Source: a virus. Taken from it: a stretch of 31,859 nucleotides of DNA. Both the position numbers and the translations under genes were made by a program. Below, in pieces: positions 1 through 31,859 of this stretch. The number at the start of each line of letters is the position of its first letter. Position 1 is the stretch's first letter. The notes under the pieces are model-generated. The model had not been told where the DNA came from. It did not search any database and was given only the letters and a program-made list of their open reading frames with translations. The DNA lies in IMG/VR virus record IMGVR_UViG_3300034062_005249, positions 1 through 31,859 of that record; one strand, 5' to 3'.

Positions 1-74
1 AGCAAGCACCAGCAAGCGCAATTGTAAGTCAGCACCACCTAGAGTGGTTCATTAACCCAGTAGATGAGGAATAA
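1..74 (+). CDS. 3' end of an unidentified phage gene (partial)
   Basis: An open frame enters the window at base 3 and stops at TAA 72-74, giving about 23 residues ending in EWFINPVDEE. It is assigned because its stop lies one base before the next start (76), the tight coupling seen throughout the window. Too short to identify. Confidence 0.5.
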   Translation, partial: QAPASAIVSQHHLEWFINPVDEE

Positions 75-75
75 G

Positions 76-315
76 ATGATTGATCTAGAAAATGATGATA
101 CTATTCAGATTGTGGACTATGTAAAAGTTGATGTGCTAACTTCAGGGCAATTAGAAATTGACGACAATATCTTAATTGCTGATGAGGTTGTGTCTATTGT
201 AGATATAGTTTCACTACGTGATGGATACACTTTAGAAATTGTAAATGATTTTGGTGAAAGAGAAATAATTGAAGTTGGCGAATACGACCAATTTGATTTA
301 ATGATGTTGCAATAA
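76..315 (+). CDS. small acidic hypothetical protein (79 aa)
   Basis: Not recognised. The protein is very acidic and rich in Ile/Val, with repeated short stretches of the type DDxIxI, so a small beta-rich fold is likely. An in-frame ATG at 64 exists, but 76 is preferred: GAGGA at 66-70 is a well-placed ribosome site and the upstream gene stops at 74. It is the last gene before a GC-rich patch (319-330) and a CRP-like site. Confidence 0.65.
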   Translation: MIDLENDDTIQIVDYVKVDVLTSGQLEIDDNILIADEVVSIVDIVSLRDGYTLEIVNDFGEREIIEVGEYDQFDLMMLQ

Positions 316-331
316 AAGCGGGGCGGCCTTT

Positions 332-347
332 TGTGACCTTGATCACA
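332..347. promoter_or_regulatory. CRP/GlxR-like operator 1
   Basis: TGTGA-CCTTGA-TCACA, a perfect match to both half-sites of the CRP family consensus. Its centre is about 58 bp upstream of the predicted transcription start at 398, close to the class I activator position. Which protein binds it is not known; no CRP gene is visible here, so a host regulator is inferred. Confidence 0.7.
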
Positions 348-362
348 CCTAATTAAGAAGAC

Positions 363-391
363 TTGATATTTTTCCTGATTTAGGGTAAAAT
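363..391 (+). promoter_or_regulatory. leaderless promoter for the GP88-like gene
   Basis: TTGATA (363-368), 17-nt spacer, TAAAAT (386-391). The ATG at 398 follows after exactly 6 nt, where transcription should start, so the mRNA is predicted to be leaderless. No ribosome site precedes the ATG. A TTAAGAAGAC box sits directly before the -35, as at four other promoters here. Confidence 0.75.
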
Positions 392-397
392 TATTAT

Positions 398-1117
398 ATG
401 CCACTACTTAGAAGTAAAGATAGGAAAGTTACAAATGCCGTTAGCCCCAATGGAAAAACACCAACAATTGCAAACACCTTCGGTCTCCCTGCTGGAAAGT
501 CTTATTCCTGCCCTGGAGCGACTAGCGTATGCGAGAGTGTTTGTTATGCTGGCAAACTGGAAAAAGTATTCCCAACAGTAAAAAAGAATTTACTACACAA
601 CTGGGAATTACTTAAAGACGCAGATAGCGACACAATGGTATCTCTACTATCAGAAATGATAGATGAGTTTATTAAAGATTGCGATAAGCGCAATGCACAA
701 AAGTTATTCCGTATCCACTGGGACGGAGATTTCTTTAACGACACTTATACTAATGCTTGGAAAACAGTCATTCTAAATAATCCTAGCATTCAATTTTGGG
801 TATACACGAGAGTTAAGTCTGCTGCACTCATCCTAAAGGATACTGCTAATCTTTCTTTATATTATTCTACAGATAGTGAGAATGTAAAGATTGGCGTTGA
901 TCTAAAAAACACTCATGGAATTCGCTTAGCATACCTTGCCAAAAATTTTGCGGTAGGTCAAGCGGATATGAAAGCAATGATAGGTAAGGTAGGGGCTAAG
1001 TGTCCTGAAAATAATAAACAGATACCACTTATCTCTACAAAAGGCTCCGCTTGCGTTTCGTGTTCTTTATGTGTATACTCAAAGAGCGACATTGTATTCT
1101 CGTCAAGCAAGAAATGA
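398..1117 (+). CDS. GP88-like cysteine-rich phage protein (239 aa)
   Basis: Resembles the actinophage gene product 88 (GP88) family, whose function is unknown. Seen: an N-terminal cysteine cluster C38-x6-C45-x3-C49 inside the NTFGLPAG...SCPGATSVC region, the motif HWDGDFFN at 107-114, and a second cluster with C202 and C219-x2-C222-x2-C225 near the C-terminus. The six or seven conserved-looking cysteines suggest a bound metal or Fe-S cluster (inference). Its leaderless promoter and CRP-like site suggest separate, regulated expression from the preceding genes. Confidence 0.8.
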   Translation: MPLLRSKDRKVTNAVSPNGKTPTIANTFGLPAGKSYSCPGATSVCESVCYAGKLEKVFPTVKKNLLHNWELLKDADSDTMVSLLSEMIDEFIKDCDKRNAQKLFRIHWDGDFFNDTYTNAWKTVILNNPSIQFWVYTRVKSAALILKDTANLSLYYSTDSENVKIGVDLKNTHGIRLAYLAKNFAVGQADMKAMIGKVGAKCPENNKQIPLISTKGSACVSCSLCVYSKSDIVFSSSKK

Positions 1118-1123
1118 GGAGTT

Positions 1124-1189
1124 ATGGAGTTAGTAGTATTAACTATCCTATTTATTATAATCCTATCAGCAGGGCTAGGTCATAAGTAA
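1124..1189 (+). CDS. 21-residue single-pass membrane peptide
   Basis: MELVVLTILFIIILSAGLGHK: almost the whole peptide is one hydrophobic segment. The start is well supported by GAGGAGTT directly before the ATG, 6 nt after the stop of the GP88-like gene, so the two should be co-translated. Such mini-proteins can tune membrane partners, but no role can be read from the sequence. Confidence 0.6.
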   Translation: MELVVLTILFIIILSAGLGHK

Positions 1190-1206
1190 TGTCCGATTTG
1201 TCCTAA

Positions 1207-1222
1207 TGTGATGTATCTCACA
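1207..1222. promoter_or_regulatory. CRP/GlxR-like operator 2
   Basis: TGTGA-TGTATC-TCACA with the TA at the centre that the actinobacterial GlxR consensus prefers. The centre is about 83 bp upstream of the predicted start of the 1263 promoter. A second, weaker inverted repeat (TCTCA-N5-TGAGA, 1232-1246) lies between it and the -35. Confidence 0.7.
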
Positions 1223-1262
1223 AAGAAATAATCTCAAAATGTGAGAAATCTAAGAAATGGAT

Positions 1263-1291
1263 TTGTATTTTTATCCAAAAAATGTTAGACT
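1263..1291 (+). promoter_or_regulatory. promoter with short leader (for the 1327 gene)
   Basis: TTGTAT (1263-1268), 17-nt spacer, TAGACT (1286-1291). The block AAAAAATGTTAGACT is shared base for base with the 2038 promoter. Transcription should start near 1298, leaving a leader of about 29 nt with a strong ribosome site. TAAGAA lies just upstream of the -35. Confidence 0.7.
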
Positions 1292-1326
1292 TATACAGTA
1301 AGCAAAAACCAACAAGAAGGAGAACC

Positions 1327-1491
1327 ATGTCCGTATCAAACGCAACATACAAAGTAGGAGATACCTACACAAGCCAAAAGTCAAAAGCAACAGGCGTTAT
1401 CAAAGAAATCGTGCCACAGGCAAATGGTAATGTTCGTGTTAAGTTAGATGTTGCTGGCGCAACTCGCTGGACTACTTGGACAGCAAAGTAA
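1327..1491 (+). CDS. small KOW/SH3-like protein, paralogue A (54 aa)
   Basis: Pattern YKVGDTYTSQKSKATGVIKEI followed by short beta-strand-like segments suggests a small SH3/KOW-like barrel; function unknown. The start is fixed by AGAAGGAG six bases before the ATG; an in-frame ATG at 1282 lies inside the promoter and is rejected. It is a paralogue of the 2105 protein (Y-x-[IV]-G-D-x-[FY]-T-x2-K...TG-x-I). Each copy sits in the same module: promoter, short leader, gene, pseudoknot. Confidence 0.75.
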   Translation: MSVSNATYKVGDTYTSQKSKATGVIKEIVPQANGNVRVKLDVAGATRWTTWTAK

Positions 1492-1493
1492 TC

Positions 1494-1540
1494 TTAGCCT
1501 AGTGGCTAAAAGTCCTGAGCATGACTACTAAAACTGCTCA
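1494..1540 (+). ncRNA. 3' RNA element 1: hairpin plus H-type pseudoknot
   Basis: Three bases after the stop: hairpin TTAGCC-TAGT-GGCTAA (1494-1509), then stem 1 AGTC (1511-1514)/GACT (1523-1526). The loop bases TGAGCA (1516-1521) pair with TGCTCA (1535-1540) across an A-rich linker. This is the H-type pseudoknot geometry: L1 1 nt, S2 6 bp, L2 1 nt, L3 8 nt. Four more copies with compensatory stem changes lie at 2280, 2991, 4185 and 6493. Function unknown; a 3'-end or transcript-stability element is likely. Confidence 0.7.
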
Positions 1541-1588
1541 ACTTAATACCCCCATCAAACCCACCAAACAGAAACGGAAACAAACTAA

Positions 1589-2011
1589 ATGGCAAGAGGC
1601 AAAGCAATAAATGTAAAAATCGCTACACCAAAAGTTATTACAGCCCTAACAAATAAGTTAGCAGAACTAGAGGCTAACTACAAGAAGCAAGACGAGAACG
1701 AAGCAAAGTATAACGAAGCACTAGAGGCTTGGAAAAAAGAATTATTTGCTTTCGCTATCGCTAACATAGATAAGGCTCAAAATGTGCGAACAAACTATCG
1801 TCAATGGTCAAACAACCTTAATGTTGATTTTGATTTAACAGTTAAGGAAGGCGAGTTCCCTGCTGAACCAACTAGGGATTTTGAGCAAATCCATCAGCAC
1901 ACTTATCGTGAAATGAAAGAGGAAATCTCTAACGCTATCCGTATCCTTTTAATGACGGACGAGGAAACAGTTAGCACTAGCACCTACAACGCTATTGCTC
2001 GTTATCTTTAA
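1589..2011 (+). CDS. hypothetical protein (140 aa), helical
   Basis: No recognised domain. The first half (about residues 15-60) is a Lys/Glu-rich helix with coiled-coil character, and the rest is mixed. The ATG is preceded by only a weak purine tract. Pseudoknot element 1 ends about 48 bases upstream, so the gene may be read through from the 1263 promoter. The stop codon is inside a perfect 7-bp inverted repeat (GTTATCT/AGATAAC, 2001-2020), which could end this transcript or act as an operator for the next promoter. Confidence 0.7.
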   Translation: MARGKAINVKIATPKVITALTNKLAELEANYKKQDENEAKYNEALEAWKKELFAFAIANIDKAQNVRTNYRQWSNNLNVDFDLTVKEGEFPAEPTRDFEQIHQHTYREMKEEISNAIRILLMTDEETVSTSTYNAIARYL

Positions 2012-2025
2012 TTAGATAACTAGGT

Positions 2026-2066
2026 GGGGAAGGGTATTTGACTTCCCCCCTAAAAAATGTTAGACT
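2026..2066 (+). promoter_or_regulatory. promoter with inverted repeat over the -35 (for the 2105 gene)
   Basis: TTGACT (2038-2043), 17-nt spacer, TAGACT (2061-2066), predicted start near 2073. An inverted repeat GGGGAAG (2026-2032)/CTTCCCC (2042-2048) encloses the -35. The same arrangement recurs at the 6418 promoter. This promoter lacks a CRP-like site, so it may belong to a different control class. Confidence 0.7.
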
Positions 2067-2104
2067 AAGTAAGTAAGCAAACACCACAACAGAAAAGGAA
2101 AATC

Positions 2105-2275
2105 ATGACACTAGGCGGTTACACATACCAAATCGGTGATTTATTCACCACAAGCAAAACAGGCGTTACAGGTAGAATTGTAAAGTTCTCACCTATCAAC
2201 TCTAAACTAACTCGTATTTCTTTACAGTTAGCAAATGGTTCTCGTCGTCTTGCTATGGTAAGCACAACTAAATAA
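2105..2275 (+). CDS. small KOW/SH3-like protein, paralogue B (56 aa)
   Basis: MTLGGYTYQIGDLFTTSKTG is followed by VTGRIVKFSP and a beta-rich C-terminal half. Aligned by eye with the 1327 protein, the positions Y-x-[IV]-G-D, T-x2-K and T-G-x-I are shared, so the two are paralogues. The start has AAAAGGAAAA upstream and follows the leader of the 2038 promoter, which is itself related to the 1263 promoter. The duplication therefore includes control sequences. Function unknown. Confidence 0.7.
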   Translation: MTLGGYTYQIGDLFTTSKTGVTGRIVKFSPINSKLTRISLQLANGSRRLAMVSTTK

Positions 2276-2279
2276 TAAA

Positions 2280-2309
2280 AACTCCTGAGCATGAGTTCTA
2301 AACTGCTCA
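2280..2309 (+). ncRNA. 3' pseudoknot element 2
   Basis: Starts four bases after the stop of the 2105 gene. Stem 1 is ACTC (2281-2284)/GAGT (2293-2296), extendable by one A-T pair. Loop TGAGCA (2286-2291) pairs with TGCTCA (2304-2309). Compared with element 1, the second stem-1 pair differs on both strands (G-C to C-G), a compensatory change. Confidence 0.7.
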
Positions 2310-2319
2310 CCTTTTAATT

Positions 2320-2337
2320 GCCCCAAAAAATCGGGGC
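2320..2337 (+). terminator. weak GC hairpin after pseudoknot element 2
   Basis: GCCCC (2320-2324), 8-nt loop, GGGGC (2333-2337), then CGCCCTTT. The T run is short, so termination is uncertain. Similar GGGGCG patches sit upstream of other CRP-like sites (319-330) and after the tRNA-Asp (4298-4308). Confidence 0.35.
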
Positions 2338-2343
2338 GCCCTT

Positions 2344-2359
2344 TGTGATCTAAATCACA
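2344..2359. promoter_or_regulatory. CRP/GlxR-like operator 3
   Basis: TGTGA-TCTAAA-TCACA, both half-sites perfect and TA at the centre. The centre is about 75 bp upstream of the predicted start of the 2392 promoter. Confidence 0.7.
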
Positions 2360-2391
2360 TCTCATTATTTGAGACTAATTAAGAACTGGAC

Positions 2392-2420
2392 TTGCATTTC
2401 CCCAATCATCCTGATATTAT
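2392..2420 (+). promoter_or_regulatory. promoter for the 2453 gene
   Basis: TTGCAT (2392-2397), 17-nt spacer beginning TTCCCC, TATTAT (2415-2420). Start expected near 2427, giving a leader of about 26 nt. A TTAAGAA box precedes the -35. Confidence 0.7.
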
Positions 2421-2452
2421 TATATTAACAACAACAGAAAGCAGGCCCCGCA

Positions 2453-2932
2453 ATGTCAACCAATATCAATGACGCCGTAACAATTGACAAACTAGAAGTA
2501 CCTTATAATCCAAATTTACTCGTAACCTATAAAGCAATCGCAGGCACATATGCTGCTCCTGAAGAGGCAACATATCTAACATCCAAGGTAACAGAACTTG
2601 AATGGGACCTACACAGTGCTCGTGCTAAAGAAGATTCATTGCGTAGTATTCAAGGAACAGTGAGACAACTTGAAGACAATATTGTAGAATGGTATGACCC
2701 TAACTATTCTAAAGAAGAAGTTCTTGTAGCGCTATGTGAACTCTTTGGTATTAATCCAGTTAAGGAAATTGAAGTACAAGGAACAGTCACATTCACTGGA
2801 ACAATCAGTGTACCAATGTCAGAAATTGCTGACTTTGACTTAAGCAATGTTTCAATTGAGGCTGATTTAAGTTCATATGACTATGACGCAGACTTAAATG
2901 TAGACGAAGTTACAGTTGAAGAGGCATATTAA
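2453..2932 (+). CDS. conserved-type phage hypothetical protein (159 aa)
   Basis: No enzyme motif seen. Residues 40-75 form a charged helix; about residues 105-159 are acidic with alternating beta-type sequence (VQGTVTFTGTISVP and later Asp/Glu-rich stretches), suggesting a helical N-terminal part joined to an acidic beta-rich tail. Expressed from its own CRP-linked promoter and followed by a structured 3' region with two hairpins and a pseudoknot, so probably a single-gene transcript. Confidence 0.7.
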   Translation: MSTNINDAVTIDKLEVPYNPNLLVTYKAIAGTYAAPEEATYLTSKVTELEWDLHSARAKEDSLRSIQGTVRQLEDNIVEWYDPNYSKEEVLVALCELFGINPVKEIEVQGTVTFTGTISVPMSEIADFDLSNVSIEADLSSYDYDADLNVDEVTVEEAY

Positions 2933-2935
2933 ATT

Positions 2936-3030
2936 TGATAGGGGGCTATCAGAACTGGCCACGGTACAGCCAGTATAAATAAGGGGCCAAAGATCCTGAG
3001 CATGATTTAAAACTGCTTATTTTTTCTTTT
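2936..3030 (+). ncRNA. structured 3' region with pseudoknot element 3 and T tract
   Basis: Two hairpins come first: TGATAG-GGGG-CTATCA (2936-2951) and ACTGGC/GCCAGT (2954-2974). The pseudoknot follows: AGATC (2991-2995)/GATTT (3004-3008), and TGAGCA (2997-3002) with TGCTTA (3014-3019). The C-to-T change in the last strand keeps pairing as G-U. TTTTTTCTTTT (3020-3030) follows, so this copy could also act as an intrinsic terminator. Confidence 0.7.
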
Positions 3031-3044
3031 AAAATCCCGCCCCC

Positions 3045-3060
3045 CGTGATCTATATCACA
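3045..3060. promoter_or_regulatory. CRP/GlxR-like operator 4
   Basis: CGTGA-TCTATA-TCACA: one mismatch in the left half-site, TA at the centre. The centre is about 83 bp upstream of the start predicted for the 3101 promoter, the same distance as operator 2 from its promoter. Confidence 0.65.
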
Positions 3061-3100
3061 CCAGGAAATGTCCGAATTGTCCAATGTTTAAGAAGATGAA

Positions 3101-3129
3101 TTGACATTCCCCAAAATTTTTGCTATGCT
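3101..3129 (+). promoter_or_regulatory. strong promoter for the DUF932 gene
   Basis: Consensus TTGACA (3101-3106), 17-nt spacer beginning TTCCCC, TATGCT (3124-3129). Start expected near 3136, leaving a leader of about 26 nt. TTAAGAAG lies upstream of the -35. Confidence 0.75.
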
Positions 3130-3161
3130 TAATTAAACAATCTACAGAAAGAAGAAAACTC

Positions 3162-4178
3162 ATGGCACATGACCTAGAAGAACAAAACGGAAAAACATCT
3201 TTTGCATCTTTCCGTGAACCTGCATGGCATGGATTGGGTACTGTCTTTACAGAAGAAAAAACAACATCGGAAATGCTGGAAGCAGCAAGTCTAAATGGTT
3301 GGAATGTTCGTCTTGAAGATATGCCTATCCCATCACACTTAACAAGCGACAAAGAATACCAATATGTTGTTCGTACAAATCCTACTGACAAAACACAAAC
3401 CGACGTGTTGGGTGTTGTTGGTGAGCGTTACCATGTATTGCAAAATGAAGATTTATTTTCATTTGGCGATAACATTTTAGATGGTGGTGGACGTTGGGAG
3501 ACTGCTGGCTCAATTAAAGGTGGTCGTGTTGTGTTCGGTGCTTTAGCACTAGAGCGTGAAACTATCCTTGACCCTAGTGGTGTTGCAGATAAGGTTAAAA
3601 CCTATCTTCTCATTAACACATCGCATGATGGCTCAATCGCAATTCAAGCAAGCATTACACCTGTTCGTGTTGTGTGCGCTAATACTCTTAACCTTGCGTT
3701 AAATCGCACTAAGAAAAAAGATGGCGTTAAGCAATCTTTCAAGATTCGTCACACACAAACCGCAAATGGTAAAGTGCAAATTGCTCGTGAGACTTTAGGT
3801 CTTGCCAATAAGTACATGGACGAATTTGATATGATGGCTAAAGCCATGATTGAAAAGACTGTTGATGCTAAAATGTTTAACGACATTATTCTTGCTGCTT
3901 ATCCTAAGCCAGATGCAGATGCAAAAGGCTCATTCAAGAAATGGGAAAATAAAATAGATATGATTAACGATATCTATACTGGTGAATTTAACGGAATGAT
4001 TGCTGGCAATGCGTGGGGTGCTTTCAATGCACTAACTGAGCGTTTAGACTGGTATCGTTCTGCTCGTGGTGGTTCTAACGAATCTATCCTTGCAAGTGCA
4101 TCAGGATTTGACCCTGCAATTAACGCAGAGAAAAATCGCTTACTAAAAGTTGTGCAAAATACTTTGCAACTAGTTTAG
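3162..4178 (+). CDS. DUF932 / TIGR03299-type phage-plasmid protein (338 aa)
   Basis: Matches the pattern of the phage/plasmid-like DUF932 family (TIGR03299): N-terminal PAWHGLGT, VVGERYHVLQNEDLF, GGRVVFGALAL, and a central SITPVRVVCANTLNLAL. The molecular function of this family is not established; members sit near recombination and defence-related genes in phages and plasmids. Length is normal for the family. An in-frame ATG at 3120 falls inside the promoter spacer, so 3162, after a purine-rich GAAAGAAGAAAA, is chosen. Pseudoknot element 4 and a tRNA follow within 45 bases. Confidence 0.85.
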   Translation: MAHDLEEQNGKTSFASFREPAWHGLGTVFTEEKTTSEMLEAASLNGWNVRLEDMPIPSHLTSDKEYQYVVRTNPTDKTQTDVLGVVGERYHVLQNEDLFSFGDNILDGGGRWETAGSIKGGRVVFGALALERETILDPSGVADKVKTYLLINTSHDGSIAIQASITPVRVVCANTLNLALNRTKKKDGVKQSFKIRHTQTANGKVQIARETLGLANKYMDEFDMMAKAMIEKTVDAKMFNDIILAAYPKPDADAKGSFKKWENKIDMINDIYTGEFNGMIAGNAWGAFNALTERLDWYRSARGGSNESILASASGFDPAINAEKNRLLKVVQNTLQLV

Positions 4179-4184
4179 TAAAAA

Positions 4185-4213
4185 AAATCCTGAGCAAGAT
4201 TTAAAACTGCTCA
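4185..4213 (+). ncRNA. 3' pseudoknot element 4
   Basis: Six bases after the DUF932 stop. Stem 1 AAATC (4185-4189)/GATTT (4198-4202) is fully paired. TGAGCA (4191-4196) pairs with TGCTCA (4208-4213) over the linker AAAAC. It ends six bases before the tRNA-Asp, so a role at the mRNA/tRNA boundary is possible. Confidence 0.7.
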
Positions 4214-4219
4214 CCATTC

Positions 4220-4293
4220 GGAGTGTTAGCATAGTTGGTTAATGCGCTACCCTGTCACGGTAGAGATCACGGGTTCAAGTCCCGTACACTTCG
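4220..4293 (+). tRNA. tRNA-Asp (GTC)
   Basis: Cloverleaf by eye: acceptor GGAGTGT/ACACTTC (one G-T pair), anticodon stem CTACC/GGTAG with loop CTGTCAC, anticodon GTC, and T-arm ACGGG-TTCAAGT-CCCGT. Discriminator G; no encoded CCA. Lies between a pseudoknot element and the GGGGCGCCCC patch. Confidence 0.92.
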
Positions 4294-4354
4294 CAAATGC
4301 GGGGCGCCCCTTCTCTAAAAGTATATTAATACACAAAATCTTTATTAAGAGGAC

Positions 4355-4383
4355 TTGCTTTTTTTCCCGAAACCCTGTAAAAT
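4355..4383 (+). promoter_or_regulatory. leaderless promoter for the 4390 operon
   Basis: TTGCTT (4355-4360), 17-nt spacer, TAAAAT (4378-4383), then 6 nt to the ATG at 4390. TTAAGAGGAC precedes the -35. No CRP-like site upstream. Confidence 0.75.
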
Positions 4384-4389
4384 ATTAAT

Positions 4390-4563
4390 ATGACCCTAAA
4401 AACCGTAGAAAAACTAAGAGCCATGACAGTTGGAAACCTTGTAGATGAAATCTATAATGATAACTACTCTCACCTAGATTTTATGGATAACATGGGTGGA
4501 GACTGTGACTGTGTAATTCACACTACCCTGCAAACCATTCTAGAGTATTGGGAGGTAAAGTAA
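4390..4563 (+). CDS. small hypothetical protein (57 aa)
   Basis: Acidic, with LRAMTVGNLVDEIYNDNYSH and a later CDC pair; not recognised. The start is set by the leaderless promoter: no ribosome site exists and the ATG lies at the predicted transcription start. The stop overlaps the next start as TAATG. Confidence 0.65.
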   Translation: MTLKTVEKLRAMTVGNLVDEIYNDNYSHLDFMDNMGGDCDCVIHTTLQTILEYWEVK

Positions 4564-4739
4564 TGTTAGGTTATACCTATAAAGATATACAAGCCTTTGG
4601 TAATAGTTTAACTTGGGCTATTGATACCGCCAAAAACCAGGGGGATGAACAAAACTATAAACAATTGCTAATAGTATGGGACTTCTTTGAGGGACTACTA
4701 GCAGAAGGGTATATAGATGAAAACACCTACTATGGATAA
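4563..4739 (+). CDS. small hypothetical protein (58 aa)
   Basis: Begins MLGYTYKDIQAFGNSLTWAI; helical, with aromatic residues, not recognised. ATG 4563 is chosen over an in-frame TTG at 4548 because GGAGG (4551-4555) sits at the right distance and the upstream stop overlaps it. Probably translated with its neighbours as a three-gene operon. Confidence 0.65.
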   Translation: MLGYTYKDIQAFGNSLTWAIDTAKNQGDEQNYKQLLIVWDFFEGLLAEGYIDENTYYG

Positions 4740-4956
4740 GACCTGGACTAAGTATGATTATCTATGCACTGATTGTGATGCTCTTATTGAGATAACTACC
4801 CTTGTAAATATCAGAGAGTGGCGTGGCTGGTGTTCCTGTGGATCTGCTAATATAATTAATATTGGGGTATCAGATGCCTTTGCTCCTATCATTACAGATG
4901 TGAGCAAGATCACACCCACACAAGTTGTCAAAGTCAACTCCAACCCTTATAATTAA
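4717..4956 (+). CDS. zinc-ribbon micro-protein (79 aa)
   Basis: One zinc ribbon: CTDC near residues 17-20 and WCSCGS near 38-43, followed by a hydrophobic/polar tail. A related ribbon is encoded at 8449. Start 4717 has AGAAGGG upstream; ATG 4732 is an alternative. The last codons carry the -10 box of the next promoter and a CRP-like site, so coding and control sequence overlap here. Role unknown; nucleic-acid or protein binding is usual for such ribbons. Confidence 0.65.
   Translation: MKTPTMDKTWTKYDYLCTDCDALIEITTLVNIREWRGWCSCGSANIINIGVSDAFAPIITDVSKITPTQVVKVNSNPYN
4899..4914. promoter_or_regulatory. CRP/GlxR-like operator 5 (inside a coding region)
   Basis: TGTGA-GCAAGA-TCACA, both half-sites perfect, inside the 4717 gene (codons for DVSKIT). 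Its centre is about 53 bp upstream of the leaderless start at 4960. Confidence 0.65.
4925..4953 (+). promoter_or_regulatory. leaderless promoter for the 4960 operon
   Basis: TTGTCA (4925-4930), 17-nt spacer, TATAAT (4948-4953), 6 nt, ATG at 4960. It lies wholly within the 3' end of the 4717 gene. Confidence 0.75.
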
Positions 4957-4959
4957 TAT

Positions 4960-5112
4960 ATGGACCTAAACACATTAAGAGAGTATATAAGAATTCACAC
5001 AATATCCCTTGAACAGGATTTGCAAAACGAGGACGGTGCTGATAGTATTGTTCCTTACCTTGAAGGAGCCATTCATGTATCTAAGCACTACTTGGAGATG
5101 ATTGATGAATAA
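4960..5112 (+). CDS. small hypothetical protein (50 aa)
   Basis: MDLNTLREYIRIHTISLEQD... is a predicted all-helical acidic protein, not recognised. First gene of the leaderless 4960-6350 operon. Its end overlaps the next start by eight bases. Confidence 0.6.
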   Translation: MDLNTLREYIRIHTISLEQDLQNEDGADSIVPYLEGAIHVSKHYLEMIDE

Positions 5113-5383
5113 TCTTGACTACGAATTTTCACCACGACTACAAAAGTTAGTAGACATGGGTGAATCAGGTTTGAACATCATTCATGGTGAATTAAAGAAC
5201 CTTATGCTGGCAGCAGAAACACAATTAGATATTGCTCAGAAGGCTGAGGCTGAATCAGAAGAAGCAATGGATTCAATACAGCGAGCCTACTGGGAAGGTC
5301 AGATTGACGCACTCACGACGGTATATCAACTAACATACGATTTATCATTTGCTATCAATGAAAGGATAGAGACAAATGAATGA
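5105..5383 (+). CDS. helical hypothetical protein (92 aa)
   Basis: Mostly helical with an Ala/Glu-rich coiled-coil-like middle (about residues 30-65). ATG 5105 is chosen over the TTG three bases upstream because of TTGGAGATG upstream. The stop overlaps the next ATG (5376). Function unknown. Confidence 0.6.
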   Translation: MNNLDYEFSPRLQKLVDMGESGLNIIHGELKNLMLAAETQLDIAQKAEAESEEAMDSIQRAYWEGQIDALTTVYQLTYDLSFAINERIETNE

Positions 5384-5837
5384 CCTAATACAACTTACAG
5401 AGGAAGAGTGGTTTGATAAATTCAAGCCAATCCCAAACCATATAGATAGCAATGCCTCATTCCAAACTGAGGATGGCGTAGGTTATATGTTTGAGACATA
5501 TGATGACGAGTTGAGGTTTGTCCAATCTCAGGAGCCTAATAGGATATGGACTTATTGTGATGGGGACGACAGAGGTACCTATATATTTCAGGGTATGCGT
5601 ATAGTTAATAGGATTGGTTACTTTGTAACTGCCGTGCCCTTTGATGGTAGCAAGGATTATCAGATACAGATTAGCAGCGAGGGTGTTTACGAATGTCCTA
5701 ACTGTTATGAGATATGGGAAGATGAAGCAGCAGCCTTACATTATGAAAAGTTTGAGGATTTGGAAAAATGTGCTGGTTGCGCTACAATAGAAGAAATAGC
5801 AGAACTAGATGAAATGGAGAACCACACTCTTGGCTAG
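5376..5837 (+). CDS. conserved actinophage-type protein with C-terminal zinc site (153 aa)
   Basis: N-terminal part LTEEEWFDKFKPIPNHID and the segment ETYDDELRFVQSQ with WTYCDGDD are of a type I associate with actinophage hypothetical proteins. The C-terminal part holds CPNC (about 108-111) and a later CAGC (about 133-136), which could form a zinc ribbon. No catalytic motif seen. Overlapped at both ends by its operon neighbours. Confidence 0.7.
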   Translation: MNDLIQLTEEEWFDKFKPIPNHIDSNASFQTEDGVGYMFETYDDELRFVQSQEPNRIWTYCDGDDRGTYIFQGMRIVNRIGYFVTAVPFDGSKDYQIQISSEGVYECPNCYEIWEDEAAALHYEKFEDLEKCAGCATIEEIAELDEMENHTLG

Positions 5838-5988
5838 ATGGGAAATAGAAGTAATATTTGAACCAACAGGCGATTACATGAACTTTGAGTATGAGACTGA
5901 CAATGAAGATGAAGACAGCATCTTTAATGAGATATCTAACCAACTATCAATCGTACCAAATCTAATTGAGAAGAATGAGGAAGAGTAA
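5830..5988 (+). CDS. small acidic protein with TTG start (52 aa)
   Basis: TTG at 5830 is supported by GGAGA at 5816-5820; the next in-frame ATG (5878) would remove the well-formed segment ARWEIEVIFEPTGDY. Very acidic C-terminal half. Stop overlaps the next gene as TAATG. Not recognised. Confidence 0.6.
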   Translation: MARWEIEVIFEPTGDYMNFEYETDNEDEDSIFNEISNQLSIVPNLIEKNEEE

Positions 5989-6350
5989 TGGGAGCACGTT
6001 GCACATTCGTTTTTAAACAGTCAGAGGATCTAGCAGTAGCGCTGTACAGCCACTGGGGCGAAGACAGTATGTACGAAGATCTTGCTCAGGCCCTGCAGCA
6101 TGCAGCGGTACGAAGCGGGGACAGAGAGTACTACGTCCGTATGGCCATTAGTCATCTACTAAAGGATTCCATTCTGGATGAAACAGGGTTTGGCATCTAT
6201 GCCTGCAATCCTAATGACCTAGGTTTTATGGACCATCCAATATTAATTGACCTGACTAATAACACTATCAGTCATGACTCTGTCAATCATAAAGATATTG
6301 ATAGTTTTATTAAATATAATTTGCCTAGCGACGTCCTTTCCGTTGTGTAG
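5988..6350 (+). CDS. conserved phage hypothetical protein (120 aa)
   Basis: MGARCTFVFKQ, ALYSHWGED and TGFGIYA are features of a small actinophage family that I recognise by pattern but cannot name. Alternating beta and helix with a central acidic stretch. Last gene of the 4960 operon. A stable hairpin follows nine bases after the stop. Confidence 0.7.
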   Translation: MGARCTFVFKQSEDLAVALYSHWGEDSMYEDLAQALQHAAVRSGDREYYVRMAISHLLKDSILDETGFGIYACNPNDLGFMDHPILIDLTNNTISHDSVNHKDIDSFIKYNLPSDVLSVV

Positions 6351-6358
6351 GCAGCATA

Positions 6359-6384
6359 AGCGGAGGTAGGGGTCACCTCTCGCT
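6359..6384 (+). terminator. long hairpin at the end of the 4960 operon
   Basis: AGCG-GAGGT (6359-6367) pairs with ACCTC-t-CGCT (6375-6384), nine pairs with one bulge. No T tract follows, so it may protect the 3' end rather than terminate. Confidence 0.4.
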
Positions 6385-6392
6385 ATAGATAG

Positions 6393-6446
6393 GGGGAAGC
6401 GTAGGTTTGTGGTGGGCTTGCGCTTCCCCACACAATTTGCTATAAT
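6393..6446 (+). promoter_or_regulatory. promoter with inverted repeat over the -35 (for the structured RNA)
   Basis: TTGCGC (6418-6423), 17-nt spacer, TATAAT (6441-6446), start near 6453. A 9-bp inverted repeat GGGGAAGCG (6393-6401)/CGCTTCCCC (6421-6429) brackets the -35, like GGGGAAG/CTTCCCC at the 2038 promoter. No CRP-like site. Confidence 0.7.
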
Positions 6447-6452
6447 TATAGA

Positions 6453-6520
6453 GTTCCCACTATAAGGTGTTCTTCGGAAGTGCCTAAAGTGGACTCCTGA
6501 GTAAGAGTATAAAGTGCTCA
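6453..6520 (+). ncRNA. structured leader or small RNA with pseudoknot element 5
   Basis: From the predicted start the RNA folds into an outer stem CCACT (6457-6461)/AGTGG (6488-6492) enclosing a TTC-TTCG-GAA tetraloop hairpin. The pseudoknot comes directly after: ACTC (6493-6496)/GAGT (6505-6508), with TGAGTA (6498-6503) pairing TGCTCA (6515-6520) through one U-G. There is no gene between promoter and pseudoknot. It is therefore a stand-alone RNA of about 70 nt or the 5' leader of the 6542 gene, whose ribosome site begins 12 bases later. Confidence 0.6.
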
Positions 6521-6541
6521 TTAACATTTTAAGGAGATAGT

Positions 6542-6766
6542 GTGAGAACCATAAGACTAAGAATTAGTAAAGAAGAAAAGGTGGCAGACAAAATAACTAC
6601 TCTGCTATCTGACTTTACTCTTGACTTAGAAGCCATAGGATTTTATTTAGCAAAGGCTTCACCACACATTATTTATACGAGGGCTAATGAAGTATTAGAA
6701 GCCATGCAGTATAATAAAGAGGTTGAACAATTAGATAGAGGTGCTTACTATGGCAATGGCAGGTAA
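6542..6766 (+). CDS. small hypothetical protein, GTG start (74 aa)
   Basis: AAGGAGATA immediately precedes GTG 6542. The N-terminus MRTIRLRISKEEKVADKI is basic and helical, reminiscent of small DNA-binding or antitoxin-like proteins, but nothing firm supports that. Sits behind the structured RNA at 6453-6520, which could control it. Its end overlaps the next gene. Confidence 0.6.
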   Translation: MRTIRLRISKEEKVADKITTLLSDFTLDLEAIGFYLAKASPHIIYTRANEVLEAMQYNKEVEQLDRGAYYGNGR

Positions 6767-7019
6767 TACATTTCAAAATAAAGTAACTATCCTTGCTGAG
6801 TTGTGGATGAACTATCGTGATGATGAACAGTTAAAAGATTTTATAGAGTATAACGATCTTGGCTTACCTATGGCTTATTTTTTAATGAATGAATTGGTTT
6901 TGCCTACTGAGCAATCAGAGGTTTACATAAATGAAACGTATGACTTGTTTATTAAATCTCTTGGTGCTGCTGATGATGAGTATCAATCTTTAGATGAGTT
7001 GTTAGGCGCTGCTGAGTAA
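6750..7019 (+). CDS. conserved actinophage-type hypothetical protein (89 aa)
   Basis: The segment LWMNYRDDEQLKDFIEYNDL then GLPMAYF resembles a small family frequent in actinophages; function unknown. Helical and acidic. ATG 6750 is chosen over GTG 6741 because AGAGG lies eight bases before it. Last gene before the 890-bp repeat region. Confidence 0.7.
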   Translation: MAMAGNTFQNKVTILAELWMNYRDDEQLKDFIEYNDLGLPMAYFLMNELVLPTEQSEVYINETYDLFIKSLGAADDEYQSLDELLGAAE

Positions 7020-7456
7020 TAGTAGATCTGCGGCGGGGCGGGTCCAAATCATACTAAACTAGGACAAACCTCCCAAACCTTATTTTCCAAAAAGACATTA
7101 AGAACCCTTTCTAAAAAATCCCAGAAAGTTATCAAACCTTTCTATCTCAAACCTTATATCCGACAAACCTTCATACCAGGATATAGGGTTTTGTATCTTA
7201 TACTATAGGTATTACGATCATATCTTTTTATCCCCCGCCCAAAACGTTTTTAATTATCCTATCAGACATTACGGGGGCCTTCAAAAAATCCCAGAAAGTT
7301 GGCGGGGGATCCAGAAAGATACAACTAATTACCCCCTATAATATATCAAACCTTTTCTCCTGGTTTTTAAATATTTATCAAACCTTTCTAGATTTTTTCC
7401 TGGTGTTTTAAAACATTTTATAACTTTTTCGTTATGTTTTTATAGGGGTTTTAGAG

Positions 7457-7485
7457 TTGACAAACCTTGCTTTTGGGTATATAAT
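7457..7485 (+). promoter_or_regulatory. consensus promoter inside the repeat region
   Basis: TTGACA (7457-7462), 17-nt spacer, TATAAT (7480-7485). A CAAACCTT repeat (7461-7468) overlaps the -35, so a protein binding the repeats would block it. Transcription would run into three inverted repeat copies (7509-7540). Confidence 0.65.
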
Positions 7486-7487
7486 GC

Positions 7488-7613
7488 ATGCCAGATATGC
7501 AGGATAGGAAGGTTTGGAAGGTTTGGGATAGGAAGGTTTGGCCGCCAGAGGATTACGACGCCATCTATAAAGTCGCCCAATCACCCACTATCCTCCACTT
7601 TCCTCCCTTTTAA
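7488..7613 (+). CDS. possible 41-aa ORF in the repeat region (doubtful)
   Basis: Opens two bases after the -10 box; a second ATG at 7497 fits the predicted start better. The first half is repeat-encoded (KVW repeated three times) and the second half (PPEDYDAIYKVAQSPTILHF) looks more protein-like. No ribosome site. The transcript could equally be non-coding. Confidence 0.2.
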   Translation: MPDMQDRKVWKVWDRKVWPPEDYDAIYKVAQSPTILHFPPF

Positions 7614-7872
7614 CTATAATTAAAAAATATCAGTAAGATTTATTTTTCTTATCAAACCATTCCAGATGGCATTTAAAAGCCTTCCAAGCCTTAAATCAGC
7701 GGGTATCAAACCATCGCCCTGGATCCATATTGTGCATATTCTCATTATCAAACCAGATAGTTGCACATAGGTTCAAACCTTTATATCAGGGATATCTGGC
7801 TATCTGGCTATGGGGATATCAGGCTATAGGGTTTGAAAGGTTTGTTATTACACTGGGGGGATTACGACACTC

Positions 7873-7901
7873 TTTACATTCCCGCCGAATTATGGGATAA
7901 T
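7873..7901 (+). promoter_or_regulatory. leaderless promoter for endonuclease VII
   Basis: TTTACA (7873-7878), 17-nt spacer starting TTCCCGCCGAA, GATAAT (7896-7901), 5 nt, ATG at 7907. The spacer shares CCGCCGAA with the 8414 promoter. Confidence 0.65.
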
Positions 7902-7906
7902 TAAGT

Positions 7907-8245
7907 ATGATATGTAGAATATGTTTGGAAGAAAAAAATCTTAGTCAGATGGTAATTAACCATACAACACCAGTAAAAATTCACTATAAAGATATTTGCA
8001 AACCCTGTGCTGGGGATAAAGGTAAACTTGTTAATAATTTAAGAAAGTCTAATCCCATACCAGAAAATCATGCCTGCCCTATTTGTCATAAAAAAGATAA
8101 AAAATATTATTTAGATCATGATTGGAAAAGTAAACAGTTTAGGGGATACCTATGTAATGCTTGCAACGTAGCACTTGGTCTATTAAAGGATGACGTAATC
8201 ATTCTTAATAGGGCTGTTGCTTATTTGACTTCCCCGCAAAAATAG
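7907..8245 (+). CDS. recombination endonuclease VII-like nuclease (112 aa)
   Basis: Endonuclease VII family (His-Me/HNH nuclease that resolves branched DNA during phage replication and packaging). Seen: N-terminal CRIC (3-6) and CKPC (31-34), a second zinc pair CPIC (57-60), YYLDHDWKSKQFRGYLCNAC (67-86) with the catalytic DHD and the RGYLC-x2-CN signature, then LGLLKDD and a C-terminal helix. Length is normal for the short phage form. It directly follows the repeat region, which fits a replication or recombination locus. Confidence 0.85.
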   Translation: MICRICLEEKNLSQMVINHTTPVKIHYKDICKPCAGDKGKLVNNLRKSNPIPENHACPICHKKDKKYYLDHDWKSKQFRGYLCNACNVALGLLKDDVIILNRAVAYLTSPQK

Positions 8246-8246
8246 G

Positions 8247-8317
8247 CTTCAGGTGAAGGAATCGGACCTTCATTATCGGTTTCGGAAACCGCTCTACGAC
8301 CATTATAGGAACCTGAA
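8247..8317 (-). tRNA. tRNA-Arg (CCG), antisense and atypical
   Basis: Reads as a cloverleaf on the minus strand: acceptor TTCAGGT/ACCTGAA (7 pairs), short D-stem CTA/TAG with GG in the loop, anticodon loop TTCCGAA (anticodon CCG, U33 kept), T-stem GAAGG/CCTTC. Oddities: the T-loop is TCCGATT, so position 55 is C instead of U; the first anticodon-stem pair is G-A; the variable loop has four bases. The surrounding genes run on the plus strand. It may be a degenerate or specialised tRNA. Confidence 0.7.
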
Positions 8318-8413
8318 TTACTCTTTCATCATACCACTAAAAGACATATCAAACCTAATAACCGATAGTGCCCTCTTAGGGCATAGGAAGGTTTGCTAGT
8401 TCTATTTTGCGCC

Positions 8414-8442
8414 TTGACTTTACCGCCGAACTTTGATACACT
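8414..8442 (+). promoter_or_regulatory. leaderless promoter for the 8449 operon
   Basis: TTGACT (8414-8419), 17-nt spacer, TACACT (8437-8442), 6 nt, ATG at 8449. The preceding TTCTATTTTGCGCC (8400-8413) is repeated exactly upstream of the 9273 promoter. Confidence 0.75.
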
Positions 8443-8448
8443 AAGTAG

Positions 8449-8598
8449 ATGCATACCTACGAATTTGTTTGCGAAAAATGTGAGACAACGATTCATATGG
8501 AAATCCATAAAGAACTAGACTATAACTTTCACTGCCCTTGCGGTAGCAAAATGACATTAATTTTTTATCTTAAAAGCCCAGACGTTAGGAGTATTTAA
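8449..8598 (+). CDS. zinc-ribbon micro-protein (49 aa)
   Basis: CEKC (8-11) and CPCG (29-32) form one zinc ribbon, as in the 4717 protein. Leaderless start at the predicted transcription start. Its end carries the ribosome site TTAGGAG for the next gene. Role unknown. Confidence 0.65.
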   Translation: MHTYEFVCEKCETTIHMEIHKELDYNFHCPCGSKMTLIFYLKSPDVRSI

Positions 8599-8777
8599 TT
8601 ATAAATAATATACCAAACCTTATTTCCGCATCTGGATCTTTCAACCTAGATGAGGCTCTTCGTGCCGTCGCCGAACTTCATATTCCAGAAGGCACATTGG
8701 TTCACAGATGCCAAGAAGATAAAAAACCTTGGCCTTGTCAAACCATTCAAGCCATTGAAAAAGAGTTGACAAAATGA
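8598..8777 (+). CDS. small protein with an apparent ATT start (59 aa)
   Basis: The frame 8598-8777 codes for a protein-like sequence with LDEALRAVAELHIPEG, then HRCQEDKKPWPCQTIQAIEK. The C-x8-WPCQTI pattern resembles a small actinophage/actinobacterial family with WPCPT. There is no ATG, GTG or TTG before the conserved part. ATT at 8598 lies six bases after AGGAG (8587-8591) and overlaps the previous stop (TAATT), so a rare ATT start is the best reading. The stop overlaps the next ATG. Confidence 0.5.
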   Translation: MINNIPNLISASGSFNLDEALRAVAELHIPEGTLVHRCQEDKKPWPCQTIQAIEKELTK

Positions 8778-8932
8778 TAACTAATAATCTAACTTGGGCA
8801 GAAGAAGAAAACAATCTTTGGAAGGGCTGGACCTACAGCCTTGAAAAGAATCGTTATTACTTTAATGATGTAGGTAATGAATCTCTTGCTGCTTTTTGGG
8901 CAGATGAGTTTTTAAACCAGGCATACAATTAG
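8774..8932 (+). CDS. small acidic hypothetical protein (52 aa)
   Basis: MITNNLTWAEEENNLWKGWT..., rich in Trp, Asn and acidic residues; not recognised. ATGA overlap with the upstream gene indicates coupled translation; GAGTTGAC is the only purine run before it. Confidence 0.55.
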   Translation: MITNNLTWAEEENNLWKGWTYSLEKNRYYFNDVGNESLAAFWADEFLNQAYN

Positions 8933-8944
8933 GATGGGAAACTT

Positions 8945-9091
8945 ATGATTAAAAGTAAAGAGTGGAGAGTTAGTAATAGGGTTTGGATTGGGGTTGGTTT
9001 TGCTCCCCGCAGAATTGCGCTAGGATTTAGTGTGGATAGGTTTAACGCTAATATTGATTTTCTTTGTTTTTGGGTATCACTTGAATATTAA
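8945..9091 (+). CDS. small conserved-type phage protein (48 aa)
   Basis: Contains the run WIGVGFAPRRIALGFSVDR followed by a hydrophobic beta-type tail, a pattern seen in small proteins of several phage groups. Function unknown. AGGATGGGAA precedes the ATG. Confidence 0.55.
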   Translation: MIKSKEWRVSNRVWIGVGFAPRRIALGFSVDRFNANIDFLCFWVSLEY

Positions 9092-9105
9092 AATGAATCA
9101 GTCTT

Positions 9106-9234
9106 ATGAGTGAAGACATTGTTGATCTAGCCATTTCAATGGCAGAGATAGATACAGGGATGAAGTTGCCTTTAGAAGAACGTGAGGCAATGAAGCAGAG
9201 GATTTTGGCAAGGCTAGAAGATATTAACCAATAG
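9106..9234 (+). CDS. small helical hypothetical protein (42 aa)
   Basis: MSEDIVDLAISMAEIDTGMK... is a predicted pair of helices ending REAMKQRILARLEDINQ. Weak ribosome site. A hairpin follows immediately, consistent with the end of the 8449 operon. Confidence 0.5.
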   Translation: MSEDIVDLAISMAEIDTGMKLPLEEREAMKQRILARLEDINQ

Positions 9235-9252
9235 TGCACCTACGGTGCATTT
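9235..9252 (+). terminator. hairpin after the 9106 gene
   Basis: TGCACC (9235-9240), loop TAC, GGTGCA (9244-9249), then TTT. Compact but with a short T run. Confidence 0.45.
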
Positions 9253-9272
9253 AAAGGTATAAGATTTCTATT

Positions 9273-9301
9273 TTGCGCCGAACTCTTGAGGATGATACAA
9301 T
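9273..9301 (+). promoter_or_regulatory. promoter for the 9359 gene and its leader ORF
   Basis: TTGCGC (9273-9278), 17-nt spacer, TACAAT (9296-9301). It looks like the 8414 promoter with 14 bases missing between TTTTGCGCC and GAACT. ATG 9309 lies 7 nt after the -10. Confidence 0.6.
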
Positions 9302-9302
9302 G

Positions 9303-9359
9303 ATGTATATGTTTAAAAAACCAGTTTTACGGTATAGATTTACTATGGGGGTTTATTAG
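9303..9359 (+). CDS. possible leader peptide (18 aa, or 16 from 9309)
   Basis: MYMFKKPVLRYRFTMGVY, opening at the predicted transcription start. Its TAG overlaps the GTG of the 9359 gene (TAGTG), and TGGGGG within it can act as that gene's ribosome site. Coupled translation of the downstream protein is the probable purpose; the peptide itself may not matter. Confidence 0.4.
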   Translation: MYMFKKPVLRYRFTMGVY

Positions 9360-10060
9360 TGAGTAAGATTATAGATTTTATAGCACAAGATGAGCACGTA
9401 TGGAATGTAAGACCAAGGCCATATCCAGCAATAAAAGGTTTGCCTAAATGGTGGAAAGAAACTCCAGCCTACTCAAATAGTGAAAATAAATTTAGTTTAG
9501 ATCCATATCCAACTGTTACTGTAAAAAGATGTGTTCCAACATTAGACATGCTTGGTGCTGGTTACTATGTTCCATTGTGGGCTGACCTATACGTAACACA
9601 GAAAAATGAAAGACCTTGGGTTCAATGGGCTACAAATACTCCAGTCGTAGACACATGGTCAGATTTTCAAGGTGCTGATTTTAAAATTATGGATGGATAC
9701 TCTAAGCCATTTTTTAAAAACTTTCATGGATGGACAATTAAAACTCCACCAGGATGGTCATGTATTTTTATGCATCCAACTGCTTATCCAGATTTACCAT
9801 TTTATACAATTCCTGGTATTGTTGATACAGACATTTATGATGCAGCAATAAATGTTCCTTTTGTAATAAAAAATAATTTTGAAGGTATGATAGAAAAAGA
9901 TACACCAATGTTTCAGATTATTCCATTCAAGAGAGATCATTGGGAGTCAAACTTTAGTGTAAAAAAACCAAATCAACATTTTTTTGATAATGAAAAATTA
10001 TATTCAAAAATAAATCGTGCTTATTTTTCACTAATGAAAGATAAAAAAACATATGTTTAG
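9359..10060 (+). CDS. PPGYS-family phage protein, copy 1 (233 aa)
   Basis: Uncharacterised phage protein type with a clear signature: LPKWWKETP (28-36), KRCVPTLDMLGAGYY (56-70), PPGWS (130-134), HP (139-140), GIVDTD (153-158), TPMFQIIPFKR (182-192). The pattern is reminiscent of DUF6065-type proteins, but membership is unproven. Predicted beta-rich and soluble, no signal peptide. Two more copies follow (10053, 11568) and a divergent one lies at 29979. The closeness to the glycosyltransferase cluster suggests a role in sugar decoration or uptake, but no activity can be read. Confidence 0.75.
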   Translation: MSKIIDFIAQDEHVWNVRPRPYPAIKGLPKWWKETPAYSNSENKFSLDPYPTVTVKRCVPTLDMLGAGYYVPLWADLYVTQKNERPWVQWATNTPVVDTWSDFQGADFKIMDGYSKPFFKNFHGWTIKTPPGWSCIFMHPTAYPDLPFYTIPGIVDTDIYDAAINVPFVIKNNFEGMIEKDTPMFQIIPFKRDHWESNFSVKKPNQHFFDNEKLYSKINRAYFSLMKDKKTYV

Positions 10061-10751
10061 AAAAAAAACAATATTAAAATATGAGTCTGCAATAGAAGCA
10101 TATCCAAACATAATTACTCCAGCAAAAAATCATATTCCAGATTGGTATAAAAAAATTCCAAAATGGAAAAATAATGAAATGTTTGAGGTTGGAAAAGGGT
10201 TTAATATTACTGTTAAACACTGTATGCCTTTTATGGATTCTTTAACTGCTGGATATATGATTGTTTTACCAAATGACCTTTATGTAAAAAATAACAATGG
10301 CTCACCTTTTATTACCTGGAACAATACCGATTTTCCACCAATTGTAAGACAAGAATTGTCAAGTTTAGATTTAGTTCCTACTGGACACCATGCAACAGAA
10401 TTTGTTTGGCAGTCTGGTGTTTCAAATACCATACCAATAGGTTATAGTTTGCTGTTTACTCATCCACTTAATAGACATGATCTACCATTTACAACCCTAA
10501 GCGGTATTGTTGATGGGGGGCTTGTTATGAACCCAAGAGGACAAATTCCATTTTTTGTTAAAGAGGGCTTTGAGGGAATAATACCGCAAGGTACCCCAAT
10601 AATTCAATTAATTCCATATCGTCAAGAAAACTGGATACATAGAAAAACAAAAGGAATGTTAAATAAATCTAACGAACATAATTTAAAAACATCTTTTTTA
10701 ATTTATGGTTGGTATAAAAAAACTTTTTGGACACGTAAAAAATATGATTAA
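10053..10751 (+). CDS. PPGYS-family phage protein, copy 2 (232 aa)
   Basis: Paralogue of the 9359 protein: HIPDWYKKIP (27-36), KHCMPFMDSLTAGY (55-68), IGYSLLF.HP (129-138), GIVDGG in place of GIVDTD (151-156), GTPIIQLIPYR (180-190). The acidic pair of copy 1 (D156, D158) is thus changed to D-G-G, perhaps altering the active or binding site. Overlaps copy 1 by eight bases, so they are co-translated. Confidence 0.75.
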   Translation: MFRKKTILKYESAIEAYPNIITPAKNHIPDWYKKIPKWKNNEMFEVGKGFNITVKHCMPFMDSLTAGYMIVLPNDLYVKNNNGSPFITWNNTDFPPIVRQELSSLDLVPTGHHATEFVWQSGVSNTIPIGYSLLFTHPLNRHDLPFTTLSGIVDGGLVMNPRGQIPFFVKEGFEGIIPQGTPIIQLIPYRQENWIHRKTKGMLNKSNEHNLKTSFLIYGWYKKTFWTRKKYD

Positions 10752-10793
10752 AGTTTATTATCTAAGTTAATTTAATTGCATGAAAGAGAATAA

Positions 10794-10979
10794 ATGAAAA
10801 AAATAAAAAAATTTGAAGAATTTAAAAAGGCTATTAATTTAGTTGTTCATACCAAATGTCCAGACAAATGGTTACTCATAGACAGAGAAACTGGAGAAAT
10901 ATATAAAGGAAATTCTGCTGGGTATTGGGATAGGCTTGAGCCAGTTACTAAAGATAACTTTACAAAACAAACTGAATAG
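10794..10979 (+). CDS. small conserved-type phage protein (61 aa)
   Basis: Basic N-terminus, then CPDKWLLIDRETGEIYKGN and GYWDRL, a short pattern I associate with actinophage small proteins. Function unknown. AAAGAGAATAA precedes the ATG. Its 3' end contains the -35 of the next promoter. Confidence 0.6.
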   Translation: MKKIKKFEEFKKAINLVVHTKCPDKWLLIDRETGEIYKGNSAGYWDRLEPVTKDNFTKQTE

Positions 10980-10987
10980 GATACAAT
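10959..10987 (+). promoter_or_regulatory. leaderless promoter for the secreted protein
   Basis: TTTACA (10959-10964), 17-nt spacer, TACAAT (10982-10987), 6 nt, ATG at 10994. The -35 and spacer overlap the end of the 10794 gene. Confidence 0.7.
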
Positions 10988-10993
10988 TGTAAT

Positions 10994-11392
10994 ATGAAAA
11001 AAATAATTATAACTGCTTTATTAATATCATTGTTAATTCCTACTGTATCTGCTCAGGCTGCAACAAAATCATTAAACACTAAAGGCAATAAGGCTTCTTG
11101 TAAAAATATTAAGATAAAATATGAGTCAGAAGTAATGTCTAAATGGTCTAATGGTTTAGCAAGTGATCAAGATGTTCTAAAGGAAATAGATTTAAATATA
11201 GAAATGCTTACTATGAAACAAAAGCCTACGACTGGCAAAATTAAAACAACTATTTCTTCTTGGATTATGACAGAAAAAAATACTAAAATTGCATTAATTG
11301 ATAAAGATATTAAAACAATTACTAGTGCTATGAATTTAAAAATTAAATTTATTACACAATTTGATAAACTATGCAAGAATATAGAAAAATAA
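10994..11392 (+). CDS. secreted small protein with signal peptide (132 aa)
   Basis: A typical signal peptide: basic MKK, hydrophobic core IIITALLISLLIPTV, and likely cleavage after SAQA. The mature part is Lys/Thr-rich and helical, with two cysteines (about positions 36 and 128) that could form a disulfide. No enzyme motif. It has its own leaderless promoter. Phage-encoded export suggests action at the host surface, such as exclusion of other phages or envelope change; this is inference only. Confidence 0.65.
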   Translation: MKKIIITALLISLLIPTVSAQAATKSLNTKGNKASCKNIKIKYESEVMSKWSNGLASDQDVLKEIDLNIEMLTMKQKPTTGKIKTTISSWIMTEKNTKIALIDKDIKTITSAMNLKIKFITQFDKLCKNIEK

Positions 11393-11393
11393 A

Positions 11394-11552
11394 ATGAAAA
11401 AAACAACAAACATTATTATAAAAGAATTACGTGAGGAAATAGCCCAACAAATTGAGGCTATTGAAATTGAACAAAGTCATACAAATGCCGTAGGCATGAG
11501 AATCCTTGCTGCAAAAATTGCAAGGGATAGTCAAATCACAAGAAACTCTTAG
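11394..11552 (+). CDS. small helical protein (52 aa), paralogue of the 12531 protein
   Basis: Shares the arrangement [IL]REEIAQQIE ... AAKIARD with the 12531 protein (IREQIARDIE ... AAIARG). Starts two bases after the upstream stop. Not recognised; a helical hairpin is likely. Confidence 0.55.
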   Translation: MKKTTNIIIKELREEIAQQIEAIEIEQSHTNAVGMRILAAKIARDSQITRNS

Positions 11553-11555
11553 TGA

Positions 11556-11561
11556 TATACT
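11556..11561 (+). promoter_or_regulatory. leaderless -10 box for the 11568 gene
   Basis: TATACT followed by exactly 6 nt and ATG 11568. No convincing -35 at 17 nt, so this is weaker than the other sites. Confidence 0.45.
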
Positions 11562-11567
11562 TATTAT

Positions 11568-12257
11568 ATGTCCAAAGAAATAACATTTACCAATGTGCTT
11601 GGGTTAGATTTTTTTCCACCCAAGCCAGCAGTAAAAGAAGTGCCAGATTGGTATAAAAATACACCAGAGTATATTGGTGACAAAGTAAAAAAAGTTCCTG
11701 TTGATGGAAGTTCACCGCATACAATTAAAAAATGTATACCTGTATTTGATGCTATAACTGCTGGTTATATTCTTTATACTCAAGTAGATGTTCAAGTGAC
11801 ACAACAAAATGATTTGCCTTATTACAATTGGGCATCTCAAGATGCTATTAATTTTCATCCAATAGTCCAGGCCTCACTACATCCAGCAAAAAATGAAGCA
11901 CCATATCCTAAATGGATGAATCCATATGCTATTAGCACACCACCTGGATACTCAATTTTATTTATACAACCAATGCATAGGCAATCAATGTTTACCATTT
12001 TTGATGGTATAGTAGATACTGATACTTTCAAAGCCACAGTTAATTTTCCATTTGTACTTAATGATGTCAAATGGGAAGGTCTGATCCCAGCAGGAACTCC
12101 AATGGCTCAGGTAATACCATTTAAAAGAGAATCTTGGAAACACAAAATAGGATCTGATAAAGAACGTATAGAGCAAGAAAAAATAGTAAAAAAGTTAAAA
12201 ACTTTATTCTTTAACTCTTATAAAAGACAATTTTGGACATCAAAAAACTATAGATAG
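11568..12257 (+). CDS. PPGYS-family phage protein, copy 3 (229 aa)
   Basis: Same signature as the 9359 protein: VPDWYKNTPEY (25-35), KKCIPVFDAITAGY (54-67), TPPGYSILF (124-132), GIVDTD (147-152), GTPMAQVIPFKRESW (176-190). The VDTD acidic pair is intact here. No ribosome site; probably leaderless. Two zinc-ribbon micro-proteins follow directly. Confidence 0.75.
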   Translation: MSKEITFTNVLGLDFFPPKPAVKEVPDWYKNTPEYIGDKVKKVPVDGSSPHTIKKCIPVFDAITAGYILYTQVDVQVTQQNDLPYYNWASQDAINFHPIVQASLHPAKNEAPYPKWMNPYAISTPPGYSILFIQPMHRQSMFTIFDGIVDTDTFKATVNFPFVLNDVKWEGLIPAGTPMAQVIPFKRESWKHKIGSDKERIEQEKIVKKLKTLFFNSYKRQFWTSKNYR

Positions 12258-12265
12258 GAAAAATA

Positions 12266-12424
12266 ATGAAATGTAGAAACAGCACTGAAGACTGCAAGTT
12301 AGATATAACACCGTTTGACAATGGGGATGTTTTAGAGTTTTGTACGGTTTGTGACTTTAAGTATTTGCATGAATCTAAAAACATAAAAAATAATCATTTA
12401 AATCCATACAAAAAAGAAAACTAA
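12266..12424 (+). CDS. zinc-ribbon micro-protein (52 aa)
   Basis: Four cysteines (C3, C10, C26, C29; the last pair as CTVC) outline a zinc ribbon. ATAGGAAAAATA precedes the ATG, nine bases after the 11568 stop. Basic, Asn/Lys-rich tail. Role unknown. Confidence 0.6.
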   Translation: MKCRNSTEDCKLDITPFDNGDVLEFCTVCDFKYLHESKNIKNNHLNPYKKEN

Positions 12425-12436
12425 AATTTATTTTTT

Positions 12437-12538
12437 ATGTTTTGTGAATATTGTGGTAGTAAATTGATTGATGGAGACTGCTCTAACTGCTATAGTAATT
12501 CTGCTGCTTTAAAAGAATTTGAGGGAGAAGATGACTAA
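12437..12538 (+). CDS. minimal zinc-ribbon peptide (33 aa)
   Basis: MFCEYCGSKLIDGDCSNCYS: CEYC and CSNC are spaced like a complete zinc ribbon, with an acidic tail. No ribosome site is visible, but the reading frame, close spacing (12 bases after the previous stop) and 8-base overlap with the next start support it. Confidence 0.55.
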   Translation: MFCEYCGSKLIDGDCSNCYSNSAALKEFEGEDD

Positions 12539-12752
12539 CTGGACTGAAGAACTTAACGACAAACAGAAGGAAGACGTCTGGAACTTTGTTGTTTTTACTG
12601 TTAAAGAAATAAGAGAGCAAATAGCCAGAGATATTGAAGCAACTATTCCACTTTGGAAATCAAAAGGTTTTTTAAAATCTCGTAGAACACAAAAAGCCTT
12701 TGAAGCATCTGCTGCAATTGCTAGAGGACAGAACGAACAAATAGATGGCTAA
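12531..12752 (+). CDS. small helical phage protein (73 aa)
   Basis: MTNWTEELNDKQKEDVWNF..., then IREQIARDIE and a basic SRRTQKAF segment with AAIARG near the end; paralogous to the 11394 protein. ATG 12531 has GAGGGAGAAG just upstream; an in-frame TTG at 12519 is rejected. Function unknown. Overlaps the first glycosyltransferase gene by eight bases. Confidence 0.65.
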   Translation: MTNWTEELNDKQKEDVWNFVVFTVKEIREQIARDIEATIPLWKSKGFLKSRRTQKAFEASAAIARGQNEQIDG

Positions 12753-13704
12753 CATAGTCTTTCTTGGTAACTTTGAAGTATCTTATAGTAGTGAGAATCA
12801 TCATGCTAAGTCTTTAGAATCTCTTGGGCATACCGTGCAAAAATTGCAGGAAAAAAAAGCAACAAGCGAAGAAGTATTAAATGCATCATTAAACTCTGAT
12901 CTATTCATATGGGTACATACACACAGATGGCAAACCCCAGGATCCAGATCTATGACAGATGTATTAAAAGAATTAAAGTCTGCTGACATACCAACCATGA
13001 CCTATCATTTAGATTTGTGGTTTGGAATTGAACGTGAAAAAGATTTAAAGAATGATGACTTCTACACAAACATTGGTCACTTTTTTGCTACAGATAAATT
13101 AATGTGTGACTGGTTTAATGAAAACACACAGGTTAAAGGACACTTCTTACCTGCTGGAGTATATGATAAAGAATGTTATATCCATGAAGAGTATGATCCA
13201 CATAACTTTGAAAACGATATTATCTTTGTTGGTAGCAAGGGTTATCATCATGAACATAAGTACCGTCCAGAATTAATAGACTTTTTAAGAAAGACCTATG
13301 GCAAAAGATTCTTACACGTTGGTGGAGATGGGGACACTGGAACTGTACGTGGAGATGCGTTAAACCGTATCTATGCTAAAAGCAAGGTAGCGATAGGTGA
13401 TAGTTTAAACATTAACTTTAACTATCCTTACTACACTAGTGATAGGTTGTTTGAGAGTACTGGTCGTGGTGGTTTTACTATTTACCCTCGCATTAAAGGG
13501 CTTGAAGAATACTTCAAAGATGAAAATGAAATTGTATTTTATGAACACGGTAACCTTGAAGATCTAAAAAATAAGATAGATAAGTATTTGTTAGACGGGG
13601 TATCAAGAGAAGCAATCAGACTTAATGGACACGAAAGAACAAAGAAAGAGCACACCTATGTTCATAGATGGTCCACAATACTAGAAACCCTAAATATAAA
13701 ATGA
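12745..13704 (+). CDS. CgeB-like GT-B glycosyltransferase (319 aa)
   Basis: Glycosyltransferase of the Glyco_trans_1_2 / CgeB type, expected to move a sugar from a nucleotide donor. Seen: N-terminal Rossmann-like MANIVFLGNFE, FVGSKGYHHEH (161-171), and the C-terminal donor-site region DRLFESTGRGGF (233-244) with GLEEYF and E-x-V-F-Y (252-266). Full length for the family. First gene of the sugar cluster, translationally coupled on both sides (ATGA with the epimerase). Acceptor unknown. Confidence 0.85.
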   Translation: MANIVFLGNFEVSYSSENHHAKSLESLGHTVQKLQEKKATSEEVLNASLNSDLFIWVHTHRWQTPGSRSMTDVLKELKSADIPTMTYHLDLWFGIEREKDLKNDDFYTNIGHFFATDKLMCDWFNENTQVKGHFLPAGVYDKECYIHEEYDPHNFENDIIFVGSKGYHHEHKYRPELIDFLRKTYGKRFLHVGGDGDTGTVRGDALNRIYAKSKVAIGDSLNINFNYPYYTSDRLFESTGRGGFTIYPRIKGLEEYFKDENEIVFYEHGNLEDLKNKIDKYLLDGVSREAIRLNGHERTKKEHTYVHRWSTILETLNIK

Positions 13705-14585
13705 AATATTTAGTTACTGGTGGTGCTGGTTTCATTGGATCAAACCTTGTTGATAAGTTAATTAGTCTTGGTCACGATGTTATTTGTATTGATGATGAGT
13801 CTGCAGAGTGCCATGAACAATTCTATTGGAATGACAAAGCACAAAACTATAAATATGACATTTGTGATTATGATCTGATTGCACCATTATTCAAAGATGT
13901 TGACTGCGTGTTTCACGTTGCATCTGATGCAAGAATACAGCCAGCAATACTAAACCCTAAAAAATCTATTCAATCAAACGCAGTAGGAACAGCCAATGTT
14001 CTTGAACTTTGTAGAGTTAATAATGTAGATAGATTAATCTATTCAAGCACATCCTCTTCCTATGGCAAAAAGGCTTTGCTTCCAAACCAAGAAACACAAC
14101 CCCCTGATCCACTAACCCCATACTCTGCTGCTAAAGTTTTTGGTGAAAACCTTGCAAGAGTTTATTATAATCTTTATGGATTAAAGACTATATCCCTTAG
14201 ATATTTTAATGTTTATGGAGATAGACAACCATTAAAAGGTCAATATGCACCAGTAATAGGACTATTCTTAAAACAATATCATGAGTCAAAGCCATTGACA
14301 GTAGTTGGCGATGGGTCTCAACGTAGAGATTTTACTCACATATCAGATGTAATAGAAGCAAACATTCTTGCATCTGAGGTTGAAAATGGGTTTGGTGAAG
14401 TATATAACATTGGTTATGGAAGCAACTATTCTATACTTGATATTGCCAATATGATTTCAAATGATATTAAATTTATCTCGCCAAGAATTGGTGAAGTGCA
14501 AGAAACTCTTGCGTCTAATGCCAAGTTTAAAGATTTAACTGGATGGATGCCAAAAGTATCATTAATAGAATGGTTACAGAAATGA
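13701..14585 (+). CDS. NAD-dependent sugar-nucleotide epimerase/dehydratase (294 aa)
   Basis: Extended short-chain dehydrogenase of the GalE-like group acting on nucleotide sugars. Seen: NAD-binding GGAGFIG (7-13), D-I-C-D near 53-56, SSTSSSYG (115-122), catalytic Y141-x3-K145 (TPYSAAK), RYFNVYG (167-173), and the substrate-side RRDFTHISDV. ATG 13701 overlaps the upstream stop (ATGA) and starts right at the Rossmann strand; an in-frame ATG at 13668 would add 11 residues and is rejected. It likely supplies the donor sugar for the neighbouring transferases. C4 epimerase or 4,6-type activity cannot be separated by eye. Confidence 0.9.
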   Translation: MKYLVTGGAGFIGSNLVDKLISLGHDVICIDDESAECHEQFYWNDKAQNYKYDICDYDLIAPLFKDVDCVFHVASDARIQPAILNPKKSIQSNAVGTANVLELCRVNNVDRLIYSSTSSSYGKKALLPNQETQPPDPLTPYSAAKVFGENLARVYYNLYGLKTISLRYFNVYGDRQPLKGQYAPVIGLFLKQYHESKPLTVVGDGSQRRDFTHISDVIEANILASEVENGFGEVYNIGYGSNYSILDIANMISNDIKFISPRIGEVQETLASNAKFKDLTGWMPKVSLIEWLQK

Positions 14586-15448
14586 AATATGTAGCACTAG
14601 TGCCCTATACAGTTCAGTCAATAATGGATGAGTTTATGGCAACATGTAAACTTGAAAATGTTCTAAAGGTTGATAACACTATAAATAATATTGGAGCAAT
14701 GGCAAGTCACAATCTTGGCGTTGACAAAATGTATGAAACTGAATCTGAATGGCTTATTATCATTAGTCCAGCAATTCGTTTTGGCAATCCTGGTGGTTTA
14801 GATTTTATAGAAAAACTTAAAAGTACTAAATATAAAATTGTAGAAAGTCTGGGGGTGTTTGGATGGCACCTAATTGCTTTTCATAAAGATGTAATAGATA
14901 AAGTTGGAAAATGGGATACTAACTTTACTCCATATGGATATGACGATCTTGATTTTAGCATTAGAATTCAAAAAGCATTTCCATATGCATTTTCAGATGA
15001 TGAAAAATTTGTTGTTAATGCTGAGAAAGTTTTTCTTTGGACAAAAGAATTGGTTGATGTAAAAGATACAATAATGTCTCACAGCCTGAAGTTAAACAAA
15101 ATTAATACAGATAATTCACATCATAGAGAATACTATGAAAGAAAATGGGGCAAAGTTCCTGGAACAGGAGAACATCTCCTTAACACATATGAACACCCAT
15201 TTAATAATCCAGAAAATGATATAACATATTTTTCTAATGACTATTACAATGAGTGGATAGAAAAAGAATCAATAAAAGATGATTTAAATTTTAAAGAAAC
15301 ATCAATTATTTGCACAACATGTGGTAATACTTTTAAATATAAATCAACATACGCTGAGGGTAGTGTTGATAATAAAATAGAAATAAATACATGTGGGGTA
15401 TGTAATCCAGAAATTATAAAGCATAATAAAATAAAGGGGATAAAATGA
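14582..15448 (+). CDS. GT-A-like glycosyltransferase fused to an L31-like zinc ribbon (288 aa)
   Basis: Residues 1-150 resemble a short family 2 glycosyltransferase: GAMASHNLGV (38-47), the GNPGG loop (68-72), and GWHLIAFHKDVIDKVGKWD (94-112) with PYGYDDLDFSIR (117-128), the typical acceptor-side end of the fold. The usual DxD is not obvious. Residues 243-283 form a zinc ribbon (C244-T-T-C247-GNTF ... C271-x2-C274-NP) that looks like ribosomal protein L31. Starts and ends with ATGA overlaps. The ribbon could dock to a partner. Confidence 0.75.
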   Translation: MKYVALVPYTVQSIMDEFMATCKLENVLKVDNTINNIGAMASHNLGVDKMYETESEWLIIISPAIRFGNPGGLDFIEKLKSTKYKIVESLGVFGWHLIAFHKDVIDKVGKWDTNFTPYGYDDLDFSIRIQKAFPYAFSDDEKFVVNAEKVFLWTKELVDVKDTIMSHSLKLNKINTDNSHHREYYERKWGKVPGTGEHLLNTYEHPFNNPENDITYFSNDYYNEWIEKESIKDDLNFKETSIICTTCGNTFKYKSTYAEGSVDNKIEINTCGVCNPEIIKHNKIKGIK

Positions 15449-16152
15449 CAGAGATGGTTAAAGCCATTATTAACGGTGAATTTGAAATAACACTACCAAA
15501 GCATCGTGCAGATAGACCTGATTGGTATAAACCACACGGTTGGGAAAAACCAAGGCTAAAGCATATGTCAGAAAATATTTCATCTGGAGATGTTGTATAT
15601 TATGTTGGTGCAGAAGAAGGAGAGATGCCTGCCCTATGTCAGATGTGGGGATCAGAAGTTGTTTTATTTGAACCTAATCCAAAGGTTTGGTCACACTTTC
15701 CTTTGCTTTGGAGTGCTAATAATTTAGAAATGCCTCTTGCTTGCATTCCTGGATTTGCTTCAGACAAAAACAATAACCTTACACGTATTTATTATAATGA
15801 GTTTCCACCAGAATCAAATTTAGAAATTGAAGCAGCACATGGATTTAAAGAACTATACCTTGAAGGAGATACCTATGGTCAAATTACCATAGATTCCTGT
15901 GTATATGATCATGGGATTAAGCCTCCTACGGCAATTTCTTTAGACGTAGAAGGCAGCGAAGGACGTGTTTTAAGGGGCGCAGAAGGCGTTTTAAAGGAGT
16001 TTAAGCCTAAGATCTGGTTATCTGGTCATCCAGAATTTATGATGCAACAATGGAATGAATACTTATATGATTTAAGATTTTGGTTGTGGGGGCTTGGATA
16101 TAAAGAAACATTGCTTGACTATCAACATGAAGTACACTTATATTATGAGTGA
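15445..16152 (+). CDS. FkbM-family SAM-dependent methyltransferase (235 aa)
   Basis: FkbM enzymes O-methylate sugars or related groups. Seen: the SAM-binding strand VVYYVGAEEGEMPAL (50-64), LFEPNPKVW (74-82), and the diagnostic SLDVEGSEGRVLRGA (165-179). Length fits the family. Tail-to-head overlaps with both neighbours indicate one operon. Most likely methylates a sugar placed by the cluster; substrate unknown. Confidence 0.88.
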   Translation: MTEMVKAIINGEFEITLPKHRADRPDWYKPHGWEKPRLKHMSENISSGDVVYYVGAEEGEMPALCQMWGSEVVLFEPNPKVWSHFPLLWSANNLEMPLACIPGFASDKNNNLTRIYYNEFPPESNLEIEAAHGFKELYLEGDTYGQITIDSCVYDHGIKPPTAISLDVEGSEGRVLRGAEGVLKEFKPKIWLSGHPEFMMQQWNEYLYDLRFWLWGLGYKETLLDYQHEVHLYYE

Positions 16153-16999
16153 TATTAACGCATACCTTTATTCAGTTAAACAAGAAGACTGTGCTGCTGA
16201 TAAATGGGATTACGGCTTATTAAAACAATTTTTTAATAAAAAAAATATCAAGCCAGAAAGAGTAACAACTTTGCCTAACACAGACAGAGCCTTTGTGGTA
16301 GTTCCTGGACCACAAAACGTAGACTTTGAAGATCAAATATCTGAAGAGTTAAGAAAAATAGGCAGGGTAGTTTTATTTATTACTGGAGATGAAAGTGCTA
16401 CATTTAAAATTGATAAAATAAAACATGATAATATTGAGATTTGGATTCAATACCCTCACAGAAAACACTCACAATACAATAAGTTAGCATTAGGTGTTCC
16501 ACAACATTTATCAAATAATTTACCACATTATCAAGATAAATCTTATGATGTATTTTTTTCGGGACAGATAACTCATCAAAGAAGACAAGAACTTGCAACT
16601 GTTATGCCTGACATACCAAACTCTTTTTATAATCCAACTAATGGGTTTGCAGAAGGACTAAAGCCAAAACAATACTACGACAAAATGTTTTTATCAAAGA
16701 TTGTTCCTTGCCCTAGCGGGGCAATGGTTATTGATTCATTTAGATTCTATGAAGCAATTGAAATGCTTTGTTTACCCATAGGAGATAAATTAGATTCAAA
16801 AATGCAACGTACAGATTTTTTTAATTTTTTATTTCAGGATGAGCATTCAATAAAAACTGTTGAAAATTGGCAAAACTTATCTGATTTATTACCTGAATTA
16901 TTAAATAACTATACATCTGAAATGCATCAAGTAGTTTGCTGGTGGATTAAATATAAAAGAGATTTGTTTAATGAGTTAATGAGGCAAGTAAATGCATAA
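16145..16999 (+). CDS. exostosin-like glycosyltransferase (284 aa)
   Basis: Segments DVFFSGQITHQRRQEL, then CPSGAMVIDSFRFYEAIEML and CLPIG match the style of the exostosin/GT47-like GT-B C-terminal half (DSFR-x-YEA-x-x-x-x-x-P-[IV]). ATG 16145, overlapping the FkbM stop by eight bases, is chosen; upstream in-frame ATGs lie deep in the FkbM gene. Donor and acceptor unknown. Confidence 0.7.
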   Translation: MSDINAYLYSVKQEDCAADKWDYGLLKQFFNKKNIKPERVTTLPNTDRAFVVVPGPQNVDFEDQISEELRKIGRVVLFITGDESATFKIDKIKHDNIEIWIQYPHRKHSQYNKLALGVPQHLSNNLPHYQDKSYDVFFSGQITHQRRQELATVMPDIPNSFYNPTNGFAEGLKPKQYYDKMFLSKIVPCPSGAMVIDSFRFYEAIEMLCLPIGDKLDSKMQRTDFFNFLFQDEHSIKTVENWQNLSDLLPELLNNYTSEMHQVVCWWIKYKRDLFNELMRQVNA

Positions 17000-17753
17000 A
17001 AGAGATATAACAATTGTTATGGCTACATCTGTAATTCCAGATCATCCAAGTACAACAATGATAGAACAAACTATTAGTGATATTCGTGTTCATTTTCCAG
17101 ACAACGAAATTATTATGCAAATAGATGGTCTTAGGGAAGAACAACAAAATCGTAAAAAAGATTACGATGAGTATAAAAATCGCATTTTGTGGAAATGTTT
17201 ACATGAGGATAAAAATATTTTGCCTTTTATATTTAAAGATCATAGCCATCAAACCAACATGATGCGTCAAACAATTACCGAAGTTAAAACACCTTTACTC
17301 CTTTACGTTGAAGGCGATGCTCCCCTAACTCCAGACATGCCGATAGACTGGGATAAGTGTCTGGATATGTTTGAATACAACAAGGCAAACACTATTCGTT
17401 TTCATTTTGAATCATTTATACCAAAAGATCACGAACACCTTATGTTTGGTTTAGAAGATGGGTTTATGAAAACCATACAATGGAGTCAGCGACCACATCT
17501 AAGTAGAAAAAAATATTATAAAGACATTGTGCTTCCAAGATGTAAAGATAAATTTTTTATAGAAGATACGTTTCATGGAGCAATTCAAGATGATATATCC
17601 CCCTATGAAGTATTTAATCAAGAAGGTTGGGATATGCATAAACTTTGGATATATCATCCTGAAGGTAGTATTAAACGTTCTTACCATTTAGATGGTCGTC
17701 AGGGTACCCGCAAATTTACGGTAGACGATGAAACTTGGGGGTATAAAGAATGA
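16992..17753 (+). CDS. GT-A-like glycosyltransferase (253 aa)
   Basis: Opens with the strand ITIVMATSVIPDHPS typical of GT-A enzymes, then DNEIIMQIDG (37-46) and LLYVEGDAPLTPDM, whose E-G-D may take the role of the DxD metal site. C-terminal region with HPEGSIKRSYHLDGRQGTR. Overlaps both neighbours by a few bases. Probably extends the same glycan as its neighbours. Confidence 0.65.
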   Translation: MHKRDITIVMATSVIPDHPSTTMIEQTISDIRVHFPDNEIIMQIDGLREEQQNRKKDYDEYKNRILWKCLHEDKNILPFIFKDHSHQTNMMRQTITEVKTPLLLYVEGDAPLTPDMPIDWDKCLDMFEYNKANTIRFHFESFIPKDHEHLMFGLEDGFMKTIQWSQRPHLSRKKYYKDIVLPRCKDKFFIEDTFHGAIQDDISPYEVFNQEGWDMHKLWIYHPEGSIKRSYHLDGRQGTRKFTVDDETWGYKE

Positions 17754-18787
17754 GACTAGGAATTATAGCAAGATCAGACAACACTGGCCTTGGTAATCAG
17801 ACTAGAGAGTTAGTTAGTATGCTTAGTCCTGATAAGATTCTTTTAATTGACTCTACCCCGTTTAATAATAATAAACAACATCCAGAATGGTATGACCAAT
17901 ACAGTTGTATTAAGACACATGGTTTTCCGTCCGTTCAACAGATTAAAATGTTTTTAGGAGATGTAGATGTTGTATTAAGTTGTGAAACTTTTTATGATCA
18001 AAATTTTATAAGGTTTGCAAATAGACGTGGAGTAAAAACGATTCTTCAGTATAACTATGAATTGTTTGGTCACTTAGCCAACCCAGAACTACCCTTACCA
18101 ACAGTCCTACTATCTCCTAGTTTATGGCAAATTGAAACAATTCAAAGTATGTTTGGAGATAGAACAAAGGTAATTCACCTTCCACCTCCAACTACTCCTG
18201 AGTTATTTGCAACTGCAAAAAATAATAACATCTCTAAATCACACAATAGACTATTACACATTGCTGGAAAGAAAGCAGCCAAAGATAGAAACGGTACTGA
18301 AACCGTAATAAATATGCTAAAGCACTCTAAAGCAGATTATGAATTAGTTATTAAAAGTCAAAGTGAAATAGTAACTAATGTAACAGATTCAAGACTAAAG
18401 ATTGAAATTGGTAACCCAGAAAACAGGGAAGACATGTATAACGGCTTTGATGCTATGGTATTACCAAGACGATATGCAGGACTATGCTTACCAATGAATG
18501 AGGCTTTGCTTTCTGGTCTTCCCGTTTTTATGACAAATGTTTCGCCCAATAATCAGATCTTGCCACAAGATTGGTTGGTTGAATCAGATCCGATAGGAAC
18601 AATTAGAACAAAGGTTAGAATTAATTTGTTTGAGGCAAACAATGTCTTGTTAGCGCAAACAATTGATAAGTATATGTCTATCAATGATAAAACTAACTAT
18701 AAACAACAGGCTTATGATTTAGGCTTTAATAACTTTGCACCAACAATATTGAAAGATAAATACCTAGAACTTATTGCTCAAATCTAG
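17750..18787 (+). CDS. GT4-type GT-B glycosyltransferase (345 aa)
   Basis: Typical group 1 transferase layout: MRLGIIARSDNTGLGNQTRE (acceptor-side Gly-rich loop), a central SPSLWQIETIQSMFG, and the donor domain opening LLHIAGKKAAKDRNGTE with Y-N-G-F-D-A-M-V-L-P-R-R-Y-A-G-LCLPMNEAL holding the E-x7-E-like site. Last gene of the plus-strand cluster. Its final 17 bases overlap the convergent Stealth-like gene. Confidence 0.85.
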   Translation: MRLGIIARSDNTGLGNQTRELVSMLSPDKILLIDSTPFNNNKQHPEWYDQYSCIKTHGFPSVQQIKMFLGDVDVVLSCETFYDQNFIRFANRRGVKTILQYNYELFGHLANPELPLPTVLLSPSLWQIETIQSMFGDRTKVIHLPPPTTPELFATAKNNNISKSHNRLLHIAGKKAAKDRNGTETVINMLKHSKADYELVIKSQSEIVTNVTDSRLKIEIGNPENREDMYNGFDAMVLPRRYAGLCLPMNEALLSGLPVFMTNVSPNNQILPQDWLVESDPIGTIRTKVRINLFEANNVLLAQTIDKYMSINDKTNYKQQAYDLGFNNFAPTILKDKYLELIAQI

Positions 18788-19463
18788 TTTTTTTATTAAA
18801 CTTAGTCTTAAGTATTTTATTAAATATATTATTAAATGAACTATCCGCACTGGATAAATAGGTGTGATCATCTATGTTTAAATTATAAGACTTAAGAACT
18901 AATGGTCCAGAATTGTAAACCTTAACGTCTTCCATTTGTGTGCCACCGACATCAAACTTATTTCCATATATAGATCTCCATAAAAATTGATCTAAAAGTT
19001 CTAGTACTATCTTTAATTTTTCTTTTTCCATAATCATAGGGACGTGGAGTTCATAGTCTAGGGGGTTTTCAAACCCAAGGGCTTTAAGTTTTTTATATGT
19101 ACCTGAAAGTTTTCTAGTGTACTGAGAGTTACCATTAAGTTTTTGATATAGATTTATTTTATCTAATAGGAAGCCACTATGAAAATTTTCTATCTTATTT
19201 ATTTTTTTAATAATATAAAAGTCATCATTCATTAAGACAAATGATTGTGATATTTCTTCTGAAAAACAAATTGTTTCTAAATTTTTTACAGCATTTTTAT
19301 ACTTTGATTCTTTTTGTTCTACCTTTATATAGTTTCCTATATACCAGTCAGGCTTACCGCCAACAACCCATATAGTTGCTTCTGGAAAACTTTCAACAAC
19401 AGATCTAATTGAATACTTTAGTTCTTCATTGCTTCCATCTTTACATATATAAACAAAGTCCAT
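18771..19463 (-). CDS. Stealth-like sugar-phosphate transferase (230 aa)
   Basis: Resembles the Stealth family (hexose-1-phosphate transferases of capsule-type polymers). Seen: DFVYICKDGSNEELKYSIRS (2-21), the region 1 signature, and FVLMNDDFYIIK (region 2, with the N-D-D). It lacks the longer region 3/4, so it is shorter than bacterial members, as in other phages (inference). It stands convergent to the plus-strand cluster, so it could be regulated separately but serve the same glycan. TATAAT lies 14 bases upstream of the ATG. Confidence 0.65.
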   Translation of the reverse strand: MDFVYICKDGSNEELKYSIRSVVESFPEATIWVVGGKPDWYIGNYIKVEQKESKYKNAVKNLETICFSEEISQSFVLMNDDFYIIKKINKIENFHSGFLLDKINLYQKLNGNSQYTRKLSGTYKKLKALGFENPLDYELHVPMIMEKEKLKIVLELLDQFLWRSIYGNKFDVGGTQMEDVKVYNSGPLVLKSYNLNIDDHTYLSSADSSFNNIFNKILKTKFNKKTRFEQ

Positions 19464-19487
19464 TTTTCCCCATTATAAAAATTAAGA

Positions 19488-19519
19488 AAGGCGAACTTAT
19501 TTTAAGTAAATTCGCCCTT
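19488..19519 (-). terminator. terminator after the holin operon
   Basis: Minus-strand hairpin AAGGGCGAA/TTCGCCTT with an inner ACTT/AAGT stem, followed on the minus strand by TTTCTTAATTTTT. It closes the long minus-strand operon before the Stealth-like gene. Confidence 0.7.
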
Positions 19520-19532
19520 CCCAATTAACTAA

Positions 19533-19817
19533 CTACTTCTTTTTAGCAGCAGCCTTTTTCTTTGCTGGAGCCTTCTTAGCGGGTACAATCTTGCTAAGTG
19601 CGTCTGAAACAACACCAGTATCTGGCAATACACCAAATGCCTTGTCATTAGGATTGAGCGCTCTCAATGCAACGGGTGCTAAAGCAGCAACTAGTGCAGC
19701 CCATAGATCCTTTGGATCTGTTACGCCAGCCATGTAAAGTGCAATTACTGAACCAAGAACAGATCGTCCATATGATGCCAGCATTGCCTTTGTCTTATCG
19801 TTTAATAGGTTATTCAT
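19533..19817 (-). CDS. phage holin-like membrane protein (94 aa)
   Basis: Two hydrophobic segments, SVLGSVIALYMAGV (about 22-35) and LWAALVAALAPVALRAL (about 41-57), then a linker and a highly basic tail of Lys/Ala/Pro repeats (KKAPAKKKAAAKKK). This is the layout of class II actinophage holins, which open the membrane for the endolysin; no endolysin is visible in the window. ATG 19817 follows AGGAGGAATA; an upstream extension is rejected as it runs through the XapX gene. Last gene before the terminator. Confidence 0.75.
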   Translation of the reverse strand: MNNLLNDKTKAMLASYGRSVLGSVIALYMAGVTDPKDLWAALVAALAPVALRALNPNDKAFGVLPDTGVVSDALSKIVPAKKAPAKKKAAAKKK

Positions 19818-19825
19818 TATTCCTC

Positions 19826-19984
19826 CTAGGATATAACTTTTGTTATTGTTGTAAAACCAATCCATAGACCAACAATTCCTGCGACTCCCGCAAAAACTGG
19901 TGGTGCTGGGACTGGTAATTTGAATGCAGCAAATACAACACCACATCCAAAACCTGTAATAATTGATAATATAATTTCTTTCAT
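19826..19984 (-). CDS. XapX-domain membrane protein (52 aa)
   Basis: MKEIILSIITGFGCGVVFAA, then FKLPVPAPPVFAGVAGIVG: two hydrophobic segments joined by the LPVPAPP signature of the XapX (DUF1427) family. Role unknown; found in bacteria near transport genes and in phages near lysis genes. Its stop lies just before the holin ribosome site, so the pair is probably co-expressed and could act together in lysis. Confidence 0.8.
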   Translation of the reverse strand: MKEIILSIITGFGCGVVFAAFKLPVPAPPVFAGVAGIVGLWIGFTTITKVIS

Positions 19985-19985
19985 A

Positions 19986-20348
19986 TTATCTTTTTTCTTG
20001 ACCAATCTCTGGTAAAAGGGCTAAAAGTTTTTCTGAGTAGTTGTCCAAACCTTTTACCCTTAGTTCATCTGAAACCTCTTTGATGGTTTGCTGTGACTTT
20101 TCAATGTACTCAAAAGCCCAATCCCTTGAATCAGAAAGGAACTTTATAAAGTTTTCTTTATGTATTGTGTCATCAGACATACTGATGCCGTTGTTCATTT
20201 GAGAGTTTAATTCTTCAAGTGCCCTGGTTTTTATAAAAAGTTCAGCCAACAATAAGTTAGACTTTTTTAATTTATCAAAGGTAGCCCAATAGGATAGTCC
20301 AAAGGAAAAAGACAGGGTAGCAAAAAATATTAAAAACATCATTTCCAT
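19986..20348 (-). CDS. membrane-anchored coiled-coil protein (120 aa)
   Basis: One N-terminal membrane segment (MFLIFFATLSFSFGLSYWA, residues 4-22), then a long charged helical part (25-110). This shape, beside holin-like genes, resembles an inner-membrane spanin or a lysis accessory protein, but a Gram-positive host would not need a spanin, so the call stays open. The -10-like TACAAT seven bases before the ATG may give a leaderless start. Confidence 0.6.
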   Translation of the reverse strand: MEMMFLIFFATLSFSFGLSYWATFDKLKKSNLLLAELFIKTRALEELNSQMNNGISMSDDTIHKENFIKFLSDSRDWAFEYIEKSQQTIKEVSDELRVKGLDNYSEKLLALLPEIGQEKR

Positions 20349-20353
20349 AATAT

Positions 20354-20842
20354 CTATTGTACTCTATCCCTAATCACGTGAGTTGTCCAATAGTATAAAC
20401 ACTTATCGCAACAAGGTTTGTTATATTCACTCTGAGTATCTTTATAAAACTCTGCATAATAAATATAATCTTTACGATAAAGGTTGGCTCTATGGGTAAT
20501 ATTGACACGATTTACATGAGATGCCTTACTCCAGACTGGCTTATCAGTACCCCACAGATGCCCAGAAACGGCCTTCAGAGCCTCTATGTTGGCCTCATTC
20601 TTGTCTGTCTTAATACCTCTAAGGCTAGCCTCTTTAATCATGGCTCTTGTATACGTGAGTAATGATTTTTCAGCATTCTTCCACATCAGTACCGCTGGGT
20701 GATTACGCCATGCACCTGAAGGGGATTGACCAGACAAGACCTTAAGTATCTGATAAGACTCTAGTATTTGTTTATTTAAACGCTTATTATCAAGAGTCTC
20801 AGCGCATTGATCAAAATCTTTGTATGGTAAAAAGGTTTGCAT
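20354..20842 (-). CDS. DenV-like pyrimidine-dimer DNA glycosylase (162 aa)
   Basis: Family of T4 endonuclease V, which cuts the glycosidic bond at UV-induced dimers and then the backbone. Seen: MQTFLPYKDFDQCAETLDNK (1-20), KRLNKQILES (20-29), AWRNHPAVLMWKNAEKSLLTY (44-64, W-x2-HP-x3-MW), all typical of the bacterial/phage members. Zinc-like CCDKC near the C-terminus is additional. UV repair suits a phage in sunlit water. Start overlaps the upstream stop (TAATG). Confidence 0.8.
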   Translation of the reverse strand: MQTFLPYKDFDQCAETLDNKRLNKQILESYQILKVLSGQSPSGAWRNHPAVLMWKNAEKSLLTYTRAMIKEASLRGIKTDKNEANIEALKAVSGHLWGTDKPVWSKASHVNRVNITHRANLYRKDYIYYAEFYKDTQSEYNKPCCDKCLYYWTTHVIRDRVQ

Positions 20843-20970
20843 TAGTCATCTTCTTCAATATCAAATAAATCTAAGTCTGATAATTGACTAAGCCTTGAAG
20901 CAAAAAACAAATTAATTGCAACAAGAAAGGATATTGCTAACAGTATTAATATAATTATTTTCTTTTTCAT
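20842..20970 (-). CDS. small single-pass membrane protein (42 aa)
   Basis: MKKKIIILILLAISFLVAIN gives one membrane helix with positive residues inside, followed by an acidic tail (DLDLFDIEEDD). Overlapped by both neighbours (ATGA upstream, TAATG downstream). Function unknown. Confidence 0.6.
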   Translation of the reverse strand: MKKKIIILILLAISFLVAINLFFASRLSQLSDLDLFDIEEDD

Positions 20971-21092
20971 TTTGGAAAACTCACTCCACATCTTGTGCAA
21001 AGATCATAGGTTTTCCCAGTAAAAGGACAAGAGCCTGATAAAACAAGTGTATGTTTTTTTATTTTGCATATAAATATTTTTAATATATACAC
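20967..21092 (-). CDS. DUF1660-like cysteine-rich micro-protein (41 aa)
   Basis: FICKIKKH near the N-terminus, SCPFTGKTYDLCTRCG in the middle: the cysteine and histidine positions resemble DUF1660 phage proteins, probably a zinc ribbon. GTG start overlaps the halogenase stop (TAGTG) and has GGAGA just upstream. Confidence 0.6.
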   Translation of the reverse strand: MYILKIFICKIKKHTLVLSGSCPFTGKTYDLCTRCGVSFPK

Positions 21093-22624
21093 TACTTCTC
21101 CATTCTTATAATATCTATAAACTCTTTATGTTTTAAAAGTTTAGGAATTAAAAGATTTTGTTCTTTTAATATATTTTTATAGTTTTCTTTTTTAGCATCA
21201 TCTAATAAAAGGTGTGCATTCTTTTTAAGAGTATCAATATTAATAATATGATTTCCTATTAAGATATAGTTATATGAATATGAAAAAAATATTTTATTTG
21301 TATCAAAATCAAAATTAGAAAATAAAACTTTATCTTGACAAACGTTTAAAACATATTTTACTTCTTCTGGCATTTTATTATTTTTAGAAAAATTTTTCCA
21401 AAAGTTATTATTTTCTTTGTTTGTTATGTAATGTAAATATAAAAAGTTAACAATTTCTTTAGTCTCTTTTAAATATATATCGTTAAATCTTTTTTTAACA
21501 AAATTATTTTTTGTTATTAAATTTTGTTTGTCTGACATAAATCTAGTTAAAACAATTATTGATTGCATTATTGAAGTTGCTTCTAGTGGTTCTAAGAATC
21601 CAGATGATAATCCAACCGCTAAACAGTTTTTATTCCAAATTTCTTCAAAACATCCTGCTTCAAAATTAAAAGAGCCTTTATCTTTCCTAGGATATGTTGG
21701 TTCAAAACCTAAAAAATCTTCTATTTCTTTTTTAGCCTCTTCATCACTTAAATAATTTGAATCATAAGCGTATCCACAGCCATACCTATTCTGTAATGGT
21801 ATTTTCCACATCCAGCCGTAATTCATTGCAATTGCTTCAGTATATGGTGGAATGTCTTTATCTATATTTAAAAAAAACGGAATTGCTTTTTTTACTGGAA
21901 GATATTCAGAATAAGATCTCCATTTAGACTTATAAAATTTTCCTATAATTATTCTTTTAAAACCAGAGCAATCAAAAATAAAGTCACACTCTATATCTTC
22001 TTTATCTGTTTTTATTTTATTTATATATCCTTCTGAATCTTGAAATATTTCGGTTACAATTCCTTCTTTCCTTAATATTCCTCTAGATTCTCCAACAAGT
22101 CTTAAGTATTTTGCTAAAAGTGTTGCATCAAAATGAATAGCAACATGAGAAAAATTATTCATATTAATGGCATCATTATTTTTTACATATGGTACTTGAA
22201 AATTGTTAGAAAATTTTTCAACTAATGCATAATCTTTAAAGTTTTGATCATTTAAAGAGGCGCAGTAATGAGAAAAATTTGCATCATTTTCTATAAAATA
22301 ACTATCTAAATAAAAGTTATAGTCATTAGAGGCTTGACTTTTTGATTCAAATGGGTGAAAATAACTATCTTTTTCATTTGACCAATTTGTAAATTTAATT
22401 CCATTTTTTATTGTTGCATTACAATTTTTTATTAAATCTTCTAACGGTATATTTAAGAAATTCATAAAACCAACAAAGTTTGGGGTAGATCCTTCTCCTG
22501 CACCAAGAATTCCGTATTCATCACTTTCTACTAAAATAACATTATCATCTTGATATATTTTTTTAGCATACAAAGCAGTTATCCAGCCAGCAGAACCACC
22601 ACCTACAATGACAATATTTTTCAT
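21092..22624 (-). CDS. flavin-dependent tryptophan-halogenase-like enzyme (510 aa)
   Basis: Member of the tryptophan halogenase family, which uses FADH2, O2 and halide to make hypohalous acid that a lysine passes to the substrate. Seen: FAD-binding GGGSAGW (8-14), GAGEGSTPN (41-49), catalytic Lys K73 in NATIKNG, the family signature WMWKIP (271-276), and FLEPLEATS (343-351) with the glutamate next to the active site. All key residues are intact and length is normal. Substrate unknown; phage members are known from cyanophages. It needs a flavin reductase, which is not in the window. ATGA overlap with the upstream gene. Confidence 0.9.
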   Translation of the reverse strand: MKNIVIVGGGSAGWITALYAKKIYQDDNVILVESDEYGILGAGEGSTPNFVGFMNFLNIPLEDLIKNCNATIKNGIKFTNWSNEKDSYFHPFESKSQASNDYNFYLDSYFIENDANFSHYCASLNDQNFKDYALVEKFSNNFQVPYVKNNDAINMNNFSHVAIHFDATLLAKYLRLVGESRGILRKEGIVTEIFQDSEGYINKIKTDKEDIECDFIFDCSGFKRIIIGKFYKSKWRSYSEYLPVKKAIPFFLNIDKDIPPYTEAIAMNYGWMWKIPLQNRYGCGYAYDSNYLSDEEAKKEIEDFLGFEPTYPRKDKGSFNFEAGCFEEIWNKNCLAVGLSSGFLEPLEATSIMQSIIVLTRFMSDKQNLITKNNFVKKRFNDIYLKETKEIVNFLYLHYITNKENNNFWKNFSKNNKMPEEVKYVLNVCQDKVLFSNFDFDTNKIFFSYSYNYILIGNHIINIDTLKKNAHLLLDDAKKENYKNILKEQNLLIPKLLKHKEFIDIIRMEK

Positions 22625-22851
22625 TTTACTGCCTCTCTGGTTACTAACACAATTGCTCCATTTATTTCTAAAGCCTTTTTTATTTGAACAACATACTTTA
22701 GTGCTTCTATTTTTTCATCATGCAACATTTTTAGAAATTTATACTCATCTAATTTTACTGTAAGGAAGTGCTCATTGTCAATAATTTCTATACCAAATCC
22801 TTTAGGCGGTGTAATTGAGTGTACAGCCCTACGCATTTCATTCGTATACAT
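22621..22851 (-). CDS. small conserved-type phage protein (76 aa)
   Basis: Reads MYTNEMRRAVHS then ITPPKGFGIEIIDNEHFLTV and a helix ending INGAIVLVTREAVK. This pattern is of a type found in aquatic phages; function unknown. ATG 22851 overlaps the DUF2061 stop (TGATG); a GTG three bases upstream is the alternative. Confidence 0.65.
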   Translation of the reverse strand: MYTNEMRRAVHSITPPKGFGIEIIDNEHFLTVKLDEYKFLKMLHDEKIEALKYVVQIKKALEINGAIVLVTREAVK

Positions 22852-23054
22852 CACTTTCTACCCCATTGAATTTTATTCCAACCACGTTCATGTGCGTAGT
22901 AAATAAAGACTTTAACTACTGTTTCCCAAAATGCAATTGTTATGGATAGTGAAGCATTCTTTGTTATAACATAAGCAACAGCAACAGAAGAAAGCGTTCC
23001 CCAAATGCGATAACTTAGTGATTTAACAAATGATCTAGTCTTCGTTACTTTCAT
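22851..23054 (-). CDS. DUF2061 membrane protein (67 aa)
   Basis: RSFVKSLSYRIWGTLSSVAVAYV (8-30, membrane helix 1), then helix 2 and the end motif KVFIYYAHERGWNKIQWG. This RS-x2-K-x3-[YW]R ... YY-x-HER-x-W pattern is DUF2061. Role unknown; in bacteria some members sit by sulfate-assimilation genes (from memory), which is notable given the APS kinase domain two genes upstream. AGAGGA precedes the ATG. Confidence 0.8.
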   Translation of the reverse strand: MKVTKTRSFVKSLSYRIWGTLSSVAVAYVITKNASLSITIAFWETVVKVFIYYAHERGWNKIQWGRK

Positions 23055-23139
23055 GATCTATATCCTCTTCAAACATGCTTTTAACAAATCTATCTTCTGC
23101 ATCTGCAATTCCATGTCCAACATTAGATGCCCAGTTCAC
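23035..23139 (-). CDS. possible 34-aa protein with GTG start
   Basis: VNWASNVGHGIADAEDRFVK... ends acidic. It fills the gap between the kinase fusion and DUF2061, overlapping both by about 17-20 bases. Ribosome site weak. Kept because the frame bridges otherwise empty sequence in a gap-free operon. Confidence 0.4.
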   Translation of the reverse strand: MNWASNVGHGIADAEDRFVKSMFEEDIDHESNED

Positions 23140-23887
23140 GACGTTTTTCAGTAGCCGAAATAGCATGAATGTCTGCCCCCAAATCTACTTGTTCAATTTT
23201 GTATCCAACGTCACGGCCATAGACAATGTTAGTAATGTTTGGCAAACGCAATACCATTGCATCTTTCATAAACTCATCCTTAGCAATATAACCCTTTACT
23301 TCATCAAATGTAAGTGGATCTTTTTCGCTAGTATTATATGTATTGCGTACTCCAAGTAGTACTTGGTTTGTTCTCATTCCAGCCTGTAAGTACAAAGCAT
23401 GATGTCCCTCGTGCCAAGGTTGATAGCGACCAAGCATAAGTGTTGTTGGTGCAGACCAATCATGCAAACCATGCTTTTCAATTATGTGAGAGGCTTTTTC
23501 TTCAGCATTTAATTCATGATTAGAAAAGTATACGTTAGCAGTTTCAGGACGCTCAAACATTTTATTTGTATCTTCAAAACGACTTTGTGTAATCGTATCC
23601 ATAAATATTAAAATATTTGGCTTACCAAATGCTTCACGAGTTGCTGCTGTTGGGCAAACAAAGTCTACAATAACTGGAGCAACTCCTTGATTAGCAATAA
23701 GTCTTGCCATAGCCCCTATACGTCTTGCTTGTTCTATGCGATCTTCAAGGGTAAAGCCAAGATCAGAATTAACTGTAGCACGTACTTCATCTGCATTAAG
23801 ATGAATAGCATTAATACGTTCTTTAAGGGCTTTTGCTAATTCCGTTTTTCCAGAGCCAGGTAGTCCAATTATTTGTATAATCATCAT
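23123..23887 (-). CDS. APS kinase-like domain fused to an HxGH nucleotidyltransferase (254 aa)
   Basis: N-terminal part (2-140) is CysC-like: P-loop GLPGSGKT (9-16), LNADEVR (30-36), R-R-I-G-A-M-A (55-61), VIVDFVCPT (72-80). APS kinases phosphorylate APS to PAPS, the sulfate donor for sulfotransferases. C-terminal part (148-254) is a nucleotidylyltransferase: GRYQPWHEGHHAL (153-165) with HxGH and ISATEKR (244-250), more like NMN/cytidylyl- than ATP-sulfurylase size. A bifunctional NAD-salvage or sugar role is the alternative. ATG 23887 overlaps the WhiB stop (TAATG). Confidence 0.8.
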   Translation of the reverse strand: MMIIQIIGLPGSGKTELAKALKERINAIHLNADEVRATVNSDLGFTLEDRIEQARRIGAMARLIANQGVAPVIVDFVCPTAATREAFGKPNILIFMDTITQSRFEDTNKMFERPETANVYFSNHELNAEEKASHIIEKHGLHDWSAPTTLMLGRYQPWHEGHHALYLQAGMRTNQVLLGVRNTYNTSEKDPLTFDEVKGYIAKDEFMKDAMVLRLPNITNIVYGRDVGYKIEQVDLGADIHAISATEKRRELGI

Positions 23888-24168
23888 TACTCCATTGTTA
23901 GTGCTTGCCAAGTATTTGACCAGTCTTGCTTAGTTTTATGCTTATTAAATTCTCTTGAAACTTCTCCACCCTCTAAGTATACTCCACCCCAGACGCCCCA
24001 CTCTTTTCCAGATATGCCGTTTGCAAAGCATACTTTTTTTACTGGACACTGTCTACAAAGTGCGTCAACGCCTTTTCTGGATTCTTCATGATCTTCATAT
24101 TTATCAAAAAATGAATTGTTTTCCATTCCTAAACACAAGGCTTCGTCTTTCCACAAATGCTGTTTCAA
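23887..24168 (-). CDS. WhiB-like iron-sulfur regulator (93 aa)
   Basis: WhiB-family [4Fe-4S] transcription regulator, found only in Actinobacteria and their phages. Seen: four cysteines C12, C38, C41, C47 in the order C-x25-C-x2-C-x5-C, and GVWGG (58-62) after them, the turn that binds the sigma factor. Basic C-terminal part (about 72-80) for DNA contact. It could redirect host transcription, as shown for phage WhiB proteins of mycobacteriophages. This is the best host marker in the window. Confidence 0.92.
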   Translation of the reverse strand: MKQHLWKDEALCLGMENNSFFDKYEDHEESRKGVDALCRQCPVKKVCFANGISGKEWGVWGGVYLEGGEVSREFNKHKTKQDWSNTWQALTME

Positions 24169-24170
24169 GA

Positions 24171-24380
24171 TTAATCCTTATACTTATTTGGTATATCCCA
24201 ACCATTACGACCAGGCTTATAAATTCTATGTAAGTACCACTTATCTTTTACTCTAATACCCATAGGAGATGTCTTTGCGACGTCTGATTCTTTTAAATCA
24301 ATTACATCCCAACCACGCCATAGCAAATTTTTATTTTTATTTATAATTTTTTCCATTGTGTTTAAACTTCTAATAATCAT
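24171..24380 (-). CDS. hypothetical phage protein (69 aa)
   Basis: Contains NLLWRGWDVIDL, MGIRVKDKWYLHRIYKP and WDIPNKY; basic and rich in Trp, perhaps a small nucleic-acid- or partner-binding beta protein. Not recognised. TTAGGAGAATAA precedes ATG 24380. Ends two bases before WhiB begins. Confidence 0.65.
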   Translation of the reverse strand: MIIRSLNTMEKIINKNKNLLWRGWDVIDLKESDVAKTSPMGIRVKDKWYLHRIYKPGRNGWDIPNKYKD

Positions 24381-24389
24381 TTTATTCTC

Positions 24390-24740
24390 CTAATACCTAA
24401 AAAGACCGACATCAATATTGTTTGCTTCTGCAACTAGAACCAGTTTTGATTTTGATTCTTTTGGACGACTTAAAAAAGCAAAGTAATTAATTTGATTTAT
24501 ATTTTCACTTAACCATATTGGCGCAGCATTATAAAACTTAATTTTTTTGCCTCTTGCTTTCATTCCTCGTTCTGATAAATTAGAAAACTCTGAAACAAAG
24601 TGATTTATTCTTGATGGGCCAGCGGAGTAAATAATAAAATCATTATCTCCATCTTTCATGCCAGATAGGGCAACGCTCATGGCACGAAGGAATACGTTAT
24701 AGTCGTTAAATTCCTTTGTTCCCTGTACTGCTACTATCAT
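24390..24740 (-). CDS. SLOG/DUF2493-like nucleotide-binding protein (116 aa)
   Basis: MIVAVQGTKEFNDYNVFLRA with later FIIYSAGPSRINHFV and ARGKKIKFY fits the small Rossmann-like SLOG/DUF2493 pattern of phage proteins, which bind nucleotide-type ligands. The second glycine pair is partly changed (SAGPSR), so the ligand may differ. Overlaps the upstream gene by 35 bases, unusually long for this operon. Confidence 0.6.
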   Translation of the reverse strand: MIVAVQGTKEFNDYNVFLRAMSVALSGMKDGDNDFIIYSAGPSRINHFVSEFSNLSERGMKARGKKIKFYNAAPIWLSENINQINYFAFLSRPKESKSKLVLVAEANNIDVGLFRY

Positions 24741-25134
24741 TTGGTCCTACCCCTTGTTTTAAGTCATCAAGTATTGATAACATTTTATCTAATTCTTTTG
24801 TTGGCATATTTTCAATATCTAATGGTTTTATTGTTTCTTCATCTACCCTGCCATTTATGGCATTTGCAGTATAAAAAACATTATTTAATATCCAATATGC
24901 ACTTCCGTCTGCTATTACGACCCTTAACATATTTTTTTGAATATGTCTTTGAGACTGCGTTATAACTTTAGGCTTATCAAACCTTTGTTTTGGAACAACA
25001 TCTTTAACCATTTCAAAAATAGAACTTTGTCTATATTTATTCTTGTTTAAAAATATCATTCTTCTTTTGTTTGATATTTTAATTATAGACCAATAAGACA
25101 GCAATGTCAAGCCTATAATTAATAAATATTTCAT
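24706..25134 (-). CDS. membrane-anchored phage protein (142 aa)
   Basis: N-terminal membrane segment (YLLIIGLTLLSYWSII, 3-18), a basic stretch, then a soluble domain with VVIADGSAYWILNNVFYTA and a C-terminal acidic helix (PTKELDKMLSILDDL). The C-terminal half resembles small actinophage proteins of unknown role. A -1 stop-start gap separates it from the coiled-coil gene upstream. Confidence 0.65.
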   Translation of the reverse strand: MKYLLIIGLTLLSYWSIIKISNKRRMIFLNKNKYRQSSIFEMVKDVVPKQRFDKPKVITQSQRHIQKNMLRVVIADGSAYWILNNVFYTANAINGRVDEETIKPLDIENMPTKELDKMLSILDDLKQGVGPNDSSSTGNKGI

Positions 25135-25135
25135 A

Positions 25136-25297
25136 CTATTTAGTTTTTTTAACTGGTTCTTGGCTTAAACTTAAAACCATAGAGTTAAGTTTATTAACCT
25201 CAAGTTGTAGTTTTAATGACTCTAGTTCTACGTCAGATAGTTTTTGTTTATAAAATCTTACCAGTTGAATTAGTTCATTTTTTTCTAAATTTTCCAT
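25136..25297 (-). CDS. coiled-coil micro-protein (53 aa)
   Basis: MENLEKNELIQLVRFYKQKL... then leucine-rich heptads (ELESLKLQLEVNKLNSMV): one long amphipathic helix, likely dimeric. Located between two overlapping operon genes with a 1-base gap downstream. Function unknown. Confidence 0.65.
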   Translation of the reverse strand: MENLEKNELIQLVRFYKQKLSDVELESLKLQLEVNKLNSMVLSLSQEPVKKTK

Positions 25298-25303
25298 TAC
25301 CCC

Positions 25304-25672
25304 CTACTTTCTTAGATCAAAGGCAGTTCCCTGCCAAACCTTTTCTAGTTTTTTCTTTTCTCTTTCCACAATTGCACGGCTCCATGAGAACCCTGCATCT
25401 CCTCCCCAAGCATCCCACATAATTCTTCCGTTAGAAGGAAATTCTGGACCATCAAAAAACCCCTTGCCTTTTTTATCTACTTCGTGACGAGAAAAAAAAG
25501 AAAACATTCTTTTAACAACACTAAGAGACATTGCTCTACCAGCAACTATGTCTGTTGCTCTACCCCAACCAACTGGAGTTCCAGCACCTGTTGCTTTGCC
25601 ATCTGCTTTCCACTTTAATGCACGACGAGCAGCAGCCTTCATGCCAGAATTAGGAGCGTATGTATCGGCCAT
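25304..25672 (-). CDS. conserved phage protein, possibly structural (122 aa)
   Basis: Signature MADTYAPNSGMKAAARRALK, then MSFFSRHEVDKKG-type segment (FFSRHEVDKKGKGF), PSNGRIMWDAWGGDAGFSWS and a basic helix. The RHEVDK / GR-x-x-W-x-x-WGGD-x-G pattern recurs in phage head-region proteins of many actinophages; exact role unknown. With the 26027 gene it suggests the virion-gene side of the phage begins here. Confidence 0.7.
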   Translation of the reverse strand: MADTYAPNSGMKAAARRALKWKADGKATGAGTPVGWGRATDIVAGRAMSLSVVKRMFSFFSRHEVDKKGKGFFDGPEFPSNGRIMWDAWGGDAGFSWSRAIVEREKKKLEKVWQGTAFDLRK

Positions 25673-25772
25673 GCTCTTTTACCTTATTCTTTTCATATGA
25701 TTTGCCCCAAAAAAATGATGCAATCATTAATAATCCTATTGCTAATGAATGCAAAAAATAAAATGTACTCAC
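25650..25772 (-). CDS. small membrane protein, GTG start (40 aa)
   Basis: VSTFYFLHSLAIGLLMIASF gives one membrane helix, then a basic tail (KSYEKNKVKEHGR). GTGA overlap with the upstream gene; overlaps the 25672 start by 23 bases. Function unknown. Confidence 0.5.
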   Translation of the reverse strand: MSTFYFLHSLAIGLLMIASFFWGKSYEKNKVKEHGRYIRS

Positions 25773-25876
25773 TTTTTACCCCGCTTCTTTTCTTGTTTTA
25801 TAGCACGTTTTTCTTTAAGAGTCATCTTTGGCTCTTTCTTTTTATTAGCATTGCCCTTTTGTTCTTTATTAGCCAT
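25769..25876 (-). CDS. very basic micro-protein (35 aa)
   Basis: MANKEQKGNANKKKEPKMTL... with about half of the residues Lys or Arg. Probably unstructured; could bind nucleic acid. Overlaps both neighbouring genes. No ribosome site beyond AAGTGGTAAGC. Confidence 0.5.
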   Translation of the reverse strand: MANKEQKGNANKKKEPKMTLKEKRAIKQEKKRGKK

Positions 25877-26027
25877 TGCTTACCACTTTCTTCTGCTTTT
25901 GTTTATATGGACCTAAGTCCGCTTTAATGCTGCCGTCTTTTCTTAAACGAACGATTCTGCCATCTTTAATTTGCATTGGATTAAATCCATGGGTTGAATA
26001 ATAAGAAGCAGATGATCTATTAGCCAT
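25869..26027 (-). CDS. small basic hypothetical protein (52 aa)
   Basis: Contains YYSTHGFNPMQIKDGRIVRL and KDGSIKADLGPYK, a short beta-type pattern. Shares the MAN start with the next gene. Its ATG overlaps the stop of the 26719 gene (TAATG). Function unknown. Confidence 0.6.
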   Translation of the reverse strand: MANRSSASYYSTHGFNPMQIKDGRIVRLRKDGSIKADLGPYKQKQKKVVSNG

Positions 26028-26719
26028 TATTTTATAAAATCTTTCGGATCTAACAAACTACCACCCCAAATACTTTTATTAGTTTTATTTTCTGATTTAT
26101 ATTTTCCACCACGACGTTTATATTCTTGAACTACCCAAGAGTTAGCAACTGCAGATGGATAAACGTCAAACTTATCTTTTGCTGCTTGAACAACTCTTGC
26201 ATAAAGTTTTGGATCAGAAGGTTCGCTACCACCGCTTCTTGGTTTAATAAAATCTTCATATTTTGGTTTTGCTTTTTCCATATTGTCACTTATTTCTTTT
26301 AGTTTAGAAACAGGAACACAATTAGGAACCATGCGTCCATCTTTTTCTTTCATGCCCCGTTGTTCATATCCAACCCAACAAGCCTTAGCCATGTTATCCC
26401 ATTTATCTTCATCTTCATTATCTGAGTGATATGACTTCATTGTTTCTTCTGCATCCATGCTGTGTGTATTGATGTTTATTTTTTGTGCATCCGCATGCAT
26501 CATTCCAATGCTATAAGCAGTTGGCTCCCATTTATTATTTTCTTCTTTATAAACTCTAACAGACATAGCAGGATTTTCTGGTGGCTTTGATTCAAGGGCG
26601 TATCTAGACCCAGGGGTACCGAGAGTTCCACCTTCTATCATTATGTGTTCAACCATGCCGTGAATTAGGCCTTCTGTTGTTGCACCCATTACAAAATCGC
26701 CTTCTTTTATATGTGGCAT
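26027..26719 (-). CDS. actinophage-type multi-domain protein, possibly virion-related (230 aa)
   Basis: Three parts: residues 1-70, a beta domain starting EGDFVMGATTEGLIHGMVEH with YALESKPPENPAMSVRVY; a middle segment with CWVGYEQRGMKEKDGRMVPN (114-133); and a C-terminal basic helical part with SDPKLYARVVQAAKDKFDVY then YKRRGGKY. These modules are common in actinophage head or maturation proteins, but the function is unknown. AGGAGG nine bases before ATG 26719 and a TATAAT further up suggest an internal promoter. Confidence 0.7.
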   Translation of the reverse strand: MPHIKEGDFVMGATTEGLIHGMVEHIMIEGGTLGTPGSRYALESKPPENPAMSVRVYKEENNKWEPTAYSIGMMHADAQKININTHSMDAEETMKSYHSDNEDEDKWDNMAKACWVGYEQRGMKEKDGRMVPNCVPVSKLKEISDNMEKAKPKYEDFIKPRSGGSEPSDPKLYARVVQAAKDKFDVYPSAVANSWVVQEYKRRGGKYKSENKTNKSIWGGSLLDPKDFIK

Positions 26720-26756
26720 GTCAAACCTCCTAAGTTATATACTGATTATATCAGAG

Positions 26757-27089
26757 TTATTTTTTACGAGTTAGGCGTTTAAGTTCTTCTATAGCCCAAA
26801 CGTCTTGCTTGCTTAGTTTTGACATTTCCACAGGATCAAAACACTTGTTTGTAATTGTTACTATTGGTTCTTTTGCCAAAAAATCCATGTCTACATAGCC
26901 TCTTTCCCATAAAGAAAGTATGTCAGCATTTACTCTATTGAGATGATCGTGATAAAGTTCTGGCATTACCTGCTCAATTTTGGAGGTAAATGAATATAGC
27001 AATGACCCATCTTCAGAGTCAACACCAGCAACCTCAAGTGCTCCTTCAAGGATTAACTTTTCAATCATTTCATTTTCATCTGAAGTCAT
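26757..27089 (-). CDS. conserved actinophage hypothetical protein (110 aa)
   Basis: Pattern MIEKLILEGALEVAGVDSE, SFTSKIEQVMPEL, LWERGYVDMDFLAKEPIVTI and a final IEELKR is a frequent actinophage family near structural genes; role unknown. ATG 27089 is chosen because the upstream gene stops at 27100; the longer frame to 27161 overlaps that gene and looks non-coding. Confidence 0.75.
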   Translation of the reverse strand: MTSDENEMIEKLILEGALEVAGVDSEDGSLLYSFTSKIEQVMPELYHDHLNRVNADILSLWERGYVDMDFLAKEPIVTITNKCFDPVEMSKLSKQDVWAIEELKRLTRKK

Positions 27090-27099
27090 ATTTTTCCCA

Positions 27100-27624
27100 T
27101 CAGGATTGAAAATTCTCTTGAATAATTTTTTGATCTGTAAGACGAAACCAGTTTGAGACATTATTTAACTCCTTTGATTTTATTGCATCTTTAATTGCAT
27201 TTTGCTTTAACTCTTTGTATTTTCCTGTTTCAAACTCTTGGTCTTCTAATTTTCTCATATGAGGACAAAAGATTCTTGCCTGTTCCATACATTCTAAATG
27301 TAATGGATGAAAATCTGAAAAAACTTTAGGTCCTTCTTTGGATGTAAATTCAAGTGGAGCATTAATCCATCTAATTGTGATTTCTTCTTTTTTTATTTTT
27401 ACTCCACAGTATGAACATAAATCTTTTTCGTATACAATATCTTCATTTTTTTGATTTAATCCAAGATGCCCTAAAGATTCAAAACGATCTTCGGATTGCC
27501 AAGGAATTGGAAATTTTTTTGCTAAATCTTTTCTTTTTGAGGTTGCCCAAGGCCTTGGAAGTCCAACTGTGTTTACGTCATTTTCTTGCCATTTGCTGGC
27601 ATTATCAAAGTATTTATTTTTCAT
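27100..27624 (-). CDS. zinc-site phage protein (174 aa)
   Basis: N-terminal WATSKRKDLAKKFPIPWQSE, then CSYCG (70-74) and, about 35 residues on, FHPLHLECMEQARIFCPHM: a C-x2-C plus H-x2-C zinc site. C-terminal helix basic. Family not named but typical of actinophage genomes. ATG overlaps the sulfotransferase stop (TAATG). Confidence 0.65.
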   Translation of the reverse strand: MKNKYFDNASKWQENDVNTVGLPRPWATSKRKDLAKKFPIPWQSEDRFESLGHLGLNQKNEDIVYEKDLCSYCGVKIKKEEITIRWINAPLEFTSKEGPKVFSDFHPLHLECMEQARIFCPHMRKLEDQEFETGKYKELKQNAIKDAIKSKELNNVSNWFRLTDQKIIQENFQS

Positions 27625-28328
27625 TAAAAGTCCTGTGTATCAAAATATATTGATTCTGAAAAATATATTTCAGAGTCTAGATTGTTTACATTATAGAGAT
27701 AGTCTAGGTCTTGTTTTGTTAAACTATTATATAGTTCTGCAGAACCTTTTGTTATGTTATGATCATATTCTTTTTTATTATCAATATAAAAACTATCAGT
27801 TATATTAAAATCTTTTAATATTTTTTTCATAATAGTATTGCATGCCTGATTATTTAATTGGGTATCTTTTAGTAAAATATTTACACTTTTAATTCTATTA
27901 AATGCAGTGACCTTGTCTATTTTTATTGTTAAAAAATCTGGGTCAAGACCTGCTGTGGGATTAAAAGGATTTAAATCAAAATTCTTTTTTGTATATAAAA
28001 AATTTTTAATTTGATAATTTGAAATAAAGTCTTTATTTATTTCTACCCAATCCATAAAGTTAGGAATATTTTCTGGAATAGGTCCGTTTTGGCCACCATT
28101 TTTATAGTATGCATAATGGCTTACAGTTCTTTTTACTGGATCTCTTAAAGATGAAACTATATAGTTGTTTTCTATTTCTTTCCAGCCAAGGTGATACTCT
28201 CCATCTATGTAAGGAATATTATTGTTTTTTAAAATATTAAATAATTGATGAATAATCATATTATTTAAATATGTTCCACCACATTTTGCTATCTGTAAAT
28301 GATAAAAGGAACTAAATTTATTTTCCAT
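27624..28328 (-). CDS. PAPS-dependent sulfotransferase-like protein (234 aa)
   Basis: Sulfotransferase of the Sulfotransfer_2 / heparan-type group: moves sulfate from PAPS to a sugar hydroxyl. Seen: 5'-phosphosulfate loop LQIAKCGGTY (11-20), and 3'-phosphate site SSLRDPVKRTVSHY (59-72) with R62, S70. C-terminal half is Asn/Lys/Ile-rich and more diverged. The APS kinase domain 4 kb downstream on the same strand could make its donor. Target may be the glycan built by the 12745-18787 cluster. Confidence 0.8.
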   Translation of the reverse strand: MENKFSSFYHLQIAKCGGTYLNNMIIHQLFNILKNNNIPYIDGEYHLGWKEIENNYIVSSLRDPVKRTVSHYAYYKNGGQNGPIPENIPNFMDWVEINKDFISNYQIKNFLYTKKNFDLNPFNPTAGLDPDFLTIKIDKVTAFNRIKSVNILLKDTQLNNQACNTIMKKILKDFNITDSFYIDNKKEYDHNITKGSAELYNSLTKQDLDYLYNVNNLDSEIYFSESIYFDTQDF

Positions 28329-28569
28329 TAATAAAACTCTGCAGTTCTTCTTTTGTTTTTGCTCCAGTCATACGAGCAACTTCTTTTTCATTTTCAAATA
28401 ATATAAAAGTAGGTACTGATTTTATTTCAAACCTTTTAACAAGCAACTGTTCGTAGTCTGCATCTATTATCTGAAACTCAAAACCTTCTCTTTTCATTTC
28501 TTCAACAATTGGTCTTGTTTTTTTACAGGGACCACACCACTCTGCTGTAAAATAAAAAACGTTTTTCAT
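28318..28569 (-). CDS. thioredoxin (83 aa)
   Basis: Thioredoxin fold, cytoplasmic disulfide reductase. Seen: FTAEWCGPC with the redox pair C12/C15, D37-A-D at the central strand, and the cis-proline motif VPTFILF (about 53-59). Shorter than the usual 105 residues, the phage/glutaredoxin-length form. May serve a phage reductase or redox control; neighbours are a nuclease and a sulfotransferase, with ATGA and 11-base overlaps. Confidence 0.9.
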   Translation of the reverse strand: MKNVFYFTAEWCGPCKKTRPIVEEMKREGFEFQIIDADYEQLLVKRFEIKSVPTFILFENEKEVARMTGAKTKEELQSFINGK

Positions 28570-28973
28570 TTACCAGACTTTGATCTAGCCTTTTTTAATA
28601 CCTCAAAATCTTTAACTTTAGTTTCCCCAAGGTATCCCCAAGCATAGCCATCATTAATCATTTTATTATTAAGTGATTCAGACTCTCCATTAACATATAC
28701 CCAGCCAAGAATACGTCCATATTTTTCAGATGAGTTCATTTTTTCTGTACGAATAACAACAGATTTTGCATCTTTAAGTTGTTTCTTTAGGTATTCTTTA
28801 GCCTCAAGGCCAAGAACTTTTTCTGCTTTATCTTTTGTGCGTGACTCTGGAGTATCAATTCCAGCCAAACGAACACGAGATGCAAATAAAATATCAAACC
28901 CTAAATCAATAACAACGTCAATTGTATCTCCATCAACAACATTTTTTACCTCTTCAACAAAATACTCGTACAC
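28566..28973 (-). CDS. thermonuclease-like (SNase) nuclease (135 aa)
   Basis: Staphylococcal nuclease-like fold. Seen: VVDGDTIDV (12-20), VRLAGIDTPESR (34-45) with the first catalytic arginine and metal Asp, and KYGRILGWVYV (84-94) with the second arginine. A glutamate for catalysis is likely E43 or the later E. No signal peptide, so it acts inside the cell, for example on host DNA or RNA. GTG start overlaps the upstream stop (TAGTG). Confidence 0.85.
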   Translation of the reverse strand: MYEYFVEEVKNVVDGDTIDVVIDLGFDILFASRVRLAGIDTPESRTKDKAEKVLGLEAKEYLKKQLKDAKSVVIRTEKMNSSEKYGRILGWVYVNGESESLNNKMINDGYAWGYLGETKVKDFEVLKKARSKSGK

Positions 28974-29230
28974 TATACGCCCCCTACTGGTTTGTCTTTA
29001 ATAAGTTTTTCACGCTCATCAAGAATTTCTACTAAAAAAGCCATCATTTTTTTATGTGATTCAGCATTGTTCATTATATTTTCGTAATGGTGATTACAAA
29101 ATGTTAATTGCCCTGATAGACCTTTAACTCTAACTAAGGCTTGTGCTTGACACTTATCACAACGATCATTGGCATTTAGAATATATTTTTTTGAAACTAC
29201 GCTTGGATGTTCTTGAACAATGTTAGTCAT
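28973..29230 (-). CDS. DUF7455-like zinc protein (85 aa)
   Basis: DRCDKCQAQALVRVKGLSGQ, then LTFCNHHYENI: CxxC plus CxHH zinc site as in small actinophage/actinobacterial proteins of the DUF7455 type. Start 29230 is chosen over 29245 because TATAAT (29242-29237) with 6 nt to this ATG fits the leaderless design. Function unknown. Confidence 0.7.
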   Translation of the reverse strand: MTNIVQEHPSVVSKKYILNANDRCDKCQAQALVRVKGLSGQLTFCNHHYENIMNNAESHKKMMAFLVEILDEREKLIKDKPVGGV

Positions 29231-29236
29231 AGTATT

Positions 29237-29242
29237 ATTATA
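29237..29242 (-). promoter_or_regulatory. leaderless -10 box for the DUF7455-like gene
   Basis: TATAAT on the minus strand, then 6 nt to ATG 29230. No good -35 at 17 nt. Confidence 0.45.
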
Positions 29243-29245
29243 CAT

Positions 29246-29419
29246 CTACTTTCTGTTATCGCTTGAATAAAATCCACTACCGTTAAAAATTGCAGCAGGA
29301 GCGCTCCAAAGCCTTTGCATAGATTCGCTACAGCATATTGGGGATTTATCATCACCAATTGATTTTTCAAATTCAATTTGTGAAGAACAAATAGAACATT
29401 TATAGTCGTATCTAGGCAT
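29246..29419 (-). CDS. FmdB-type zinc-ribbon protein (57 aa)
   Basis: MPRYDYKCSICSSQIEFEKS: the opening strand and CSIC match the FmdB family, with a second half-site PICC (28-31) and the family end AIFNGSGFYSSDNR. FmdB-type ribbons are thought to regulate or to bind RNA/ribosomes; role in phages unknown. AAGGAGAGTTT precedes the ATG. Confidence 0.8.
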   Translation of the reverse strand: MPRYDYKCSICSSQIEFEKSIGDDKSPICCSESMQRLWSAPAAIFNGSGFYSSDNRK

Positions 29420-29443
29420 AAACTCTCCTTAAGTTCTACTACA

Positions 29444-29472
29444 AGTATATCAAATAATAGGCAGTTTTACAA
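29444..29472 (-). promoter_or_regulatory. minus-strand promoter for the FmdB-type gene
   Basis: TTGTAA (29472-29467), 17-nt spacer, TATACT (29449-29444), with a leader of about 18 nt carrying AAGGAG. Confidence 0.6.
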
Positions 29473-29490
29473 CATACCCAGGTTGCTTTT

Positions 29491-29907
29491 TTATTTTATT
29501 TTAATTACTTTAGGTTTTTTGTCTTCAGGAATAACACGAACAATATTAATTGTTAGCATTCCGTCTTTTAGTTCTGCACTAGACACTTCCATATATTCAC
29601 CAAGAGCAAAGGATCGTACAAATTTACGACCAGCAATTCCCTTGTGAACTACTTCAGCATCTGTAACATCAACAATTTCACCTTTAATTACAAGTGTCCC
29701 ATTGTCTACTGAAACATTGATATCTTCTTTAGTAAATCCTGCGATAGCAACAGATAAACGGTATGTATCTTCGTCTAGTTTTAGAAGATCATACGGAGGA
29801 TATGATTGTGAATTTACTTTATGTGCTGTATTCAAACGGCCCAACTCTCTGTTGAAGCCAATAAAAAAAGGATCATTGAATAGATCCATTGCGAACTGTG
29901 TTACCAT
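29491..29907 (-). CDS. hsp20: Hsp20 small heat-shock protein (138 aa)
   Basis: Alpha-crystallin chaperone that holds unfolding proteins. Seen: N-terminal MVTQFAMDLFNDPFFIGFNR (IbpA-like), YPPYDLLKLDEDTYRLSVAI (36-55), the beta-strand pair GTLVIKGE (71-78), and AELKDGMLTINI, the A-x-x-x-[ND]-G-x-L motif near the end. Normal length. Phage Hsp20 genes are known in cyanophages. AAAGGGG lies ahead of the ATG; the 5' leader holds a hairpin (29937-29959). Confidence 0.9.
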   Translation of the reverse strand: MVTQFAMDLFNDPFFIGFNRELGRLNTAHKVNSQSYPPYDLLKLDEDTYRLSVAIAGFTKEDINVSVDNGTLVIKGEIVDVTDAEVVHKGIAGRKFVRSFALGEYMEVSSAELKDGMLTINIVRVIPEDKKPKVIKIK

Positions 29908-29936
29908 TTTATTCCCCTTTCAAGCGAATAAGTTAA

Positions 29937-29959
29937 TGTACCCCCGTTCGGCAGGTACA
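29937..29959 (-). promoter_or_regulatory. leader hairpin upstream of Hsp20
   Basis: TGTACC (29959-29954) pairs with GGTACA (29942-29937), inside about 50 nt of leader behind TATAAT/TATACT (29970-29959). A small hairpin of unknown role; it does not cover the ribosome site, so a simple RNA thermometer is not shown. Confidence 0.4.
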
Positions 29960-29978
29960 GTATAATTATAGCATAAAT

Positions 29979-30689
29979 CTAGTCTACTAAATTCTCTTTA
30001 ATTTTGTTTAAAATGTACTTTTTTCCTTTAAATTTATTATACCAATGGTCTATTGAAACATATTTTTTATGTTCATTAAAATGATTTGCCTTTCTAACAT
30101 CATCTATCATATTTTCTAAATCTTTAGTCATTTTAAATTGTTTAAAGTTAATTTTTTCTTTAGTATTAAATTGTAGATAATATAAAACATCTTCGTCGTT
30201 AACAATAAATTCGTCAAAATCGTTTTTTAAAATAAATGCAAACTCTAAATTACGAAAATATTTTCCTATATCAAAAGTTCCAGGAATTATCATACATCTT
30301 TTTGATATTTCGTTTTCTTCAAAAATTGGATGTTGATATGCATTTATAGTTAGACTATCTTCTTCTGTAAAAAATACATACTGTACAAGAAAAGAAAAGA
30401 ATTTTTTTTCAATTGACCTTATTAAAACGTGATCGTCAAAAAATTTTTGATCATAATATTTTGAAACACACTGTTCGTTTTCAATTTTAAAAGAATAATC
30501 ATATATTGATTTTATTGCATAGGTATTTTTTAATGATTCATTAAAAACTGGACAGTAATTAATTCCTGCAAAAGATGACTTATCATTATTATTAATTCCT
30601 AAAGAATAAAATCTTTTACTTACTTTTTCTGGTTCAGTTGCTTTTATCCATTCATCTTCCATGCTGGCCCAATAAACTGTTACTGACAT
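29979..30689 (-). CDS. divergent PPGYS-type protein (copy 4, 236 aa)
   Basis: Same order of landmarks as the 9359 family, much diverged: NYCPVFNESL (44-53; compare KKCIPVFD), HPIFEEN (120-126), IIPGTFDIGKYFRNLEFAFI (134-153; compare GIVDTD...NFPFV), LYYLQFNTKEK (169-179; compare QIIPFKRE). The PPG[YW]S step is lost. Predicted beta-rich. This copy sits on the other strand, 18 kb away, next to Hsp20, so the family has spread within one genome. Function unknown. Confidence 0.65.
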   Translation of the reverse strand: MSVTVYWASMEDEWIKATEPEKVSKRFYSLGINNNDKSSFAGINYCPVFNESLKNTYAIKSIYDYSFKIENEQCVSKYYDQKFFDDHVLIRSIEKKFFSFLVQYVFFTEEDSLTINAYQHPIFEENEISKRCMIIPGTFDIGKYFRNLEFAFILKNDFDEFIVNDEDVLYYLQFNTKEKINFKQFKMTKDLENMIDDVRKANHFNEHKKYVSIDHWYNKFKGKKYILNKIKENLVD

Positions 30690-30720
30690 TATTCTCCTTT
30701 TAATACATTATACACTTTAG

Positions 30721-30792
30721 TACCCCCAAGGGGAATTGAACCCCTGTTACCACCGTGAAAGGGTGATGTCATAACCACTAGACCATGAGGGC
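30721..30792 (-). tRNA. tRNA-Glu (TTC)
   Basis: Acceptor GCCCTCA/TGGGGGT with two wobble pairs, anticodon stem TCACC/GGTGG with loop CTTTCAC (anticodon TTC), T-arm AGGGG-TTCAATT-CCCCT. Discriminator A, CCA not encoded. Lies one base after the tRNA-Gly CCA. Confidence 0.92.
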
Positions 30793-30793
30793 G

Positions 30794-30868
30794 TGGAGCG
30801 AAAGACGAGATTTGAACTCGCAACGTCTACCTTGGCAAGGTAGTACTCTACCATTGAGTTACTTTCGC
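30794..30868 (-). tRNA. tRNA-Gly (GCC) with encoded CCA
   Basis: Acceptor GCGAAAG/CTTTCGC, anticodon stem CTACC/GGTAG with loop TTGCCAA (anticodon GCC), T-arm GCGAG-TTCAAAT-CTCGT, discriminator T and encoded CCA (30796-30794). The neighbour tRNA-Glu lacks CCA, so the two probably have different origins. Confidence 0.93.
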
Positions 30869-30878
30869 AACAACTATA

Positions 30879-31490
30879 TTATTTAACCCAAGATCCAAGC
30901 AAAGAAATTAATACTTGAACTTTAGAATTAAGTAATGCTAGTCCAGAATTCTCTACAGATTCCTGAATTTGAACTCCTGTTTGCCTATTGCTAAAATCTA
31001 AAGATTCAGTAATGTTATTTTTATTTACAGATATAGTTGAAGAAGTATTTTCTAAATATCCATAAATAAATCCGCCCCTTGTAAATAAATTATTTCCTAC
31101 AGTATCACTATATTTAAACTGAGTTGTTTTTCCACCATAAATTGTTGCAGATGAAGTAATAGTTTCTCCATTTTCTTCTTCAGAAATTGAATTAGTTACT
31201 ACTCTGCTATCTATCATTGTAAAAGTTTCAGAACTAGAGTCGTAAGTTGTAGTTCCTGGACCATACCAAAATCCACCACGGTTTTCACCGCTTGGACCTG
31301 CAGCAACTTGTGGAACAACAGTTTGTCCTGCAAAAGTCCCTCCAGCACAAGCACTACCACATACAATAATATTTGTTACATTTCCATTTGAATCAAGGAC
31401 TGCATACGTTGGGTCCGCATTAGCAGACGAAACATTTGATGCTAACAAAATTACTGCAAACAATCCAAAAATACTTAAATTTCTTTTCAT
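30879..31490 (-). CDS. secreted surface-type protein with signal peptide (203 aa)
   Basis: Signal peptide MKRNLSIFGLFAVILLASNV with likely cleavage after SSANA. Mature start DPTYAVLDSNGNVTNIIVCG is followed by a Gly/Ser/Thr-rich, beta-type body, as in phage tail or surface repeats; two cysteines (about 44 and 48) sit close together. The same kind of protein occurs in aquatic actinobacteria (impression, not searched). AAGGGG precedes the ATG. It precedes the two tRNAs on the same transcript. Surface exclusion or adhesion is possible. Confidence 0.65.
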   Translation of the reverse strand: MKRNLSIFGLFAVILLASNVSSANADPTYAVLDSNGNVTNIIVCGSACAGGTFAGQTVVPQVAAGPSGENRGGFWYGPGTTTYDSSSETFTMIDSRVVTNSISEEENGETITSSATIYGGKTTQFKYSDTVGNNLFTRGGFIYGYLENTSSTISVNKNNITESLDFSNRQTGVQIQESVENSGLALLNSKVQVLISLLGSWVK

Positions 31491-31498
31491 TTTACCCC

Positions 31499-31717
31499 TT
31501 AGTTTTCTATTATTTTAACTACTACTTGACAAGGGTCTCCGCCCTCTTCCCACTCTTGCGCTTCTTCTTCACTCATATAAGGATCTCCTTCATGAGTGTT
31601 ACAGAACGGTTCTGTTATCCATCCCCGCTCAATTCCATTATTTAACCAAATCTCAAACTCGTCAAGATTTGATGCCTCATTCTGAATATCCTTTAAGATA
31701 TCGTCAAAATTTGCCAT
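31499..31717 (-). CDS. small acidic phage protein (72 aa)
   Basis: MANFDDILKDIQNEASNLDE..., with WLNNGIERGWITEPFCNTHE and GDPCQVVVKI at the end; two cysteines. The PFC-N-T-H-E-G ... GGDPC pattern is a type found in actinophage small proteins. Leaderless start from the 31724-31752 promoter. Role unknown. Confidence 0.7.
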   Translation of the reverse strand: MANFDDILKDIQNEASNLDEFEIWLNNGIERGWITEPFCNTHEGDPYMSEEEAQEWEEGGDPCQVVVKIIEN

Positions 31718-31723
31718 GTATTA

Positions 31724-31752
31724 AGTATACTCTTAAATGCTGACTACGTCAA
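31724..31752 (-). promoter_or_regulatory. minus-strand leaderless promoter
   Basis: TTGACG (31752-31747), 17-nt spacer, TATACT (31729-31724), 6 nt, ATG 31717. It overlaps the last codons and stop of the upstream gene. The same geometry as the plus-strand promoters, on the other strand. Confidence 0.75.
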
Positions 31753-31859
31753 TTGGACCCATGCAAGAAGGACTAAATTTAATAGCAGCATTTACTGCTC
31801 CAACCACTCTTTTACGAGGGTCTTTAGATTTTTCTGTAGCATTTAAATATCCATAAGCG
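31733..31859 (-). CDS. 3' end of a phage gene (partial, 41 residues visible)
   Basis: The visible C-terminus contains LNATEKSKDPRKRVVGAVNA and ends CMGPIDVVSI. Runs off the window. Not identified. Its last bases hold the promoter of the next gene. Confidence 0.6.
   Translation of the reverse strand, partial: AYGYLNATEKSKDPRKRVVGAVNAAIKFSPSCMGPIDVVSI

Follow-up and report, generated by a model that had tools for sequence, protein, structure and literature searches.

Pseudoknots and hairpins that resemble the family described here in one respect or another are known from several systems. The structure of the T2 gene 32 pseudoknot has a one-nucleotide first loop, as in our phage family. Luteovirus-type frameshift pseudoknots (BWYV) are likewise small and H-type, with a short, C-bearing first loop and an A-rich loop packed into the minor groove of the first stem (S1), and lie a few nucleotides from the decoding site, a spacing akin to the one we observe. 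REP elements and terminator hairpins lie behind stop codons, a position like that found here, and have been proposed to block 3'-5' exonucleases. There are also differences: unlike BWYV-type pseudoknots, our family follows a stop codon, preferably UAA, with a short extension of the frame and no apparent recoding, and unlike REP elements and terminator hairpins it folds into a pseudoknot, has loops that are conserved and mostly lacks a U-tract.

Two phage RNAs come closer. The T2/T4 gene 32 pseudoknot is likewise an H-type fold of phage mRNA whose two stems are coaxial, but it belongs to a single gene of T4 and its relatives and lies 67 nt 5' of the start codon, where it is bound by gp32 and translation is repressed (PMC3014915); the family here is multi-copy, lies mostly behind stops and is found in unrelated phages and next to unrelated genes. 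An autoregulatory element of the gene 32 type was rejected on this position behind stops and on the 175 different downstream gene clusters. Theta ribozymes are also small pseudoknotted phage RNAs adjoining phage tRNA genes, but they are nested double pseudoknots that cleave themselves where the tRNA has its 3' end (PMC10879173), whereas our family is a single 28-nt knot 5' of the tRNA.

No Rfam 15 family matched above its gathering score over the copies described below, and small stretches around three copies of the family gave chance-level matches only, which agrees with the suggestion, made from the sequence alone, that the element belongs to no known riboswitch class. GP20-b RNA (RF03003), which Rfam places in its Cis-acting class, has a consensus in which we presume a small pseudoknot of similar kind (a GuC/GgC stem and an A-rich loop). 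Its model was rejected: the best score was 12.6 bits (the copy of a Moorella phage) against a gathering score of 36.2, none of nine phage records exceeded the cut-off, and chance matches were found in nine of 14 controls. This is apparently an RNA family without prior description, which might sit unnamed in large computed lists of phage RNA candidates.

Five pseudoknot copies in one viral contig

The window, i.e. the whole stretch of viral DNA analysed (31,859 nt), contains five matches to the core pattern, all on the + strand, where 0.05 were expected from shuffled sequences. The copies and their surroundings are as follows (S2, second stem; L1 and L3, loops; hairpins and TATAAT box from sequence reading).

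1282..1491, + strand: small gene (69 aa) upstream of copy 1
1494..1509, + strand: hairpin TTAGCC-TAGT-GGCTAA abutting copy 1
1511..1540, + strand: pseudoknot copy 1; S1 AGTC 1511-1514 / GACT 1523-1526; L1 C 1515; S2 TGAGCA 1516-1521 / TGCTCA 1535-1540; junction T 1522; L3 ACTAAAAC 1527-1534
1589..2011, + strand: 140-aa MARGKAI-type gene
2280..2309 (or from 2281), + strand: pseudoknot copy 2; S1 (A)ACTC 2280-2284 / GAGT(T) 2293-2297; L1 C 2285; S2 TGAGCA 2286-2291 / TGCTCA 2304-2309; L3 CTAAAC
2991..3019, + strand: pseudoknot copy 3; S1 AGATC 2991-2995 / GATTT 3004-3008 (one G-U); L1 C 2996; S2 TGAGCA 2997-3002 / TGCTTA 3014-3019 (one G-U); L3 AAAAC
3120..4178, + strand: DUF932-family gene upstream of copy 4
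4185..4213, + strand: pseudoknot copy 4; S1 AAATC 4185-4189 / GATTT 4198-4202; L1 C 4190; S2 TGAGCA 4191-4196 / TGCTCA 4208-4213; L3 AAAAC
4220..4293, + strand: tRNA-Asp (Rfam tRNA match, ARAGORN), mature 5' end 6 nt past copy 4
6441-6446: TATAAT box 5' of the copy-5 hairpin
6457..6492, + strand: hairpin abutting copy 5, with outer stem CCACT...AGTGG and UUCG loop
6493..6520, + strand: pseudoknot copy 5; S1 ACTC 6493-6496 / GAGT 6505-6508; L1 C 6497; S2 TGAGTA 6498-6503 / TGCTCA 6515-6520 (one G-U); L3 ATAAAG

The sequence-only reading had described five copies of this geometry, and all are present at the positions it gave; S1 changes from copy to copy with pairing kept (AGTC/GACT, ACTC/GAGT, AGATC/GATTT with one G-U, AAATC/GATTT and again ACTC/GAGT). 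That reading also placed four copies 4-60 nt behind a stop codon; the gaps for copies 1-5 are about 19, 4-5, 58, 6 and 142 nt. For example, S1 of copy 2 follows the TAA at 2273-2275, and copy 4 is 6 nt 3' of the TAG that ends the DUF932 gene and 6 nt 5' of tRNA-Asp. Copy 5, without linkage to a stop, is in a leader position, behind the TATAAT box, directly 3' of the UUCG-loop hairpin and 5' of AAGGAG and a GTG at 6542.

Covariation and spread among phages

Viral contigs with the fold number in the hundreds. When 4.5 Mb of fetched loci were scanned for the structure, there were 438 non-redundant copies versus one in reversed sequence, and 28 whole records held 43 copies versus none in the control; a chance origin is ruled out by the shuffles and by the reversed-sequence and reversed-pattern controls. 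Carrier phages infect Synechococcus, Roseobacter, Rhizobium, Paracoccus, Mycobacterium, Corynebacterium, Lactobacillus, Staphylococcus and Moorella (cyanophage S-SM2, Roseobacter phage SIO1, mycobacteriophage Labelle and Lactobacillus phage KC5a are among the cultured carriers), and the fold is also found in crAss-like phages and one microvirus. Phages of E. coli, Erwinia and Vibrio carry degenerate relatives; these matches (Erwinia, E. coli GJ1, Rtp, Vibrio) have imperfect stems and were excluded from the firm members, and a match in Lak-A1 (L245) is not a copy. A pattern scan of 84,980 bacterial and archaeal genomes returned 24 matches, a lower bound as the pattern omitted the commonest loop length, and about five of them seem real (L127, L129, L142, L146 and L148). 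Most of these lie on short MAG contigs, which may come from viruses, and we set aside the reading as a host element.

The family consensus is NNWC-C-UNNNNA-W-GWNN-n-AAAC-UNNNNA, a pseudoknot of 26-34 nt in which S1 (3-5 bp) has at the junction a C-G pair that does not vary, a single C loops across the six pairs of S2, one W lies at the junction and the last loop ends in AAAC. Covariation was computed on 270 unfiltered pattern matches (an alignment of the structure-chosen copies was left out as circular): S1 pairs 2-4 are paired in 96, 95 and 75% of the sequences versus 45, 42 and 43% after shuffling, and S2 pairs 2 and 5 in 97 and 98% versus 70 and 75%. A covarying pseudoknot fold in phage RNA, with two covarying interleaved stems as an H-type pseudoknot has, is thus shown, and the compensatory changes that had been read from five copies recur in further ones. 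The refuting outcome named with the first reading, that no more such copies would turn up, is thus strongly contradicted; the search for them used pattern and structure scans, not a covariance model. Two details of that first description need revision. Pairing in S1 is confirmed, but its length is 3-4 bp plus optional pairs, with the fifth at chance, not 4-5 pairs. S2 had been said to tolerate only G-U changes, which is true of the five copies in the window only; elsewhere pairs 3 and 4 vary as well, and genuine compensatory variants are found (TAAGCA/TGCTTA, TGAGTA/TACTCA, TGGGCA/TGCCCA, TTAGCA/TGCTAA, TCAGCA/TGCTGA and TGAACA/TGTTCA).

Stop codons, tRNA genes and neighbouring genes

The element is intergenic and in sense orientation: 276 copies lie between two sense genes and three between two antisense genes, versus 114 and 141 at random control positions. 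Two-thirds of the copies (290 out of 438) lie no more than 60 nt 3' of the stop of a long frame, versus 14% of control positions, and between stop codon and core there is a sharp minimum spacing of 8-9 nt, with almost no copy closer, and a mode of 9 nt, which, measured to the L1 C, holds for S1 of 3, 4 and 5 bp. UAA makes up 80% of these near stops (background 56%) and UGA 5% (background 25%), which suggests selection against readthrough into the fold; the in-frame extension past the stop has a median of 13 codons. A readthrough or frameshift stimulator was rejected on this stop usage and these short extensions.

The spacing could mean that the knot touches the leading edge of the terminating ribosome, where it would tune termination or recycling, block sliding and re-initiation, or bar ribosomes from the tRNA or leader behind it. 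We hold such a ribosome-directed role to be unlikely: the exact limit and mode whatever the length of S1, the preference for UAA and the tRNA genes directly behind the knot argue for it, but any 3'-UTR fold that has to escape unwinding should show such a limit as well, and about one third of the copies are more than 60 nt from any stop, some of them in promoter leaders.

tRNA genes follow the knot closely: 33 copies, every one sense, end 1-13 nt 5' of a tRNA, while a tRNA is found upstream of a copy in only five cases, at 22 nt or more. The stretch behind the knot is G-poor and pyrimidine-rich (5-8% G versus 20% in the first 9 nt 3' of it, in all non-tRNA classes), and a U-run is found in the first 14 nt in 6-18% of copies versus 0-1% in the control. 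Intrinsic termination, one of the roles first offered, was rejected as a general role because U-runs are few and the tRNA genes 1-13 nt behind must be transcribed. More broadly, an action on RNA polymerase, whether as pause, terminator, Rho barrier or antitermination RNA, seems to us quite unlikely: RNA polymerase is the one target common to all carrier hosts, some copies are close behind promoters, and the U-run excess and the G-poor, pyrimidine-rich stretch would fit, but more than 80% of the copies have no U-run, U-runs are equally common before tRNA genes, and the element is linked to the upstream, not the downstream, gene.

This linkage is seen in pairs of copies with homologous neighbours: 385 pairs share the upstream gene only and 109 the downstream gene only (both counts inflated by related phages in the sample), so the element travels with the upstream gene. 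DUF932 is the family most often upstream (38 contigs), and DUF932 plus pseudoknot precede 14 different gene families or tRNA-Asp. A small-gene family related to the gene at 1282..1491 precedes the pseudoknot in 14 contigs, and homologues of the MARGKAI-type gene directly adjoin it, on the upstream side in 23 contigs and on the downstream side in 20. No common pathway was seen among the neighbours, which form 167 upstream and 175 downstream clusters. This diversity, in phages of many phyla, speaks against a site that binds a protein or a small ligand (a phage operator as in T4 gene 32, or a riboswitch), as do the copies before tRNA genes and the lack of an Rfam riboswitch match. The invariant unpaired C, W and AAAC and the nearly invariant U-A pair favour such a site, but the same letters are expected for groove triples, and we judge it distinctly unlikely.

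Some copies lie in 5' leaders close behind a promoter (copy 5 of the window; L085, L086 and L428), and the promoter-hairpin-pseudoknot layout of copy 5 is repeated in several loci. Hairpins abutting the 5' side are about twofold enriched where a stop is not nearby (0.24 versus 0.12). In Lactobacillus and Staphylococcus phages the knot is 5' of scaffold and capsid genes, and in the microvirus 5' of the capsid gene. These copies would suit a 5'-end protector that blocks 5'-3' decay (RNase J) and stabilises the downstream cistron, comparable in role to viral xrRNAs. This is highly improbable: where a tRNA gene comes directly after the copy, there is no message downstream that could be protected, homology goes with the upstream gene, and the degenerate relatives occur in phages of E. 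coli, Erwinia and Vibrio, hosts that are not known to have RNase J. RNase J in the host lineage is not decisive as an explanation, since these gammaproteobacterial phages do have copies, if degenerate ones.

A possible clamp at mRNA 3' ends

Of the roles first proposed, 3'-end protection appears to fit best. We give about an even chance to the pseudoknot acting as a compact clamp in the 3' UTR, one that stabilises the ends of phage mRNAs against attack by exonucleases. Its unvarying loop letters (C, AAAC) would form groove triples and make a short, mechanically stable plug, most often placed at the closest distance behind the stop that a terminating ribosome would allow. After termination or downstream processing, e.g. 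an RNase P cut at a tRNA 1-13 nt behind, the plug and its short G-poor tail might stop 3'-5' exonucleases and so keep the upstream cistron intact and translatable; the small set in 5' leaders may protect 5' ends likewise. Consistent with a clamp are the 438 copies versus one in the control, the covariation, the sense bias, the 9-nt spacing from the stop, the UAA excess, the tRNA adjacency, the linkage to the upstream gene, the G-poor tail and a terminator found in the same place in Streptomyces phages (see below). The wider reading falls somewhat short of an even chance: a putative RNA-only, exonuclease-blocking knot of 28 nt, in effect the DNA-phage counterpart of viral xrRNAs or of the poly(A) tail, which phages of many bacterial phyla would place right after stop codons and ahead of tRNA genes to give their processed messages a durable 3' end.

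The copies far from stops, and those in leaders, speak against a purely 3' role. The knots before scaffold and capsid genes in Lactobacillus and Staphylococcus phages could suggest protection of the downstream message, and the constant letters (C, W, AAAC, the U-A pair) would equally fit protein contact points.

If the clamp is real, one tiny RNA module at mRNA ends would be common to phages of cyanobacteria, Firmicutes, Actinobacteria, Alphaproteobacteria and Bacteroidetes; it would offer a way into the old question of how messages of phages persist and gain defined 3' ends across such different hosts, and a 28-nt part for mRNA stabilisation in many bacteria. Even with another function, the lack of an Rfam entry for so widespread a covarying RNA family is a notable gap.

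In two Streptomyces phages, a DUF932 relative is followed by an ordinary hairpin and T-run terminator in the place of the knot, as if one 3' end device had been swapped for another.

The pseudoknot family and its covariation

The sequence-only reading described five copies of an H-type RNA pseudoknot (the knot, ~28 nt) behind phage genes, and all five are present in the window, itself a virus record of 31,859 bases:

1511-1540, plus strand, knot copy 1
2280/2281-2309, plus strand, knot copy 2
2991-3019, plus strand, knot copy 3
4185-4213, plus strand, knot copy 4, between a DUF932-family gene and a tRNA-Asp gene
6493-6520, plus strand, knot copy 5, in a leader behind a TATAAT box and a hairpin

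Each copy has the proposed geometry: 4-5 pairs in stem 1, a first loop of one base (C), six pairs in stem 2, a junction W (a single A or T) and a third loop rich in A. In the window, the core pattern CTGAGYA-N(8-16)-TGCTYA has five matches on the plus strand and none on the other; dinucleotide-preserving shuffles expect 0.05.

An IMG/VR scan with the pattern CCTGAGCA-N(8-14)-CTGCTCA gave at least 120 stretches. Most of the matches listed are not chance, because the letters left free by the pattern (stem 1, W and AAA) keep the same architecture. The commonest length class comprises 74 unique, unfiltered copies; among them, pairs 1, 2 and 3 of stem 1 are kept in 68, 70 and 71; pair 2 is T-A, A-T or C-G, and pair 3 occurs as all four Watson-Crick pairs. 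Stem 2 had been thought to tolerate only G-U changes, but scans loosening one of its pairs at a time show that it covaries too: we found TAAGCA/TGCTTA (86 unique), TGAGTA/TACTCA (72 unique), TGGGCA/TGCCCA, TGAACA/TGTTCA, TTAGCA/TGCTAA and TCAGCA/TGCTGA. Pattern scans with the one-base loop or the first stem 2 pair loosened gave only two and 12 stretches, respectively, so these two positions are really constrained.

In 270 unfiltered sequences pooled over the IMG/VR and relaxed-pair scans, stem 1 positions 2-4 are paired in 96, 95 and 75% (45, 42 and 43% with the 3' letters shuffled), the fifth stem 1 pair is at chance level, and stem 2 pairs 2 and 5 are paired in 97 and 98% (70 and 75% shuffled). 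Sliding either strand by 1-3 columns lowers pairing to 18-41%. A structural scan of 4.5 Mb of fetched sequence, requiring both stems, found 438 non-redundant copies on 331 contigs (not a density, as these loci were fetched for carrying the motif) and a single copy when those sequences were reversed. A related pattern matches 43 times across 28 whole virus or phage records, mostly 1-4 per record, and the reversed pattern never.

Some fetched loci (L307, L335, L376, L295, L321 and L096) form a subfamily GTATTCC-(S2)-TGAAGACAAAC-(S2'), often with GGACGTGATNNNCGTC ahead, in which one frame holds three compensated stem 2 sequences (TAAGCA, TTAGCA and TGGACA). In others (L038, around 11873-11954; L393; L276), a stretch of a few hundred bases holds two or three knots, which in L038 are only 57 nt apart.

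To survey hosts, we compared short consensus queries with annotated phages by BLAST and then read the loci; some members have one mismatch or a shortened stem 2. Intergenic knots are found in phages of Synechococcus (S-SM2, S-RIM4), Roseobacter (SIO1), Lentibacter (ICBM2), Paracoccus, Rhizobium, Mycobacterium (Labelle), Corynebacterium (phi673), Lactobacillus (KC5a, phig1e), Staphylococcus (StB12) and Moorella, in crAss-like cr7_1 and cr8_1, in gut Heliusvirales and in one microvirus. In Staphylococcus aureus phiETA-group phages, a variant whose stem 2 has four pairs separates the minor capsid gene from the scaffold-type gene; the stems are imperfect in the matches from Erwinia, E. coli GJ1, Rtp and Vibrio phages. 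A GTDB genome scan, whose pattern omitted the commonest loop length, gave ~5 plausible copies among 24 matches. An automatic promoter call (BPROM) in S. aureus phage B122 (locus L516, 2506-2542) falls on the knot variant in the gap from minor capsid to scaffold-type gene, and 'promoter' features overlap it in B166, B236 and phiJB too.

Position relative to genes

The knot lies untranslated and in sense: a same-sense gene pair flanks 276 of the 438 copies and two antisense genes flank three, compared with 114 and 141, respectively, for positions drawn at random from these loci. Gene calls came from a simple ORF rule, so counts such as that of copies inside antisense genes (51) include spurious ORFs. 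66% of copies, versus 14% of control positions, lie within 60 nt behind the stop of a frame 60 codons or longer. Of 164 near stops, 131 are UAA and eight UGA (background 56 and 25%).

The spacing between the stop codon's last base and the one-base loop falls off sharply below 8-9 nt and peaks at 9 nt, and both limit and peak are alike for a stem 1 of 3, 4 or 5 bp. When the stop occupies the A site, this spacing puts the knot core just outside the mRNA entry of the terminating ribosome, judging from ribosome footprints; a ribosome-directed element is a rival explanation.

Another rival is a transcriptional element. U-runs follow the knot in only 6-18% of copies, and even ahead of tRNA genes, so intrinsic termination is not its general role. 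The 9 nt 3' of the knot are G-poor (5-8% versus 20%) in every class except where the tRNA itself begins. A tRNA starts 1-13 nt 3' of the knot in 33 copies (window copy 4 among them); these tRNAs are all in sense and represent at least eight identities according to ARAGORN. Only five knots lie within 60 nt after a tRNA, none nearer than 22 nt.

For copy pairs taken from different contigs and flanked by genes on either side, a homologous upstream gene alone is shared by 385, a downstream gene alone by 109 and both by 118. DUF932 is the largest upstream family (38 contigs), and downstream it has 14 different gene families or, in 20 cases, tRNA-Asp; Hsp20, class II ribonucleotide reductase and two small-gene families of the window also recur. 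Behind the DUF932 relative, two Streptomyces phages carry an ordinary terminator hairpin with a T-run at the knot's place. The knot thus behaves as a 3'-UTR element. Leader copies (e.g. window copy 5 and loci L017, L085, L086, L106 and L428) are a minority, with a TATAAT box ahead of the knot and often a hairpin between. In copies without a nearby stop, the enrichment of TATAAT in the 100 nt upstream is only about twofold (9% versus 4-5%).

Proposed function and known systems

We give even odds to the knot being a 3'-end stabiliser: its constant loop letters would make groove triples, the fold would resist exonucleases and so increase the yield of the upstream cistron, and RNase P cleavage at an adjoining tRNA would make the knot the 3' end of the message. 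Binding of a ligand or protein and protection of 5' ends are further rivals. If a stabilising role is proven, the knot may be classed among protective 3' structures.

No Rfam family matches the knot. GP20-b (RF03003), the nearest by score for one copy, is far under the cut-off, and its model misses the copies; the RF03003 consensus gGuCagcccgcaGgCgUAAAAgugcgg itself admits an H-type pseudoknot reading, GuC pairing with GgC, which is absent from the Rfam structure line. The T4 gene 32 knot, in contrast, is a leader operator serving one gene, described in a 2010 review as possibly the sole viral example in translational autoregulation (PMC3014915). Theta ribozymes also adjoin phage tRNA genes, but at the end opposite to the knot (PMC10879173). 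Our literature search, which did not extend to large candidate-RNA lists, found no description of the knot; the H-type fold is already known, but a conserved pseudoknot family at DNA-phage mRNA ends is, as far as tested, new.

Other repeats in the window

Palindromes of the TGTGA-N6-TCACA type (332-349, 2344-2361, 3045-3062 and 4899-4916) resemble CRP/FNR-type regulator binding sites and lie mostly in gaps ahead of a gene with seemingly its own promoter. A GC-rich repeat around GGGGCGCCCTTT (314-331, 2327-2344 and 4295-4312), possibly a terminator or operator, directly precedes two of them and lies 3' of knot copies 2 and 4. In the ~900 bases at 7020-7900, convincing genes are scarce and ATCAAACCTT/AAGGTTTG recurs many times in direct and inverted orientation; this stretch may be a replication origin or an iteron region.
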